Source: Pseudomonadota bacterium
Lineage (GTDB): Bacteria; Pseudomonadota; Gammaproteobacteria; Burkholderiales; Burkholderiaceae_C
Assembly (NCBI GenBank): GCA_018241895.1
Contig: JAFECX010000217.1
Location: 1-64,000, forward strand
DNA length: 64,000 nt
Direction: 5' to 3'
The position numbers were made by a program, and so were the translations under genes. Below are positions 1 through 64,000 of the stretch, one piece after another. The stretch's first letter is position 1. Every line of letters begins with the position of its first letter. Under the pieces are notes generated by a model. That model saw only the letters and a list, made by a program, of their open reading frames with translations, searched no databases and was not told where the DNA came from.

Positions 1-2235
1 GAGGCGGCGCGCGAACTGCCCGTCTTCCTGCGCGCGCGCCGGCTCGGCGGCCAGCCGGGGATCGAGGCGCACGCCGAGGGCGATGTCGAACTGCGACGCG
101 GCGCGCTCGTGATCCGCGCCGATCGACTCGCCTACGACGCGCCGGCCGACCGCGTCAGGGCCCGGGGCGACGTGCAGATCGAGCGCGAGGGTGCCGTCTA
201 CCGCGGCACGGAGCTCGAGCTCGCCGTGCAGCGCTTCGAGGGCTGGTTCCTCGAGCCGCAGTTCGAGTTGCCGCAGCGCAACGCCGGCGGGCGCGCCGAG
301 CGCATCGACTTCCTCGGCGACCAGCGATCGCGCGCGCTGCAGGCCAGCTACACGAGCTGCCCGCGCGACGGCCCCGAGGAGCCGGCCTGGGTGCTGCGCG
401 CCGATCGGGTCGAGCTCGACCTCGAGCGCGACGAGGGCCTCGCCGAAGGCGCCGTGCTGCGTTTTCTCGGCACGCCGATCCTGGTGTTGCCGACGATGAG
501 CTTCCCGCTCGGCGACACGCGCCGCTCGGGCTGGCTGCCGCCGTCGCTGAACATCGACAACCGCAGCGGCGTCGAGCTGGCCGTGCCGTACTACTGGAAC
601 ATCGCGCCGAATCGCGATGCGACGATCACGCCGCGGCTGATGACGCGCCGCGGCCTCGGGGCCGACCTCGAGTTGCGCTACCTCGAGCCGGCGTATTCCG
701 GCCAGTTCCGGCTCGACGCGCTGCCCGACGACCGCGTGGCGCGGCGAGCGCGCGGTGCGCTGCAATGGAATCACGAAGGCCGGCTGCCCTGGGGCCTGCG
801 CGCGCAGGCCGACGTGCTGCGCGTGTCCGACGACGACTGGTGGAGCGACTTCCCGAACCGCGTGCACAGCCTCGTGCCGCGGCTGCTCGGCACGCATGCC
901 GGCTTCGAGCGCCCGCTGGGCGCCGCCGCGGCCGATGGCGCCGGGCTCGTCGACGGTGGCGAGGGTTACCAGGGGCTGGCCTACCTGCGCACGACGCGCT
1001 GGCAGGTGCTGCAAAGCGTCGATGCGCCGATCGTCGCGCCCTACGAGCGCAGTGCGCAGTTCGGGCTGCGCCTGGGCGGACAGGCTTCGATGCTGCGCTG
1101 GAGCGCCGAGAGCGAATACAACCGCTTCGTGCTGCCGTCCAACGACGTCGCGTCACCCGCACGCGGCGACGGCGATCGGGTGCATCTGCTGGCCTCGGCC
1201 AGCCTGCCGTGGCGCGCGCCCGGGATGTGGCTGACACCGCGCGTGTCGCTCAACAGCGCCGCCTACCGCTGGACGGATGGCGCGACGCTCGCGCGCCGGC
1301 ATGCGGCGCGCACGATCCCGAGCTTCAGTGTCGACGCCGGACTCGAGTTCGAGCGCCAGACCGAAGGTTTCGGACGCCGCCTGCGCCAGACGCTCGAGCC
1401 GCGCGTGATGTACGTGAGCACGCCGTACCGCGCCCAGAGCGATCTGCCCGACTTCGACGCCGCGGGCAAGGACTTCAACCTGACGTCGATCTACAGCGAC
1501 AACGCGTTCTCGGGTGTCGACCGCGTCTCCGACGCGCACCAGATCACCGCCGGCCTGACGACGCGCGTGGTCGACGTCGCCAGCGGCGCGGAGGCGTTGC
1601 GCCTGGGCATCGCGCAGCGCTACCTGTTGCGGGCGCAGCGCGTCACGGCCGAGGCCGACGGCACGGTCGACGGCCCGGCGCTCACGCAGCGCTTTTCGGA
1701 CCTGCTGCTGTTCGGCTCGACCAGTCTGGTGCGCGCGTGGAGCGTCGACGCGTCGCTGCAATACAACGCCGACATCGCGCGTCCGGTGCGCTCGATCATC
1801 GGCGTGCGCTACGCGCCGGGGCCGTTTCGCACGCTGAGCGCGAACTACAGGTTCGCGCGCGGCCTCATCGAGCAGCTCGATGTCGGCTGGCAGTGGCCGC
1901 TGCTGGCGCGCGCGCTCGCCGCACGCGGCGCGGGCGGCTCGTGCAGCGGCAACTGGTACGCCGTGGGGCGCGCAAACTACAGCCTCAAGGATCGTCGCCT
2001 CACCGACGCGCTGCTGGGCTTCGAGTACGACGCGGGCTGCTGGATCGGCCGCGTCGTCGCCGAGCGGCTGTCGACCGGCTCGCAGCAGGCGACGACACGG
2101 CTGATGTTCCAGCTCGAGCTGGTGGGGTTGTCGCGCCTGGGCTCCAACCCGCTGCAGGTCTTGAAGGACAATATCCCCGGCTACCAGATGCTGCGCGGCG
2201 AGGGCGTGAGCGCATCCGAGCCCACCCAGCCATGA
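1..2235 (+). CDS. lptD: LPS-assembly protein LptD, 5' end outside window
   Basis: Outer-membrane beta-barrel that with LptE inserts lipopolysaccharide into the outer leaflet. The frame is open from base 1, so the signal peptide and first residues lie outside the window; 744 residues are visible against a usual 750-800. The early part is the periplasmic OstA/LptA-like jellyroll (repeated RADRxxYD and ARGDVxI patterns), followed by a long barrel of alternating aromatic and charged strands. Cysteines in YTSCPRDG near the front and in GSCSGNW and DAGCWIG near the end fit the LptD disulfide pattern. The stop overlaps the surA start (ATGA). The partner lptE lies at about 11.6 kb. Confidence 0.93.
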   Translation, partial: EAARELPVFLRARRLGGQPGIEAHAEGDVELRRGALVIRADRLAYDAPADRVRARGDVQIEREGAVYRGTELELAVQRFEGWFLEPQFELPQRNAGGRAERIDFLGDQRSRALQASYTSCPRDGPEEPAWVLRADRVELDLERDEGLAEGAVLRFLGTPILVLPTMSFPLGDTRRSGWLPPSLNIDNRSGVELAVPYYWNIAPNRDATITPRLMTRRGLGADLELRYLEPAYSGQFRLDALPDDRVARRARGALQWNHEGRLPWGLRAQADVLRVSDDDWWSDFPNRVHSLVPRLLGTHAGFERPLGAAAADGAGLVDGGEGYQGLAYLRTTRWQVLQSVDAPIVAPYERSAQFGLRLGGQASMLRWSAESEYNRFVLPSNDVASPARGDGDRVHLLASASLPWRAPGMWLTPRVSLNSAAYRWTDGATLARRHAARTIPSFSVDAGLEFERQTEGFGRRLRQTLEPRVMYVSTPYRAQSDLPDFDAAGKDFNLTSIYSDNAFSGVDRVSDAHQITAGLTTRVVDVASGAEALRLGIAQRYLLRAQRVTAEADGTVDGPALTQRFSDLLLFGSTSLVRAWSVDASLQYNADIARPVRSIIGVRYAPGPFRTLSANYRFARGLIEQLDVGWQWPLLARALAARGAGGSCSGNWYAVGRANYSLKDRRLTDALLGFEYDAGCWIGRVVAERLSTGSQQATTRLMFQLELVGLSRLGSNPLQVLKDNIPGYQMLRGEGVSASEPTQP

Positions 2236-3575
2236 GCCTTGACCTTTCGATCCTGCGCCGCACGGCGGCGCCACGCACCTTGCGCGCCGCGGCGCTGAGC
2301 GCCCTTGTCTTGCTGCTCGCCGGCGCGCTGCCGGCGCAGGCGCAGGGCCGCGTTGCGGCCCAGGGCGACTACATCGCGGCGATCGTGAACCAGGAACTGG
2401 TCACCGCCGGCGAGCTCGAGCGGCGCTACGAGCGCGCGCGCGCCGACGCGGCGCGCGCGGGCACGCCGCCGCCTGCGGACGCCGTGCTGCGCAAGCAGGC
2501 CTTCGACAGCCTGATCGACGAACGGGTGATCCTCTCCAGCGCGCGCGAAAGCGGCATGCGGGTCGACGACACCGAACTCGACCGTGCCGTGCAGAGTGTG
2601 GCGGCACAGAACCAGATCAGCGCGGCGCAGTTGCGCGAGCGGCTGCGCTCCGAAGGCATCGACTACGCGCGCTTTCGCGCCGATCTGCGCGACCAGATCA
2701 TGATCGAGCGCATGCGCGAGCGCGAGGTCTACCGCCGCATCGTCGTCAGCGACGACGAGATCGACCAGTGGCTCGCGCAGCAGCGGGTCGCCCCGGGCGG
2801 CGGCGTCGAGCTGAACCTGGCGCAGATCCTGGTCAGCGTGCCCGAAAACGCCGACGAGGCGACGCTGGCCGCGCGCCGCGCCCGCATCGACCAGGCGCTG
2901 GCGCGTGTGCGTGCCGGCGAGCCCTTCGCCAAGGTCGCGGCCGAAATGTCCGAGGACGCCAACCACGAGCGCGGCGGCGAGATCGGCCTGCGGCCGGCCT
3001 CGCGGCTGCCCGATCTGTTCGTCGAGGCCGTGCGCGATGTGCCGGTGGGCGGTGTCTCGTCGGTGCAGCGCTCGGGCGCCGGCTTCCACATCCTCGAGGT
3101 GCTGGCGCGGCACGACGGCGCCATCACGCTGACGCAGACGCACGTGCGCCATGTGCTGCTGCGCACCTCGGCCGAACTGACGCCCGAAGTCGCGGCGCGG
3201 CGGCTGGCCGAATACCGCCAGCAGATCGAGTCCGGCAAGCGCAAGTTCGAGGACATCGCGCGCCAGTACAGCGAGGACGGCAGCGCCGCCGCCGGTGGCG
3301 ATCTCGGCTGGGCCGCGCCGGGCACGATGGTGCCCGAGTTCGAATCCGCGATGGATGCGCTGCCGATCGGCGGCATCTCGCAGCCCGTGGTCTCGCGCTT
3401 CGGCGTGCACCTCATCCAGGTGCTCGAACGTCGCGACGTGGCGCTCGACGCCAGGCAGCTGCGCGAGCAGGCGCGCAACGCGCTGCGTGAGCGCAAGTTC
3501 GAGCAGGCCTATCTCGACTGGGTCAAGGAGCTGCGCTCGCGCGCCTATGTCGAGTACCGCGAGCCGCCGCAGTGA
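2232..3575 (+). CDS. surA: Periplasmic chaperone / peptidyl-prolyl isomerase SurA
   Basis: Periplasmic chaperone that escorts unfolded outer-membrane proteins, LptD among them, to the BAM complex. 447 aa. A signal peptide ends near PAQAQG (about residue 37), then a SurA N-terminal helical domain ([12 protein letters not shown] onward), then two parvulin PpiC domains at roughly 190-295 and 305-405 (LAQILVS and VRHVLLR strands, GGEIG and GGDLGW turns). ATG 2232 overlaps the lptD stop by 4 bases, so the two genes are translationally coupled. In E. coli pdxA follows surA; here rsmA comes next. Confidence 0.95.
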
Positions 3576-3618
3576 CACCGCCTGCGCCGCGTCACGTCAC
3601 GCGTGCCGGGCGGCGGCC

Positions 3619-4410
3619 TTGACGGCGCGCGCCCCGAGACACGTCGCGCGCAAGCGCTTCGGACAGCATTTCCTGGTCGACGAGGCGCTCGTCGAGCGCA
3701 TCGTCGGCGCGATCGACCCGCGTCCCGGGCAGGCGCTGGTCGAGATCGGCCCGGGGCTCGGTGCGCTCACCCGGCCGCTGCTCGCGCGCGCCGGCACGCT
3801 CACCGTGATCGAGATCGACCGCGACCTGGCGGCACGCTGGCGCGGCACGGCAGGGCTCGACGTGATCGAGGCCGACGTGCTCGACGTCGATTTCGCGGCG
3901 CTGGCCGATGCCGCGCGGCGCCGGCTGCGCGTGGTCGGCAACCTGCCGTACAACATCTCGACGCCGATCCTGTTCCACCTGCTCGGCGCCGCGGCACACG
4001 TGGCGGACCAGCACGTGATGCTGCAGCGCGAGGTCGTGGCGCGCATGGCGGCGGCGCCCGGCGGCAAGGACTACGGGCGGCTGTCGGTCATGCTGCAGTG
4101 GCGCTACGCCATCGAGCCGCTGGTCGACGTGCCGCCCGAGGCCTTCAGCCCGCCGCCGCGTGTGGATTCGGCAGTGGTGCGCATGGTGCCGTTGCCCGTA
4201 CCGGCACTGGCCGATGGGGTGCTGCTCGGCGAGATCGTGGCGTGCGCCTTCTCGCAGCGGCGCAAGCTGCTGCGCCACACGCTGGGCCGCTGGCTCGCAG
4301 CGCGCGGGCACACGCGGCCGTTCGATCTGCAGCGCCGTGCCGAGGAGGTGCCGGTGGACGAGTACGTGGCGCTGGCGCGGGCGCTGGGTGCCGCCGGGCA
4401 GGCCGCCTGA
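3619..4410 (+). CDS. rsmA: 16S rRNA dimethyladenosine transferase RsmA (KsgA)
   Basis: Dimethylates the two adjacent adenosines in the 3'-terminal hairpin of 16S rRNA during 30S maturation. 263 aa, a normal length. It shows the N-terminal RKRFGQHFL signature, the SAM-binding [10 protein letters not shown] at about 43-52 and the catalytic NLPYNIS at about 108-114. The chosen start is TTG 3619, because it gives the usual short lead before RKRFGQHF; the only in-frame ATG lies inside surA (3547). The gene follows surA by about 40 bases and probably shares its transcript. A hairpin downstream (4547-4566) can end it. Confidence 0.93.
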
Positions 4411-4442
4411 GCCGCGCGCCGGTCGGCAAAGGGAAAGGGCGC

Positions 4443-4565
4443 GCGGCCCGCAGGCCGCCGCACGGACGACGTGGCGGCCCGCAGGCCGTCGCACGGACGC
4501 ATGGCCGGCCGGCGCGCCCACAGGGGGGGACGCCCCACAAACGCAAGGGCGGCCCGCAGGCCGCC
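4443..4565. repeat. Short intergenic direct repeats
   Basis: Two 26-base copies at 4443-4468 and 4474-4499 differ at one position and start 31 bases apart. A third, partial copy of the GCGGCCCGCAGGCCG core lies at 4549-4565. Each core is self-complementary (CGGCC-CGCA-GGCCG). The third copy forms the terminator hairpin of this convergent gap, so the array may be duplicated terminator or REP-like sequence. Confidence 0.75.
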
Positions 4566-4566
4566 C
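4547..4566. terminator. Hairpin between convergent rsmA and barstar-like gene
   Basis: GGGCGGCC (4547-4554), loop CGCA, GGCCGCCC (4559-4566): a perfect 8-bp stem between the convergent ends of rsmA and the barstar-like gene. There is no long T-run, so it is a probable rather than classical intrinsic terminator that could serve both directions. Confidence 0.6.
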
Positions 4567-4588
4567 TCGAGCACCGGCTGCCGGCCGC

Positions 4589-5173
4589 TCAGGCCGCGAC
4601 CTTCAGCCACACCGCCGTGTCGAACGCGCTCACCATCAGCGGCATGTTCATGCCGAAGTTCGGATTGACGCCGTTCTTGAGCACCACCTTGGTGACCGCG
4701 GGCTTGACCAGGCCGCCGGCCTGCTGGCCCGCCTCGGCCGCCGTCCGCTCCCACGCCGCGCCGTCCTGTGCCCGGCTGACCGCGAAGGAATAGAAGCAGC
4801 GAAACGCGACCCGTCGCTCGCCCCAGAAGTCGGCGGCGTCGCGGAACACGTCCAGCAACTGCTCGCGCGCTTCGCGGTCGAAGCGCGCGTTGTCGGGCAG
4901 TTGGTCGAGCACGACGACGAAGCCCGGCTGCTGCCCGGACCTGTGCACGAGGTCGGTCATGCAGTCGAACAGCGCGTCTAGGTTCTTGCCGAAGTGCGGC
5001 GGGAACGTGAAGTCCTCGGCGATGCGCTCGAGCAGCTCCTGCTTCGTCTGCACGCCGGCGAGGTTGGCGTAGAGGAAATGCTGGCCGCCCTCGACCGCCG
5101 CCTGCATCAGGTCGCTGACGCGGTAGGCGCGGATGGCCTGCACGATGTTGGGACGGATGGTCTGCAACTGCAT
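4589..5173 (-). CDS. Barstar-family ribonuclease inhibitor-like protein
   Basis: The first ~100 residues match barstar, the intracellular inhibitor of barnase-type RNases: a beta strand FLYANLAG, helix KQELLERIAEDFTFP, the signature PPHFGKNLDALFDCMTDL, then a hydrophobic strand GFVVVLDQL. The protein is 194 aa, about twice barstar, with a C-terminal extension of ~90 residues that I do not recognise. No signal peptide, so it is cytoplasmic. It lies 57 bases downstream of a secreted RNase Sa/T1-type ribonuclease on the same strand, which makes an RNase/inhibitor pair likely. Start ATG 5173 is preceded by AGGAGG-like sequence. Confidence 0.85.
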   Translation of the reverse strand: MQLQTIRPNIVQAIRAYRVSDLMQAAVEGGQHFLYANLAGVQTKQELLERIAEDFTFPPHFGKNLDALFDCMTDLVHRSGQQPGFVVVLDQLPDNARFDREAREQLLDVFRDAADFWGERRVAFRCFYSFAVSRAQDGAAWERTAAEAGQQAGGLVKPAVTKVVLKNGVNPNFGMNMPLMVSAFDTAVWLKVAA

Positions 5174-5230
5174 GATGTCGCTTTCCTCCTGGGCTCGGTC
5201 GGTCTTGGAACTTGGGCGAGGGGCGGGCTC

Positions 5231-5659
5231 TCACTCGGCGATGCGGCGAAAGCTCTGGTAATGGTCGGCGGTGTAGTAGCAGGCGTCGGGATTCGTCGGC
5301 AGCGCGCCGCCGCAGACGATGCGCCGCGCTCCGCGGTCGCGCGCTGCAGGAGTCCTCACGGTGTATTCACGGTAGTAGCCACGGGCCTGGGCGGGCAATT
5401 GGCGCTCACGGTTGCCGAACACGATGCCGTCCTTGGAATAGGCAAACGGCCCGCCGGAGCGGATCTGCCTGAAGGTCGTCTGCGCCTCCGCCGGCAGCGC
5501 GGCCAGTGCCACCGCGCCGGCGGTCGTCGCACACGGCGTTCTGCCGTGGGCGGCAGGGACCGCTGCTCCGACCGCCAGCGTCACCGCAATGCTCAGTCCG
5601 AGCTTCAGGACCGCGTTGCGCAACAGGCCGCCCGCCGAGGCCGGGCCGGAGAAGATCAC
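5231..5659 (-). CDS. Secreted guanyl-preferring ribonuclease (RNase Sa/T1 type)
   Basis: Small extracellular RNase of the N1/T1 microbial ribonuclease family, 142 aa. An N-terminal hydrophobic export signal (residues ~12-38) precedes the catalytic domain. SGGPFAYSKDGIVFGNRE is close to the substrate-binding region of RNase Sa. Likely catalytic residues are Glu98 in YYREY, Arg112/113 in ARRIVCGG and His133 in ADHYQSF, the Glu-Arg-His set of the family. The adjacent barstar-like gene is the expected immunity partner. The start is GTG 5659, chosen because it includes the signal peptide; TTG codons a little downstream are possible. Confidence 0.85.
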   Translation of the reverse strand: MIFSGPASAGGLLRNAVLKLGLSIAVTLAVGAAVPAAHGRTPCATTAGAVALAALPAEAQTTFRQIRSGGPFAYSKDGIVFGNRERQLPAQARGYYREYTVRTPAARDRGARRIVCGGALPTNPDACYYTADHYQSFRRIAE

Positions 5660-5669
5660 GGGTTAACCC
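5660..5669 (-). promoter_or_regulatory. Palindrome GGGTTAACCC just upstream of the RNase start
   Basis: A perfect 10-base palindrome abuts the GTG start of the ribonuclease, inside a local A/T-rich patch (5660-5700) that stands out in this GC-rich DNA. It could be an operator or part of the promoter; nothing further is visible. Confidence 0.35.
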
Positions 5670-5867
5670 TGAAAAAATCAACCCGTATCGTACTGGATTC
5701 CTCCTGAGAACTCAAGACGCGGCACCTCGGAGGGGCCTTGTGGCAGGCTGCGAAGCGGGCGCACACATGTGAGATTGCATAGGAATGCGAATGCTCTTGT
5801 GCACTGTCCATACGTCATGGCGACGCTGCTGCAGCGCACCAACCCGGAGTGTGGGGATAGGCGCCGT

Positions 5868-8204
5868 TCAGCGCGCGGAGTCGTCGCTGTGTCTGGCTTG
5901 GGCGTCGGCCACCGTGAGCGCCGTCATGTTGACGATGCGCCGCACCGTCGCCGAAGGTGTCAGGATATGCACCGGCCGGGCTGCGCCGAGCAGCACCGGG
6001 CCGATCGCGATGCCGCCGCCGGCAGCGGTCTTGAGCAGGTTGTAGGCGATGTTGGCCGCGTCGATGCCGGGCAGCACCAGCAGGTTGGCGTCGCCCTGCA
6101 AGGTGCTGTGGGGCATCAGCCGGCGCCGCATCGCCGTGTCGAGCGCCACGTCGCCGTGCATCTCGCCGTCGACCTCGAGCCACGGCGCCTGCTCGCGCAG
6201 CAGCGCGAGCGTGCGGCGCATCTTCGAGGCACTGGGCGCATTGCTGGTGCCGAAGTTGCTGTGCGACAGCAGCGCGGCCCTGGGCGCGACGCCGAAGCGT
6301 TCCATCTCCGCGGCGGCCATCAGCGTGATCTCGCACAGTTGCTCGGCGCTGGGGTCGACGTTGACGTGCGTGTCGACGACGAACAGCAGCCGCCCGGGCA
6401 GCATCAGCGCGTTCATGCACGCATACACGCTCACGCCCTCGCGCGTGCGCTGAGCGGCGCCGGCGCGCTTGCCGATCACCTGATCGATCCAGTCCAGGTG
6501 TGCGTGCGTGGTGCTCCAGGTGCCGCACAGCAGGCCGTCGACGTCGCCCTTGTGCAGCAGCATGCAGCCGATGAGCGTCAGGCGCCGGCGCATGTCGATC
6601 TGCGCCATCTGCAGCGTCACGCCGCGGCGCTCGGTCATGCGGTGGTACGTGGTGTAGAAGTCGCGGTAGCGCGGGTCGCGCTCCATGTCGACGATGTCGT
6701 AGTCGACGCCTTCGCGCAGGCGCAGCCCGAACTGCTCGATGCGGCTGGCGATCGCCGCCGGGCGGCCGAGCAGCGTCGGGCGCGCCAGCCCTTCGTCGAC
6801 CACGATCTGCGTGGCGCGCAGCACGCGTTCGTTTTCGCCTTCGGCGTACGCGATGCGCCTGGATGCGGCGCGCCGCGCGAGCGAGAAGATCGGGCGCATC
6901 GTCTGGCCCGAGGCGTAGACGAAACCGTGCAGCTTCTCGCCGTAGGCCTGCCAGTCGACGATCGGACGCAACGCCACGCCCGACTCGGCGGCCGCGCGCG
7001 CCACCGCCGGCGCGACCTTGATCATCAGGCGCGGATCGAACGGCTTGGGGATCAGGTACTCGGGCCCGTAGGACAGCGTCTCGCCGGCGTAGACCGCGGC
7101 CACGACCTCGCTTTGCTCGGCGCGCGCGAGCTCGGCGATGGCGTGCACGCAGGCGAGCTCCATCGCGTCGTTGATCGTCGTCGCGCCGCAGTCGAGCGCG
7201 CCGCGGAAGATGTACGGGAAGCACAGGACGTTGTTGACCTGGTTCGGGTAGTCGGTGCGCCCGGTGGCGACGATGGCGTCGTCGCGTACCGCCTTGACCA
7301 CCTCGGGCATGATCTCCGGCGTCGGGTTGGCGAGCGCGAAGATCACCGGGCGCGCGGCCATGCGTGCCACCATCTCGGCGCCGAGCACGCCGCCGGCCGA
7401 CAGGCCGACGAAGACATCGGCGCCGCCGATCACCTCGGCGAGCGAGCGCAGCGGCGTGTCCTGCGCGAACTGCGCCTTGTCCTCGTCCATCAGTTCGGTG
7501 CGGCCGCGCCAGACGACTCCGGCCAGGTCGGTGACCCAGATGTGCTCGCGCCGCGCGCCGAGCTTGACCAGCAGCCTGAGGCACGCCAGTGCCGCCGCGC
7601 CGGCGCCGCTGGCGACGATCTTGACGGCGTCGATCGCCTTGCCCGTGAGATGCAGCGCGTTGAGCAGCGCCGCGCCGACGACGATCGCCGTGCCGTGCTG
7701 GTCGTCGTGGAAGACCGGAATCTTCATGCGCTGGCGCAGGCTGCGCTCGATCTCGAAGCACTCGGGCGCCTTGATGTCCTCCAGGTTGATGCCGCCGAAG
7801 GTCGGCTCGAGCGCCGCGACGACCTCGACGAGGCGCGCCGGATCCTTCACGTCGAGCTCGATGTCGAAGACGTCGATGCCGGCGAACTTCTTGAACAGCG
7901 CCGCCTTGCCTTCCATCACCGGCTTGGCCGCCAGCGGGCCGATGTCGCCCAGCCCCAGCACCGCGGTGCCGTTGGTGACGACGGCCACCAGGTTGCCGCG
8001 CGCCGTGTAGCGATAGGCGGCGACCGGATCGGCGACGATGTCCTCGCACGGCGCGGCCACGCCGGGCGAGTAGGCGAGCGCCAGGTCGTGCTGGCTCACC
8101 ATCTGCTTGGTGATGTCGATGGCGATCTTGCCCGGCAGCGGAAACTCGTGATACTCGAGCGCGGCTTGCCGCAGATCGGCCGCCTTGTCTTCGTCGCTGC
8201 GCAT
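5868..8204 (-). CDS. maeB: NADP-dependent malic enzyme with phosphotransacetylase-like C-terminus
   Basis: Oxidative decarboxylation of malate to pyruvate with NADP reduction. 778 aa, the length of MaeB-type fused enzymes. Residues 1-430 are the malic enzyme ([42 protein letters not shown] nucleotide loop, ALANPTPEI). Residues ~440-778 are the phosphate acetyl/butyryl-transferase-like domain ([17 protein letters not shown]), regarded as regulatory in this family. ATG 8204 follows a good GGAGGA ribosome site. It stands alone, divergent from thiL. The flanking 5670-5867 shows no gene. Confidence 0.95.
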
Positions 8205-8354
8205 CGCGCGGGTCCTCCGGCTCGTTTGACGGGGCCGCCATTGTGCGGCCGGGGCCTGCGCGGCGCGCAGCCGCCGGGTCGCTGCAACAGGTCGGCCGAA
8301 GCGGCGCGGGCCCGGACGCGGCGGCGCCCACAATACGGCGCCGAGCCGCCAGCC

Positions 8355-9386
8355 ATGACCACCACGATTCCTCCGCAACCGCCGGGCGTCGCCATCGAAC
8401 CGTCCGGGCGCGCCTCGCGCCGCACGAGCCTCGGCGAGTTCGAGCTCATCGCGCGCCACTTCGCGCGCGCGCCGCGGCGCACTCAGGTGGCGCTGGGCGT
8501 CGGTGACGACTGCGCGCTGCTGGCGCCGGCGCCGGGCATGCAGCTCGTGGTGACGACCGACCTGCTCGTCCAGAGCCGGCACTTCGTCGCCACGGTGCCG
8601 CCCGCGCGCCTGGGCCACAAGGCGCTGGCGGTCAACCTGTCGGACCTCGCGGCCTGCGGCGCCGAGCCGCTGGCGTTCACGCTCGCGCTGGCGATGCCTG
8701 CCGTCGACGCCGCTTTCCTGGCCGGCTTCGCCGAAGGGCTGTTCGCGCTCGCCGACGCGCACGGCGTGGATCTGATCGGCGGCGACACCACCGCCGGCCC
8801 GCTGAGCCTGTGCATCACCGCCTTCGGGCAGGTGCCCGCCGGCCAGGCCCTGTTGCGCAGCGGCGCACGCGCCGGCGACGAGCTGTGGGTGAGCGGCACG
8901 TTGGGCGATGCGCGGTTGGCGCTCGAGGCGTTCCGCGGCCGCGTGGCGCTGGCCGGCGAGGACTTCGAGGCCGTGCGCCGCGCGATGGAATGCCCGCAGC
9001 CGCGCGTCGCGCTCGGCCTCGCGCTGCGCGGCGTCGCGAGTGCCGCGATCGATCTGAGCGACGGCCTGCTCGGCGACCTCGGCCACATCCTCGAGCGCTC
9101 GGGCGTCGGCGCGCGCGTCGAGCTGGCCGCACTGCCGCGCGGCGCGGCGCTGGCGCGCCAGGCCGAGGCGCTGCAGCACGAATGCGTGCTCGCCGGGGGC
9201 GACGACTACGAGCTGCTGTTCACGGCAGCGCCCGCGCAGCGCGATGCCGTGCGCGCCGCGGCGCGCAGCGTCGGCGTCGAGGTCGCCTGCATCGGCCGCA
9301 TCGAAGCCGGGCCGGGCCTGCGCATCGTCGACGCGCAGGGCGCGGCGTTCGTGCCGCGCTGGCACGGCTTCGACCACTTCGCCTGA
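8355..9386 (+). CDS. thiL: Thiamine-monophosphate kinase
   Basis: ATP-dependent phosphorylation of thiamine monophosphate to thiamine diphosphate. 343 aa. Recognisable ThiL/PurM features: GEFELIARHF near the N-terminus, GVGDDCALL and VTTDLLVQ (metal/nucleotide aspartates), NLSDLAACGAEPLA, LIGGDTTAG, DLSDGLLGDLGHI and a GGDDYELLFT near the end. The N-terminal ~25 residues before SLGEFELI are unconserved-looking, so a later start is possible. It is the first gene of a compact thiL-pgpA-cinA unit. Confidence 0.95.
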   Translation: MTTTIPPQPPGVAIEPSGRASRRTSLGEFELIARHFARAPRRTQVALGVGDDCALLAPAPGMQLVVTTDLLVQSRHFVATVPPARLGHKALAVNLSDLAACGAEPLAFTLALAMPAVDAAFLAGFAEGLFALADAHGVDLIGGDTTAGPLSLCITAFGQVPAGQALLRSGARAGDELWVSGTLGDARLALEAFRGRVALAGEDFEAVRRAMECPQPRVALGLALRGVASAAIDLSDGLLGDLGHILERSGVGARVELAALPRGAALARQAEALQHECVLAGGDDYELLFTAAPAQRDAVRAAARSVGVEVACIGRIEAGPGLRIVDAQGAAFVPRWHGFDHFA

Positions 9387-9388
9387 AG

Positions 9389-9919
9389 ATGGCTGCCGGC
9401 GAGCGCGCCAGCGTGCGCTTCATGCTGCGCCATCCGGCGCACTGGATCGCGCTGGCTTTCGGCGCCGGCCTCGCACCGTTTGCGCCGGGCACCGTCGGCA
9501 CGCTGTGGGGCTGGCTCGTCTTCCTCGTGCTCGGGCACTGGCTCGACGCGGCGCAATGGGCGCTGGCGATCGCGCTCGGCCTCGTCGTCGGATGGTGGGC
9601 GTGCACGCTCACGGCGCGCCATCTCGCGCTGGCCGACCCGGCGCCCGTAGTCTGGGACGAGGTCATCGCGTTCTGGATCGTGCTGTGGCTGCTCATGCCC
9701 GCCGGCCTGGCGATGCAGATCGCGGCCTTCGTGCTGTTTCGCTTCTTCGATGCCGTCAAGCCCGGGCCGGTCGGCTGGGCGGATCGGCTCTTCAAGCAAG
9801 GGGCCGGCGCGCCGATCGGCATGGCGCAGGGCTTCGGCATCCTGTTCGACGACCTCGTCGCCGCGCTGTGCACGCTGCTGTGCCTCGCACTGTGGGTGCG
9901 TCTGTGGCCGTGGCCCTGA
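9389..9919 (+). CDS. pgpA: Phosphatidylglycerophosphatase A
   Basis: Membrane phosphatase that converts phosphatidylglycerol phosphate to phosphatidylglycerol. 176 aa. Motifs of PgpA: GAGLAPFAPGTVGTL at about 25-39, WDEVIAFW (acidic catalytic segment) and FRFFDAVKPGPVGWADR. Several hydrophobic helices follow. It starts two bases after the thiL stop; its end overlaps the start of the next gene. thiL-pgpA adjacency is common in proteobacteria. Confidence 0.94.
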   Translation: MAAGERASVRFMLRHPAHWIALAFGAGLAPFAPGTVGTLWGWLVFLVLGHWLDAAQWALAIALGLVVGWWACTLTARHLALADPAPVVWDEVIAFWIVLWLLMPAGLAMQIAAFVLFRFFDAVKPGPVGWADRLFKQGAGAPIGMAQGFGILFDDLVAALCTLLCLALWVRLWPWP

Positions 9920-10398
9920 CGGCGGTCGAGGGCGCCGTGCGCGCGCTCGCCGCGGCGCTGCGAGCGCGCGGCTGGCGCCTGGCCACGGCCGAGAGCTGCA
10001 CCGGCGGCCTGGTGGCCGCGGCGTGCACCTCGCTCGCCGGGTCGAGCGACTGGTTCGAGCGCGGCTTCGTCACCTACAGCAACGAGGCCAAGAGCGAGCT
10101 GCTGGGTGTCGCGCCGGCGTTGCTCGCCGCGCACGGCGCGGTCAGCGAAGCGGTGGCGCAGGCGATGGCGCGGGGCGCGCTCGCGCATTCGCGTGCGCAG
10201 CTGGCTCTGGCCGTCACCGGCATCGCCGGACCCGCCGGCGCCGTGCCGGGCAAGCCGGTGGGCACGGTGTGGCTGGCCTGGGCGACGTCGGCCGGCGTGC
10301 GCGCCGAGCGGCTGCAGTTGCGGGGCGATCGCGCCGCGGTGCGCGAGGCGGCGCTGGCGGCGGCGCTGGCGCGGCTGCTCGAGGCGGCCCGGGCTTGA
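9904..10398 (+). CDS. pncC: Nicotinamide-nucleotide amidase (CinA C-terminal domain)
   Basis: Deamidates nicotinamide mononucleotide to nicotinic acid mononucleotide in pyridine nucleotide salvage. 164 aa, the stand-alone CinA C-terminal domain. Diagnostic strings: ATAESCTGGLVAAACTS (catalytic Ser region), GFVTYSNEAKSELLGV, AVTGIAGPAGA and GKPVGTVWLAW. The start is GTG 9904, with GTG 9910 as the alternative; both overlap the end of pgpA, indicating coupling. Confidence 0.93.
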   Translation: MAVALTAVEGAVRALAAALRARGWRLATAESCTGGLVAAACTSLAGSSDWFERGFVTYSNEAKSELLGVAPALLAAHGAVSEAVAQAMARGALAHSRAQLALAVTGIAGPAGAVPGKPVGTVWLAWATSAGVRAERLQLRGDRAAVREAALAAALARLLEAARA

Positions 10399-10453
10399 CG
10401 CCGCCGCCCACCGGCCCGGCCAGGCCGCTGGTGCGCGCGTCTGGCCGTCGCCC

Positions 10454-10475
10454 AAAAAACCGCGCGCGCTCGCGG
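10454..10475 (-). terminator. Intrinsic terminator after holA
   Basis: Read on the minus strand, CCGCG-loop-CGCGG is followed directly by six T (10459-10454). It lies just past the holA stop and fits a rho-independent terminator for the leuS-lptE-holA transcript. Confidence 0.7.
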
Positions 10476-10480
10476 CCGGC

Positions 10481-11575
10481 TCAGGCTTCGAGCGCCAGCA
10501 CGTGTGGCGCAGCTCCGTCGCCTGCGCCGCCGCGGCCTGGGGCTGGCGGCAGGAGCATCAGCACGAAGCGTCGCAGCGCCGGCCAGGCACCTGCGGGCCA
10601 GTCGGGGTGGACCAGGCCCTTGACGATGCCGTCGCAGATGGCCGCCACGTCCAGCCACCGCGCCAGTTGCGCGGCCGACAGCTGCGGCAGCAGGCGCTCG
10701 AAGAGGCGCCCCTTGGCGCCCCAGACGCGCGCCGTCTCGAGCGCCAGCGGCAGCGGCCGGCCTTCGTCGAGCGCGGCGCGCGCACGTGCGAGGGCGCGCA
10801 CGTCCTCGGCCAGACTCCAGTGTGCGTAGACGGCCGATTCGCCCTCGGCCTCGAGGCCGCCGAGCATGCGCAGCGCGCGCGCCGGCTGGCCGCTCCAGAC
10901 CGCGTCCAGCAGCTTGGGGATGTCGTAGCGCGCGACGTTGAGCACCGCCGCCTCGACCTGCTCGAAGGCGAGTTCGCCCCCGGGGTACAGCAGCGCGAGC
11001 TTGGCCAGTTCCTGGTGCGCCGCGAGCAGGTTGCCTTCGACGCGGTCGGCCAGAAAGGCGAGCGTGCGCCGGCCGGCCTCGCCGTCGGCCACGCGCTGGC
11101 CGTTGCGTGCCAGCCGCTGCGCCAGCCAGGCGGGCAGCGCGTGGCGCTCCACCGGGTCCAGGCGCACGGTCACGCCGGCGGCGTCGAGCGCGCCGAACCA
11201 GGCCGAGCGGCTTTGCTGGAAATCCAGCCGCGGCAACTGCACCAGCGTCAGCACGTCGGCGCTGGGCGAGTCGACGTAGCGCTGCAGCGCCTGCGCGCCG
11301 TCCTTGCCCGGCTTGCCCGAGGGGATGCGGATCTCGATGATCTGGCGTGCCGCGAACAGGCTCGTCTCCTGTGCTGCGCCGACGACGCTGCTCCAGTCGA
11401 AGTGCGCGCCGCTCACGGTGAAGACGCGCCGCTCCTCGAAGCCGGCGCGCTGCGCGGCGCGGCGGATGGCGTCGGCGGCCTCCATTGCCAGCAGCGGCTC
11501 GTCGCCGTGCAGCGTGTACAGCGCCGCGAGTCCGTGCGCCAGACGGGCTTCGAGCTGCTCGGGGCGAATCGGCAT
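10481..11575 (-). CDS. holA: DNA polymerase III subunit delta
   Basis: Clamp-loader subunit that opens the beta sliding clamp. 364 aa, the family's length. N-terminal Walker-like fold (LYTLHGDEPLLAMEAADAI), ASLFAARQIIEIRIPSGK-type segment at about 75-90, and the helical middle with VEGNLLAAHQELAKLALL typical of HolA. The last gene of leuS-lptE-holA, a conserved order in beta- and gammaproteobacteria; 7 bases separate it from lptE. Confidence 0.93.
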   Translation of the reverse strand: MPIRPEQLEARLAHGLAALYTLHGDEPLLAMEAADAIRRAAQRAGFEERRVFTVSGAHFDWSSVVGAAQETSLFAARQIIEIRIPSGKPGKDGAQALQRYVDSPSADVLTLVQLPRLDFQQSRSAWFGALDAAGVTVRLDPVERHALPAWLAQRLARNGQRVADGEAGRRTLAFLADRVEGNLLAAHQELAKLALLYPGGELAFEQVEAAVLNVARYDIPKLLDAVWSGQPARALRMLGGLEAEGESAVYAHWSLAEDVRALARARAALDEGRPLPLALETARVWGAKGRLFERLLPQLSAAQLARWLDVAAICDGIVKGLVHPDWPAGAWPALRRFVLMLLPPAPGRGGAGDGAAPHVLALEA

Positions 11576-11582
11576 GGTGCGG

Positions 11583-12122
11583 CTACGGGTGGATCGCCGC
11601 CAGCCGGCGCATGACCTGCGCGACGATGTCGGTCTGCATCTCGCGAAACAGCGCGTCCTGCTCCTCCTCCTTGGCCAGCGCGAAGGTTTCGCTGTAGCTC
11701 AGGTCGCGCGAGAGCAGCAGGCTCACCTTGGGCACCAGCTCGCGGCCGCCGGGCGTGTGCACCCGGAAGTCGAACGCCAGGCGCAAGGTCAGCTCGCGCA
11801 CCTGGGCCGCGGCGGTCGAGGCGACCACGCTGCGCTCGCGGCGATCGGCGAGCGCCTCGAGCACGACCTCGGCGCGCGCCGGATCGTCGAGCACGCGGGT
11901 CTGCGCGCCCAGCGTGCGGCGCAGCTCGCCCGCCAGCGGCGAGCGCGCGGCGAAACCGGTGAGCGCGATGCTCGAGAAGTGCAGTTGCAGCGGTTGCCGC
12001 AGTTCGAAGCCGCAGCCGGCCAGCGCGGCCAGCGCGGCCAGCGCGGCCAGCACGCCGCCCGAGCCGAGCCGCAGCGCGCTTCTTCGGCGATGTTCGGGTG
12101 CGCCGACCTCAGACCACGACAT
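11583..12122 (-). CDS. lptE: LPS-assembly lipoprotein LptE
   Basis: Outer-membrane lipoprotein plug of the LptD barrel. 179 aa. The signal peptide carries a lipobox ALAGC (Cys37), followed by [17 protein letters not shown], the typical start of mature LptE. The start overlaps the leuS end by 14 bases, and holA follows 7 bases later. The signal-peptide hydrophobic core is encoded by a 9-base tandem repeat (12018-12053). Its partner lptD is the first gene in this window. Confidence 0.9.
12018..12053 (-). repeat. 9-base tandem repeat inside lptE signal peptide
   Basis: Almost four copies of GGCCAGCGC in a row encode the repeated Leu-Ala-Ala of the LptE hydrophobic core. The unit is a multiple of three, so copy-number slippage would change signal-peptide length without a frameshift. 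Confidence 0.8.
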
Positions 12123-14757
12123 TGACCAGCCGCCCCGGCACGACGACCACGCGCTTGACCGGGCGTCCCTCGCCGAAGCGCGCTACCTCGGGTGCGGCCA
12201 GCGCCGCGGCCTCGATGGCGGCACGGTCGGCCGCGGCCGGCACGCGGATCGAGCCGCGCAGCTTGCCGCCGACCTGCAGCACGAGCTCGATCTCGTCGCG
12301 CACCAGCGCCGTCTCGTCCACCGTGGGCCAGGGGGCGTCGATCAGCTCGCCGTGGCGCGCCGTGTAGCCGAGCCCGCTCCACAACTGCTGCGTCACGTGC
12401 GGCGCCGCCGGATAAAGCGCGCGCAGCAGCAGTCCCAGCCCTTCGCGCAGCACGGCGGCGTCGGCGTGGGTGTCGGCCAGCGCCGCGTCCTCGAGCGCGT
12501 TGAGCATCTTCATCGCGCCGGAGACGACGGTGTTGTATTGCAGGCGCTCGAAGTCGGCGCTCACCTGGCGCAGCAGCAGATGCAGCTCGCGTCGCAGCGC
12601 CAGCGCCTCGCGGCTGGCGCCCTGGGGCGTGGTGGATGCCCGCGCAAGTCGCGGCGCGGACTTCGCCGCAAAGCTCCACAACCGCCTGAGGAAGCGCCAG
12701 CAGCCCTCGGCGCCGGAATCGCTCCAGGCCGCGCTCTGGTCGGGCGGGCCGGCGAACATCGTGAACACGCGCGCGGTGTCGGCGCCGAAGCGCGCGATGA
12801 TGTCGCGCGGCTCGACGACGTTGTTCTTGCTCTTGGACATCTTCTCGATGCCGCCGAGCTGCACCGGCCGGCCGTCGTCCTTGGCGCGCGCGCCCACCGG
12901 GTGGCCGCGCTCGTCGCAGTCGATGTCGACCTCGCTCGGGTAGAACCAGCGGCGCTTGCCGCCTTCGCCGTCCTCGCGGTAGTAGCACTCGTTGAGCAGC
13001 ATGCCCTGGGTGAACAGGCGCTTGAACGGCTCGTGGAACTTCACCAGCCCCAGGTCGCGCATCGCCTTGGTCCAGAAGCGCGCGTACAGCAGGTGCAGCA
13101 CGGCGTGCTCGATGCCGCCGATGTACTGGTCCATCGGCATCCAGTAGTCGTTGCGCGCGTCGACCATCGCGTCGTCGCTGCCCGGGCAGCAGTAGCGCAT
13201 GTAGTACCAGGCGCTGTCGACGAAGGTGTCCATCGTGTCGGTCTCGCGGCGCGCCGGCTGGCCGCAGCGCGGACACGCCACCTTCAGGAACGACTCGCAC
13301 TTGGCGAGCGGGTTGCCGCTGCCGTCGGGTACCAGGTCTTCCGGCAGCACGACGGGCAGGTCCTTCTCGGGTACCGGCACGCTGCCGCAGCCCGGGCAGT
13401 GGATGATCGGGATCGGCGTGCCCCAGTAGCGCTGGCGGCTGATGCCCCAGTCGCGCAGCCGCCAGGTGACCTGCTTGCCGCCCACGCCGTGCTGCGCCAG
13501 CGCGGCCGCGATCGCGTCGATCGCCGCCTTGTGGTGCAGGCCGCTCCAGACGCCCGAGTTGACGGTGATGCCGCGCTCCTTGTCGGCGTACCAGTCGTGC
13601 CAGTGGTGGTAGTCGTACTTCAGGCCGTCGATGTGGATGACCTGCAGGATGTCGAGGCCGTACCTGTTGGCGAACGCGAAGTCGCGTTCGTCGTGCGCCG
13701 GCACGCCCATCACCGCGCCGTCGCCGTAGCCCATCAGCACGTAGTTGCCCACCCACAGCGGCACCGGCTGGCCGGTGAGCGGGTGCGTCACGCTCATGCC
13801 CAGCGGCAGGCCGGCCTTTTCCTTCAGCGCGACCTCGGCTTCGGAGGTGCCGCCGCGCGTGCACTCGTCGACGAAGGCGGCGACCTTTGCATCGCGGCGC
13901 GCCGCCAGCTGCGCCAGCGGATGCTCGGGCGCGACGGCGCAGAAGGTGACGCCCATGATGGTGTCGGCGCGCGTCGTGAAGACGTGCATGCGTCCGTCCT
14001 GCACGAGCTGGCCGGCCTCGTCGCGGATCGTGTGCGTGAAGGCGAAGCGCACGCCTTCGCTGCGGCCGATCCAGTGGTCCTGCATCAGGCGCACGCGCTC
14101 GGGCCAGCCCTCGAGGTAGTGCGCGCTGGTGCTGTCGGCGACGCCCGCGAGCAGCTCGTCGGCGTACTTCGTGATCGCGAGGTAGTAGCCGGGGATCTCG
14201 CGCTTTTCGACCGGCGCGCCGCTGCGCCAGCCCTTGCCGTCGACCACCTGCTCGTTGGCGAGCACGGTCTGGTCGACCGGATCCCAGTTGACGATCTGCG
14301 TCTTCTTGTAGGCGATGCCCTTGTCGAGCATCTTCAGGAAGAACCACTGGTTCCAGCGGTAGTACTCGGGGTCGCAGGTGGCGAGCTCGCGGCTCCAGTC
14401 GAAGGCCAGCGCCAGCGGCTGCATCTGCGCCTTCATGTCGGCGATGTTGTCGCGCGTCCACCTGGCCGGCGCGATGCCGTTGTCGATGGCGGCGTTCTCG
14501 GCCGGCAGGCCGAACGCGTCCCAGCCCATCGGCATGAGGACGTTGTAGCCCTTCATGCGCATCCAGCGCGCCATCATGTCGTTGATGGTGTAGTTGCGCA
14601 CGTGCCCCATGTGCAGCTTGCCGCTGGGGTAGGGCAGCATCGAGCAGGCGTAGAACTTGGGCCGGCGCGGATCCTCGGTCACGCGGTAGGCGTCGATGGC
14701 CGACCAGTGAGCCTGGGCGGCGGCCTCGACCTCGGCCGGGACGTATTTCTCGTTCAT
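12109..14757 (-). CDS. leuS: Leucyl-tRNA synthetase
   Basis: Class I aminoacyl-tRNA synthetase charging tRNA-Leu. 882 aa. HMGH (the HIGH motif) lies in [16 protein letters not shown] at about 46-62; KMSKSKNNV gives the KMSKS loop at about 630. The editing domain carries [12 protein letters not shown] and the zinc-type segment [11 protein letters not shown] / [11 protein letters not shown]. Heads the leuS-lptE-holA unit; the upstream gap to exbD is 67 bases. Confidence 0.97.
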
Positions 14758-14824
14758 CGGGCGGATTCTAGGGAAGCGACATGCGGGCGCGCTCGCCGCC
14801 CGGCGCGCTGGCGCGCCACGCCGG

Positions 14825-15241
14825 CTAGCGTGGCGCCTCGGTCACGAAGCCGATGCGCGTGAGCCCGGCCTGCTGCACCCAGCCGATCAGCTCGGCGACG
14901 CGGCCGTAGGGCACGCGCCGGTCGGCGCGCAACTGCACCTCGGTGGCCGGATTGCGCCGCGCCGCCTGGCGCACGCGCTCCGCGAGCTGCGCCGCTTCGA
15001 GCGGCTGCTCGTCGAAGTACAGCCGGCCCTCCTGGTCGATGGCCAGCGCGACCACCGCCGGCGCATCGCTGGCGCCGGCGCCTCGGACCTCGGGCAGATC
15101 GAGCCGCAGGCTGCTGCCGATCAGCGGCGCGGTGATGACGAAGATGACGAGCAGCACCAGCATGACGTCGATCAGCGGCGTCATGTTGATCTCGCTCATC
15201 GGCGTCGCGCCGGGGCTGCTCTGCAGGCGACCGAACGCCAT
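14825..15241 (-). CDS. exbD: ExbD/TolR-type biopolymer transport protein
   Basis: Part of a proton-driven ExbBD/TolQR-like motor that energises outer-membrane or envelope processes. 138 aa: a short cytoplasmic N-terminus, one transmembrane helix (about 22-42) containing the conserved Asp25 in [15 protein letters not shown], then a periplasmic domain ending [11 protein letters not shown]. Placed 13 bases after its ExbB/TolQ-type partner. No tolA, tolB or tonB sits beside it, so the TolR/ExbD choice cannot be settled. Confidence 0.9.
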
Positions 15242-15254
15242 CTGTCGGCCTCTC

Positions 15255-15902
15255 TCAGCCCTGCTGCAGCATCAGCTCGCGCAGGTCGTGCGCGAAGCCC
15301 TCGAGCTCGGCCTCGCAGCCGGCCACCCACTTGCCGAACACGTTGTAGGCGAGCACCGCCGGCACTGCCACGGCGATGCCGGCAGCGGTCATCACCAACG
15401 CCTCGCCGATCGGTCCGGCGACCTTGTCGATGGTGATGCCGCCGGCCGCGGCAATGCCCGCCAGCGCGTGGTAGATCGCCCACACGGTGCCGAACAGGCC
15501 GACGAAGGGCGCCGTGGCGCCGACCGAGGCGAGCACGACCTGGCCCAGATGCAGATGCGCGAGCGCCCGGTGCAGCGCGTCGCGCAGGCGGCGCGTGAGC
15601 TGCGACGCCTGTTCGGCCGCCGTCTGCAGCGTGCCGCGGGCCGGCCGTGCTCGGGCCGCGTCGAGCAGCGGCAGCAGCACGCGCTCGCGGTCGAGCGCCG
15701 CCAGCCGCAGCCGGCCGTCGTCCAGCGATGCGGCGTCCCAGAACGCCGGCACCGCGCGCGCGAGGTCGCGACGCGCGCGGCGCAACAGCCAGCCCTTCCA
15801 CAGGATCAGCACCCAGGCCGCAACCGACATCGCCAGCAGCAGCAGCGCCACGGCGCGGCCGACGGGGTCGCTGCGCGTCCAGAACTGCTCGAGCCCGTTC
15901 AC
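15255..15902 (-). CDS. exbB: ExbB/TolQ-type MotA proton-channel family protein
   Basis: Inner-membrane partner of the neighbouring ExbD/TolR protein. 215 aa with three hydrophobic helices (about 15-38, 118-140, 160-182). The signature GATAPFVGLFGTVWAIYHAL and the later EALVMTAAGIAVAVPAVLAYN are typical of MotA/TolQ/ExbB proton channels. It lies downstream of dapB and directly ahead of exbD, probably as one unit. Confidence 0.92.
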   Translation of the reverse strand: MNGLEQFWTRSDPVGRAVALLLLAMSVAAWVLILWKGWLLRRARRDLARAVPAFWDAASLDDGRLRLAALDRERVLLPLLDAARARPARGTLQTAAEQASQLTRRLRDALHRALAHLHLGQVVLASVGATAPFVGLFGTVWAIYHALAGIAAAGGITIDKVAGPIGEALVMTAAGIAVAVPAVLAYNVFGKWVAGCEAELEGFAHDLRELMLQQG

Positions 15903-15975
15903 CGCTTGCGCCTGCTTGCGCCCGGGCCGGCGGCGGGGGCAAGGCGGCGCGCCGCGGCGGCGGACGACGGCCCCG

Positions 15976-16803
15976 TCATCGCGGCGGCTGCAGCCCCAGC
16001 ACCTCCGCCATGCCGAACAGGCCCGGCGGTTGCGTGGCGACGAAGCGCGCCGCGCGCAGGCTGCCTGCGGCGTAGTTGGCGCGGCTCGAACTCTTGTGCG
16101 CGATCTCGAGGCGCTCGCCGCTGCCGCAGTACATCACCAGGTGCTCGCCGACGATGTCGCCGCCGCGCACGGTGGCAAACCCGATGCTGCCCGCGCGGCG
16201 CTCGCCGGTGTGACCGTGGCGCGTGTACACGCCCTGCTCGGCCAGCGTCGTGCCGCGTGCGCGTGCCAGGGCCTCGCCCAGCGCCAGCGCGGTGCCGCTG
16301 GGGGCGTCGACCTTGTGGCGGTGGTGCGCCTCGACGACCTCGAGGTCGTAACCCTCGCCCAGCAGCCGCGCGGCGTGCTCGACCAGCGCGATCATCACGT
16401 TGACGCCCACGCTCATGTTCGGCGCCAGCACGATCGCCAGCCGCTGCGCCGCCGCGTCGATCTGCGCCTTTTGCGCCGGCGTGAAGCCGGTGGTGCCGAT
16501 CACCATGCGCACGCCGAGCTCGCGGCACAGCGCCAGGTGTGCCAGCGTGCCTTCGGGGCGCGTGAAGTCGATCAGCACATCGGCCCCGGCGAGCCCGGCG
16601 CGCAGATCGGAGGTGATGGCGACGCCCGTGGCGCGGCCGGCCGCGGCGCCGGCGTCCTGGCCGATCCACGCACTGCCGGCCAGATCGAGTGCGCCGGCCA
16701 GCCGCATGTCGTGCGCGCCGAGCACGGCCTCGATCAGCATGCGGCCCATGCGCCCGCCGGCGCCGGCGATGCTGACCTTTGTTGCCGCAGGGTGGCTGCT
16801 CAC
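15976..16803 (-). CDS. dapB: 4-hydroxy-tetrahydrodipicolinate reductase
   Basis: NAD(P)H-dependent step of lysine and diaminopimelate synthesis. 275 aa. Dinucleotide loop [10 protein letters not shown] near residue 15, [22 protein letters not shown] and [10 protein letters not shown]; catalytic/substrate motif [15 protein letters not shown] at about 155-170. Start GTG 16803 overlaps the bamE stop (GTGA), so the genes are coupled; the alternatives further down would cut into the Rossmann fold. Confidence 0.95.
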
Positions 16804-17318
16804 GGCAGCTCGAGCGGCGGGTACTCGCGCACCGGCCCCACCGGCTCCGGCGGTGTGGCCTCGCGCTTGACCGGCGGCGGCAGCGCGGCGCGTTCGTCCT
16901 CGCTCAGTTCGAGGCGCGGCGGCACCAGCTGCTTGTCGCGGCTGATCGAGGCGACGAACTCGCGCTCGGTCGGCAGCTCGGGCGCCTCGATCGACTTGAC
17001 GACGTCGCCGTCGAACAGCACGATGACGCTGCGGCGCTTCAACTCGCTGCCCGGGCGGCGCAGCGTGAAGATGTAGTCCCAGCGCTCGGCGTGGAACGGG
17101 TCGGCGAGCAGCGGCGTGCCGAACACCTCGCGCACCTGCAGCCGTGTCGCGCCGGGCTTGATCAACGCCGCCTGCTCCTCGGTGACGACATTGCCCTGCA
17201 CGATGTCGATGCGGTAGGGCGTGATGAAGCCCATGAAGCTGTCGGTGCGCTGCAGCGACTCGCAACCGGCCAGCAGCAGGCAGGCGGCGAGCGGCATCAG
17301 CGTGACGAGCGGGCGCAT
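16800..17318 (-). CDS. bamE: Outer membrane assembly lipoprotein BamE (SmpA/OmlA)
   Basis: Small lipoprotein subunit of the BAM outer-membrane protein insertase. 172 aa. Lipobox LLAGC with Cys19, then the BamE fold: [50 protein letters not shown] and VIVLFDGD. A proline- and charge-rich C-terminal tail of ~60 residues is longer than in E. coli. Divergent from fur, the arrangement known as omlA-fur. Confidence 0.93.
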
Positions 17319-17502
17319 CGTGGTTCGAACGGCAGGCGCGGGCAGACGGCAGGCGGCAGACGCAGTGGCGACAACAGGGATACACCGCCGCGGCGCGCGC
17401 GCGGCACGGCCGCGCTGGCTATGATCGGCTCCATTCTAGCGGCCAGGTCACCGTGTTCGCCGCCGGCGGGCGCGGTGGCCCGGTCGCCATCCGCGACCCA
17501 CG
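17319..17502. promoter_or_regulatory. bamE/fur divergent promoter region
   Basis: 184 bases between divergent bamE and fur. The stretch TATGATCGGCTCCATTCTAG near 17419-17440 is less GC-rich than its surroundings and could hold the fur promoter. No clear Fur box (GATAATGATAATCATTATC-like) was seen. Confidence 0.4.
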
Positions 17503-17931
17503 ATGACGCACGCCGAGGAACTCAAGAGCAGCGGCCTGAAGGCGACGCTGCCGCGCATCAAGATCCTCGAGATCTTCCAGCGCTCGCAACGGCGCCACAT
17601 GACGGCCGAGGACGTCTACAAGGCGCTGCTCGTCGAAGGGGCCGACATCGGTCTGGCCACCGTGTACCGCGTGCTGATGCAGTTCGAGCAGGCGGGGCTG
17701 CTGACGCGCGGCAACTTCGAGAGCGGCAAGGCGGTGTTCGAGCTCAACGAAGGCCAGCACCACGACCACCTGGTGTGCCTGGACTGCGGCCGGGTCGAGG
17801 AGTTCGTCGACGTCGAGATCGAGCTGCGCCAGCGCGCCATCGCAGCCGAGCGCGGTTTCGCGCTGCAGGAGCACTCGCTGGCGCTGTACGCGCGCTGCAC
17901 GAAGGCCGACTGCCCGCACCGCGGGAGGTAG
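17503..17931 (+). CDS. fur: Ferric uptake regulator
   Basis: Iron- and zinc-binding transcriptional repressor. 142 aa. Winged helix at about 10-80 ([32 protein letters not shown]), then the metal-binding dimer domain with [16 protein letters not shown] (CxxC) and a second cysteine pair [11 protein letters not shown] near the C-terminus. Divergent from bamE. Confidence 0.96.
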
Positions 17932-17968
17932 CGCACGCGGCGCGGCGGCGGGCCGCTGCGCGCGGCGC

Positions 17969-18928
17969 CTACGCGCCGCCGTCCTCGCCCTCCATCGCCT
18001 TCTGGTGGCGGCGGATGAACTCCTGATAGGTGTCGATGCCGCGCAGCTGCAGCACGGTGTTGCGCACCGCGGCCTCGACGAGCACGGCCAGGTTGCGCCC
18101 CGCGTCGACCGCGATCACCACCTTGCGCACCGGGATCTCGAGCACGGACTCGTACAGCGGCTCGTAGGGCAGGCGCTCGAAATCGCGCTCCAGCGTCTCG
18201 GTGCGCACCAGGTGCACGATGAGCTGCAGCCTCATCTTCCGCCGCACCGCGGTCTCGCCGAAGATGGCCTTGATGTCGAGCAGCCCGATGCCGCGCACCT
18301 CGAGCAGGTTCTGCAGCAGCTCCGGACAGCGGCCCTCGAGCGCGGTCTGGCTGGTGCGGTAGATGTCGACCGCGTCGTCGGCCACCAGGCCGTGGCCGCG
18401 GCTGATGAGCTCGAGGCCGAGCTCGCTCTTGCCCAGGCCCGATTCGCCCGTGATCAGCACGCCCAGGCCGAGGATGTCCATGAACACGCCGTGGCGCGTC
18501 GTGCGGTCGGCGAACAGGCGGCCGAGGTAGCCGCGCACGACGTCGATCACGTGGCCGGCCGATTCGCGCGTGACGAACAGCGGAATCTCCGCGCGGTCGC
18601 ACATCGCGAGCAGCCGCGGCGGTGGCGTCTGGCCGTCGGCGACCACGATCATCGGCGGATCGAGCGCGACGATGCGCGAGATGCGCCGCTCCTGGTCTGC
18701 CGCTTCGTCGCGCGTCAGGTACTGGACCTCGCGCCGGCCGACCAGTTGCACCCGGTACGGGTGGATGTAGTTGAGGTAGCCGATCAGGTCGGCGGCCGAG
18801 CGTGCGTCGAGCACCGCCGCGTCGTCGAAGCGCCGCTCCGGGTGCGCGTGCCCGGCGACCCACTCCCAGTGCAGCGACTCGCGCTGCGCTTCGAACAGGG
18901 CCTCGGCGCTGATCGAGGTCGGTTTCAT
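17969..18928 (-). CDS. hprK: HPr kinase/phosphorylase
   Basis: Phosphorylates or dephosphorylates a serine on HPr; in betaproteobacteria it belongs to an incomplete, regulatory PTS. 319 aa. Walker [15 protein letters not shown] at about 158-171, [10 protein letters not shown] (catalytic aspartate region), the family signature [16 protein letters not shown] and a C-terminal [16 protein letters not shown]. Located downstream of ptsN and hpf on the same strand with a 124-base gap. Confidence 0.95.
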
Positions 18929-19052
18929 GAGCGCAGGCCCGCGCCGGGACAGGTCGGGCCGCCTTGCCGCGCAGGGCGCACGCCGCCGTGATGGCACGGG
19001 TGCGCTCGGGCGCCGCGCCGCCCGTCGAACGCCCGCAAGCGGTGCGACACGC

Positions 19053-19523
19053 TCACGCCGGCGTCTTCAGCGGCTCCCAGTCCGAGATCAGCTTGTGCAC
19101 GCCGGCGGCCTCGGGCTCGGTCTTCAGGCGCTCGCGCAACTCGCGGTCGGACAGCATCTCGGCGATCTCGGAGAGGATCTCGAGGTGCCGCTGCGTCGCC
19201 GCCTCGGGCACGAGCAGGAAGACGAGCAGCACGACCGGCTCGTCGTCCGGCGCGTCGAAGAGGATCGCTTGCTGCACGCGCAGCACCGCCGCCAGCGGGT
19301 TCTTCAACCCTTTCACGCGGCCGTGCGGGATCGCCACGCCGTGGCCCAGGCCGGTGGAGCCCAGGCGCTCGCGCGCGAACAGGTTGTCGGTGACGGTGCC
19401 GCGGGCGATGGCATGCTGGTTCTCGAACAGCACACCGGCGTGCTCGAACACACGCTTCTTGCTGGTGGCATCCACGTTCACCAGCACGTTGCCTGCAGGC
19501 AGGATGGCGGCGAGGCGGTTCAT
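19053..19523 (-). CDS. ptsN: PTS IIA-like nitrogen-regulatory protein PtsN
   Basis: EIIA-Ntr phosphocarrier, regulatory rather than sugar-transporting. 156 aa. The phosphorylatable histidine is His67 in [16 protein letters not shown]; later [23 protein letters not shown] is typical. ATG 19523 gives the expected N-terminus [10 protein letters not shown] perfect 11-bp hairpin lies 28 bases upstream of the start. Confidence 0.94.
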
Positions 19524-19550
19524 CGATGACCCCGTGGCTACACAAAGTAG

Positions 19551-19575
19551 GGCGGCCACGCCGCGCGTGGCCGCC
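19551..19575 (-). other. Perfect 11-bp hairpin in ptsN 5' region
   Basis: GGCGGCCACGC (19551-19561), three-base loop, GCGTGGCCGCC (19565-19575). In a minus-strand transcript this strong stem ends 28 bases before the ptsN start. It has no T-run after it, so it may be a leader structure, an mRNA stabiliser or an inefficient terminator from hpf. Confidence 0.6.
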
Positions 19576-19720
19576 TCGAACGTCGCATCATAGACCGCGG
19601 ATCGCGAAGCGGGCCTGTCCGGCCAGGCCGCGACCGGGTGTGGGCCATGCTGGATTGCCGCATTGCAGCATTGCCGCAACAGCCGTTGCGCCAAGTGGAA
19701 GCCAGGCGCAGGAGGCAACG

Positions 19721-19745
19721 AAAAGGCGGCCCCGCGGAGCCGCCT
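19721..19745 (-). terminator. Intrinsic terminator after hpf
   Basis: On the minus strand AGGCGGC, an 8-base loop and GCCGCCT are followed by TTTT. The hairpin begins 30 bases past the hpf stop, so hpf probably ends here and ptsN is read partly from its own promoter or by read-through. Confidence 0.65.
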
Positions 19746-19775
19746 CGAGGTGCGGGCGACGCGCGCCTCGTCTCG

Positions 19776-20117
19776 TCAGCCGGCGCTGGACTCCACGCGC
19801 TTGGCCGTCGCGTGATGGTGTTCCTGCACGCGGTCCTTGTGGCGCATGACCTGCCGGTCGAGCTTGTCCATGAGCTGGTCGATCGCCGCGTAGAGGTCCT
19901 CGTGCGAATGCTCGACGAAGATGTCGCGGCCCTTGACGCGCAGCGTGATCTCGGCGCGCTGGCGGCGCTCCTTCTCCTTCTTCTTCTCGACCGTGAGCAG
20001 GACGTTGATGTCGACGACCTGGTCGAAGTGACGCGTGACGCGATCGAGCTTGGTGAGCACATACTCTCGCAAAGCGGGCGTGACTTCGAGATGATGGCCG
20101 CTGATCGTCAGGTTCAT
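19776..20117 (-). CDS. hpf: Ribosome hibernation promoting factor (HPF/RaiA short form)
   Basis: Binds the 30S decoding region and promotes ribosome dimer storage in stationary phase. 113 aa, the short form. [20 protein letters not shown] is the usual start; beta strands [13 protein letters not shown] and [24 protein letters not shown] follow. ATG 20117 has a near-perfect AAGGAGGT ribosome site. In many proteobacteria rpoN lies just upstream; here the neighbour is a divergent gene, so rpoN is elsewhere or absent. Confidence 0.94.
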
Positions 20118-20393
20118 GCAATACCTCCTTGGCGCGACGCGCGCCGGGACGGACAAGCCCGCAGCACCGCAGGGCCGCGGACGGGAAGACGTATGGAGGC
20201 GCGCAGCGCGGGCGAAAGGGGGGACGCCGGGAATCGCACGGAACGTCGGGGCTGGGCGTGTGATCCAGTGTGCCGCGGTTCCCGTGTCGAGGCAAGCGCG
20301 CCCGACGGCGCGCCCGACCCCCCGCACCCGTGTGGACTCGACGCGCCGGGGGCTCCCCTAGAATGGTCCGTCTGCCGCAGCCGTCTGTAACGC

Positions 20394-21011
20394 ATGAAAC
20401 TCATCGGGTCCTTGACCAGCCCCTACGTGCGCAAGGTGCGCATCGTGATGGCCGAAAAGAGGCTCGACTTCCAGCTCGTGCTCGACGATGTCTGGGCCAG
20501 CGACGCGATCCTGGCGTCCAACCCGCTGGGCAAGGTGCCCTGCCTGGTGATGGAAGGCGGCGAGGCGGTGTTCGACTCGCGCGTCATCGTCGAGTACCTC
20601 GACTCGCTTTCGCCGGTGGGCCGCCTCATCCCGCCCGCGGGCCGCGAGCGCATGGAGGTGCGCACCTGGGAGGCGCTGGCCGACGGCCTGCTCGACGCCG
20701 CGATGCTCGCGCGCATGGAAGCGATCTGGCCCGGCCGCAGCGCGGCGCAGCGCTCCCAGCCCTGGATCGACCGTCAGATGAGCCGCGTGCATGCCGCGTT
20801 GCGCGCGATGAGCCAGGGGCTGGGCGACAAGCCGCACTGTGCCGGCACCCACTTCAGCCTCGGCGACATCGCGGTGGGCTGTGCACTGGGCTACCTGGAC
20901 CTGCGCTTTGCGCCGATCGACTGGCGCGACGAGTACCCCAACCTGAGAAAGCTCGCCGACAAGCTTGCCGCGCGAGCCAGCTTCGCCGACACGTTGCCGC
21001 CCGCCGCCTGA
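20394..21011 (+). CDS. Glutathione S-transferase family protein
   Basis: 205 aa with the GST fold: thioredoxin-like N-domain (MKLIGSLTSPYVRKVRI, with Ser9/Thr8 near the usual catalytic position; NPLGKVPCLVMEGG cis-proline loop at about 43-56; DSRVIVEYLD) and an all-helical C-domain (HFSLGDIAVGCALGYLDLRF). Substrate unknown. It precedes tusA by ~160 bases, but an operator-like dyad in the gap suggests a separate promoter for tusA. 20118-20393 upstream shows no gene. Confidence 0.88.
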   Translation: MKLIGSLTSPYVRKVRIVMAEKRLDFQLVLDDVWASDAILASNPLGKVPCLVMEGGEAVFDSRVIVEYLDSLSPVGRLIPPAGRERMEVRTWEALADGLLDAAMLARMEAIWPGRSAAQRSQPWIDRQMSRVHAALRAMSQGLGDKPHCAGTHFSLGDIAVGCALGYLDLRFAPIDWRDEYPNLRKLADKLAARASFADTLPPAA

Positions 21012-21065
21012 GCGCGCGTTGCCGGCGCGCTCACCTCCGGCACGATCGGCCCACGAAAGCCATAT

Positions 21066-21103
21066 TACCCGGATGGGGTATGCGGCATCACCCTTCGCGG
21101 GCA
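21066..21103 (+). promoter_or_regulatory. TACCC-N5-GGGTA dyad pair ahead of tusA
   Basis: A perfect inverted repeat TACCC-GGATG-GGGTA (21066-21080) is followed at 23-base centre spacing by an imperfect one, CACCC-TTCGC-GGGCA (21089-21103). It sits 70-107 bases before the tusA start. The same arrangement occurs upstream of dsrA (29011-29049) and, in degenerate form, upstream of the qmo operon (59735-59774). The tusA and dsrA regions also share GTGCTGCGGC downstream. Proposed operator of a sulfur-oxidation regulon. Confidence 0.65.
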
Positions 21104-21172
21104 TAGACGCTGGGGCCGTGCTGCGGCGGTAATGGGCGCTGGGCAGGCGCCGCTCTTGCCACGGAGAACCGC

Positions 21173-21400
21173 ATGAACTTCGACAAGGAATTCGACGCCT
21201 CGGGCCTGTCGTGCCCGCTGCCGATCGTCAAGACCAAGAAGTCGCTCGCCGACATGGCCAGCGGCCAGGTGCTGCGCGTCATCGCCACCGACCCGGGCTC
21301 GGTGTCCGACATGGCAGCGTTTGCCGAGCAGACCGGGCACGCGCTGCTCGGGTCCGGCGAAGAGGGCGGCAAGTACGTCTTCTTCCTGAAGAAGGCCTGA
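21173..21400 (+). CDS. tusA: TusA-family sulfur carrier protein
   Basis: Small sulfurtransferase that carries persulfide sulfur on Cys14 of the CPLP motif (GLSCPLPIVKTKK). 75 aa, full length. In sulfur oxidisers TusA feeds sulfur to DsrEFH and DsrC. First gene of tusA-dsrE2-yeeE; ends FFLKKA. A purine-rich ribosome site (CGGAGAA) precedes ATG 21173. Confidence 0.95.
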   Translation: MNFDKEFDASGLSCPLPIVKTKKSLADMASGQVLRVIATDPGSVSDMAAFAEQTGHALLGSGEEGGKYVFFLKKA

Positions 21401-21491
21401 GACCGACGGTCGTTGCGGGCCCCGCATGCGGGCCGCCGGGGCGATGCGGCGCGCGGCCGCAGGCTCCATCACGGATTGCGGAAGGACTTCC

Positions 21492-21962
21492 ATGGCGACG
21501 AAGAAGATGGCGATCATCGCCACCAAGGGGGCGCTGGACATGGCGTACCCGCCGCTGATCCTGGCCTCCACCGCCGCCGCGCTCGGCTGGGAGGTGCAGA
21601 TCTTCTTCACCTTCTACGGCCTGCAACTGCTGCGCAAGGATCTGTCGGGCATCGCCATCAGCCCGCTCGCCAATCCGGCGATGCCGATGCCCGTGCCGAT
21701 GCCGGTGGTGGTCTCGGTGCTGCCCGGCATGCAGGCGATGGCCACGTCGATGATGAAGTCGAAGATGAAGAAAAAGGGCGTCGCGTCGCTCGCCGAGCTG
21801 CGCAGCCTGTGCCAGGAAGCCGACGTCAAGCTCATCGCCTGCCAGATGACGGTCGACCTGTTCGAGTTCTCCAAGGACGATTTCATCGACGGCATCGAGT
21901 ACGGCGGCGCGGCGACCTTCCTCAAGTTCGCCGGCGAGACCGACGTGTGCCTGTTCATCTAG
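21492..21962 (+). CDS. DsrE2-like sulfur-transfer protein (DsrE/F-like family)
   Basis: 156 aa of the DrsE_2 family that occurs beside tusA and rhodaneses in sulfur oxidisers. Visible: MAIIATKGALDMAYPPLILASTAAA at the start, a hydrophobic/methionine-proline segment at 60-80 (AMPMPVPMPVVVSVLPG), and the conserved end with Cys117 in IACQMTVDLF, DFIDGIEYGGAATFL. Other cysteines are 107 and 153. Probably membrane-associated and a persulfide relay next to TusA. Role inferred from family and context. Confidence 0.88.
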   Translation: MATKKMAIIATKGALDMAYPPLILASTAAALGWEVQIFFTFYGLQLLRKDLSGIAISPLANPAMPMPVPMPVVVSVLPGMQAMATSMMKSKMKKKGVASLAELRSLCQEADVKLIACQMTVDLFEFSKDDFIDGIEYGGAATFLKFAGETDVCLFI

Positions 21963-22005
21963 GCGCCGTGCAGCGCGGCTTGGTGCGGCGCGACCGGGGC
22001 CGGCG

Positions 22006-23127
22006 ATGAGCGCCGACGCAGCCGATCTCGCGCCGCTGGTGGTGGGCGGCGGCTTCGTCGTCGCCACGGTCTTCGGCTGGGTGGCGGCGAAGACCAACTT
22101 CTGCACCATGGGGGCACTGTCGGACGTGGTCAACATGGGCCACTGGGGCCGCGTGCGCATGTGGGCGCTCGCGGTGGCGGTGGCCATCGTCGGCACCTCG
22201 GCGCTCGTGCACTTCGGCCTCGCCGACGTCGGCAAGGCGGTGACGCGGCGTCCCAACCTGCCGTGGCTGTCGCTGCTGGTGGGCGGCCTGCTGTTCGGCG
22301 TCGGCATGACGCTCGCCGGCGGCTGCGCCAACAAGAATCTGCTGCGCCTGGGCGGCGGCAGCGTGCGCTCGCTGGTGGTGCTGCTGTTCATGGCCGTCGC
22401 CTCGTACATGACGCTCAAGGGCCTGTTCGGCAGCTGGCGCGCGGCCTGGCTCGACCCGGTGAGCATCGACCTGGGCGCGCGCGGCTTTGCGGACCAGGGG
22501 CTGGCGACGCTGCTGGCCGGCGCCACCGGGCTCGACGCCCGCGCGGCGCTGTGGACGGTGAGCGCACTGGCGGTCGCCGCGATCCTGGTCTTCGTGTTCA
22601 AGGACGCGCGCTTTCGTGCCAACCGCCAGCAGGTGCTGGGCGGCGCGGCACTGGGCGCGCTGATCGTCGCCGCCTGGTACGTCAGCGGCCATCTCGGCTA
22701 CGGCGAGAACCCCGAAACGCTGGAGACCGGCTTCTTCGCCACCAACACGCGCACCATCGAGTCGCTGAGCTTCGTCGCGCCGCTGGCCTACGGGCTCGAG
22801 TTGCTGATGCTGTGGACCGACGCCTCGCTGCACATGACCTTCGGCATCGCCAGCGTGCTCGGCATCGTGCTGGGTTCGGCGGCGCACGCCATCGCCAGCG
22901 GCAGCTTCCGCTGGGAGGGCTTCGCGTCGGTGAGCGATCTGCGCGGCCAGCTCACCGGTGCCGTGCTGATGGGCTTCGGCGGCGTCACCGGCCTGGGCTG
23001 CACCATCGGCCAGGGCATGGCGGGCCTGTCGACGCTGGCGCTGGGCTCGTTCATCGCCGTCGCGGGCATCGTCGCCGGCTCGGTGGCGACGCTCGAGGTC
23101 ATTCTCTGGAACGCCGAGCGCGAATGA
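22006..23127 (+). CDS. YeeE/YedE (TsuA-type) sulfur-compound permease
   Basis: Polytopic inner-membrane protein, 373 aa, about nine to ten helices. The conserved thiosulfate-conducting cysteines of the YeeE family are visible: Cys33 in AKTNFCTMGALSD, a cysteine in LAGGCANKNLLRLGGG (~107) and one in GVTGLGCTIGQGMAGLS (~330). Likely imports thiosulfate or another sulfur compound; in tusA-dsrE2-yeeE the imported sulfur can be handed to TusA. A terminator hairpin starts at the stop codon. Confidence 0.92.
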   Translation: MSADAADLAPLVVGGGFVVATVFGWVAAKTNFCTMGALSDVVNMGHWGRVRMWALAVAVAIVGTSALVHFGLADVGKAVTRRPNLPWLSLLVGGLLFGVGMTLAGGCANKNLLRLGGGSVRSLVVLLFMAVASYMTLKGLFGSWRAAWLDPVSIDLGARGFADQGLATLLAGATGLDARAALWTVSALAVAAILVFVFKDARFRANRQQVLGGAALGALIVAAWYVSGHLGYGENPETLETGFFATNTRTIESLSFVAPLAYGLELLMLWTDASLHMTFGIASVLGIVLGSAAHAIASGSFRWEGFASVSDLRGQLTGAVLMGFGGVTGLGCTIGQGMAGLSTLALGSFIAVAGIVAGSVATLEVILWNAERE

Positions 23128-23147
23128 AGCCGACGTCGCGTCGGCTT
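23127..23147. terminator. Hairpin between yeeE and the accessory operon
   Basis: AAGCCGACG, loop TCG, CGTCGGCTT: a perfect 9-bp stem beginning at the last base of the yeeE stop. It separates the convergent yeeE and the end of the minus-strand operon and can serve both. Confidence 0.65.
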
Positions 23148-23223
23148 GCCTTGCCGCGGGCCTGCGCCGTGATCCACGGCATCGGCAGGCTGGCCGCGGT
23201 GGCTTGAACTGCGCCGGCAGCGA

Positions 23224-24366
23224 TCAGGCGCACACGGCGTCGGCGCGGTCCAGCAAGGCGGCCAGCGCGGCACCGGCCGTCGCGCCCTCGGCGCCGTGGC
23301 AGGCGAGCAGCCGCTGCACCAGGGCCTCGAAATGCGCCGTGCCGCGCGCGATGGCGTCGCGCATTGCGCGGCCGCCGTCGCCGCTGCCCTCGCCGCCGTG
23401 CCAGGCGCGATAGGCCTCGAGCAGGCGCGGGAAGGAGGCTTCGCGCAGGCCGTCGTAGGCCGCGAACCACGCGTGCAGCGACGCGTCGGCGCTGCCTGCC
23501 AGCAAGGCAGGCAGCGTGCTCGTCAGGTCGGCGAGCTGGTCGCGCACTGCAGCGGCCTGCAGGAGCGCGCGGCGCGTGGGCAGCGCGGCGCGCATCGCGG
23601 ACCAGGCGCCGCCCACGCGCCGGGCAATGCCGTGTTCGCCCAGTTCGTGCAGCAGCGCGACCTCGGTCTGGTCGGCCAGCCAGCGCGGCAGCGCCTGCTC
23701 GAATCCGCGCTCGAAGCCGTATGCGTGCACGACGGCGCCGAAGGCGCTCTCGGGCATCGGGCGCAGGCAGAACGCCTCGTAGCGCTCCCAGCCATACCTG
23801 GCCATCGACTCGCGACGCAGCACGATCGGGCCGTCGGCGGCCGACGCGAGCGCGGCCGGCGGCGCAGCCAGGCCGCGCGCGAGTTCGTGCCCGGCCTGCT
23901 GCACACGCAGGCCCGCGCGCGCGCCCAGCGCGTGCAGCTCGGCGACGAAGAACACCGGCCGCATCCCGCCGACGAGCCCCGCACCGTACAGCAGGCCGTG
24001 CGGCAGCAGCGCCGCGTTGACGGCCTCGGCGTCGAAGGCATCGATCGCGCGCACCGGCGCGGCGCGGCCCCGATCGCCTGCGGCAGGCACAGGCAGCGGC
24101 CGGTATTCCTGTGCCTCGCACGCCTGCCAGCGCGCCTCGCGCTCGCCGATCCAGGCGCCGAGCGCCTCACGCGGCAGCGTGGCACCGAAGGGCAGGCCGC
24201 GCTCCCAGCGGAAGAACTCGCGCATCTGCAGCAGGTAGTTGCACAGGCTGAGATCGCTCGCGTGGCGCGCGTCGGCGATGTCGCAGTTGTGCTGCACGGC
24301 GTCGACCAGCCGCGCGCGTGCCGCCGGGCTCAGGGGCGTGGTCGGGGCAGCCATCGCGTCGTCCAT
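23224..24366 (-). CDS. Conserved protein of unknown function, dsr-linked
   Basis: 380 aa, no signal peptide or membrane helix. The N-terminal string HNCDIADARHASDLSLCNYLLQMREFFRWE (around residues 28-57) with LPFGATLPREALGAWIGERE recalls a family I know only as Sfum_1244-like, named after a sulfate reducer; this is from memory and unverified. The C-terminal half is helical and Ala/Leu-rich. No catalytic motif is recognised. Last gene of the seven-gene operon divergent from dsrA. Start ATG 24366 or 24354. Confidence 0.75.
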   Translation of the reverse strand: MDDAMAAPTTPLSPAARARLVDAVQHNCDIADARHASDLSLCNYLLQMREFFRWERGLPFGATLPREALGAWIGEREARWQACEAQEYRPLPVPAAGDRGRAAPVRAIDAFDAEAVNAALLPHGLLYGAGLVGGMRPVFFVAELHALGARAGLRVQQAGHELARGLAAPPAALASAADGPIVLRRESMARYGWERYEAFCLRPMPESAFGAVVHAYGFERGFEQALPRWLADQTEVALLHELGEHGIARRVGGAWSAMRAALPTRRALLQAAAVRDQLADLTSTLPALLAGSADASLHAWFAAYDGLREASFPRLLEAYRAWHGGEGSGDGGRAMRDAIARGTAHFEALVQRLLACHGAEGATAGAALAALLDRADAVCA

Positions 24367-24448
24367 CCAGGCCGCGCGGTCCGGCCCGGGCGCGCGAGGC
24401 GGCCGAGGCGGCCGTGGGCATCGGTCGGGCACAAGCGCGGATCCATCG

Positions 24449-24790
24449 TCAGACGTAGAACCTGGACAGGCGCCGCCGGCCCGGCACGGCGTTCTGGATC
24501 ACCACGCCGCGCACCGCGCCGAGATCGGCCAGCGCGACGTCCGCGGGTTCGCCCGAGGCCGGGTTGAGCGCATGCAGCACCCAGCCGCCGGCGACACGAC
24601 GCAACTGGCGCAGGGTCCACTCGCCCGCGTGCCGTGCGACGACGAACGAGCCGTCCGTCAGTGCGCCGCCGGGCTCCACGACGATGATCTCGCCATGCCG
24701 GAACTCGGGCGCCATGTCGTCGCCGAGGACGCGCAGCGCGAACGACTCGGCGCCGCTGCAGCCGTCGTCCCAGCGCGGTTCCTGACTCAC
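24449..24790 (-). CDS. S24 (LexA/signal-peptidase-like) domain protein without catalytic residues
   Basis: 113 aa. ESFALRVLGDDMAPEFRHGEIIVVEP aligns with the LexA/UmuD S24 core, but the catalytic serine position (GxSM) is Asp25 (GDDM), and the partner lysine position is Arg61 (EWTLRQL against LexA VTVKRL). So it should not self-cleave and may act as a binding or regulatory module. There is no HTH domain. Start GTG 24790, 58 bases after the ferredoxin-reductase gene. Confidence 0.8.
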   Translation of the reverse strand: MSQEPRWDDGCSGAESFALRVLGDDMAPEFRHGEIIVVEPGGALTDGSFVVARHAGEWTLRQLRRVAGGWVLHALNPASGEPADVALADLGAVRGVVIQNAVPGRRRLSRFYV

Positions 24791-24848
24791 GCCCCCACTC
24801 CTGGCGCAGCGGGCTGCGCCTCCGGCCCGCGGCAGCGCGCGTCGGGCG

Positions 24849-26324
24849 TCACGCCAGCTCCTGGCCCGTGATGCGCGCGGCGGGCACGCCGGCGGCGGCC
24901 AGCTCGGCGCGCAGCGTGCGCACGAAGGCCGCAGGCCCGGCGACGTAGAACGCGCAGTCGATGTCGAACAGGTCGGCGCGCATCGCCGCGGCCATCTGCG
25001 CGGCACCGGCGGCGGCGTCGTCGTGACCGAGCAGCGTGTACTCGAACGGATCGAGTGCCTCCGACCAGGCGCGGCACTGGTTGGCGAGGAAGTGGCCGTC
25101 GCTGCGCGTGGCGAGCCAGTACAGCGCGAGCGAGGGGGCGTCGTCGAGCGACAGCGCGTGCTCGATCAGGCTCTTGACGGGTGCGAAGCCCGTGTCGCAG
25201 GCGGCGAAGACCAGCGGCTGCGTCCCTTCGGCGAGCACGAAGCGGCCCAGCGGACCATGCACCGTGACCGTCTCGCCGGGCTTCACGCTGCCGCCGAACA
25301 GGCGCGCCGCGAAGGCGTCGCCGGCACGGCGCGGCACGAAGAAGTGCAGGTTGCGGTCGTCGCAGGGGCAGCTCGCGATCGGGTGCAGCGCCCGCGCCGG
25401 CGCGTCGCCGCCGAAGGCCAGCCGCACCGACTGCCCGGCGAGGAAGCGCAGACGCTGGCTGCGCGGCGTCTGCAGGTGCAGCAGCAGCGTGTCCGGCGCC
25501 AGCGCTCGCACGGCGCGCACGCTGGTCGCGATGGTCTGCAGCGGGATGTCCTCGGGGCTGCCCGCTTCGAGCGTCTCGAGCGTCAGTTCGCTGCTGGCCG
25601 CGGTGTGCGCACAGGCGAGCACGTAGCCCTGGGCCTTCTCGTTGTCCGACAGCGCGTAGTCGGTGTGCATCGTGCGCGCGACCTGGCCCGAGATCACGCG
25701 CACCTTGCACATGCCGCAGCTGCCGTTGCCGCAGCCGTAGTTGAGATTGAGTCCGGCGCGAATGCCCGCCGCCAGCAGCGTGTCGCGGCCCTCCACGGTG
25801 AACTGGTGGCCGCTCGGGCGCAGCGTGACCTGCGCCGCGACGGCTTCGAGCATGTCGTCCATCACGTCCAGCATGTCGACGGGTTCGGTGGCCAGTGCGC
25901 GCGCCAGCCCGTCGTTCAGCCGGCGCAGCACGTCCTCGTGGCGGGCATCGCCGAGGCCCGACCCGGCGGTGATCTCGCGCAGCCGCTCGCGCAGCTCGAT
26001 CACCAGGGCATGGTAGTGCTGCAGATGGCGCCGCACGTCGACGAGTTCCTGGCTCTGACGCAGCAGGCGCTGCCTCAGCACGTCGCGGCCGGGCAGGATG
26101 TCTTCGCGCAGGCGCCGTCCGAAGGCTTCGGCCCCGATCTGCGTCGGGCGCTCGAGCAGGGCCGATTCCTCGAGCCGGCATTGCGGGTACAGCCGGCGCA
26201 GCGCGTCGGTGGACACCAGGCCGTCGGCGGGCCCGAGCTCGCCGCGCGCCACGCGCTGCTGCAGCACGCCGTGCGGCACACCCACGAGCTGGGCGGCGCG
26301 CCGGATGGTGAGCCAGCGTGGCAT
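24849..26324 (-). CDS. HTH / coiled-coil / 2Fe-2S ferredoxin / FAD-NAD reductase fusion
   Basis: 491 aa multidomain protein. Residues 1-50: a MerR/excisionase-like helix-turn-helix (LTIRRAAQLVGVPHGVLQQRV). 65-160: charged helical, probably coiled-coil. 165-250: plant-type [2Fe-2S] ferredoxin with Cys198, Cys203, Cys206 and Cys238 (YGCGNGSCGMCKV, VLACAH). 260-491: ferredoxin-NADP-reductase-like FAD domain (RALHPIAS) and NAD domain (VFAACDTGFAPVKSLIEH). Likely an electron-transfer oxidoreductase feeding the adjacent oxygenase-like protein. The added HTH is unusual. Starts 5 bases after the TauD-like gene. Confidence 0.88.
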   Translation of the reverse strand: MPRWLTIRRAAQLVGVPHGVLQQRVARGELGPADGLVSTDALRRLYPQCRLEESALLERPTQIGAEAFGRRLREDILPGRDVLRQRLLRQSQELVDVRRHLQHYHALVIELRERLREITAGSGLGDARHEDVLRRLNDGLARALATEPVDMLDVMDDMLEAVAAQVTLRPSGHQFTVEGRDTLLAAGIRAGLNLNYGCGNGSCGMCKVRVISGQVARTMHTDYALSDNEKAQGYVLACAHTAASSELTLETLEAGSPEDIPLQTIATSVRAVRALAPDTLLLHLQTPRSQRLRFLAGQSVRLAFGGDAPARALHPIASCPCDDRNLHFFVPRRAGDAFAARLFGGSVKPGETVTVHGPLGRFVLAEGTQPLVFAACDTGFAPVKSLIEHALSLDDAPSLALYWLATRSDGHFLANQCRAWSEALDPFEYTLLGHDDAAAGAAQMAAAMRADLFDIDCAFYVAGPAAFVRTLRAELAAAGVPAARITGQELA

Positions 26325-26329
26325 GCGGA

Positions 26330-27331
26330 TCAGCCCGGCACGGCGCGCGGCGAGGCCGAAGCTGCCGTCGCCGAAGCCGTCGGCGCTGCCGTCGATCCCG
26401 CCACCCGGTCGAGGTAGCGCGCGCGGTACAGCAGCCGCGGCGCCGCCGGGTCGTCGGCGAACGCGCTGCGTTCGTGCAGCACGTTGTGGCACACCAGCCC
26501 CATCCCGGCGCCCAGGCGCAGGTGCAGCATCCACGACGCGGCCTCGCACCAGCGGCCGGCCAGCAGTTGCGCGAGCATGTCGACCGCGTTGCGCGTGGCG
26601 TCGTCGTCGCGCCAGGCGATGCTGCGCGTGCGTGCGGTGTAGCGCATGTGCAGCGCACCGTCGGCGTCGACCGAGAACACCGGCCCCGGCTGCGCGGCGC
26701 GCGCCACGCCCGCCTCGTCGACGCGCGCCGGGATCGTCATCGCGTCGGCGGCCATGAGCGCGCGCACCGCGTCGCGCAGCGCGATGTAGGCGAGCTCGTG
26801 GTCGAGCAGCCCGCTGCGGCCGCCGTGCGGCGCCGGGCGCACGCAGTGCAGGATCATGCCGCGGATCGAGCGCGCCTCGGGGTGGTAGTAGCCGTCGGTG
26901 TGCCAGCCGATGGCGTGGTCGGTGTAGGGGATGTAGTCGGCGCGGCCGCCGTCCGGCGCGCCGGCCTCGGTGTGGGCGCTGACGGCGATGCGCGAGATGC
27001 CGTCCTCGCCGGCCAGCCAGTTGGCGTCCAGCCGCACGAGGCCGAGCTGGGCGCCGAGCGCGCGCGGCAGCGTCGGGTCCTCGCCCGTGGCCGGCACGTG
27101 GTACAGCGCCATGTTCGTGCGCGTGAGGCGCGCGAGCAGGGCGGCCCGCTCGGCGGCGTCGAGCGCGTGGGCGTCGCGCAGCCCGACCAGCAGGTCGTCG
27201 ACGCCGCGCGCGCGCTCGTCGAGCTTGCGTTCGCGCCACAGGCGATACGCGCGCTCGTCGTCGAGGTCGAACGGGCTGCCGGCATCGGCGGCGGCGGCGG
27301 CGCTGGCGCGTTCGTCGATGGGGGCCGACAT
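26330..27331 (-). CDS. TauD/CsiD-like Fe(II)/2-oxoglutarate dioxygenase
   Basis: 333 aa cupin-fold oxygenase. Probable iron ligands His144 and Asp146 (IGWHTDGYYHP) and a distal His286 (CHNVLHERSAF), followed by YRARYLDR, which may bind the 2-oxoglutarate carboxylate. The family splits sulfonates such as taurine to sulfite, or hydroxylates other acids; substrate unknown. Four bases after the upstream gene and five before the reductase, so clearly operonic. The tail after residue ~310 is low complexity. Confidence 0.85.
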   Translation of the reverse strand: MSAPIDERASAAAAADAGSPFDLDDERAYRLWRERKLDERARGVDDLLVGLRDAHALDAAERAALLARLTRTNMALYHVPATGEDPTLPRALGAQLGLVRLDANWLAGEDGISRIAVSAHTEAGAPDGGRADYIPYTDHAIGWHTDGYYHPEARSIRGMILHCVRPAPHGGRSGLLDHELAYIALRDAVRALMAADAMTIPARVDEAGVARAAQPGPVFSVDADGALHMRYTARTRSIAWRDDDATRNAVDMLAQLLAGRWCEAASWMLHLRLGAGMGLVCHNVLHERSAFADDPAAPRLLYRARYLDRVAGSTAAPTASATAASASPRAVPG

Positions 27332-27335
27332 CGCC

Positions 27336-27986
27336 TCACTCCCCGGTCTGCGCGGCGCGGCGCGCGCGTCGCGGCGACGGGTCGAACAATTCGCGCATCG
27401 AGCGCTGCACCTGGGCCACCGCCTCGGGCGCCTCGACGGCCATCACCTGGTCGAGCACCCAGCGCCGCTCGTCTTCGGGCACCGTCGGCGCGAGCCGCGT
27501 GCCGAGGTAGCGCACGAAGGCGAAGTCGGGGTGGAACACATCGCTGCCGGGCGGCGGCTGGGGATCGGCGCCGAACTCGGCGTAGTGCTGCACGATCTCG
27601 TTGACGAGATCGACGAAGGCGTCGCCGTGGCTCGGGGCGCCGGCAGGCGCGGCGCCGAGCAACTCGTCCTCGTTGTCGGCCAGCGTGCGCGCGACGTGCC
27701 TGACCAGCGCGACGGTGAACTCCGCGCGCGCCTCGGGGGCGAGCCGCCCGTGCGCGATGCGATCGGCGAGCGCGATCAGGAATACCAGCACCTCGCGCAT
27801 GAAGTCGAAGTACGGTCGCCCGGCATCGATCGCGAAATCGGCGCCGCGCATGCGCTCGAGCATCCGGCGCGCCAGGCGCCAGACGATGAAGGCCATCGCG
27901 CTCGCCTGCTCGGCGGCGCTCTTGTCCTTCGCATCGCGGAACCAGCGGTTCTTGATGCGGATGGCGCTCGGCGTCGGACGGCTCAC
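27336..27986 (-). CDS. Uncharacterised helical protein, dsr-linked operon
   Basis: 216 aa, not recognised. Opens with a basic segment (IRIKNRWFRDAKDKSAAEQ), then a predicted helix MAFIVWRLARRMLERM and a hydrophobic FDFMREVLVFLIALADRI that may be buried or membrane-near, then DAFVDLVNEIVQHYAEFG, DVFHPDFAFVRYLG and an Arg-rich end. Start GTG 27986 is the only good start ahead of the conserved-looking part. Four-base gap to the TauD-like gene. Confidence 0.7.
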   Translation of the reverse strand: MSRPTPSAIRIKNRWFRDAKDKSAAEQASAMAFIVWRLARRMLERMRGADFAIDAGRPYFDFMREVLVFLIALADRIAHGRLAPEARAEFTVALVRHVARTLADNEDELLGAAPAGAPSHGDAFVDLVNEIVQHYAEFGADPQPPPGSDVFHPDFAFVRYLGTRLAPTVPEDERRWVLDQVMAVEAPEAVAQVQRSMRELFDPSPRRARRAAQTGE

Positions 27987-28060
27987 GCTCGGGCTCGCTC
28001 GCAGTCGGTCATGGGGGAGGTCCAGGGGCCATGGGCGCGTGCCGGCTGCAGCAGCCGACG

Positions 28061-28696
28061 TCACGGCGCTGCGCCGACGGGCGCCGCCGACTTGTGCGGG
28101 ACGAACACGCCGCAGCCGAGCTGGCGGTGTGCGCCCACGCCCTGCTCCTGCAGACGCAGCGCGTCGGCCGGCGCGAGGCCGTCGAGCATCAGGCTGTAGC
28201 CGGCGAGCGTGCCGCACTCGAGCACCTGACGACGCCCGCAGACGATGCGTGCGCGCACGCCGAGTGCGCTCAGCTGCGCGTCGACCCAGCCCAGGAACGC
28301 CAGTTCGTCGTCGGCCTCGAAGGCCACGAGGTGCGCGTACTGCGTGGCCAGCGGCAGCAGCTCGCGGCAGCGCGGATGGTGCAGGCGCAGCGGCAGTCCG
28401 TCGAGTTCGAGCGTGACGCCGTCCAGCGCCTGGGCCAGCGCGACGTGCTCGCGCCGCAGCCGCAGCATGAGCCGCGTGCGCTGCGACAGATGCGCCACTG
28501 CCTCCTCGCCCGGGGGCAGCTTCAGGCCGTGCACGCCGGCACCTGGCGCCGCTGCCAGCCAGGGCAGCGCACGCTGCAGCGCCGCGGCAAGCGCGTGCCG
28601 GTGGTCGCGTGCGAGCGTGCGGCCGTCGGCGTCGAAAGCCAGGTCGAGCATCGCCGACGTGGCGCTGCCCTCGCTCGTGCCGGCTCCCGAAGGCAT
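28061..28696 (-). CDS. Orphan Cas6 (Cmx6-like, RAMP fold) protein
   Basis: 211 aa. Architecture of the Cas6 subfamily from type I-MYXAN CRISPR systems: N-terminal MLDLAFDADGRTLARDHRHAL, the mid-protein SQRTRLMLRL strand, a second ferredoxin-like half, and a C-terminal G-rich loop GVGAHRQLGCGVFVPHK (about 186-202) preceded by YSLMLDGLAPADALRLQE. His32/His34 are candidates for the cleavage histidine. Cas6 enzymes cut CRISPR transcripts; no array or other cas gene is present here. It lies in the operon divergent from dsrA. ATG 28651 is an alternative start. Confidence 0.8.
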   Translation of the reverse strand: MPSGAGTSEGSATSAMLDLAFDADGRTLARDHRHALAAALQRALPWLAAAPGAGVHGLKLPPGEEAVAHLSQRTRLMLRLRREHVALAQALDGVTLELDGLPLRLHHPRCRELLPLATQYAHLVAFEADDELAFLGWVDAQLSALGVRARIVCGRRQVLECGTLAGYSLMLDGLAPADALRLQEQGVGAHRQLGCGVFVPHKSAAPVGAAP

Positions 28697-28708
28697 CGCA
28701 GCGCGGGC

Positions 28709-28924
28709 TCAGCCCCGCGGCTGCCGCTCGGCCCACTCGAGCAGCGCGCGTGCCCAGGCTTCGGCGGTGACCGGGTCGATGTCGAACACGGTGTAGCGAC
28801 TCCTCTCGCGGATGCGCGTGCGCACCAGTGGCAGCGCGGCGTCGTCGTGGTCGACCTGCTGCAACTCGATCTCCTGGCCGCCCAGCGGCGAACGGATCTT
28901 GAACAGGGGCGTGAGGCTGGGCAT
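28709..28924 (-). CDS. Small protein of unknown function, first gene of accessory operon
   Basis: 71 aa, not recognised. Sequence features: MPSLTPLFKIRSPLGG, a beta-rich middle (EIELQQVDHDD, PLVRTRIRERSRYTVFDID) and a C-terminal helix (AEAWARALLEWAERQ). Acidic, cytoplasmic. Ends 12 bases before the Cas6-like start. Upstream is the 277-base divergent region shared with dsrA; the operator-like dyads lie ~90 bases before this start. Confidence 0.65.
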   Translation of the reverse strand: MPSLTPLFKIRSPLGGQEIELQQVDHDDAALPLVRTRIRERSRYTVFDIDPVTAEAWARALLEWAERQPRG

Positions 28925-29010
28925 CGGCTGGATTCGCGAGCGCTCGCACCGGCGCGCAGCGCGCGGTGGCACAGGGGCGCATTGAGCGCGCCGCGCTCGG
29001 CAGGCGTCCA

Positions 29011-29049
29011 TACCCGGTTCGGGTGGGGCCCGGATACGCCTTCTGGGTA
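29011..29049. promoter_or_regulatory. Operator-like dyad pair between dsrA and divergent accessory operon
   Basis: TACCC-GGTTC-GGGTG (29011-29025) and TACGC-CTTCT-GGGTA (29035-29049), centres 24 bases apart: the same half-sites and 5-base spacer as the tusA-upstream pair. They lie 153-191 bases before dsrA and ~90-125 before the minus-strand operon, so one regulator could control both. GTGCTGCGGC follows, as at tusA. The remaining 28925-29201 shows no gene. Confidence 0.65.
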
Positions 29050-29201
29050 GTGCTGCGGCACGCCCTGCGGTCTATCGTGCGCTACCCATGGCGGGAATAG
29101 CCGCCGCCGTGTCGTGCGGCGACCATTCGCGCCTCGTCACGGGTTCACGGGACCGGATGCCGCCCGCCCGAGCGGCCCGGCCGATGCAGGAGACACGCCG
29201 C

Positions 29202-30503
29202 ATGGCCAAGAAGATGCACCCGACGCCGATCCTCGACCAGCTCGAGGGCGGCCCCTGGCCCAGCTTCATCACCGGCTTGAAGCGCCTGGCCGAGGACAAG
29301 GACTACGTCGTCGACCTGCTCGGCACGCTCGAGAGCAGCTACCGCAACAAGAAGGGCTACTGGAAGGGCGGCACGGTCGGCGTCTACGGCTATGGCGGCG
29401 GCGTCATCCCGCGCTTCACCGAGCTCAAGAACGACGACGGCACGCCGGTGTTCCCCGACGCGGCCGAACTGCACACGCTGCGCATCCAGCCACCGCCGGG
29501 CATGCACTACACGACCGACGTGCTGCGCAAGATGTGCGACATCTGGGAGCGCCACGGCACCGGCCTCATCGCCTTTCACGGTCAGAGCGGCGACATCATG
29601 TTCCAGGGCGCCAAGACCGAGGGCGTGCAGGCCGCGTTCGACGAGCTCAACGAGCTCGGCTTCGACCTCGGCGGCGCCGGCCCCGCGGTGCGCACCAGCA
29701 TGAGTTGCGTCGGCGCCGCGCGCTGCGAGCAGAGCTGCTTCGACGAGGCGCGCGCGCACCGCACGGTGATCAACACCTTCACCGACGACATCCACCGGCC
29801 GGCGCTGCCGTACAAGTTCAAGTTCAAGTTCAGCGGCTGCGCCAACGACTGCATGAACTCGATCCAGCGCGCCGACATGGCCGTCATCGGCACCTGGCGC
29901 GACAACATGCGCGCCGACGAGGGGCTGGCGCGCAAGTGGTTCGCCAAGCACGGCATGAACGAGCTCGTGAACAACGTCGTCACGCGCTGCCCGACCAAGG
30001 CGATCATGTTGAAGGAGGTCAAGGAGCTGCGCAGCGACGCGCACCTGACGACGCTCAAGGTCAGCGACACGCATGCGCTCGAGATCGACAACAAGGACTG
30101 CGTGCGCTGCATGCACTGCATCAACGTCATGACCGGCGCGCTGGCGCACGGCAGCGACACCGGCGCGACGATCCTGATCGGCGGCAAGCGCACGCTCAAG
30201 ATCGGCGACCTGATGGGCACCGTGATCGTGCCGTTCATGCCGCTGAAGACCGACGAGGACTTCGCGGCCCTGGTCGACCTGGGCAAGCGCGCGATCGACT
30301 TCTTCGCCGACAACGCGCTCGAGCACGAGCGCACCGGCGAGATGATCGAGCGCATCGGCCTCGTGAACTTCCTCGACGGCATCGGCATCGAGGCCGACCC
30401 GCACATGGTCGCCACCCCGCGCACCAACCCCTACGTGCGCATGGACGGCTGGGACGACGAAGTGGCCAAGATCAACGCGCGCAAGCAGGCCGACGCCGCC
30501 TGA
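29202..30503 (+). CDS. dsrA: Reverse dissimilatory sulfite reductase alpha subunit
   Basis: With DsrB forms the siroheme enzyme that, in sulfur oxidisers, oxidises DsrC-bound or sulfidic sulfur to sulfite. 433 aa. Siroheme-[4Fe-4S] cysteines Cys169/175 (MSCVGAARCEQSC) and Cys213/217 (SGCANDCMN); inserted ferredoxin domain with Cys263, 300, 303 and 306 (CVRCMHC). ATG 29202 has an AGGAG site nine bases before. First gene of the dsr operon. Direction (oxidative) is inferred from dsrEFH, dsrL and the apr/qmo context. Confidence 0.97.
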   Translation: MAKKMHPTPILDQLEGGPWPSFITGLKRLAEDKDYVVDLLGTLESSYRNKKGYWKGGTVGVYGYGGGVIPRFTELKNDDGTPVFPDAAELHTLRIQPPPGMHYTTDVLRKMCDIWERHGTGLIAFHGQSGDIMFQGAKTEGVQAAFDELNELGFDLGGAGPAVRTSMSCVGAARCEQSCFDEARAHRTVINTFTDDIHRPALPYKFKFKFSGCANDCMNSIQRADMAVIGTWRDNMRADEGLARKWFAKHGMNELVNNVVTRCPTKAIMLKEVKELRSDAHLTTLKVSDTHALEIDNKDCVRCMHCINVMTGALAHGSDTGATILIGGKRTLKIGDLMGTVIVPFMPLKTDEDFAALVDLGKRAIDFFADNALEHERTGEMIERIGLVNFLDGIGIEADPHMVATPRTNPYVRMDGWDDEVAKINARKQADAA

Positions 30504-30529
30504 GCGATCCACCGCCGGAGACCGACGAC

Positions 30530-31597
30530 ATGGCTCATCGCACCCCCATCGAGAGCGGCTGCCCCGACAACAAGCCCTTCCTGCACCCGACGCTGGCGAA
30601 GAACTACGGTAACTGGCGCTACCACGACCGCCCGCGCCCGGGCGTGCTGCATCACGTTGCGCATGGCGGCGACGAGGTGTGGACGGTGCGCGCCGGCACG
30701 CAGCGGCAGATGGACCTGTACACGATCCGCAAGCTGTGCGACATCGGCGACCGGTACGCCGACGGCCACGTGCGCTTCACGATCCGCAGCAACATCGAGT
30801 TCATGGTGGCCGACGAGAAGAAGGTCGCGCCGCTGGTCGATGCGCTGCTGAAGGCCGGCTTTCCGGTCGGCGGCACCGGCAATTCGGTGTCGGCGATCGC
30901 GCACACGCAGGGCTGGCTGCACTGCGACATCCCCGGCACCGACGCTTCGGGCGCGGTGAAGGCGCTGATGGACGAGCTGTACCACGAGTTCGTGCACGAG
31001 GAGATGCCCAACCGCGTGCACATGTCCACCAGCTGCTGCGAGATCAACTGCGGCGGCCAGGCCGACATCGCGATCGTCATGCAGCACACCAAGCCGCCGA
31101 TGATCAACCACGACCTGGTGGCCAACATCTGCGAGCGCCCGGCGGTGGTGGCGCGCTGCCCGGTGGCGGCGATCCGCCCGGCGCTGGTCAACGGCAAGCC
31201 CAGCCTCGAGGTCGACGAGACCAAGTGCATCTGCTGCGGCGCCTGCTACGCGCCGTGCCCGCCGATGCAGATCAACCACCCCGAGCACAGCAAGTTCGCG
31301 ATCTGGGTCGGCGGCAAGAACAGCAACGCGCGCGCCAAGCCCACGTTCATGAAGATGGTGGCCGCCGGGCTGCCCAACAACCCGCCGCGCTGGCCCGAGG
31401 TGAGCGCGATCGTCAAGAAGATCCTCTACACCTACAAGGACGATGCGCGCGACTGGGAGCGCCTGTCGGACTGGGTCGAGCGCATCGGCTGGCCGCGCTT
31501 CTTCGAGAAGTGCGACCTGCCGTTCACCAAGTACCTGATCGACGACTGGCGCGGCTCGCGCGCCAGCCTCAACGCGTCGGCGCACATCCGCTTCTAG
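30530..31597 (+). CDS. dsrB: Reverse dissimilatory sulfite reductase beta subunit
   Basis: Partner of DsrA in the alpha2-beta2 enzyme. 355 aa. Siroheme-cluster cysteines in STSCCEINCGGQ (169/170, 174), and a ferredoxin domain CICCGACYAPCPP (Cys233, 236, 239, 243). Arginine/lysine-rich RFTIRSNIEFMV lines the substrate site in the family. Starts 26 bases after dsrA with a GGAG site; ends 26 bases before dsrE. Confidence 0.97.
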   Translation: MAHRTPIESGCPDNKPFLHPTLAKNYGNWRYHDRPRPGVLHHVAHGGDEVWTVRAGTQRQMDLYTIRKLCDIGDRYADGHVRFTIRSNIEFMVADEKKVAPLVDALLKAGFPVGGTGNSVSAIAHTQGWLHCDIPGTDASGAVKALMDELYHEFVHEEMPNRVHMSTSCCEINCGGQADIAIVMQHTKPPMINHDLVANICERPAVVARCPVAAIRPALVNGKPSLEVDETKCICCGACYAPCPPMQINHPEHSKFAIWVGGKNSNARAKPTFMKMVAAGLPNNPPRWPEVSAIVKKILYTYKDDARDWERLSDWVERIGWPRFFEKCDLPFTKYLIDDWRGSRASLNASAHIRF

Positions 31598-31623
31598 ACC
31601 GGCGCCACGGGCGGCATACGACC

Positions 31624-31984
31624 ATGAAATTCGCGCTGATGGTCAGCGAAGGTCCGTACACCCACCAGGCCGCCGACACGGCGTGGAATTTCGCCGCTGC
31701 GGCGATCCGCCGCGGCCACGAGGTGATGCGCGTCTTCTTCTATCACGATGGCGTCTACAACGCGAGCCGGCTCACCGAGCCGCCGCAGGACGACCGCCAC
31801 ATCGTCAACCGCTGGAGCCGGCTGAATCAGGAGCACGGCGTCGACCTCGTCGTCTGCGTCGCGGCCGCGCTGCGCCGTGGCATCAAGGACGAGGTGCTGG
31901 CGCCGGGCTTTCGCATCAGCGGCCTCGGGCAACTGGTCGACGCCGGCATCAAGGCCGACCGCACCGTGACCTTCGGCGGCTTAG
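31624..31984 (+). CDS. dsrE: DsrE sulfurtransferase subunit, in-frame stop lost
   Basis: Subunit of the DsrE2F2H2 hexamer that passes sulfane sulfur to DsrC. Conserved through 119 residues, including active Cys78 in LVVCVAAALRRGI, and ending RTVTFGG as DsrE normally does. At the expected end the sequence reads GGC GGC TTA GGG: one extra T (31981/31982) removes the TAG stop. Read literally, the frame continues through dsrF, dsrH and dsrC to 33129 as unrelated sequence. The interval given ends at the out-of-frame TAG (31982-31984). A sequencing indel or a genuine frameshift are both possible. Confidence 0.85.
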
Positions 31985-31993
31985 GGGCGGGCG

Positions 31994-32350
31994 ATGAAGA
32001 AGTTCATGTTCGTCAACCGCAAGCCGCCGTACGGCACGATCCACGCCCTCGAAAGCCTCGAGGTCGTGCTGATCGCCGCCACCTTCGACCAGGACGTGAG
32101 CCTGGTGTTCCTCGACGACGGCGTGTACGAGCTCGTCAAGGGCCAGGACACCAAGGCCACCGGCATCAAGAACCACAGCAAGACCTACCGCGCACTCGAG
32201 GGCTACGACGTCGAGAAGCTGTACGTCGAGCGCGAGTCGATGGCCGCACGCGGCCTCGGCGAGGACGACCTGATCGTCGACGTCACGGTGCTGTCCACGG
32301 CCGAGCTGGCCGACCTCATGGCGTCGCAGGACGTCGTGCTCTCGTTCTGA
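31994..32350 (+). CDS. dsrF: DsrF, DsrEFH complex subunit
   Basis: 118 aa, DsrE/F fold: MKKFMFVNRKPPYGTIHALE, VVLIAATFDQDVSLVFLDDGVYELVKGQD, LIVDVTVLS. No cysteine is present, in line with a structural role beside DsrE Cys78 and DsrH Cys18. Its ATG lies 10 bases past the displaced dsrE stop. Its sequence is intact, so the dsrE indel affects only dsrE. Confidence 0.95.
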   Translation: MKKFMFVNRKPPYGTIHALESLEVVLIAATFDQDVSLVFLDDGVYELVKGQDTKATGIKNHSKTYRALEGYDVEKLYVERESMAARGLGEDDLIVDVTVLSTAELADLMASQDVVLSF

Positions 32351-32362
32351 GGTCCGCCGGCC

Positions 32363-32662
32363 ATGCTGCACATCGTCAACAAGTCGCACTACCAGAGCGG
32401 CGCGCTCGCGAGCTGCCTGCGTCTGGCCCGGCCCGGGCACGCGTTGCTGCTGACCGAGGATGGCGTGCTCGCCGCCGCCAAGGCCAGCGCCGCCGCCTCG
32501 GGCGTGGCGGCGGTGCTGGCCACGCTGAAGGTCTACGTGCTGCAGCCCGACGTCGAGGCGCGTGGCCTCGCCGGCCGGCTGATCGAGGGCGTCGGCGCGG
32601 TAGGCTACGAGGGCTTCGTCGACCTCGTCGCCGAGCAGCCCACCAACCAATCCTGGATCTGA
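32363..32662 (+). CDS. dsrH: DsrH (TusB-like), DsrEFH complex subunit
   Basis: 99 aa. MLHIVNKSHYQSGALASCLRL places the conserved cysteine at position 18; GHALLLTEDGVLAA and VYVLQPDVEARGL follow the TusB/DsrH pattern, and the end YEGFVDLVAE is typical. Twelve bases after dsrF, 21 before dsrC. Confidence 0.94.
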   Translation: MLHIVNKSHYQSGALASCLRLARPGHALLLTEDGVLAAAKASAAASGVAAVLATLKVYVLQPDVEARGLAGRLIEGVGAVGYEGFVDLVAEQPTNQSWI

Positions 32663-32683
32663 CCACCAGAGGAGAGAGCCATC

Positions 32684-33016
32684 ATGCCCATCGAAGTGAA
32701 CGGCACCAGCATCGAGACCGACGAGGAAGGCTATCTCGTCAACCTCTCCGACTGGAGCGAGGACGTGGCCAAGGAGATCGCCAAGGCCGAGAACGTCGAC
32801 ATGAGCGACAACCACTGGGAGGTGGTCAACTTCCTGCGCCAGTACTACGACGAATACCAGATCGCGCCCGCCGTGCGCGTGCTGACCAAGGCCATCGGCA
32901 AGCAGCTCGGCGAGGACAAGGGCAACAGCAAGTACCTGTACGAGCTGTTCCCCTACGGCCCCGCCAAGCAGGCCTGCAAGATCGCCGGCCTCCCGAAGCC
33001 CACCGGCTGCGTCTGA
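32684..33016 (+). CDS. dsrC: DsrC sulfur carrier with both redox cysteines
   Basis: Substrate-donating protein of the Dsr system: it accepts sulfur from DsrEFH, presents it to DsrAB, and cycles a trisulfide/disulfide read by DsrMKJOP. 110 aa. Carries both functional cysteines on its C-terminal arm, Cys98 and penultimate Cys109 (QACKIAGLPKPTGCV), plus the HTH-like core HWEVVNFLRQYYDEYQ. A GGAGAG site precedes ATG 32684. Two further family members without these cysteines lie at 41120 and 52527. Confidence 0.97.
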   Translation: MPIEVNGTSIETDEEGYLVNLSDWSEDVAKEIAKAENVDMSDNHWEVVNFLRQYYDEYQIAPAVRVLTKAIGKQLGEDKGNSKYLYELFPYGPAKQACKIAGLPKPTGCV

Positions 33017-33053
33017 AGGCGGCCGGCGCGGCGCCCCGCAGCACGCGACGGCC

Positions 33054-33785
33054 ATGTCGGCGCTCGCGCTCGGCTACGCCTTGCTCTTCTACGCCGCCAC
33101 GCTCGTGCTGGTGGTGGGGCTGGCGCTGAAGATCCGCGGCTATCTGCGCACGCCGGCGCCGCTGCTGATCCCGACCACGCCGGCGCCGACGAAGGTCGGC
33201 GGAGTCGTGCTGCGCATGACGCGCGAAGTGGTGTTCTTCGAGAGCCTGTTCAAGGGCAGCAAGTGGACCTGGGGCTTGGGCTGGCTGTTCCACGCATCGC
33301 TCGCGCTCGTGCTGCTGCGCCACCTGCGCTACTTCCAGCAGCCGGTGTGGGGCCCCGTCGTCTTCGTGCAGTTCTTCGGCACCTATGCCGGGCTGACGAT
33401 GGTGGCCGGACTCGCCGGGCTGTGGGCGCGGCGCCTGCTCGTCGACCGCGTGCGCTACATCTCGACGCCCTCCGACCACCTGCACCTGGCGCTGCTCGTC
33501 GCCATCGGCATCTCGGGACTGACGATGCGCTTCGTCGCGCACACCGACATCGTCGCGCTCAAGGCCTTCATGCTCGGCCTCACGCGCCTGTCGATCCAGC
33601 CGCTGCCGGCCGATCCGCTGCTGCTCGTGCACCTGACGCTGGTGGCGGTGCTGATGATCGTGTTCCCGATCAGCAAGCTGCTGCACGCGCCGGGCCTGTT
33701 CTTCAGCCCGACGCGCTACCAGGTCGACAACCCGCGCGAGGCGCGCCACCAGGCGGCCTGGGCCGCGGCGCTCGATCGCCAATAG
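33054..33785 (+). CDS. dsrM: DsrM, membrane cytochrome b subunit
   Basis: NarI-like diheme cytochrome b of the DsrMKJOP complex, linking quinone to DsrK. 243 aa with five to six hydrophobic helices (about 3-26, 75-92, 98-120, 138-160, 185-205). Candidate heme histidines in LFHASLALVLLRHLRY and LLVHLTLVAVLM. ATG 33054 lies 37 bases after dsrC. Confidence 0.94.
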   Translation: MSALALGYALLFYAATLVLVVGLALKIRGYLRTPAPLLIPTTPAPTKVGGVVLRMTREVVFFESLFKGSKWTWGLGWLFHASLALVLLRHLRYFQQPVWGPVVFVQFFGTYAGLTMVAGLAGLWARRLLVDRVRYISTPSDHLHLALLVAIGISGLTMRFVAHTDIVALKAFMLGLTRLSIQPLPADPLLLVHLTLVAVLMIVFPISKLLHAPGLFFSPTRYQVDNPREARHQAAWAAALDRQ

Positions 33786-33818
33786 GCGCGCCGCGGCCGC
33801 CGACCGAGACACGCCGCC

Positions 33819-35354
33819 ATGGCCACCGCCGCCAAGTTCCAGACGCCCCGGCTCGAGCCGTACCCGGTGATCCCGCTGGTCGCCGATGGCGCGATGGCGC
33901 ACAGCAAGCCCTTCGTCGCCAACGCCAAGATGCAGCAGGCGCTGGGCTTCCCGGGCGAACTGGTCGAGGGCTGGGAGCAGCGCGCCATCTCGAGGATGGG
34001 CGAACTGCTCGACCGGTACCGCAGCCTGCGCGTGTACATGGACGCCTGCGTGCACTGCGGCGCCTGCAGCGACAAGTGCCACTACTACCTGGGCAGCGGC
34101 GACCCGAAGAACATGCCGGTGGCGCGCCAGGACCTGATGCGCGGCGTGTACCGGCGCTACTTCACCTTCGCCGGCAGGCATTTCCCGAAGCTGGTCGGCG
34201 CGACCGACTTCACGAAGGATCTGCTCGACCAGTGGTGGAGCTACTACAACCAGTGCAGCGAGTGCCGCCGCTGCAGCGTGTTCTGCCCCTACGGCATCGA
34301 CACCGCCGAGGTCACGATGGCCGCGCGCGAGATCATGGACAGCGTGGGCCTCGGGCAGAAGTACGCCAACGAGATCATCGGCAAGGTGCACCGCATCGGC
34401 AACAACCTCGGCATCCCCGAGCCGGCGCTCGCCGACACGCTGGCCGGCCTCGAGGAGGACACCAAGGACGAGACCGGCGTCGACGTGCGCTTCCCGCTCG
34501 ACGTCCAGGGCGCCGAGGTGCTGCTGATCACGCCCAGCGCCGACTTCTTCAGCGAGCCGCACGTCGACAGCCTGATCGGCTACGCCAAGGTCTTCCACGC
34601 CGCGGGCGTCAGCTGGACGCTGTCGAGCAAGGCCAGCGAGGCCGCCAACTTCGGCATGTTCATCGGCAGCTACGAGCAGATGCGCAAGGTCGCGCTGCGC
34701 GTGCGCGAGGCCGCGCTCGAGCTCGGCGCCAGGCGCATCGTCGTCGGCGAGTGCGGCCACGCCTGGCGCGTGGCCTACAGCTTCTGGAACACGCTGGTGG
34801 GCATCGGCGCCGGCGCCGAGGATCCGTTCGCGCGCGCGCTGCAGAGCCAGCTCGACGGCCGCTACAAGCAGCCGATGCACATCTGCGAGTTCACGCACGA
34901 GCTCATCGGGCGCGGCGCGCTGCGCTTCGACAAGGAGAAGAACGACGCGCGCATCGTCACCTTCCACGACTCGTGCAACGTGGCGCGCGCCTCGCGCATG
35001 GGTGACGTGCCGGGCGGCCAGTTCACGATCCCGCGCGACATCATCCGCGCCGTCGCCAACCACTTCCACGACATGCCGGCGGGCACGACGCACGAGGCGA
35101 CGTTCTGCTGCGGCGGCGGCGGCGGGCTGCTCACCGACGACCTGCTCGAGCTGCGCGTCAAGGGCGCGCTGCCGCGCATGGAGGCGCTGAAGAACGTCGT
35201 CGACGCGCACGGCGTCAACTTCATGGCCACCATCTGCGCCATCTGCAAGGCGCAGTTCTCCAAGGTGCTGCCGTACTACGGCTTCGACATGGGCATGGTG
35301 GGCGGCGTCCACCAGCTCGTGAGCAAGGCCATCCGCCTCGGCGAGGCGCATTGA
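33819..35354 (+). CDS. dsrK: DsrK, HdrD-like iron-sulfur protein
   Basis: Cytoplasmic catalytic subunit of DsrMKJOP, thought to act on the DsrC disulfide/trisulfide. 511 aa. Two [4Fe-4S] sites: CVHCGACSDKC (~77-87) and CSECRRCSVFC (~147-157). CCG-domain motifs in the C-terminal half for a noncubane cluster: HDSCNVARAS, FCCGGGGGLL and ATICAICKAQ. No membrane helix. DsrL starts 20 bases later. Confidence 0.95.
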   Translation: MATAAKFQTPRLEPYPVIPLVADGAMAHSKPFVANAKMQQALGFPGELVEGWEQRAISRMGELLDRYRSLRVYMDACVHCGACSDKCHYYLGSGDPKNMPVARQDLMRGVYRRYFTFAGRHFPKLVGATDFTKDLLDQWWSYYNQCSECRRCSVFCPYGIDTAEVTMAAREIMDSVGLGQKYANEIIGKVHRIGNNLGIPEPALADTLAGLEEDTKDETGVDVRFPLDVQGAEVLLITPSADFFSEPHVDSLIGYAKVFHAAGVSWTLSSKASEAANFGMFIGSYEQMRKVALRVREAALELGARRIVVGECGHAWRVAYSFWNTLVGIGAGAEDPFARALQSQLDGRYKQPMHICEFTHELIGRGALRFDKEKNDARIVTFHDSCNVARASRMGDVPGGQFTIPRDIIRAVANHFHDMPAGTTHEATFCCGGGGGLLTDDLLELRVKGALPRMEALKNVVDAHGVNFMATICAICKAQFSKVLPYYGFDMGMVGGVHQLVSKAIRLGEAH

Positions 35355-35374
35355 TTTCCAGCGAGGGCCCAGCG

Positions 35375-37354
35375 ATGTCCACCCCCACCGAGAGCAGCGA
35401 GACCAGGGCACTGAACTTCCGCCGCTTCAAGGACGGCGACCACCAGGTCAAGCGCTGGGTCGAGCAGATCTTCGACGCCGACCACTCGCACAAGTGCCCG
35501 ACCTACATCCAGAGCGCGCCGCCGTGCCAGGCGTCGTGCCCTTCGGGCGAGGACATCCGCGGCTACCTCAACATCGCGCGCGGCATCGAGAAGCCGCCGG
35601 CGGGCACGAAGTGGCAGGAGTACGCGTGGCGCCGCCTCACCGAGGCCAACCCGTTCCCGAGCGTGATGGGCCGCGTGTGCCCGGCGCCGTGCGAGTCGGG
35701 CTGCAACCGCAACCAGGTCGACGACTTCGTCGGCATCAACTCGGTCGAGCACTTCCTCGGCGACTGGGCCAACGCCAACCAGATGGCCTACCGCAGGCCC
35801 GAGGCGCGCAGCGGCAAGACGGTGGCGGTGATCGGCGGCGGGCCGGCAGGGCTGTCGGCGGCCTACCAGCTCGCGCTCAAGGGCCACGACGTCACGATCT
35901 TCGACGAGCGCGCCGAGCTCGGCGGCATGATGCGCTACGGCATCCCGGGCTTTCGCACGCCGCGCGACGTGCTCGACCAGGAGATCCAGCGCATCCTCGA
36001 CCTGGGCGTCGCGACACGCCTGAACACGCGCATCGGCCGCGACATCACGCTCGAGCAGATCCGCGCGCAGTTCGACGCGGTGTTCCTCGGCCTGGGCGCG
36101 CAGAGCGGCCGGCCGCTGCCGGTGCCCGACAGCGAGGCGCCCAACGTCGTCACCGCCACCGCATTCCTGAAGGCCTTCAACGACGGCCGCCTGCGCCACG
36201 TCGGCAAGCGCGTGGTGGTGGTCGGCGGCGGCGACACGTCGATCGACGTCGCGAGCGTGGCGCGGCGCCTGGGCCACATCGACCAGGCGCACGAGGCCGA
36301 CCTGCCCGAGAACGCGATCGGCGCGCTGGCCGGCTTCGCTGCACACGAATCGGCGCTGGTGTCCAGGCGCCAGGGCGCCGAGGTCACGCTGACCTCGGTG
36401 TTCGCGATCGAGAAGATGCAGGCCAGCCGGCACGAGGTCGAGCATGCGCTGGCCGAAGGCATCGCGATCCGCGGCGGCATGGCGCCGGTGGCGGTGGTGC
36501 GCGACGCGAGCGGCCGCGCCACCGCGCTGCGCGTGGCGCGCTGCGAGGCCAAGCTGGCCGGCGGCAGGCTCGAGATCAAGATGATCCCGGGCAGCGAGGA
36601 GGACATCGAGGCCGACCTGATCGTCTCGGCGGTCGGCCAGGCGGTGGACTTCACGGGGCTGGAGGCGCTGAACAACGGTCGCGGCGCGGTCGCCGCGGAC
36701 AAGAACTACCAGGTGCAGATCGGCGGCCAGGCGCAGGCCGACGTCTTCTGCGGCGGCGACGTGATCCGCCCGCACCTGCTCACCACCGCGATCGGGCACG
36801 GCTCGATCGCCGCCGACGGCATCGACCGCTTCCTGCGCGGCGAGGCGCAGGGCAAGCGCCCCAAGGTCGACGTGCACAGCTTCGACCTGATGCGCAAGAT
36901 GGTCGAGAAGGGCTTGCCGATCGGCCATATCGACGCGCCGACCTGGGGCACCGACCGCTCCGCCGGCGCCGTGCACAACTTCGACAACCGCTCCGACCGC
37001 TACGTCATCCCGCACAAGGATCTGTTCCTCGGTCACTTCCCCTACACGCCGCGCCTGCGGCGACAGGTGACGACGCTCACGGCCGAGGAGGCGCTGAACA
37101 ACTTCGAGGAACGCCTGCTGCCGCTGCTCGAGGCGCAGGCGCAGGCCGAGGCCAAGCGCTGCATGAGCTGCGGCCTGTGCTTCGAATGCGACAACTGCGT
37201 CGTCTACTGTCCGCAGAAGGCGGTCTTCAAGGTGAAGAAGTCGCAATCGACGATGGGACGCTACGTCGACACCGACTACGCCAGGTGCATCGGCTGCCAC
37301 ATCTGCAAGGACGTGTGCCCCACCGGCTACATCCAGATGGGGCTCGGGGAGTAG
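35375..37354 (+). CDS. dsrL: DsrL, NAD(P)H:acceptor oxidoreductase
   Basis: Flavoprotein essential for rDsr-based sulfur oxidation, accepting electrons from DsrAB and reducing NAD(P)+. 659 aa, close to Allochromatium DsrL. N-terminal Fe-S region (CQASCPSGEDI, CPAPCESGCNRN), FAD site VIGGGPAGLSAAYQ at ~145, NAD(P) site VVVVGGGDTSIDVA at ~285, and a C-terminal ferredoxin with CMSCGLCFECDNCVVYC and CIGCHICKDVC. ATG 35375 preferred over TTG 35351, which overlaps dsrK. Confidence 0.95.
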   Translation: MSTPTESSETRALNFRRFKDGDHQVKRWVEQIFDADHSHKCPTYIQSAPPCQASCPSGEDIRGYLNIARGIEKPPAGTKWQEYAWRRLTEANPFPSVMGRVCPAPCESGCNRNQVDDFVGINSVEHFLGDWANANQMAYRRPEARSGKTVAVIGGGPAGLSAAYQLALKGHDVTIFDERAELGGMMRYGIPGFRTPRDVLDQEIQRILDLGVATRLNTRIGRDITLEQIRAQFDAVFLGLGAQSGRPLPVPDSEAPNVVTATAFLKAFNDGRLRHVGKRVVVVGGGDTSIDVASVARRLGHIDQAHEADLPENAIGALAGFAAHESALVSRRQGAEVTLTSVFAIEKMQASRHEVEHALAEGIAIRGGMAPVAVVRDASGRATALRVARCEAKLAGGRLEIKMIPGSEEDIEADLIVSAVGQAVDFTGLEALNNGRGAVAADKNYQVQIGGQAQADVFCGGDVIRPHLLTTAIGHGSIAADGIDRFLRGEAQGKRPKVDVHSFDLMRKMVEKGLPIGHIDAPTWGTDRSAGAVHNFDNRSDRYVIPHKDLFLGHFPYTPRLRRQVTTLTAEEALNNFEERLLPLLEAQAQAEAKRCMSCGLCFECDNCVVYCPQKAVFKVKKSQSTMGRYVDTDYARCIGCHICKDVCPTGYIQMGLGE

Positions 37355-37358
37355 CTGC

Positions 37359-37751
37359 GTGCGGCGTGCCCGGCTCGTCGTGGTGGCAGGGGTGCTGCTG
37401 GCGCTCGGCGGCGCCGGCGTCGCGCTGGCCGCGGGCGCACTGGCGCCGACGATCGAGCGCGCCGTCAGGGGCGAGCGCTGCGTCGAGGACAACGCGACGA
37501 TGCGGCGCGACCACATGCGCTTTCTCAGGCACCAGCGCGACGCGACCGTGCACCAGGGCATCCGCGGCGCCAAGTACAGCCTGAAGGGCTGCATCGACTG
37601 CCACGCCAGCGCCAGGACCGGCAGCGTGGCCGCGGCGCCGGGCGACTTCTGCGTCGCCTGCCACAGCTACGCGGCGGTGCAGATCGACTGCTTCGAATGC
37701 CACGCCTCGAAGCCGGCGGCCGCCCTCGCTGCCAACGGGGCCAAGCCATGA
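37359..37751 (+). CDS. dsrJ: DsrJ, periplasmic triheme cytochrome c
   Basis: 130 aa with an uncleaved-type N-terminal signal anchor (~6-28). Three heme c motifs: CIDCH, CVACH and CFECH. A lone upstream cysteine in GERCVEDNA fits the unusual His/Cys heme ligand described for DsrJ. Start is GTG 37359, four bases after the dsrL stop. Part of DsrMKJOP. Confidence 0.94.
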   Translation: MRRARLVVVAGVLLALGGAGVALAAGALAPTIERAVRGERCVEDNATMRRDHMRFLRHQRDATVHQGIRGAKYSLKGCIDCHASARTGSVAAAPGDFCVACHSYAAVQIDCFECHASKPAAALAANGAKP

Positions 37752-38470
37752 GCCGGCGCGGCTTCCTCGGCACGGCCGCCGCCGGGCTCGCCGGCGTGAT
37801 GCTGGCGCCCGGCATCCGCCTGGTCGAGATCGCGCAGGCGGCGGCGCCCACGGCCGGCGCAAACCCCGGCGTGCGCTGGGGCATGCTGATCGACACCACC
37901 CGGTGCGCCAGCGGCTGCACCGACTGCGTCGACGCCTGCTTCACCGAGAACGGCATCGACCCGAAGAAGACGCGCACCTCGTCGCAGTGGATCCGCAAGG
38001 TCGAGCTGAAGGAGGCCAAGACCGGCCGCAGCGCATCGGTGCCGGTGATGTGCCAGCACTGCGCCGAGCCGCCCTGCGTCGACGTGTGCCCGACCGGCGC
38101 CTCGTTCAAGCGTGCCGACGGCATCGTGCTCGTCGACCGCCACATCTGCATCGGCTGCCGCTACTGCATGATGGCCTGCCCGTACAAGGCGCGCAGCTTC
38201 GTGCACGAGCCGCTGTCCGACCAGAAGCCCGACATCCCGCGCGGCCAGGGCTGCGTCGAGGGCTGCACGCTGTGCGTGCACCGCCAGGACCGCGGCGACC
38301 ACACGACGGCCTGCGCCGAAGCCTGCACGAAGGCCGGCCACGGCGCCATCGTGTTCGGCGACCTCAACGATCCGACGAGCGAGATCGCACGGCGCGTGCG
38401 CGAGCTCGCCAGCGCGCCGCTGCGCGCCGATCTCGCGCTCGACCCGGGCGTGCGCTACCAGGGGCTGTGA
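37748..38470 (+). CDS. dsrO: DsrO, Tat-exported iron-sulfur protein
   Basis: Periplasmic ferredoxin-like subunit of DsrMKJOP. 240 aa. Twin-arginine signal MSRRGFLGTAAAG, then cysteine groups for several [4Fe-4S] clusters: CASGCTDCVDAC, CQHCAEPPCVDVC, CIGCRYCMMAC and CVEGCTLCVHR. ATG overlaps the dsrJ stop (ATGA). Confidence 0.95.
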   Translation: MSRRGFLGTAAAGLAGVMLAPGIRLVEIAQAAAPTAGANPGVRWGMLIDTTRCASGCTDCVDACFTENGIDPKKTRTSSQWIRKVELKEAKTGRSASVPVMCQHCAEPPCVDVCPTGASFKRADGIVLVDRHICIGCRYCMMACPYKARSFVHEPLSDQKPDIPRGQGCVEGCTLCVHRQDRGDHTTACAEACTKAGHGAIVFGDLNDPTSEIARRVRELASAPLRADLALDPGVRYQGL

Positions 38471-38475
38471 CGGCC

Positions 38476-39687
38476 ATGCCCGGCACCACCCTGCCCATGC
38501 AGACGCACGCCGAGTCGCGCCGCTTCTGGCTGCTCGCCGCCGCCGGCGCGCTCGTCACGCTCGCCGGCCTCGCGGCGGCGCACCTGATGGAGGAGCGCGG
38601 CCACGTCATCACCGGCATGGACAACCAGGTGGTCTGGGGCCTGCCGCACGTGTTCGCGATCTTCATGATCGTCGCCGCCTCGGGCGTGCTCAACGTGGCC
38701 TCGGTCGGCTCGGTGTTCGGGCAGGCGGCGTACAAGAAGCGCGCGCCGCTGTCGGGCCTCGTCAGCCTGGCGCTGCTCGCCGGCGGCCTGATGGTGCTGA
38801 TGCTCGACCTCGGCCGGCCCGACCGCGTGCTGGTCGCGGCCACGCGCTACAACTTCACGTCGATGTTCGCCGTGAACGTGTTCCTGTACTCGGGCCTGGC
38901 GGCCATCGTTGCCGTCTACCTGTGGACGATGTTCGAGCGCCGCCTCGCGCCCTGGTCCAGGCCGGCCGGCGTCGCGGTCATGGTGTGGCGCTTCGTGCTC
39001 ACCACCGGCACCGGCGCGATCTTCGGCTTCCTCGTCGCGCGCCAGGCGTACCAGTCGGCCCTGCTGCCGCCGCTGTTCGTCGTGCTGTCGTTCGGCTGGG
39101 GGCTGGCGGTGTTCCTCGTCGTGCAGCGGGCCATGCTGGCCTGGAACGGCCGCGCGCCGGCGCCCGAGGTCGAGCGGCGCCTGGCGCGGCTGCTCGCCGT
39201 CTTCGTCGCGCTCGCTTTGTACTTCGTCGCCGTGCTGCACCTGACGAACCTGTACTACGCGCGCCAGGGTGCGTTCGAGGCCTTCGTCCTGCTCGGGCGC
39301 GGCGGCGGCGGCACGTTCGCGCTGCTGTTCTGGCTCGGCTTCGTCGCGCTCGGCTCGGTGCTGCCGTTCGCGCTGCTGCTGGCGCCGCGCGGCGCGGGCG
39401 GCCGGCACGCCACGCTCGCGGCCTCGCTGCTGGTGGTGCTCGGCGCCTTCGCCTTCCTGTACGTCTTCATCGTCGGCGGACAGGCGTTCCCGCTCGAGAT
39501 CTTCCCCGGCTACGTCGCGACGAGTTCCTTCGGCGACGGGCAGGTGGCGCACTACGTGCCGTCCTGGCCCGAGCTGGCGCTGGGCGTCGGCGGCCTGGGC
39601 GCGGCCTTCCTGGTGACGACGATCGGCGTGCACGTGCTCGACTTCCTGCCCGAAGACGACGCGCCGGACGTCCGCGCCGAAGCCTGA
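38476..39687 (+). CDS. dsrP: DsrP, NrfD-like quinone-interacting membrane protein
   Basis: 403 aa polysulfide reductase/NrfD family protein with about ten hydrophobic helices. It forms the membrane anchor of DsrO and exchanges electrons with quinone. Recognisable: MVLMLDLGRPDRVL and TRYNFTSMFAVNVFLYSG. A GTG at 38467, overlapping the dsrO stop, is an alternative start. Confidence 0.94.
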   Translation: MPGTTLPMQTHAESRRFWLLAAAGALVTLAGLAAAHLMEERGHVITGMDNQVVWGLPHVFAIFMIVAASGVLNVASVGSVFGQAAYKKRAPLSGLVSLALLAGGLMVLMLDLGRPDRVLVAATRYNFTSMFAVNVFLYSGLAAIVAVYLWTMFERRLAPWSRPAGVAVMVWRFVLTTGTGAIFGFLVARQAYQSALLPPLFVVLSFGWGLAVFLVVQRAMLAWNGRAPAPEVERRLARLLAVFVALALYFVAVLHLTNLYYARQGAFEAFVLLGRGGGGTFALLFWLGFVALGSVLPFALLLAPRGAGGRHATLAASLLVVLGAFAFLYVFIVGGQAFPLEIFPGYVATSSFGDGQVAHYVPSWPELALGVGGLGAAFLVTTIGVHVLDFLPEDDAPDVRAEA

Positions 39688-39690
39688 GCG

Positions 39691-41106
39691 ATGCGGCGCC
39701 TGTACGTCTCGGCCGCGCACCGCTCGTCGGGCAAGACCACGGTCGCGCTCGGTCTGGCCGCGGCGCTGGCCGCCCAGGGCAGCACGGTGCAGCCGTTCAA
39801 GAAGGGCCCCGACTACATCGATCCGATGTGGCTCGGCCTGGCCGCGGGCCGCCCCTGCCGCAACCTCGACCCGCACCTCGAGCGCCCCGAGGCGCTGCTG
39901 TCGGCCTTCGCGCGCCACGCGGCCGCGGCCGACGTCGCGCTGGTCGAGGGCAACATGGGCCTGCACGACGGTATGGCGCTGGACGGCAGCGACAGCAACG
40001 CGGCGCTGGCGCGCCTGCTCGGCGCCCCGGTGCTGCTGGTGCTCGACGCGCGCGGCATGACGCGCGGCGTCGCGGCGCTGGTGCTCGGCATGCAGGCTTT
40101 CGACCCCGAGGTGCGCATCGGCGGCGTCGTGCTCGATCGTGTCGGCGGCGCGCGCCACGAAGCGAAGCTGCGCGCGGCCCTCGAGCGCTACACCGACGTG
40201 CCGGTGCTGGGCGCGGTCGCCGACGATGCGCGCCTCGCGATCGGCGAGCGCCACCTCGGCCTGGTGCCCTGTGCCGAGCACGACGCGGCGGCCGAGCGCG
40301 TGCAGGCGATCGGCCGCATCGTCGCGGCGCAGGTCGATCTGGGCCGCGTGCGCGAGATCGCGGCCCACGCGCCGCCGCTGGCCGTGCGCGTGGCGCCGCC
40401 CGGGCCACCCCCGCCGCCGCGTCTGCCGCACGGGCGCACGGCGCTGCGCATCGGCGTGGCGCGCGACCGCGCGTTCGGCTTCTACTACGTCGACGACCTG
40501 GCCGCGCTCGAGCGCTGCGGCGCCGAACTGGTGTTCATCGACACCCTGCACGACACGGTGCTGCCGGCGCTCGACGGCCTCGTCATCGGCGGCGGCTTTC
40601 CCGAGACCAGTCTCGACGCGCTGGCGGCGAATGCGCCGCTGCGCGCCGCGCTGCGCAGCGCGATCGAAGCCGGGCTGCCCACCTACGCCGAGTGCGGCGG
40701 CCTGATGTACCTGGCGCGCAGCATCACCTGGCAGGGGCGCACGCTGCCGATGGTGGGCGCAATTCCCGGCGATGCGCTGATGCACGCGCGCGCCATCGGT
40801 CGCGGCTACGTGCAACTGCAGGAGACCGAGGCCATGCCGTGGGCAGGCGGCGACGGCGGCCTCGTGCGCGGGCACGAGTTCCACCACTCGAGCCTCGAGA
40901 ACCTCGCTGCGCACGTGCGCTTCGCGTACCGCGTGCAGCGCGGGCACGGCGTCGACGGGTGTCGCGACGGGCTCGTGCTGCACCGCCTGCTCGCCTCGTA
41001 CGCCCATCTGCGCGACGGCGCCGGCGCGGCGTGGGTGCCGCGCTTCGTCGATTTCGCCCGCCGCGCGCGCGCCGAGCGCACGCGGGGGGTCACGTTGGCT
41101 GCCTGA
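39691..41106 (+). CDS. dsrN: DsrN, siroheme amidase/cobyrinate a,c-diamide synthase-like
   Basis: Glutamine-dependent amidation of siroheme to the siroheme amide used by DsrAB. 471 aa, CbiA/CobB architecture: N-terminal P-loop SSGKTTVALGLAAAL with FKKGPDYIDP, EGNMGLHDG, then a type-1 glutamine amidotransferase domain with the nucleophile in YAECGGLMYL and a late VRGHEFHHSS. Starts three bases after dsrP. Confidence 0.93.
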   Translation: MRRLYVSAAHRSSGKTTVALGLAAALAAQGSTVQPFKKGPDYIDPMWLGLAAGRPCRNLDPHLERPEALLSAFARHAAAADVALVEGNMGLHDGMALDGSDSNAALARLLGAPVLLVLDARGMTRGVAALVLGMQAFDPEVRIGGVVLDRVGGARHEAKLRAALERYTDVPVLGAVADDARLAIGERHLGLVPCAEHDAAAERVQAIGRIVAAQVDLGRVREIAAHAPPLAVRVAPPGPPPPPRLPHGRTALRIGVARDRAFGFYYVDDLAALERCGAELVFIDTLHDTVLPALDGLVIGGGFPETSLDALAANAPLRAALRSAIEAGLPTYAECGGLMYLARSITWQGRTLPMVGAIPGDALMHARAIGRGYVQLQETEAMPWAGGDGGLVRGHEFHHSSLENLAAHVRFAYRVQRGHGVDGCRDGLVLHRLLASYAHLRDGAGAAWVPRFVDFARRARAERTRGVTLAA

Positions 41107-41119
41107 GGAGCTGTGCCGC

Positions 41120-41476
41120 ATGTCATCACCGAAGTCCGTGCGCACCGTGATGGTCGAAGGGCGTCCGATCGCCACCGACAAGGAGGGCTACCTGGTCGAC
41201 CTGCACGATTGGTCCGAGGCCTTCGCGACGGCGCTGGCGCACGAAGAGGGGCTCGAGCTCACGCCGGCGCACTGGGAGGTGCTGCGCTTCCTGCGCAACC
41301 ACTGGCACGAGCACGGCGTGCAGCCGCAGGTGCGCGTGATGATCCGCCACTTCGGCAAGGTCTGGGGCCCCGAGCGCGCCAGCAACCACGCGCTGCACGA
41401 GTTGTTCCCGATCGGCGGGCCGCAGAAGCAGGGCAACCGCCTCGCCGGCCTGCTGCGCACGAAGGGCGAGCACTGA
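41120..41476 (+). CDS. DsrC-family paralogue lacking both cysteines (RspA-type)
   Basis: 118 aa. The DsrC/TusE core is intact ([48 protein letters not shown]), but the C-terminal arm reads [14 protein letters not shown]: the CysB position is Asn and the penultimate CysA position is Glu. It has no cysteine at all and so cannot carry sulfur by the known mechanism. Cysteine-less DsrC homologues are called RspA and thought regulatory. Between dsrN and dsrR. Confidence 0.9.
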
Positions 41477-41493
41477 GCACGAGGAGCCGCGAG

Positions 41494-41841
41494 ATGTTCA
41501 GCATCACGCCCAGGGCGCTGGCCGAGTTGCAGGCGGCCGTCGCGCGCAGCGAGGCCCACGGCATGGCGCTGCGCATTGCCGCGCGCGAACGCGCCGACGG
41601 CAGCATCCAGTTCGGCATGGGATTCGACGAAGAGCGCGAGAACGACCAGGCCGTCCGGCTGCAGGAGCTGACCGTGCTCCTGGGTGCCAGCAGCCGGCCG
41701 CATCTGTTGCGGACCGTGCTCGACTGCATCGAGGTCGAGCGCGGACGCTACGACTTCGTCTTCAGGCCGCAATCGGGTGCCGATGGCCGCGATGCGGGCC
41801 AGGGCAGCGGATGCGGCGAACAGCCCGAGGCGATGCCATGA
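41494..41841 (+). CDS. dsrR: DsrR, A-type (IscA-like) protein without cluster cysteines
   Basis: 115 aa. [19 protein letters not shown] is the IscA/A-type start; [22 protein letters not shown] and QELTVLLG follow. The three cluster-binding cysteines of IscA (one mid, CxC near the end) are absent, as in DsrR of other sulfur oxidisers, where it affects dsr expression. Its stop overlaps the next start. Confidence 0.88.
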
Positions 41842-42680
41842 ACTCGTTCGTCGACCTGGCCGCGATGATGCAGCCGGGCGAGGGGGATGGCGGGCGCGAC
41901 GGCGCGCGCGGCATCGTGCACCTCGTGGGCGCCGGGCCGGGCGACCCCGAGTTGCTGACGCTGCGTGCGGCGCGCCTGCTCGAGCGCGCCGACGTCGTCG
42001 TCTACGACCATCTCGTCGGCGCCGGCGTGCTCGCGCTCGTCGGCGCGCAGGCCGAGCGCGTCTACGTCGGCAAGCAGCGCGCCGATCACCGCGTGCCGCA
42101 GCCGCAGATCAACACGCTGCTGGTTGCGCTGGCGCGCGAGGGCCGCACGGTGGTGCGGCTCAAGGGCGGCGACCCGTTCGTGTTCGGCCGTGGCGGCGAG
42201 GAGCTGCAGGCGCTGGCCGCCGCCGGTGTGCGCTTCGAGGTGGTGCCCGGCATCACGGCGGCCTGCGGTGTCACCGCCTACGCCGGCATCCCGCTTACTC
42301 ACCGCGATTGCGCGCAGAGCTGCACCTTCGTCACCGGGCACCTGAAGGACGGCAGCTGCAACCTCGACTGGCCGGCGCTGGCCCGACCGCGCCAGACGGT
42401 GGTGATCTACATGGGCCTGGCGGGCCTGCCGACGATCTGCGCGCAGCTCGCCGCGCACGGCCTGGGCGCCGACTGGCCTGCCGCAGTGATCGGCAGCGGC
42501 ACGCTGGCGCAGCAGCGCGTCGTGGCCGGCACGCTCGGCACGCTGCCGGCGTTGGTGGCCGACGCGGCGCTCACGGCGCCGTGCCTGACCATCGTCGGCG
42601 AGGTCGTGCGGCTGCGCGACGAGCTGGCATGGTTCGCCAGTGCACCGCGTGTGCATGCCGAGGTGGCGCCGCTGCGATGA
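41838..42680 (+). CDS. cobA: Uroporphyrinogen-III C-methyltransferase (SUMT)
   Basis: First committed step to siroheme: two SAM-dependent methylations of uroporphyrinogen III to precorrin-2. 280 aa. [64 protein letters not shown] and YMGLAGL are diagnostic. ATG 41838 overlaps the dsrR stop. Placement at the end of dsr indicates dedicated supply for DsrAB. Confidence 0.94.
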
Positions 42681-42727
42681 CGGGCCGCGCACGCGCGCCG
42701 GCGCCTGCCCGTGCCGCGCGTCGCGCG

Positions 42728-43450
42728 CTAGCGCATGCCCGTGACGCGCGCCTCGACCGCGAACACCGCCGCCTCGACGCGCGAGCTCAGGTTGAGCTTG
42801 GCGAGGATGTGGCGCACGTGCAGCTTGACGGTGTCGTGGCTGATGTCGAGCGCGCGCGCGATGGTCTTGTTGCTCTCGCCGCGCGCCAGGTGCTCGAGGA
42901 TCTGGCGCTCGCGCTCGGTGAGCGAGGCCAGCAGGTCGCCGCGGTTGCGCGCACCGGGGCCCGACTGCAGCAGTTGCGCCAGCTTGGGCGTCATCGCCGG
43001 CGCCACCACGAGTTCGCCGCGCGCCGCGTTGCCGATGGCGGCGATCACGTCCTCGGGCTCCATGTCCTTGAGCAGATAGCCGCGCACGCCGGCGCGCAGA
43101 GCGGCGGCGAAGTCGGCCTCGGAGTCGCTCATCGTCAGGATCACGGTCGGCGTGTCGAGCCCCTCGGCGCGGATGCGCTGCAGCAGCGTGAGTCCGTCCA
43201 TCGCCGGCATGCGCAGGTCGAGCACGAGCAGGTCGGGACGCTTTTCGCGCAGCGCGGCGATCACCTGCTCGGGATCGGACAGCGCCGCCACCACGTCCAT
43301 GCCGGCGCGCTGGCGCAGCAGGTCGGTGAGGCCGGTGCGGCACAGCGAATGGTCGTCGACGAGCATCAGCCGCGGCGCGGGGGGCGCGGCGGCTTCGGTG
43401 CCGGCGGCCGCGGTCGAGCGCGCGCCGGGCAACGGCGCGCCGACGTTCAT
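42728..43450 (-). CDS. NarL-type response regulator
   Basis: 240 aa. Receiver domain at ~27-145 with phospho-acceptor Asp78 (LLVLDLRMPAMDG), acidic pair VDDH, Thr and Lys of ILTMSDS and GYLLKD. LuxR-type HTH at ~172-235 (LTERERQILEHLARGESNK, ALDISHDTVKLHVRHIL). Coupled to the kinase by ATGA overlap. Closest by eye to NarL. Targets unknown; position between dsr and apr/sat suggests regulation of energy metabolism. Confidence 0.92.
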   Translation of the reverse strand: MNVGAPLPGARSTAAAGTEAAAPPAPRLMLVDDHSLCRTGLTDLLRQRAGMDVVAALSDPEQVIAALREKRPDLLVLDLRMPAMDGLTLLQRIRAEGLDTPTVILTMSDSEADFAAALRAGVRGYLLKDMEPEDVIAAIGNAARGELVVAPAMTPKLAQLLQSGPGARNRGDLLASLTERERQILEHLARGESNKTIARALDISHDTVKLHVRHILAKLNLSSRVEAAVFAVEARVTGMR

Positions 43451-44670
43451 GCGGCGGCTCCTGCAGCCAGCGTGCCGGCGCTGCCCGAGGCCGCCGCGAG
43501 CGGAAAGCGCAGCCGCACGCAGGTGCCGCGGCCCGCGCGCGGCCCGAGCTCGAGCGTGCCGCCGAGCCGGCGCGCGCGCTCGCGCATGATCGACACGCCG
43601 TAGTGCGAGCCGTCGTCGTCGGCCGGCGTGCGCAGGCCGCTGCCGTCGTCCTCGACGCGCACCTCGAGCGTGGGGCCGTCGCGCTCGACGTGCACCCAGG
43701 CGTGGCGCGCGCGCGCGTGGCGCGCGATGTTGCCCAGCGCCTCCTGGACGATGCGGTAGACCTGTTCCTCCTGCGCCGGCGCAAGCGACAACTCCGAGAG
43801 CATGTGGGCCATCTCGAGCTTGGCGCCGCCGCGCGCGCGAAACGCCTCGGCGCTGGCCGCCAGCGCGTGTGCCAGCCCGCGCGCCGGCATCGGTGCGCGC
43901 ATGTGCGTGAGCAGCGCGCGCAGGCTGGCGTGCGCCTCGCGCACGGCGCCGCGCACGTCGTCGAAGTAGCTCTCGGCGCGGGCCTGGTCGCAGCCGCGGA
44001 TCGCGTCTTGCAGCAGCGGCAGGCGCATCTTGACGTAGGCGAGCGACTGGCCGATCGAGTCGTGCACGTCGGCGGCGATGGCCTGGCGCTCGTCGGCGAG
44101 CGCAGCACGCAGGTTGGCGCGCTCCAGGCGCGCGTTCTCGAGCGCGAGCCCGAGCAGCGCGCCCACCGTCTCGAGCAGCGCCAGCACCTGCGGCGACGGC
44201 TCCGACGTGCTGCCGTAGAAGAGGTTGTAGATGCCGAGCAGCCGCCCGCGATGCGACAGCGGCACGGCGAGGATGCGACGGCAGCCGCTGCCGAAGTAGG
44301 CGCTGTCGCTGCGCCGCGCGCACGCACTCAGGTCGTGGCCCCAGGCCGGCCGGCGTGCCTGCAGCGCCGAGCCGCAGGCGCCGCAATCGCCCTCGACCGC
44401 GCGTTCGGCCTCGAGCACCGGTTCGGGCAGCCCCTGGCTGGCCACCAGGTGCATGCGCTGGCCGGCATCGTCGAGCACGCGCACCGCACCGGCCGCGGCG
44501 CCGGCCAGCGTCACCACGGGCGACAGGAAGCGCGCGAGCAGTTCATTCAGATCGTTGCCCGAGGCCAGGCCGGCCGTGATTTCGGCCAGCAGCCCCGCGG
44601 GCGCCATCGCCGGCAGCGCGGCGCTGCCGCTGGCGCTCGGGGTCGACGGGGACAGCTCGATCACGGACAT
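43447..44670 (-). CDS. Cytoplasmic GAF-domain histidine kinase (NarX/HisKA_3 type)
   Basis: 407 aa, no transmembrane segment. A GAF domain at ~25-180 contains four cysteines: 96, 99, 117 and 130 (GDCGACG, LSACARRSD, GSGCRRILAVPL). Then HisKA_3 dimerisation with His203 (ADVHDSIGQSLAYVKMRL) and an HATPase domain (VYRIVQEALGNIARHA, VEDDGSGL). The cysteine set could bind a metal or Fe-S centre and sense redox state. ATG 44694 is an alternative start. Confidence 0.9.
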   Translation of the reverse strand: MSVIELSPSTPSASGSAALPAMAPAGLLAEITAGLASGNDLNELLARFLSPVVTLAGAAAGAVRVLDDAGQRMHLVASQGLPEPVLEAERAVEGDCGACGSALQARRPAWGHDLSACARRSDSAYFGSGCRRILAVPLSHRGRLLGIYNLFYGSTSEPSPQVLALLETVGALLGLALENARLERANLRAALADERQAIAADVHDSIGQSLAYVKMRLPLLQDAIRGCDQARAESYFDDVRGAVREAHASLRALLTHMRAPMPARGLAHALAASAEAFRARGGAKLEMAHMLSELSLAPAQEEQVYRIVQEALGNIARHARARHAWVHVERDGPTLEVRVEDDGSGLRTPADDDGSHYGVSIMRERARRLGGTLELGPRAGRGTCVRLRFPLAAASGSAGTLAAGAAA

Positions 44671-44881
44671 CTCGCTCAAGGGGTGTCTGCGCATCCGGCT
44701 CGCTCGACGGGCGTGATGTCACGACCCGACGGGCAACCGCCGCACACGTGCCCGGGCCCGATTCTGCACGCGCAGGGCGCAAGCGTGCGCGGCGATGGCC
44801 TCATGGGCCATGCGGGCGGCCGTCGCGCGGCCAGCGCTCCGCGGCACGCCCGCGCGCAGTGGCGGCGGCATGTGCAGGGAT

Positions 44882-45859
44882 TCATGGTCGTGCAGCGTGC
44901 CTGCGTGCCGTCAACAAGGCGGTGCCGCGGCCGGCGCTGCGCAGCTGGCCGCAGTGGCGGATGAACTCCGCGGTGTCGCGCCCGACGTGCTTGTCGCGGT
45001 GCAGCACGATCGACAGGCGCCGCAGCGCGCGCGGCAGGCTGGTACGCAGTTCGACCAGCGTCCCCTGCGCCAGCTCCTGCGCGACGACCTCGCGCGCCAG
45101 GCATCCGAGCGCAGCGCCGGCGGCCACCAGGCGCTTGATCGCCTCGGGGCTGCTCAGTTCGAACTCGATGTTGAGCGAGCCGACGCGCTCGAGCAGCCAC
45201 AGCTCGGCCGCTTCGCGCGTGCCCGAGCCGGGCTCGCGCAACGCCCACGATGCGGCGCGCAACTCGCGCAGCGCGACCGGACGGCCGACCAGCGGGTGCT
45301 CGGGCGCGGCGACGACGACCAGCTCGTCGGTCAGCCACGGCCGCACGGCGAGGCGCGGATGCGTCTGCGTGCCCTCGATGAAGCCGACGTCGGCGTCGAG
45401 GCCGGCCACGGCCTCGATCACCTCGCGCGTGTTGCCGATCATCAGCTGCACCGGCTGCGCCGGGTGGGCGAGCTTCCAGCGCGCCAGCAGCGCCGGCAGC
45501 AGGTACTCGCCGATCGTGAGGCTGGCCGCCAGGTGCAGCGGCACCGGCCGCTCGGGCGTGAGCAGCCGCTCGAGCTCGAGCGCGCGGTCGAGCAGCGCCG
45601 CTGCCTTGGGCAGCAGCGCGCGGCCGTTCTCGTTGAGCGCCAGACGGCGCCCGATGCGATCGAACAACTGCACGCCCAGCGTGCCCTCGAGTTCGGCCAG
45701 CGCCGCGCTGGCGGCGGACTGCGAGCGTGCCACGCGGTCGGCGGCAGCGCGCGTGGAGCCGGCGCGCGCGGTGGCGACGAAGACCTCCAGCTGGCGCAGG
45801 CTCAGGCGCAGGCGCGGCGCCAGCGCATGGTCCTTGCGCTGATCGATTTTTCCGGACAT
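44882..45859 (-). CDS. LysR-family transcriptional regulator divergent from sat
   Basis: 325 aa. N-terminal winged HTH (LRQLEVFVATARAGSTRAAADRVARSQ) and a periplasmic-binding-protein-like effector domain. Divergent placement from sat, 216 bases apart, is the usual arrangement for a LysR regulator of its neighbour. Effector unknown; the CysB/CbbR branch cannot be decided by eye. The gap 44671-44881 downstream shows nothing. Confidence 0.93.
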   Translation of the reverse strand: MSGKIDQRKDHALAPRLRLSLRQLEVFVATARAGSTRAAADRVARSQSAASAALAELEGTLGVQLFDRIGRRLALNENGRALLPKAAALLDRALELERLLTPERPVPLHLAASLTIGEYLLPALLARWKLAHPAQPVQLMIGNTREVIEAVAGLDADVGFIEGTQTHPRLAVRPWLTDELVVVAAPEHPLVGRPVALRELRAASWALREPGSGTREAAELWLLERVGSLNIEFELSSPEAIKRLVAAGAALGCLAREVVAQELAQGTLVELRTSLPRALRRLSIVLHRDKHVGRDTAEFIRHCGQLRSAGRGTALLTARRHAARP

Positions 45860-46075
45860 CGTGACCAGTATTGTCCGTTTTTACTCGTGCACGCGGATGC
45901 CTACGATCGGCCTCGTCCGCGCGTGTGCACATGAAGGTGCGCATGGGGGTGCGCCAGCCCCGCGGCCGCGCCGGGGATTCCCCCGGGGTGGTGGCCTCGG
46001 ACCGGATCTTGCAAGGTGGTCGAGGCTCGGTGCGCGGCACCCGGGCACCGCCAGCCGCACGGAGGGCACGCAGCG
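45860..46075. promoter_or_regulatory. LysR/sat divergent promoter region
   Basis: 216 bases. An A/T-rich island at 45864-45892 (CAGTATTGTCCG, then TTTTTACT) next to the lysR start is a candidate LysR site or promoter. Further right GGGG-ATT-CCCC (45973-45983) runs into the palindrome CCCCGGGG (45981-45988). No TACCC-N5-GGGTA dyad is present, so sat-apr looks separately controlled. Confidence 0.45.
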
Positions 46076-47257
46076 ATGGGCGGTCTCGTCGATCCGCACG
46101 GAAGCGACCGGCTGCGCCCGCTGCTGCTCGAAGGCGAGGCGCTCGCCGCGGAGCGCCGGCGTGCGGCCTCGCTGCCCGCCTTGCGCGTGAGCTCGCGCGA
46201 GCGCGGCGACATCCTGATGCTCGGCATCGGCGGCTTCACGCCGCTGGACGGCTTCATGACGCATGCCGACTGGCGCGGCGCCTGCGACGACATGCGGCTG
46301 GCAAGCGGCCTGTTCTGGCCGATCCCGATCACGCTGTCGGCCGATGCCGCGCAGGCCGCGTCGATCGGCGTCGGCGACGAGGTCGCGCTGCTCGACCCGG
46401 ACGACGGCGCGCCGCTGGCGACGATGCGCGTGAGCGAGAAGTACCCGATCGACAAGGCGCGCGAGTGCGCGGCGGTGTTTCGCACCACCGAACTCGCGCA
46501 CCCGGGCGTGAAGATGGTGATGGAGCAAGGCGACGTGAACCTCGCCGGCCCGCTGAAGATCCTCTCGCAGGGCGGATTCCCCGAGAAGTACGGCGCGCTG
46601 TACATGACGCCCGAACAGACGCGCGCGCTGTTCCGCGCGCGCGGCTGGCGGCGCGTGGCCGCGTTCCAGACGCGCAACCCGATGCACCGTTCGCACGAGT
46701 ACCTGGCCAAGATCGCGATCGAGGTCTGCGACGGCCTGCTGGTGCACTCGCTGCTCGGTGCGCTCAAGCCGGGCGACATCCCGGCCGAGGTGCGCACGCG
46801 CGCCATCGCTGCGCTGGCGAAGAACTACTTCGTGCCCTCGACGATCGTGCAGGCCGGCTATCCGCTGGACATGCGCTACGCCGGGCCGCGCGAGGCGCTG
46901 CTGCATGCGCTGTTCAGGCAGAACTACGGCTGCTCGCACCTGGTCGTCGGCCGCGACCACGCGGGCGTGGGCAGCTACTACGGCCCGTTCGACGCGCACC
47001 GCATCTTCGACCAGATCCCCGAGGGGGCGCTGCAGATCCGGCCGCTGAGGATCGACGTCTCGTTCTGGTGCCATCGCTGCGGCGGCATGGCCTCGGCACG
47101 CACCTGCCCGCACGGCGACGCCGAGCGCCTGCAGGTGAGCGGCACGCAGTTGCGCAAGTGGCTCTCCGAAGGCCACAGCGTGCCGGCCGAATTCAGCCGC
47201 CCCGAGGTGCTCGAGATCCTGCGCGCCCATTACGCCGCCGGTGCACCGCCACGCTAG
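46076..47257 (+). CDS. sat: Dissimilatory ATP sulfurylase
   Basis: Converts APS and pyrophosphate to sulfate and ATP, the energy-conserving last step of sulfur oxidation. 393 aa, homo-oligomeric Sat type without an APS-kinase domain. Motifs: [24 protein letters not shown] (QxRNP, HxxH), [13 protein letters not shown] and [10 protein letters not shown]-like [11 protein letters not shown] zinc-type set [16 protein letters not shown] is present. ATG 46076 follows GGAGGG. Leads sat-aprB-aprA. Confidence 0.95.
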
Positions 47258-47310
47258 CGCCGCCGCACCCCGAGCGGCCCCGACCCCTCCCGCCACCCTG
47301 GAGACACACG

Positions 47311-47784
47311 ATGCCCACCTACGTACGTACCGACAAGTGCGACGGCTGCAAAGGCCAGGACAAGACCGCCTGCATGTACATCTGCCCGCACGACCTGATG
47401 ATGCTCGACAAGGACGGCTCGGTCACCGGCCACCCGATGCGCGCCTACAACCAGGAGCCCGAGCAGTGCTGGGAGTGCTACTCGTGCGTCAAGATCTGCC
47501 CGCAGAACGCGATCGAGGTGCGCCACTACGCCGACATCGTGCCGCTGGGCGGCTCGGTGCAGCCGCTGCGCGGCTCGGACTCGATCATGTGGACGATCAA
47601 GTTCAGGAACGGCACCCTGAAGCGCTTCAAGTTCCCGACCCGCACGACGGAAGAGGGCTCGATCCAGCCCTACGCCGGCAAGAACATGCCCAAGCTGGCC
47701 GACATCGACAAGCCCGGCTACTTCACGCCCAGCGGCGGCTGGCGCGCCGGGCGCGACGGCGAGCTGCTGCGCGTGAAGAAGTGA
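47311..47784 (+). CDS. aprB: APS reductase beta subunit
   Basis: Iron-sulfur subunit of adenosine-5'-phosphosulfate reductase, here running oxidatively (sulfite + AMP to APS). 157 aa. Two [4Fe-4S] sites: CDGCKGQDKTACMYIC and CWECYSCVKIC; the C-terminal tail after residue ~100 wraps AprA in known structures. 53 bases after sat. Confidence 0.97.
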   Translation: MPTYVRTDKCDGCKGQDKTACMYICPHDLMMLDKDGSVTGHPMRAYNQEPEQCWECYSCVKICPQNAIEVRHYADIVPLGGSVQPLRGSDSIMWTIKFRNGTLKRFKFPTRTTEEGSIQPYAGKNMPKLADIDKPGYFTPSGGWRAGRDGELLRVKK

Positions 47785-47818
47785 GCATCACCGTCCAACG
47801 AATCCACAGGAACTGAAC

Positions 47819-49846
47819 ATGGCCACGTTCGAGAACCCCGAAGTCGTCCAGGAAGAACTGGACATCCTGCTGATCGGCGGCGGCATGGCCTGCTGCGGCG
47901 CCGCCTACGAGGCGATGCGCTGGGCCGAGGCCGTGAAGGCCGAGACCGGCAAGGAGCTCAAGATCAAGCTCGTCGACAAGGCCGCGATGGACCGCTCGGG
48001 CGCGGTCGCGCAGGGCCTGTCGGCGATCAACACCTACATCGGCCCCGAGCAGGACCCGGCCGACTACGCGCGCATGGTCAGCAACGACCTGATGGGCATC
48101 ACGCGCGACGACCTCGCCTACGACCTCGGCCGCCACGTCGACGAGTCGGTGCACCTGTTCGAGGAGTGGGGCCTGCCGATCTGGAAGACCGACGACGACG
48201 GCGTGCGACACGACGGCGCCGAATCGCAAAAGGAGGGTCTGCCCGCGCTCAAGGACGGCGGCAAGCCGGTGCGCTCGGGCAAGTGGCAGATCATGATCAA
48301 CGGCGAGTCGTACAAGTGGATCGTGGCCGAGGCGGCGAAGAAGGCGCTCGGCCTGGACCGCATCCAGGAGCGCGTGTTCATCGTCAAGCTCGTCAACGAC
48401 AAGAACGACCCGTCGCGCATCGCCGGCGCGGTGGGCTTCTCGGTGCGCGACAACCGCATCTACGTCTACAAGGCCAAGGCCGTGCTGCTGGCCGCCGGCG
48501 GCTGCGTCAACCTGTTTCGCCCGCGCTCGGTGGGCGAGGGCACGGGCCGCGCCTGGTACCCGGTGTGGAACGCCGGCAGCACCTACGCCATGGCCGCCGA
48601 GGCCGGCGCCGAGCTCACGATGATGGAGAACCGCTTCGTGCCGGCGCGCTTCAAGGACGGCTACGGCCCGGTCGGCGCCTGGTTCCTGCTGTTCAAGGCC
48701 AAGGCCGTCAACGCCTACGGCGAGGACTACATGGTCAAGAACAAGGAGCTGCTCGACCAGTACCCGCCCTACGGCCAGGCGGCGGTGCCGGCGTCGTGCC
48801 TGCGCAACCACCTCATGCTCAAGGAGATGAAGGAAGGGCGCGGCCCGATCTACATGGACACCGTCACGGCGCTGGGCAAGCTGCGCGAGACGCTGTCGCC
48901 GAAGGAGGTCAAGCACCTCGAGGCCGAGGCCTGGGAGGACTTCCTCGACATGTGCATCGGCCAGTGCGGCATCTGGGTCGGCGAGAACATCGAGCCCGAG
49001 AAGAAGATGAGCGAGCTGATGCCCACCGAGCCGTACCTGCTGGGCTCGCACTCGGGGTGCTGCGGCATCTGGGTCTCGGGGCCGACCGACCTGGGCGCGC
49101 CCGATGCCTCCGAGGGCGAGCTCGACGGCGTGCCGGCACACCTGCCGCGCGGCTGGAACTGGGGCTACCGCTCGATGACCACCGTCAAGGGCCTGTTCAC
49201 GGCCGGCGACGGCGTCGGCGCCTCGGGCCACAAGTTCAGCTCGGGCTCGCACGCCGAAGGCCGCATCGCGGCCAAGGCGATGATCAAGTTCGCGCTCGAC
49301 CACGCCGGCCACACGCCCGAGCTCGACACCGACCCGGCCGTGCTCGCCGAGCAGATCTACAAGCCCGTGCGCACCTTCCTCGAGCACAAGGACTACACGA
49401 CCGCGATCGACATCAACCCGCACTACATCACGCCCAAGATGGCGCAGTTCCGGCTGCAGAAGATCATGGACGAGTACGTCGCGGGCGTGGCCACCTACTA
49501 CAACACCAACGACGTGATGCTCGAGGTGGCCGAGGAGAAGCTCGAGCTGCTCAAGGAAGACGCGGCCAAGATGCGCGCCAAGGACCTGCACGAGCTGCTG
49601 CGCGCCTGGGAGAACTACCACCGCATCCTCACCGCCGAGGCGCACATGAAGCACATCCAGTTCCGCGAGGAATCGCGCTACCCGGGCTTCTATTACCGCA
49701 CCGACAAGAACTTCGTCGACGAGCAGAACTGGCACGTCTTCGTCAACTCGGTGTACGACAAGAACGCCCGGCAGTGGACCTGCTTCAAGCGCAGGCACGT
49801 CGACCTGGTGGACAAGAGCAAGCTGTTCAAGCCGGCGGCGCACTGA
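47819..49846 (+). CDS. aprA: APS reductase alpha subunit
   Basis: FAD-containing catalytic subunit forming APS from sulfite and AMP. 675 aa, full length. FAD loop LLIGGGMACCGAAYEAMRW near residue 17, KAAMDRSGAVAQGLSAINTY, LLAAGGCVNLFRPRS, AGDGVGASGHKFSSGSHAEG and the C-terminal EESRYPGFYYRTDKNFVDE. The genome pairs it with Qmo rather than AprM in this window. 34 bases after aprB. Confidence 0.97.
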   Translation: MATFENPEVVQEELDILLIGGGMACCGAAYEAMRWAEAVKAETGKELKIKLVDKAAMDRSGAVAQGLSAINTYIGPEQDPADYARMVSNDLMGITRDDLAYDLGRHVDESVHLFEEWGLPIWKTDDDGVRHDGAESQKEGLPALKDGGKPVRSGKWQIMINGESYKWIVAEAAKKALGLDRIQERVFIVKLVNDKNDPSRIAGAVGFSVRDNRIYVYKAKAVLLAAGGCVNLFRPRSVGEGTGRAWYPVWNAGSTYAMAAEAGAELTMMENRFVPARFKDGYGPVGAWFLLFKAKAVNAYGEDYMVKNKELLDQYPPYGQAAVPASCLRNHLMLKEMKEGRGPIYMDTVTALGKLRETLSPKEVKHLEAEAWEDFLDMCIGQCGIWVGENIEPEKKMSELMPTEPYLLGSHSGCCGIWVSGPTDLGAPDASEGELDGVPAHLPRGWNWGYRSMTTVKGLFTAGDGVGASGHKFSSGSHAEGRIAAKAMIKFALDHAGHTPELDTDPAVLAEQIYKPVRTFLEHKDYTTAIDINPHYITPKMAQFRLQKIMDEYVAGVATYYNTNDVMLEVAEEKLELLKEDAAKMRAKDLHELLRAWENYHRILTAEAHMKHIQFREESRYPGFYYRTDKNFVDEQNWHVFVNSVYDKNARQWTCFKRRHVDLVDKSKLFKPAAH

Positions 49847-50481
49847 TGCGCGAGGTGGCCGTGATGGCCGGGCTGAATTGCGCCGGGCGCGGCGGGCGCC
49901 GTCGGGCGGCCTTCATCGCCGGCGCTGTGCTCGCCTGCGCGGCGGCTGCGCCACAGCCTGCGCAGGCGCAGGCGCAGGAAGGGGCGTGGGTCGGCGAGGC
50001 GCGCAAGGTGGCGATGTCGGTGCCGCCGAAGCTCCTGGCGGTGCTCACGGCCGAGATCGACAAGGGCGGCGCCGCCTCGGCGGTCACCGTGTGCCGCGAG
50101 CGCGCACCCGAACTGGCGCAGGCCGCGTCGGTCGAGACCGGCTGGCAGGTTCGCCGCGTCAGCCTGCGCCAGCGCAACCCGAAGGCGGTGCCCGACGCCT
50201 GGGAGCGCGCGGCGCTGGAGGACTTCGACCGTCGCGCCGCCGCGGGCGAATCGCCGGCGACGCTGGAGAAGGCCGAACTCGTCCAGGAGGAAGGCCGCGC
50301 CGTGCAGCGCTACATGCGCGCGCTGCCGGTACAGGCGATCTGCACGCAATGCCACGGCGCTGCCGCGCAGCTGGGGCCGGGCGTCGCCGAACGGCTGCAC
50401 GAGCTGTACCCCGAAGACCGCGGCACCGGCTACCGCGCCGGCGAGATCCGCGGCGCGATGACGATCCGGCGTGCGCAGTGA
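49846..50481 (+). CDS. Exported one-heme protein, DUF3365/Tll0287-like
   Basis: 211 aa. Signal peptide to about residue 42 (AQPAQAQA region), then a helical sensor-like fold: KLLAVLTAEIDKGGAASAVTVCRERAPELA and YMRALPVQAICTQCHG with heme c site Cys166-Cys169-His170, ending GEIRGAMTIRRA. The family binds heme c in a PAS-like fold; electron carrier or redox sensor is possible. ATG shares one base with the aprA stop, so it is co-transcribed with sat-apr. Confidence 0.85.
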   Translation: MREVAVMAGLNCAGRGGRRRAAFIAGAVLACAAAAPQPAQAQAQEGAWVGEARKVAMSVPPKLLAVLTAEIDKGGAASAVTVCRERAPELAQAASVETGWQVRRVSLRQRNPKAVPDAWERAALEDFDRRAAAGESPATLEKAELVQEEGRAVQRYMRALPVQAICTQCHGAAAQLGPGVAERLHELYPEDRGTGYRAGEIRGAMTIRRAQ

Positions 50482-50557
50482 GCACGCGGCAAGCGGCGAT
50501 GCCCACACGGCCGCCGCTCGGCCCGGCGCGAGCAGGTCGGGCCGCGACAATGCGCCG

Positions 50558-51445
50558 ATGAACGAAGCGCCTGCGCCGGCCAGCCCGGTCGTCCCCACCG
50601 CCCTCGAAGGCAGCGCAGCGCTGCGTTTTCGCTGCCGCAAGGGCATCGCATGCTGGAACGCCTGCTGCAGCAACATCGACATCGCGCTGACGCCGGTGGA
50701 CGTGGTGCGGTTGAAGCAGCGGCTGAACCTCGCTTCGTGGGAGTTCCTGCGCGAGTACACCGTGCCGTACGAGATGGAGAAGGACGGCCTTGCCGGCGTC
50801 AAGCTCAAGCCGGTGCAAGGCGGCACCGCCTGCCGCTTCATGACGCCCGAAGGCTGCGCCGTCTACGCCGACCGCCCGACCGCCTGCCGCTACTACCCGG
50901 TGGCGCTGCTGGCGATGCGCCGGCAGGGCGAGGCGTTCGATCGCCAGGCCTACGCCGTCGTGCGCGAGGACCACTGCCTGGGCCACGCCGAGCCGCGCAC
51001 GCAGACGATCGACGAGTACCGTGGCGAGCAGGGCGTGGTGCCCTTCGACGAGGCGGCGCGCGGCTGGCGACAGCTGATCCTGAAGAAGAAGAGCTCGGGG
51101 CCGACGATCGGCAAGCCGAGCCGGCGCAGTCTCGAACTCTTCTTCATGGCCAGCTACGACGTCGACCGCTTCCGCAGTTTCGTCGCCAGCGATGCGTTCG
51201 GCGCCCTGTTCGACCTGCCGCCCGAGGCGCTGCGCGAGGCGCTCGAAGACGACCTCGCGTTGCTTCGGTTCGGCTGGCGCTTCCTCGCCCAGGTGCTGTT
51301 CGGCGAGACGACGATCGCGCTGCGCAGCGAGGGCGTCGGGCAGCGGCGCGCGCGCGTGGCCGAGCAGCGCGCGCGCCTCGAGCGTGAGGCCGCCGAGCGG
51401 CTGGCGCGCGAAGACGACGAGGGCGGCGCCTTTGTCGATCTCTGA
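50558..51445 (+). CDS. YkgJ-family cysteine-cluster protein
   Basis: 295 aa. Zinc/iron-chelating UPF0153 (YkgJ) signature: CRKGIACWNACCSNIDI, CRFMTPEGCAVYADRP and ACRYYPVAL, with a further DHCLGH. Function unknown; the family is often a metal-binding accessory. The C-terminal ~100 residues are helical and basic. ATG 50558 selected because the Cys region begins ~35 residues later. Overlaps the start of the MazG-like gene. Confidence 0.88.
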   Translation: MNEAPAPASPVVPTALEGSAALRFRCRKGIACWNACCSNIDIALTPVDVVRLKQRLNLASWEFLREYTVPYEMEKDGLAGVKLKPVQGGTACRFMTPEGCAVYADRPTACRYYPVALLAMRRQGEAFDRQAYAVVREDHCLGHAEPRTQTIDEYRGEQGVVPFDEAARGWRQLILKKKSSGPTIGKPSRRSLELFFMASYDVDRFRSFVASDAFGALFDLPPEALREALEDDLALLRFGWRFLAQVLFGETTIALRSEGVGQRRARVAEQRARLEREAAERLAREDDEGGAFVDL

Positions 51446-51815
51446 ACCGGACGCGCCGCCGCTCGTCGACGTCGGCGCGCTGCAGGCCGCGGTGGCGCGC
51501 TTCGCGAGCGAGCGCGGCTGGCAGCGTTTTCACTCGCCGAAGAACCTCGCGATGGCGCTGGCCGGCGAGGTGGGCGAGTTGCTCGAGATCTTCCAGTGGC
51601 TCGGCGAAGACGCGTCGCGCGAGGTCGCCCGCCGGCCCGAGAGCGCGCGCGCCGTGCGCGACGAACTGGCCGACGTGCTGATCTACTTCGTGCGCCTGGC
51701 CGACGTGCTGGGCGTGGATCTGAACGAGGCGCTGGCAAGCAAGCTTGCCGCCAATGCACTGCGCTATCCCGTCGAGCAGGTGCGCGGCAGCGCGGTCAAG
51801 GCACCGCCGCGCTGA
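51432..51815 (+). CDS. MazG-like nucleotide pyrophosphohydrolase
   Basis: 127 aa, all-alpha NTP pyrophosphatase of the MazG/RS21-C6 group. Metal-binding glutamates and aspartate in GEVGELLEIFQWL and DELADVLIYFVRLAD; KLAANALRYPVEQ resembles the KxxxNxxRYPxE tail. Probably hydrolyses a (possibly modified) nucleoside triphosphate. TTG 51432 is the only reasonable start and overlaps the preceding gene by 14 bases. Confidence 0.85.
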   Translation: MSISEPDAPPLVDVGALQAAVARFASERGWQRFHSPKNLAMALAGEVGELLEIFQWLGEDASREVARRPESARAVRDELADVLIYFVRLADVLGVDLNEALASKLAANALRYPVEQVRGSAVKAPPR

Positions 51816-51931
51816 ACGTGGCAGCGCACCGGAGTGCGCCGAGCGTCACGGCGCATCGGGAGCGCACCGCGTGCCAGAGCGCGCCGATGCGGCGCTGATC
51901 GCCCGGGGCGCCAGGGCGCTGGGACCGCGCG

Positions 51932-52321
51932 CTACACCTGCCGCCACGGCAGGCCGTGCTTGCGCCAGCCGCCGAGTGTGCTGCGATGGTGCTCGGCGTC
52001 GAGTTCGCCTTCGAAGCCTTCGAGGACGTTGCTGACGTCGGTGAAGCCGTGCTTCTCGAGTTCGAGCCCGGCGTCGACCGAGCGCTTGCCGCTGCGGCAG
52101 ATGAGGATGATCTGGCGCTCCTTGCGCCCGGCCATGCGCAGCACCTGCTCGGCGAAGCGCGGGTTGATCTCGAAATCGGGCACCGTGTGCCACTCGATGT
52201 TGATCGAGCCCACCGCGTGTCCGACGTAGAAGAACTCGAACTCGGTGCGGCAGTCGATGAGCAGCGTGTTCGGGCTCGCCGTCACGATCTCGTGGGCTTG
52301 TTTGGGGTGCAGGTGTTTCAT
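51932..52321 (-). CDS. Rhodanese-domain sulfurtransferase
   Basis: 129 aa single rhodanese domain. Persulfide-forming Cys75 in ICRSGKRS; LLIDCRTEFEFFYVGHAVGSINIEW is the usual N-terminal part; VLEGFEGEL follows. Such proteins mobilise sulfane sulfur to TusA or DsrE-type carriers. Divergent from the third DsrC-family gene with an A/T-rich inverted repeat between. An ATG at 52357 is the alternative start. Confidence 0.9.
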   Translation of the reverse strand: MKHLHPKQAHEIVTASPNTLLIDCRTEFEFFYVGHAVGSINIEWHTVPDFEINPRFAEQVLRMAGRKERQIILICRSGKRSVDAGLELEKHGFTDVSNVLEGFEGELDAEHHRSTLGGWRKHGLPWRQV

Positions 52322-52442
52322 CGTCGTGGCGCCGGACGGGGCGTGCATTGTCGCCACCGGCCGCGCGGCATCAACGATTCGTTCGTCATATCCATATGCC
52401 GGCCAGGCAGGCAGAGCGCTTCATCACCGGCGGTCATGAGCA

Positions 52443-52465
52443 AATGGAAACTGACCATTTCCATT
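52443..52465. promoter_or_regulatory. AATGGAAA-N7-TTTCCATT inverted repeat
   Basis: A perfect 8-bp inverted repeat with 7-base spacer between the divergent rhodanese and DsrC-like genes, 62 bases before the latter. It is A/T-rich in very GC-rich surroundings, as expected for an operator. Another A/T patch (TCATATCCATATG) lies at 52387-52398. Confidence 0.6.
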
Positions 52466-52526
52466 CGCGGCCTGCCCGCGCCACCATGGGCGCCTCGACC
52501 CGTGACGAACCCCGCACGCCCGAACC

Positions 52527-52898
52527 ATGATCGCCGAACGACAAGCTGTCCACCCGAGCACCGTGCCCGCGGCGCCCGCGCTCGCGCGCCCGCTGGCGCC
52601 CATTGCCTTCGACGACGAGGGCTTCCTCGTCGATCCCTCGGCCTGGACGACCGTGCTGGCCTGTCAGATCGCGCTCGTCGAGGGCGTGAGCGCGCTGACA
52701 CCCAAGCACTGGCAGGTGATCGACATCGTGCGCGAGCGCTACTTCCGGCTCGGCGCGCTGCCGGTCATGCGCCTCGTGTGCCGCGCGGCGGGCGTCGACC
52801 CGCACGACGCGCACCGACTGTTCCGCAGTTGCTGCAGCCTGTGGCGCATCGCCGGCCTGCCCGATCCGGGCCCCGAGGCGCGGGCCTACATGAACTGA
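52527..52898 (+). CDS. Third DsrC/TusE-family protein, C-terminal cysteines missing
   Basis: 123 aa. DsrC-like core: DDEGFLVDPSAWTTVLACQIALVEG, LTPKHWQVIDIVRERYFRLG, LPVMRLVCRAAG. The C-terminal arm is SCCSLWRIAGLPDPGPEARAYMN: the CysB position is Trp106 and the penultimate residue is Met, so neither DsrC cysteine remains, though Cys102/Cys103 lie nearby. Perhaps regulatory, or using the CC pair. Opposite the rhodanese. Confidence 0.85.
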   Translation: MIAERQAVHPSTVPAAPALARPLAPIAFDDEGFLVDPSAWTTVLACQIALVEGVSALTPKHWQVIDIVRERYFRLGALPVMRLVCRAAGVDPHDAHRLFRSCCSLWRIAGLPDPGPEARAYMN

Positions 52899-52985
52899 TC
52901 TGCCGCTCGCCCATGCCGGCGCATGCCGGCGCGCCCTGGTCCCCTGCCGTACGATGCCCTCGTCGACGAGCAGGAAAGACGTGAC

Positions 52986-53894
52986 ATGACGCAAGCGCGC
53001 ACGGCGCTGGTGCTGAGCGGGGGCGGCAGCCTGGGTGCCGTGCAGGTGGGCATGCTGCAGGCGCTGGCCGAGACCGACTTCGCGGCCGACATGGTCATCG
53101 GCGCTTCGGTCGGCGCCCTCAACGGCGCCTTCTACGCGCTGCACCCCGCGCCCGACGGTGTCGCCCGGCTGGCGGCGTTGTGGCGCGGCCTGCGCCGCAG
53201 CGACGTGTTCCCGCTTTCGGTGCCCAACGCGCTCGAGGCCCTGCTCGGGCGCCGCGACTACCTCACCAAGGCCGACAGCCTGCGCAGGGTCGTGCAGCAT
53301 GCGCTCGGCATCCGCCGCATCGAGGACACGCGCATTGCGCTGCACATCGCTGCCACCGACGTGATGAGCGGCGACGAGGTGTTGCTGTCCTCCGGTGACA
53401 TCGACGACGCCCTGCTGGCCAGCGCCGCGATTCCGCTCGTGTTCCCGCAGGTGACGATCGGCGGGCGCTCGCTGATCGATGCCGGCGTCAGCAGCAACAC
53501 GCCGATTGCGAGTGCGGTGCAACTCGGCGCCGGGCGCATCGTGGTGCTGCCGACGGGCACCCCTTGCGCGCTGCGCGAGCCGCCCAAGGGCATGACGGCG
53601 CTGGCGCTGCACGTGCTGGCGCTGCTCAGCATGCGTCAGCTCGACCGTGACGTGGCCGAGTACTCGTCTGCGGCGACCATCACCGTCGTGCCGCCGCTGT
53701 GCCCGCTGCGCGTGGCCGCGTTCGACTTCTCGCACACCGCCGAGCTGATCGAGCGCGCGGCCACGCAGACGCGCGCCTGGCTGGCAGACGGCGGGCTCGG
53801 TCGGACCGGGCCGCTGCAGGTGCCGCTGGTGCACTTCCACCCGCCGCGCCCGCAGGCGCAGGACGAAGAAGGCGCCTGCGAGCTGCCGCACTGA
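52986..53894 (+). CDS. Patatin-like phospholipase family protein
   Basis: 302 aa. Patatin signatures: oxyanion loop SGGGSLGAVQVGMLQAL, nucleophile Ser41 in IGASVGALNG, and the catalytic aspartate in LIDAGVSSN. No signal peptide. Serine lipid hydrolase of the RssA/YchK type; substrate unknown. ATG 52986 has an AGGAAAG site; an upstream in-frame ATG (52923) is less likely. Confidence 0.9.
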   Translation: MTQARTALVLSGGGSLGAVQVGMLQALAETDFAADMVIGASVGALNGAFYALHPAPDGVARLAALWRGLRRSDVFPLSVPNALEALLGRRDYLTKADSLRRVVQHALGIRRIEDTRIALHIAATDVMSGDEVLLSSGDIDDALLASAAIPLVFPQVTIGGRSLIDAGVSSNTPIASAVQLGAGRIVVLPTGTPCALREPPKGMTALALHVLALLSMRQLDRDVAEYSSAATITVVPPLCPLRVAAFDFSHTAELIERAATQTRAWLADGGLGRTGPLQVPLVHFHPPRPQAQDEEGACELPH

Positions 53895-53940
53895 ACGGCC
53901 GAAGAAGGACCGCCGGGGCCCCTGTCGCCGCCGGGCCGGC

Positions 53941-54846
53941 CTACGGCTTCTTCTGCGCCAGCGCCTGCAGCTTGGTGGGCTGGATGACGTGCCCGTCGAG
54001 CCCTGCCTCCTTCAGCGTGCCCCCGTAGGCCACCGTCATCAGCTGGCTGTAGTAGGTGACGGGCATCGCCAGCCTGGTGCCTTGCTTGCGGTTGATCTCG
54101 GCCTGGTAGACCTCGACGTTGGTCTGGCACAGCGGGCAGGGCGTGACGATCATGTCGGCGCCGTGGTCGTAGGCCGACTCGACGATGTCGCGGATCTGCT
54201 TCTGGCTCTTGTCGGGCTCGGAGAAGGCGAGCGCGCCGCCGCAGCAGGTGACCTTCTGGTCGTACGCCTCGATGGCCTCGCCGCCCACCGTCTGGACCAG
54301 CTTGTCGAGGTAGACCGGGTTCTCGAAGCTCTCGCCGGCGATGCCGAACGGGCGGTTGGTCTGGCAGCCGACGTAGCCGGCGAACTTCAGGCCCTCGAGC
54401 GGCTTGACGACCGGCGCGCCGAGCTGCTCGTAGCCGAAGTCCTCGATCAGCACCTCGACCATGTGCTTGACGCCGGCCTTGCCCTGGTACTGCAGCCCGG
54501 CCTCCTTCAGCGCCTCGTTGGCGTTGGCGAGGAAGTCGCGATCGACGTCGAGCTTTTCCTTGCTCTCGCGCGCGTTGAGCCAGCACGCGGCGCAGGTGGC
54601 GACGACGTCGCGCCCCGGCATGTTCTTCTCGGCCAGCGCGATGTTGCGCGCGTTGAGCACGTGGCGCGTGAGCTCGCTGGCGCCGGTGTAGCTGATCGAG
54701 GCGCCGCAGCAGTTCCAGTCGGGGATCTCGGTGAGCTGGATGTCGAGCGCCTTGCACATCGCGTTCGTCGACACCAGGTAGTTGGCCGCCGACGCGCGGT
54801 ACTGTGACGAGCAGCCCGGGTAGAACGCGTATTCCTTCTTTGCCAT
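53941..54846 (-). CDS. hdrB: HdrB-like subunit of the Qmo-linked complex
   Basis: 301 aa, heterodisulfide-reductase subunit B family. Two CCG domains: YPGCSSQYR with NCCGASISY and CAACW, then GCQTNRPFG with TCCGGALAF and CPLCQTN, ligating noncubane [4Fe-4S] clusters. With HdrC it takes the place of QmoC in several sulfur oxidisers, giving QmoAB-HdrBC. Last gene of the qmo operon, 30 bases after hdrC. Confidence 0.92.
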   Translation of the reverse strand: MAKKEYAFYPGCSSQYRASAANYLVSTNAMCKALDIQLTEIPDWNCCGASISYTGASELTRHVLNARNIALAEKNMPGRDVVATCAACWLNARESKEKLDVDRDFLANANEALKEAGLQYQGKAGVKHMVEVLIEDFGYEQLGAPVVKPLEGLKFAGYVGCQTNRPFGIAGESFENPVYLDKLVQTVGGEAIEAYDQKVTCCGGALAFSEPDKSQKQIRDIVESAYDHGADMIVTPCPLCQTNVEVYQAEINRKQGTRLAMPVTYYSQLMTVAYGGTLKEAGLDGHVIQPTKLQALAQKKP

Positions 54847-54876
54847 CGCTTGGGTCTCCTGCGGCGTGCGCGCGCT

Positions 54877-55530
54877 TCAGTGCGCGGCGCCTTGCCGCGC
54901 CTCTTCCCTGCGGGCCTGCTCGCGCTGCTCGATCTGCTGCACCTTGGCGAGCATCGCCGCGATGCCCTTGGTGTCCTTGCAGCGGTGGCCGCCGAACATC
55001 TCGAACGGGTTGAGCCGGCCCGCCTTGAGCATGCCCAGGCCGATGCCGCGCATCGCCCACGCCTTCTTCACGCCGGCCCGCAGGCCGTCGTGGAAGTAGA
55101 CCCACAGCGTGAACTTCACTTCGTTGAGGCGCCCGCCCTTGCGAAAGTTGCGATAGAAGGCGAGCGACAGGTCGCGCGTGGGCTGCATCTTCGGCGCCAG
55201 CCCCAGGCGCTGCGCGTAGCTCGCCAGCCCGTGCATGATGGTGGTGATCGGCAGCTTGCGCGGGCAGCGCACGACGCAGTTGTAGCAACTGGTGCACATC
55301 CACATCGAGTCGGTCGCGAGCACCGCGTCGCGCTGGCCGGCGCGGATCATCATGAAGAGCTTTTGCGGCGAGTGCTCCCAGTGCGGGCCGAACGGGCACG
55401 AGCCCGCGCAGACGCCGCACTGCATGCACATCTTGACCATGTCGCCGCCCTCGACCTCGCGCTCGACCTCGCGCAGGAAGTCGGGCCGGTAGGGGCGGAG
55501 GCCCGGGTTCGTCGGCGTCTGCGCGTCCAT
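54877..55530 (-). CDS. hdrC: HdrC-like iron-sulfur subunit of the Qmo-linked complex
   Basis: 217 aa. Two [4Fe-4S] motifs, CMQCGVCAGSC and CTSCYNCVVRC, then helical domain with RNFRKGGRLNEVKF. Transfers electrons between QmoAB and HdrB. No membrane domain is seen, unlike QmoC, so the quinone contact must lie elsewhere or be indirect. ATG 55530 has a GGAG site. Overlap region with qmoB end is minimal (10 bases apart). Confidence 0.92.
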   Translation of the reverse strand: MDAQTPTNPGLRPYRPDFLREVEREVEGGDMVKMCMQCGVCAGSCPFGPHWEHSPQKLFMMIRAGQRDAVLATDSMWMCTSCYNCVVRCPRKLPITTIMHGLASYAQRLGLAPKMQPTRDLSLAFYRNFRKGGRLNEVKFTLWVYFHDGLRAGVKKAWAMRGIGLGMLKAGRLNPFEMFGGHRCKDTKGIAAMLAKVQQIEQREQARREEARQGAAH

Positions 55531-55540
55531 CGCCGGCTCC

Positions 55541-57802
55541 TCAGGCAAAGCCCTTCATCGGGCTCATGCCGATGGCGGTGATCTGCGCCACGTAGTCGTT
55601 GATCAACCGGGGCAGGCGCTCGATGTCGGTGATCGCGACCTCGTGGTTGACGACGCGCTCGCTCTCGAGGCCGAGCTGCTTCAAGGTGTCGTCGACCTTG
55701 CTCATGCGGTAGTAGGCCATCTCGGAGCCCCTGACGAAGTGGCACTGGTAGTCGTCGCCCTTCTTGCAGCCGAGCATCATCACGCCGTCCCAGCCGCCGT
55801 TGAGCGCGTCGGTGACCCAGATCGTGTTCACCGAGCCCAGGCAGCGCACCGGGATCACGCGCACGAAGGCCGACACCGTGCGCCGCTGCAGCGCCGCCAT
55901 GTCCAGCGCCGGGTAGGCGTCGTTCTCGCAGGCGAGGATGAGGATGCGCGGCTTGCCGCTGTCCTCGTCGGGCATGTCGACGGACTTGATCTGCGCGCCC
56001 ACGCTGTCCACCGAGTAGTTCTCGAACGAGATCACGCGCACCGGGCAGGCGCCCATGCAGGTGCCGCAGCGCCGGCAGCGGCTCTCGTTGAAGACGGGGT
56101 AGCGCCGCTCGTCCTCGTCGATGGCGCCGAACGGGCACTCCACCGTGCAGCGCTTGCACTGCGTGCAGCCTTCCAGGCGCACGATCGGATAGCTCAGGTC
56201 GCCGCTGCGCGGGTGCGCGGCGCGGCCGAGCGCGGCGTTTTCCACCGCCTGGATCGCCTTCATCGCGGCGCCGGCGGCGTCCTCGACGGCCTGGCCGATG
56301 TCCATCGGCCGGCGTGCCGGCCCGGCGGCGTAGATGCCGGTGCGCCGCGTCTCGTACGGAAAGCAGATGAAGTGCGAGTCGGCGAAGCCGTACCTGAGCT
56401 GCGGCAGGTCGGGGCCCTGCCGGTAGTCGAGGTTGAGCACCGAGATCTTCGCGAGGGCACTCTTCTTCTCGGCCGCTGCGGCGTCGCCCTTCTCGACCTC
56501 GGTCACGGTGGCGGCCCACTCGTCGAGGTCGACGCCGGCGTTGGCGACCTGGCCGGTGGCGAGCACGACGAGGTCGGCCTCGGCGACCGCGTCCTCGTCG
56601 AGGATGAGGTCGCGCAGGCGCACGCGCGCGCCGTCGCCGGCGGGCTCGACGCCGTGCGCCACGCCCTTGGTGAAGGTGATGCCCTTGTCCTGCGCGCTGC
56701 GGTAGAAGTCCTCGCCCATGCCCGGCGTGCGCAGGTCGGTGTACAGCACCATCGCGCTCGCCTCGGGGTCGGCGTCCTTGACGTACATCGCCTGCTTGAT
56801 GCTGGTGCCGCAGCAGTGGCCCGAGCAGTAGGGCAGGTGCTTGCCGCTGCTGTCGCGCTGGCCGGCGCACTGGACGAAGACGACGCTCTGCACCGCGCGG
56901 CCGTCGGCGCGGCGAATCGGCTTGCCGTCGGCGGCGCGCGCCAGCGCCTCGAAGCCGGCCTGGTCGACGACGTGCGGGTGGATGCCGCCGCCGAGCTCGG
57001 GCAGCTTCGCGATGTCGTAGGTCGTGAAGCCGCTGGCCTGCACGATGGCGCCGCAGGTGGCCTCGCTCGTGCTGCCGTCGTCGCGTTCGATGCGCACCTG
57101 GAAGCGCCCGGGCGCGCCCGCGGTCTGCACGAGGTGCGCGCCCAGCATGACCTCGATGCGCGGGTGCGCGCGCGCGCGCTCGACGAGCGCGCCGATGCCG
57201 GTGTCCACCGGCTCGCCATAGGGCTCGCGCGAGGGCGTGCGCTTCCACAGCCGCGCGGCCCAGCCGCCGAGCGCGGCCGCGCGCTCGACCAGCAGCACGT
57301 CGTAGCCGGCGTCGGCCGACTCCAGCGCCGCGGTGAGGCCGCTCACGCCGCCGCCCACCACCAGGATGCGGCGCGCGTCGCCGCGGTTCGGGCTGCCGGC
57401 GGGCACCTTCAGGCGCTTCAGCTCGGCGCAGCCCATGCGCACGTAGTCGTCGGCCATCTCCTGGCGCACCTCGTCGTGCGCCTGGCCTTCGGCCACCATC
57501 CACAGCACGCCTTCGCGCAGGTTGGCGCGCGCCAGCGCGACCTCGGGGAAGTGGAAGGCCTCGGTCTTCATGCGCCGCGAGCACGCGGCCAGCATCACGT
57601 GCGTGACGGCGGCTTCGTCGGCGCTGCCGGCGATGTCGGCGCGGATCGCGGCCACGCCCTCGTCGCTGCACAGGAACGGGTGCTCGCGCACCAGCGCCAT
57701 CTTGCCTTCGCGCTTGGCCACCTTGGACAGCTGCTTGGCATCGAGCGCCGCGCCGATGCCGCAGCCGGTGCAGATGTAGGCGGCGGTCCTGGTCTCAGCC
57801 AT
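55541..57802 (-). CDS. qmoB: QmoB, HdrA-like flavoprotein with MvhD-type C-terminus
   Basis: 753 aa. YICTGCGIGAALD at the start, FAD loop VVGGGVSGLTAALESADAGYD at ~145, QCAGQRDSSGKHLPYCSGHCC, two ferredoxin motifs CTQCKRCTVEC and CRRCGTCMGAC around 540-590, and a C-terminal MvhD-like domain (VIPVRCLGSVNTIWV, LGCKKGDDYQCHF). Electron acceptor for AprAB, linking APS formation to the quinone pool. Overlaps the qmoA end by 8 bases. Confidence 0.95.
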   Translation of the reverse strand: MAETRTAAYICTGCGIGAALDAKQLSKVAKREGKMALVREHPFLCSDEGVAAIRADIAGSADEAAVTHVMLAACSRRMKTEAFHFPEVALARANLREGVLWMVAEGQAHDEVRQEMADDYVRMGCAELKRLKVPAGSPNRGDARRILVVGGGVSGLTAALESADAGYDVLLVERAAALGGWAARLWKRTPSREPYGEPVDTGIGALVERARAHPRIEVMLGAHLVQTAGAPGRFQVRIERDDGSTSEATCGAIVQASGFTTYDIAKLPELGGGIHPHVVDQAGFEALARAADGKPIRRADGRAVQSVVFVQCAGQRDSSGKHLPYCSGHCCGTSIKQAMYVKDADPEASAMVLYTDLRTPGMGEDFYRSAQDKGITFTKGVAHGVEPAGDGARVRLRDLILDEDAVAEADLVVLATGQVANAGVDLDEWAATVTEVEKGDAAAAEKKSALAKISVLNLDYRQGPDLPQLRYGFADSHFICFPYETRRTGIYAAGPARRPMDIGQAVEDAAGAAMKAIQAVENAALGRAAHPRSGDLSYPIVRLEGCTQCKRCTVECPFGAIDEDERRYPVFNESRCRRCGTCMGACPVRVISFENYSVDSVGAQIKSVDMPDEDSGKPRILILACENDAYPALDMAALQRRTVSAFVRVIPVRCLGSVNTIWVTDALNGGWDGVMMLGCKKGDDYQCHFVRGSEMAYYRMSKVDDTLKQLGLESERVVNHEVAITDIERLPRLINDYVAQITAIGMSPMKGFA

Positions 57803-59090
57803 GCGTTGCCTCCGCGCCCTTGCTGCGGTGGATGACCTGGATGCCGCGCAGCGCCGCCGCGGTGGCGCTCTGCACGGCGCGGTTGACGTCCAGCGGCGCC
57901 GCCGCGGCGCCGGCGCCGAACTGGCCGCCGCTCACGCTGCCCTCGAGGAAGCCGCTGGAATCGCGCACGATGTCCGCGGGCAGCGTCAGGCCCTCGGTCT
58001 CGGGCTGCATGCCGATCGCGAGTACCACCAGGTCGTGCGCGTTGGCGTAGCGGTGGTAGCCCTCGGTGTCCACGCCGTGCAGGATCGGGTTGCCGCTGGC
58101 CTCGTCGAGCGCGATGCGCGCGACCTTGCTCTTGACGAAGGCGACCGTTGCGTCGGCCTGCACGCGCGCGTAGAAGTCCTCCAGGCGGTCGATGGCGCGG
58201 ATGTCGATGTAGTAGACGGTCGACTTCGCGCCGCCCTCGGGGTAGGCCTCGCGCACGTACTGCGTCTGCTTGAGCGAGGCCATGCAGCAGATGCGCGAGC
58301 AGTGGCGCAGGTGGTTCTCGTCGCGCGAGCCGGCGCACTGGACGAAGGCGATGTTCTTCGCCGGCTGGCCGTCCGAGGGGCGCAGCAGCCGCCCGCCGGT
58401 CGGCCCGCCGGGGTCGGCCAGGCGCTCGAACTCGACGCTGGTGATGACGTTGGCGTAGCGCCCGTAGCCGTACGGCTGGATGCGCGCGGCATCGTACGGC
58501 CGCCAGCCGGTGGCCCAGATCACGCTGCCGGCGGCGAGCTCGAAGGTCTGCTCCTGCATGTCGAGCTCGATCGCGCCGACCGGGCAGGCGGCGCGCGCGC
58601 GCTCGGCGTCGGGCGTGCCGATGATCGAGGGGTCGAGCACGTAGCGCGGCGGGTGCGCCAGGCCGTGCGGCAGGTAGGCCGCGGGGATGCGGTCGAGGCC
58701 GTAGTTGTGGCGGTTGGGGATGGTGGCCTCGACCGCCTTCGCGCACGCGCCGCAGGCCGTGCAGCGCTCGTTGACGTAGCGCGGGCGTTGGCGCACGCTG
58801 ACGCGATAGTCGCCGGCGCGGCCTGCCACCGCCGTCACCTCGGCCATCGTGAGCACGCGCACGCGGCGGTTGGCGCGCAGGCGGCGCAGGTTGATCTCGA
58901 GCCCGCAGGTCGGGTGGCACATCTTCGGGAAGTAGCGGTACAGCTGCGCCGTGCGCCCGCCCAGCGTCGGCTCGCGCTCGACGAGGATCACGTCGCGCCC
59001 CGTTTCCGCCGCCTCCAGCGCCGCCGTCATGCCGGCGATGCCGCCGCCCACCACGAGCAGCGTCGGGCTGCTGGCTACCGTGCTCGTCAT
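57795..59090 (-). CDS. qmoA: QmoA, HdrA-like flavoprotein
   Basis: 431 aa. FAD site VVGGGIAGMTAALEAAETG at ~13, YRYFPKMCHPTCGLEINLRRL (HdrA-type), CTACGACAKAVE, FVQCAGSRDENHLRHCSRICC and a C-terminal GGQFGAGAAAAPLDVNRAV that closes the flavin fold. Forms with QmoB the Apr-linked oxidoreductase. 31 bases after the phosphoesterase. Confidence 0.95.
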   Translation of the reverse strand: MTSTVASSPTLLVVGGGIAGMTAALEAAETGRDVILVEREPTLGGRTAQLYRYFPKMCHPTCGLEINLRRLRANRRVRVLTMAEVTAVAGRAGDYRVSVRQRPRYVNERCTACGACAKAVEATIPNRHNYGLDRIPAAYLPHGLAHPPRYVLDPSIIGTPDAERARAACPVGAIELDMQEQTFELAAGSVIWATGWRPYDAARIQPYGYGRYANVITSVEFERLADPGGPTGGRLLRPSDGQPAKNIAFVQCAGSRDENHLRHCSRICCMASLKQTQYVREAYPEGGAKSTVYYIDIRAIDRLEDFYARVQADATVAFVKSKVARIALDEASGNPILHGVDTEGYHRYANAHDLVVLAIGMQPETEGLTLPADIVRDSSGFLEGSVSGGQFGAGAAAAPLDVNRAVQSATAAALRGIQVIHRSKGAEATHG

Positions 59091-59121
59091 GACGATGTCC
59101 TCCTTGCCGGGCCGGCCGCCG

Positions 59122-59643
59122 CTACGAGGGCAGCGTGCAGGTCTCGAAGCTCATGCGCTCGAGATCTCCGAGCACCCAGGTCGGCGGACCACCGATGCCG
59201 GCCACCGTGCCGGGGTTGACGAGCCATGTGCGCTGTCCTCGGATGTTGGGTTGCTGCACCAGCGCCGCGACGTGCGTGTGGCCGCAGCACACCAGGTCGT
59301 AGTCGGCGGTGCAGGCCATGCCCTGCGCCTGATGCGGGTAGTGGGTGACGTAGACGCGCCGCCCGCCGAGCGTCAGCTCGGCCTCGCCGCCGTGGTAGTG
59401 CAGCCAGCCGCCGGAGGCCTCGGCCATCCGCGCCAGCGCCAGCGCATCGCCCAGGTTGTTGCCGTGCACGACATGCACCGCCATGCCGAGCGCACCGAGT
59501 GCGTCCAGCGGGCGCAGCGTGTTGGCGCCGATCACGTCGCCGCAGTGGACGAGCGCCGAGGCCCCGGCGCGCGCTGCCGCCTGCGCCGCGGCCAGCAACG
59601 GGTCGGCCCGGTCGTGACTGTCGGAGACGATGCAGATCTTCAA
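59122..59643 (-). CDS. YfcE/MJ0936-type metallophosphoesterase heading the qmo operon
   Basis: 173 aa calcineurin-like phosphoesterase. Metal ligands in IVSDSHDR (DxH), VHCGDVIG (GDxxx), VHGNNLGD (GNxD-like, NN here), YVTHYPHQ and CCGHTHVAAL. Probably cleaves a phosphodiester or monoester; substrate unknown. Start TTG 59643 gives the family N-terminus MKICIVSDSH; GTG 59667 is the alternative. First gene before qmoA, downstream of the operator-like dyad. Confidence 0.88.
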   Translation of the reverse strand: MKICIVSDSHDRADPLLAAAQAAARAGASALVHCGDVIGANTLRPLDALGALGMAVHVVHGNNLGDALALARMAEASGGWLHYHGGEAELTLGGRRVYVTHYPHQAQGMACTADYDLVCCGHTHVAALVQQPNIRGQRTWLVNPGTVAGIGGPPTWVLGDLERMSFETCTLPS

Positions 59644-59734
59644 CGCCTGTCTCGCGCGCCTGCGCACGCCCGCCCGCACGCATCCGCGCACGAGCCCCGC
59701 GTCGATGGGACCACAGTCGGACGCGGCAGCGAAT

Positions 59735-59774
59735 AACCCTCGTGGGTAGGCCCCACTACGCCATCGCGGGGGTA
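59735..59774 (-). promoter_or_regulatory. Degenerate TACCC/GGGTA dyads ahead of the qmo operon
   Basis: AACCC-TCGT-GGGTA (59735-59748; 4-base spacer) and, 9-26 bases to the right, TACGC...GGGTA half-sites (59757-59774). Read on the minus strand the middle contains GTGGGGCC, also found after the first dsrA dyad (GGGTGGGGCC). They lie ~90-130 bases before the phosphoesterase start. Weaker than at tusA and dsrA. Confidence 0.5.
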
Positions 59775-59892
59775 GACGCAGCGTGGCCCGCCCGCCTCGG
59801 CTGCATCGGCCCGTCATGGCGCCCTGCGTGCACCGACGCGCGCGCGCTGCACAGGCGCCCGCGCGCGCCCGATGCACGCCGCGGGTGCGGCC

Positions 59893-60672
59893 TCAGGCGG
59901 CCAGCACGCGCAGCGCGTGGACGATCGTCGATCCCGAGACGACGATGAGCAGTTCCAGCACGCGACGGCGGAACGAGGCCGGCGAGATGCCGGCGAAGCC
60001 GCGCTGGCCGATCGCGATGCCGACGAGCATCGGCGGCAGCATCCACAGCACCCACGCCGCGGTGGCCGCACCCAGCAGCACGTTCGGCGCGTCGGCAAGC
60101 CACGACAGGCCCGCGGCCCAGGCCAGCGCGTACAGGTCGGTGAAGAGGAACAGGGCGATCAGCGTCGCGCGCATCGCGGCCGGCTCGAGCGCCGTCGCGC
60201 TGAGCAGCACCGCCACCATGATGCCGCCGATGGCCGCCACGCCGTTGGCCAGCCCGGATGCGAGCCCGGTGGCCAGCCGCACGCTGCGCGTCGCCTCCAG
60301 ATGCGCCGTGGCGCCCGAGCGCAGCACGGCGGTGGCCAGCAGCAGCAGCGTGCCGATCAGCAGGCGCAGCGGCGTTTCGGGCAACCAGCCGAGCAGCGCC
60401 AGGCCGAGCGGGATCGCCAGCGCGTTGCCGAGCACCAGCCAGCCCAGCCAGCGCGCATGGATGTCGCGCCAGCTGCCCGGCACCTGATGCACGCTGGCGA
60501 GCACTTCCAGGACGAAGGCCACCGGAACGATCTCGACCGGCGAGACGACGAGCGAGAGCCCGGCGACCGTGACGGCCGAAAAGCCGAAGCCGGCAAAGCC
60601 GCGCACGACGCCGGCGGCCGCGACGACCGCCATGGCCCAGAGCAGCGGCAGCAGCGGCAGCGGAGCCTGCAT
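59893..60672 (-). CDS. TauE/SafE-family permease
   Basis: 259 aa, seven to eight hydrophobic helices. RGFAGFGFSAVTVAGLSLVVSPVEIVPV near the start is characteristic of TauE/SafE (DUF81) anion exporters, which move sulfite, sulfoacetate or other C2 sulfonate products. Placed after the TauABC-type transporter genes with a 64-base gap; likely exports sulfite or a related anion. Confidence 0.9.
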   Translation of the reverse strand: MQAPLPLLPLLWAMAVVAAAGVVRGFAGFGFSAVTVAGLSLVVSPVEIVPVAFVLEVLASVHQVPGSWRDIHARWLGWLVLGNALAIPLGLALLGWLPETPLRLLIGTLLLLATAVLRSGATAHLEATRSVRLATGLASGLANGVAAIGGIMVAVLLSATALEPAAMRATLIALFLFTDLYALAWAAGLSWLADAPNVLLGAATAAWVLWMLPPMLVGIAIGQRGFAGISPASFRRRVLELLIVVSGSTIVHALRVLAA

Positions 60673-60736
60673 CGGGTGGGGCGGAGGGCGTGCGCGCTGC
60701 GCTGGCGCGCTCGCCCCCCGGGCCCGTCGCGGCGCG

Positions 60737-61627
60737 CTACACGCGGCCCTTCCAGGGCACCAGCGCCCGCTCGAGGTAGCGCATCAGCAGGTCGAAGCCG
60801 AACGCGAACAGGCCGATGACGATGATGCCCATGATCACGGTGTCGCTCTGCAGGTACTGCGCGGCGTTGAGCACCATGAAGCCCAGGCCGCGCGTGGCGG
60901 CGACCATCTCCGCGGCCACCAGCGTGGTCCAGCCGAAGCCGATGCCGATGCGCATGCCGGTGAGGATCTCGGGCAGCGCGGCCTTGAGGATCACGTGCCA
61001 GACGATCTGCAGGCGCGAGGCGCCCATCGCGTAGGCGGCGTGGATCTGCTCGATCGACACCGAGCGCACGCCGGCGCGCGCCGAGATCGCCATCGGCGCG
61101 AAGATCGCGAGGTAGATGAGCAGGATCTTCGACAGCTCGCCGATGCCGAACCAGATGATCATCAGCGGCAGGTAGGCCAGCGGCGGCAGCGGGCGGTAGA
61201 ACTCGATCGGCGGGTCGAAGACGCCGCGCACGAAGCGGTTGGTGCCCATCAGGATGCCGACCGGGACCGCGGTCACGCACGACAGCAAGAAGGCGCCGAA
61301 CACGCGCTGCAGGCTGATCCAGGTGTGCTCGGCGAGCGTCGAGTTCGCCACGCCTTCGGTGAGCGCCAGCACGAACTTGCCCCACACCGCCTGCGGCGTG
61401 GGCAGGAACAGCGGCTTGATCAGCCCCAGGTTGGTGATCGCGAACCAGGCGACGAACAACGCGATCGAGGTCACGACGCTGATGGCGACGCTCTTGCCCT
61501 GGCCCGGCGCGCCGTAGACCTGGCCCGGCGCGGCCGCCTTGGTCGCGAACAGGCCGCCGGCGCGCGCCGCGGCCGCGCCCTGCGCCACCGCGTGCGAGCG
61601 CGGAATGAGCCATTGCAGCCTAGACAT
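60737..61627 (-). CDS. tauC: ABC transporter permease, TauC/SsuC type
   Basis: 296 aa. Six hydrophobic segments and the EAA loop [24 protein letters not shown], cut here as [20 protein letters not shown]. Closest in pattern to taurine/sulfonate/nitrate permeases ([22 protein letters not shown]). Start overlaps the end of tauB by 8 bases. A long N-terminal cytosolic stretch (~45 residues) precedes the first helix. Confidence 0.92.
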
Positions 61628-62447
61628 GGGCGGCCTCCTTGCCTTGTTCGCCGGCGCGCTCGTCGCCGTAGATGATCCCGAGCACCATCTCGCGCATCTT
61701 GATGAACTCGGGGCTGGACTTCACCGCCCGCGCGTCGCGTGTCTCGAGGAAGCGGCGGTTGAACGTCAGATCGTAGGTGTTGGTGATGCGCCCGGGGCGC
61801 GGCGACATCACGATCACGCGCGTGGCCAGGAACAGCGCCTCCTCGACGCTGTGCGTGATGAAGAAGAACATCTTGCCGGTCTTCTTCCAGACGTCGAGCA
61901 GCAGCTCCTGGATGGTCTCGCGCGTGAGCGCGTCGAGCGCGGCCATCGGCTCGTCCATCAGCAGCGTCGCCGGGTTGCAGGTGAGCGCGCGCGCGATGCC
62001 CACGCGCTGCTGCATGCCGCCCGAGAGCTGGTAGATCATGTGCTTGTGGAAGTCCTGCAGGCCCACCAGCGCCAGATTGCGGGCGGCGATCTCGTGGCGT
62101 TCGGCCTTCGGCACGCCCTGCAGCCTGAGGCCGAACTCGGTGTTGTCGATGACGTTGAGCCACGGCAGCAGCGCGTGCTTCTGGAACACCACGCCGCGGT
62201 CGGAGCCGGGGCCCGTGATGCGCCGCTCGCCCAGGCGCAGCTCGCCGCGCGTGGGCGAGAGGAAGCCGGCCATCAGGCTGAGCAGCGTCGTCTTGCCGCA
62301 GCCCGAGGCGCCGAGCGCAACCACGAAGTCGCCGGTGCCGATCGTGAGGTTGATGTTGTCCAGCGCCTTGACCTCCTCGCCGGGCTGGCGCCCGGGAAAG
62401 ACGACGCTCACGCCGTCGACGTGCAGGGCTTCGGTCTGTGCGGCCAT
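61620..62447 (-). CDS. tauB: ABC transporter ATP-binding protein, TauB/SsuB type
   Basis: 275 aa ATPase. Walker [12 protein letters not shown] at ~47, Q-loop [12 protein letters not shown], signature [15 protein letters not shown], Walker [12 protein letters not shown] and the H-loop [12 protein letters not shown] 62447 has an AAGGGAG ribosome site; further upstream sequence is noncoding in frame. Pairs with TauC and TauA of this operon. Confidence 0.94.
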
Positions 62448-62545
62448 GTGGCTTGCTCCCTTGGATCGACGCCGGGGGTGGCGCCTGCTTCGAGTCGGCA
62501 GCGTGCCGGCCATCGCGCCGGCACGCCGCGCATCGATGCCGCGCG

Positions 62546-63592
62546 CTACTTCGCGCCGGCCTCGGCGAACTTGGCGGTGACGTAGGCGCTGTAGTCGGCC
62601 GGGATCTTGTCGATCTGGCGCTGCTCCTTGAGGAACTGCGCGCTCGCGGTGAGCGCCTGCACCGCCTTGCCGTTCTTGCCGCCGCCCAGCCAGGTCGGCG
62701 AGATCTGCGCCTGCACATCGGGAAAGCCCAGCATCTTCATCGCCTCGGCGTTGTCGGCGGCATCGCCGCCGACCAGTTTGGTCATCGCCTTGATCTGCGG
62801 CGAGTCCGCCGTCCACGCCGCCTTGTTGGCGAGGTAGTTGCCGTAGGCCTGTGCGAGCACCTTGCAGAAGGCGGCCATGAACTGCGGATTCGCAGCGGCC
62901 CATTTCTTGTCGACGATCAGGCCGTCGAACGTCGGCACGCTCTTCTGGCCGACCTCCTCCGACGTGACGATGGTGTGGCCGGTCTTGAGCAGCGTCGTGA
63001 GCGCGGGCGGCCAGACGTAGGCGGCGTCGATGTCGCCTCGCGTCCAGGCGGCCACGATCTCGGGCGGCTTCATGTTGAGGATCTGCACCTTGGACGGCGC
63101 GATCTTCCAGATGCGCTCGAGCGCGACCAGCAGGTGGAAGTGCGAGGTCGAGACGAACGGCACGGCCACCTTCTTGCCGACCAGATCCTGCGCCGTCTTG
63201 ATGCCCGAGCCGTTGCGTGCGACGAGCTGCTCGGACTGGCCGATGTCGTCGAGGATCCAGAACAGCTCGACGTCGACGCCGCGGCTGACCGCGGCCGCGA
63301 TGCCCGTCGAGCCGATCACGCCGATCGGCACGTCGCCCGAGGCGAGCGCGGCCGAGATGTCGCCGGCCGACGTGAATTGGCGCCAGTCGATCTTGGCGCC
63401 GGTGGCCTTTTCGAAGTCGCCGTTGGCGATCGCCGTGGGGAACGGGCCGACGATCGTCTGGTAGCCCACGGTGACGCTCTTGGCCTGCGCGCGGGCGCCG
63501 CCCATGCCCAGCATCGACGCACCCAGTGCCGAGCCGGCGACGACCTGGGCCGCTGCCACGTTGAACTTGCGACGGGAGAGATTTGAATTCAT
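62546..63592 (-). CDS. tauA: Taurine-type ABC substrate-binding protein
   Basis: 348 aa periplasmic binding protein. N-terminal signal [17 protein letters not shown] resembles a Tat signal (RRKF); mature part [59 protein letters not shown] is the TauA/SsuA pattern. Actual ligand could be taurine or another sulfonate. No TauD gene in this operon; a TauD-like gene lies 35 kb left. Confidence 0.92.
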
Positions 63593-63655
63593 GTCGAACC
63601 TCGTGTTTGCGAACGTGGATGGGCGCCGCCGATTCGATCAGCCGGCGTGCGGGGC

Positions 63656-63685
63656 ATTATGGGCAGCCTGCTCGACGCCGTTCAA
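63656..63685 (-). promoter_or_regulatory. Sigma-70-like promoter of the tau operon
   Basis: On the minus strand TTGAAC (63685-63680), an 18-base spacer and CATAAT (63661-63656), about 64 bases before the tauA start. Good match to -35/-10 consensus in an otherwise GC-rich region. Confidence 0.55.
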
Positions 63686-63800
63686 GGCCGGCCGACGGTG
63701 CGTTCGGTGGCGGCGCGGTGCGTGCGCCGGGTGCGCGTAGTGCGGGCGCCGGATGCGCGTGGCGCGTGTGGTGCGCGGTCGGCGCTGGCCGTATGCTCAT
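63657..63800 (-). CDS. Possible 47-residue ORF upstream of tauA
   Basis: ATG 63800 is preceded by AAGGAG ten bases before; the product is short, basic and Pro/His/Ala-rich (MSIRPAPTAHHTRHAHPA) and resembles no family. Its stop overlaps the tau -10 element. It may be chance. The rest of 63593-64000 shows GTGCG-rich sequence and no gene. Confidence 0.18.
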   Translation of the reverse strand: MSIRPAPTAHHTRHAHPAPALRAPGARTAPPPNAPSAGLERRRAGCP

Positions 63801-64000
63801 GGTTCGATGTCTCCTTGCCTCGCGGGGCGCTCGCCGAGCCGGTGTCTTTTGCGTCGTGCCGCGCATGTCGTGCGGCGGCCGGTGCATGGGGGGCGCAGTG
63901 TGTCGGTGCAGCGGCCGCGGCAGTAGTGCCAGTTCGCGCCGTTCGGTGAGGCCACATCGCGTGCCGCGGTGGTGTTCTCCTCGGGCGGGTGCGTGCAGCG

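Follow-up and report, generated by a model that had tools for sequence, protein, structure and literature searches.

Cas6 proteins normally cut CRISPR RNA. The window analysed here (the whole stretch of DNA, 64,000 nucleotides) holds a gene that an earlier note, made from the letters alone, read as an orphan Cas6-like endonuclease, and the question raised by the locus is what such a protein does beside the genes of the dsr sulfur-oxidation pathway, which has been dissected for decades. The features concerned are:

23224..24432 (-), DUF6866 protein (PF21739 and PF21740), gene start probably inside the ORF
24849..26324 (-), 2Fe-2S ferredoxin and FAD/NAD reductase (Fer2, FAD_binding_6, NAD_binding_1), start approximate
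26330..27331 (-), TauD/TfdA-family Fe(II)/2-oxoglutarate dioxygenase-like protein (PF02668, E=1.6e-14)
27336..27986 (-), orf222, conserved all-helical protein without a Pfam family, kept beside cas6
28061..28696 (-), dsr-linked Cas6 (PF09559), 211 aa, by the PF09559, TIGR02807 and PADLOC Cas6 profiles and AlphaFold2 fold
28709..28924 (-), DUF6967 small protein (PF22295, E=3.1e-25), directly upstream of cas6
29011..29025 (no strand), palindrome TACCCGGTTCGGGTG, putative DNA operator in the divergent intergenic region, from conservation in a genus-level alignment
29088..30503 (+), dsrA (NIR_SIR domains), divergent from the cas6 group, true start near 29203
31624..37751 (+), dsrE, F, H, C, M, K, L and J, from ORFs and Pfam, of the oxidative type (dsrEFH and dsrL)

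The product of 28061-28696 was searched against three profile libraries and its structure was predicted, as the earlier note had proposed, and both approaches gave Cas6. PF09559 matched over the full length (E=7.5e-52, 176.5 bits, cut-off 26.7), TIGR02807 (cas6_cmx6) scored 132.2 bits over a curated cut-off of 98.85, and the PADLOC Cas6 profile matched with E=7.6e-52. The conserved portion of the ORF begins at Met16 (28651). An AlphaFold2 model built from 27 dsr-linked homologs (mean pLDDT 92.9) retrieved Cas6/Cse3 structures or Cascade Cas6 chains as its top 38 PDB fold matches, with 8fcj_B, the Cas6 of a type I-B CAST Cascade, as the best (TM 0.80). That same protein (PDB 8fcj/8fcu chain B) was the sole PDB sequence match (E=6.6e-32), although it differs in being part of an RNA-guided transposon Cascade, in having Asn at the His position and in sharing only 26% identity. 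By profile and by its tandem ferredoxin-like (RAMP) fold the product is a genuine Cas6-family member, and the G-rich loop and histidine of the family (PF09559/TIGR02807) are present as well. Misassembly or a chance ORF was ruled out, because the gene recurs at the equivalent site in 21 other related loci and in other orders. A search of genome contigs with a single sequence as query returned one locus, from Gallionella (L029), and an alignment query would serve better; in the viral contigs searched, no relative was confirmed.

Read in the order DUF6967, cas6, orf222, TauD-like protein, ferredoxin/flavin reductase and DUF6866, the minus-strand group diverges from an oxidative-type operon, dsrA-B-E-F-H-C-M-K-L-J. 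The identity of dsrA was confirmed with TIGR02064 (498.9 bits at 29232-30482). The dsrE frame has no stop at TFGG, where it should end (about 31984), and reads on, which looks like one extra base or an assembly error. Synteny of the ferredoxin/reductase gene is limited to close relatives of the window, and the DUF6866 gene lies near cas6 in many loci. For orf222, which had no family hit, a confident AlphaFold2 model (pLDDT 90.4) gave no PDB match below E 0.39.

The distribution of the gene was followed in 100 relatives, in a phylum-wide sample of 399 genomes and in genomes drawn from the various families of the class, which here and below is the class of the source genome. Among the relatives, PF09559 was carried by all 26 dsrA-positive genomes (25 above the TIGR02064 cut-off, and G073, whose dsrA hit is split) and was missing from 73 of the 74 dsrA-negative ones (Fisher p=4e-23); in the one dsrA-negative genome (G020) among the 27 carriers, cas6 lies 201 bases from a contig end. 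The phylum-wide sample held five carriers, all dsrA-positive; none of its 346 dsrA-negative genomes and none of its 48 dsrA-positive genomes from outside the class had PF09559. In the class sample the family was found in 109 of 116 other dsrA-positive genomes (77/80 and 32/36), and in 96/99 of those of good quality (completeness at least 90%, contamination at most 5%). In the three good-quality genomes without it, the contig breaks off 150, 657 and 1880 bases from dsrA, on the flank that should hold cas6. Sensitive HMM searches for a hidden Cas6 in the stretches taken from these three genomes and from rDsr loci outside the class found none (best E 0.035).

Linkage was equally regular. In 58 of the 77 first-batch carriers cas6 lies less than 10 kb from dsrA, always divergent (58/58) and with gaps of 0.66-4.5 kb; one of the others has cas6 41 kb from dsrA and 18 have it on another contig. 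L122, with its cas6 41 kb from dsrA, was the only inspected neighbourhood without dsr neighbours. The arrangement of the window recurs in each of the first 21 other loci examined, a Gallionella MAG included, and cas6 is divergent from dsrA in 19/20 loci from other orders of the class, usually with TauD between the two and a DsrC paralog after. Five genomes of 1.0-1.1 Mb (G525, G623, G731, G761 and G823) all retain the gene. One cas6 copy is present in nearly every sampled dsrA-positive genome of the class, usually facing dsrA, so the tie between an orphan Cas6 and the dsr neighbourhood proposed by the earlier note is strongly backed by profile, fold, tree (below) and class-wide co-occurrence. 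High-scoring dsrA-positive genomes from outside the class gave no PF09559 hit, although the four that were examined hold the complete dsrEFHCMKL set; oxidative Dsr as such can therefore do without Cas6, a point against the reading preferred below.

The distribution also bears on a CRISPR role. Within the window no repeat array and no other cas gene were found near cas6, as the earlier note had reported. The genome does carry a CRISPR-Cas locus, on another contig (C231 of G000):

37-451 and 1064-9015 of L050, type I-C-like CRISPR-Cas locus, array and cas genes

The array, with repeat GTTTCAATCCGCGCGCGCCCCGTGAGGGGCGCGCGAC, was found by searching the region beside the single Cas1 gene of the genome; the gene order was read as cas1, cas4, cas7, cas8c, cas5d and cas3, and a profile match confirmed Cas1 alone. 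Type I-C systems have no Cas6, and their crRNA is processed by Cas5d. The earlier note had held that a Cas6-less CRISPR-cas locus elsewhere in the genome would count against its reading. Such a locus is formally there, yet it does not refute that reading, because type I-C uses Cas5d and because cas6 follows dsrA rather than CRISPR. Cas1 was absent from 38/77 first-batch carriers of the class sample and from 15/27 carriers among the relatives, and the gene does travel with dsr in CRISPR-free genomes, as the note had suggested looking for. Service in trans to CRISPR systems that have no Cas6, such as the type I-C locus of the same genome with its array, would agree with the profile identity of the protein; it is set against the carriers without Cas1, the near-strict co-occurrence with dsrA instead, the reliance of type I-C on Cas5d and a clade separate from the CRISPR Cmx6 proteins compared. 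We rejected it on co-occurrence and regard it as largely refuted, with hardly any probability left. Linkage to cas genes or an array, regular co-occurrence with Cas1 and grouping with the seven cyanobacterial Cmx6 proteins compared, the marks of a CRISPR Cas6, were not found for this protein.

The genes that accompany cas6 were then compared across loci. A DUF6967 gene lies upstream of cas6 in 21/21 of the non-window loci first examined, and in genome G079 (L038, 8228-9106, minus strand) the two are fused in frame into a protein of 292 aa, with a GTG start just upstream, PF22295 at residues 1-63 and PF09559 at 92-284. The fusion points to a physical partnership. A DsrC paralog of the DsrC/TusE family (PF04358) adjoins cas6 in 38/41 loci; it ends in GGY in 38/38 cases, whereas the DsrC of the operon ends in TGC[VI], and three of the 38 still have a Cys at the upstream position. 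No such paralog directly follows cas6 in the window or in L037, unlike in most of the loci first examined. Two more DsrC-like genes without the terminal Cys motif are present in the window (41120-41476 and 52527-52898), and neither ends in GGY.

In most loci of other orders the TauD gene is the one nearest to dsrA. Four rDsr-type loci from outside the class have TauD (4/4) and mostly a detectable DUF6967 (3/4), and have neither Cas6 nor a DsrC paralog beside dsr. Because TauD and DUF6967 occur there without it, Cas6 seems to have joined a TauD-DUF6967 pair that already existed. Divergent from dsrA, three rDsr loci from outside the class (L124-L126) share the order TauD, a small ORF, a DUF6967-like gene and a gene for a protein similar to the siroheme synthase CysG, and L123 has the first three; the small ORF of L124-L126 (about 70-90 aa) is conserved and unnamed.

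DsrEFH and DsrC are homologous to TusBCD and TusE. Sulfur-linked tRNA handling, in which a TusE/DsrC-like protein and an RNA-binding protein would act as a pair as in 2-thiouridine synthesis, would draw on that homology and on the RNA-binding fold encoded next to a DsrC-like gene (38/41 loci), but the adjacent paralog is without the sulfur-carrying C-terminal Cys in 38/38 cases, and we consider this explanation quite improbable.

For the tree and alignment, 70 dsr-linked Cas6 sequences were combined with seven cyanobacterial CRISPR Cmx6 sequences. The dsr-linked proteins form one clade, apart from the seven Cmx6 proteins, with support of 100/100 for each group. Within it the other orders of the source class form a supported branch (99/98), which fits an early recruitment followed mainly by vertical inheritance. 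Both groups keep the G-rich loop that the earlier note had pointed out (GVGAHRQLGCGVFVP in the window protein), and share a core of H32, R79 and the loop GxGxxRxxGCGxFxP, each of the four glycines of GxGxxRxxGCGxF being present in 69-70 of the 70 dsr-linked sequences. Of the two candidate histidines named in that note, H32 is conserved (66/70 dsr-linked, 6/6 CRISPR Cmx6 covering the site; Tyr in 4/70) and H34 is not. Other residues are particular to the dsr-linked proteins: R73 (70/70), E131 (69/70, where 7/7 CRISPR Cmx6 have Pro), G154 (69/70) and H201-K202 (K202 in 66/70).

Among the closest known systems is type I-MYXAN, whose Cas6/Cmx6 (TIGR02807, PF09559; for example on plasmids of Gloeothece, Nostoc and Synechocystis, L054-L060) shares the profile family, the conserved His, R79 and the loop. 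The Cmx6 genes stand in cas3-cas8/cmx8-cas7-cas5 operons and the dsr-linked genes by dsrA; the dsr-linked proteins further differ in their own clade, E131, R73, G154 and a PHK(S) tail. With TIGR02807 the CRISPR Cmx6 proteins reach higher bit scores (141-255) than the tested dsr-linked proteins (117-153), and all are above the equivalog cut-off. It is because they pass this cut-off that the name Cas6/Cmx6 is misapplied to the dsr-linked proteins.

Cas6 proteins use the histidine, R79 and the G-rich loop to bind and cut RNA. The persistence of these features as the common conserved core stands against a protein that kept the Cas6 fold and gave up action on RNA, as an assembly, scaffold or sensor protein of Dsr together with DUF6967 and the DsrC paralog. 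That role would account for the new dsr-only residues (R73, E131, G154 and K202), for the replacement of His by Tyr in one clade and for partners that are mostly redox or unknown proteins; we judge it unlikely, while giving it serious weight. The Cas6 proteins of L018, L024, L016 and L029 form one clade, and in the alignments L018, L024 and L029 have Tyr in place of the conserved His; this Tyr-bearing clade, which contains Gallionella, offers a natural test of the need for catalysis. Since His is replaced in 4/70 dsr-linked proteins, catalysis may be dispensable. Catalytically dead Cas6 proteins stay bound to their RNA, and binding without cleavage, for example in autoregulation of the divergent operon or on an sRNA, would suit both the persistence of the loop where Tyr occupies the catalytic place and the neighbouring DsrC paralog without a terminal Cys motif. 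Retention of His in 66/70 speaks against it, and we think it improbable.

An RNA target was sought near the gene and none was found, which counts against the RNA-processing reading preferred below. An Rfam search of window positions 20000-42000 gave only matches below the gathering score, and the dsrA/DUF6967 intergenic region yielded nothing beyond DNA-like palindromes. ACCC-N-GGGT palindromes are conserved in this divergent region, and one form recurs upstream of dsrE2-yeeE; the palindrome of 29011-29025 has 6 near-matches in the window against 0.41 expected. The form TACCCG-N3-CGGGTA occurs at 29011-29025 (dsrA/DUF6967 intergenic region), at 21066-21080 (between a GST gene and dsrE2-yeeE) and at 18749-18763, and is possibly the operator of a sulfur regulator. 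These intergenic elements look like DNA operators because, judged by eye, there is no covariation between their arms. For A. vinosum growing on sulfide, transcript levels of dsrEFH and dsrC are reported to exceed that of dsrA (PMC3397948, citing Grimm 2010), although part of this difference is also explained by a separate dsrC promoter (PMC3368242). The uneven levels are compatible with transcript processing; internal promoters fit them as well.

The reading that we prefer is that the oxidative Dsr pathway recruited a PF09559/Cmx6-type Cas6 a single time, early in the class. The dsr-linked Cas6 would act as an RNA-binding protein, probably an endoribonuclease: the histidine and G-rich loop, kept across the whole range, argue for RNA binding and probably for cleavage. 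It may recognise a structured non-CRISPR RNA, as the earlier note had suggested for the window protein. A transcript related to dsr would be the most likely one and is the nearest candidate, because cas6 sits with dsrA and follows no CRISPR system. It would work together with DUF6967 and the DsrC paralog without a terminal Cys motif. Recruitment for RNA binding and processing in the control of Dsr has, in our estimate, slightly less than an even chance of being right. More speculatively, the domesticated Cas6 could be a core post-transcriptional Dsr factor that cuts or holds a dsr-related RNA and is itself controlled by the DsrC paralog, a proposal that we put forward only tentatively.

An open-access literature search returned no report of a dsr-linked Cas6, and absence there is not proof of novelty. 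The published genome of Thiodictyon syntrophicum fits the dsr-linked pattern: just past its dsr cluster (THSYN_22480-22545) there is a DsrC-like gene, THSYN_22565, and cas6 was noted as absent from the I-C locus (PMC5944118). What is new about the dsr-linked Cas6 is its non-CRISPR setting, the family being a known one, and a gene found in almost every dsrA-positive genome of the class appears to be undescribed as part of the Dsr pathway. The library label 'CRISPR-associated Cas6/Cmx6' misleads CRISPR surveys and sulfur genomics alike. A distribution that follows dsrA suggests that this sulfur energy pathway includes an RNA-binding or RNA-cutting component not yet described. Should the protein prove to act on RNA, it would clearly exemplify a Cas6 at work in core energy metabolism, and if the domesticated Cas6 is what we propose, it would amount to a Cas6 ribonuclease system outside CRISPR, conserved throughout a bacterial class.
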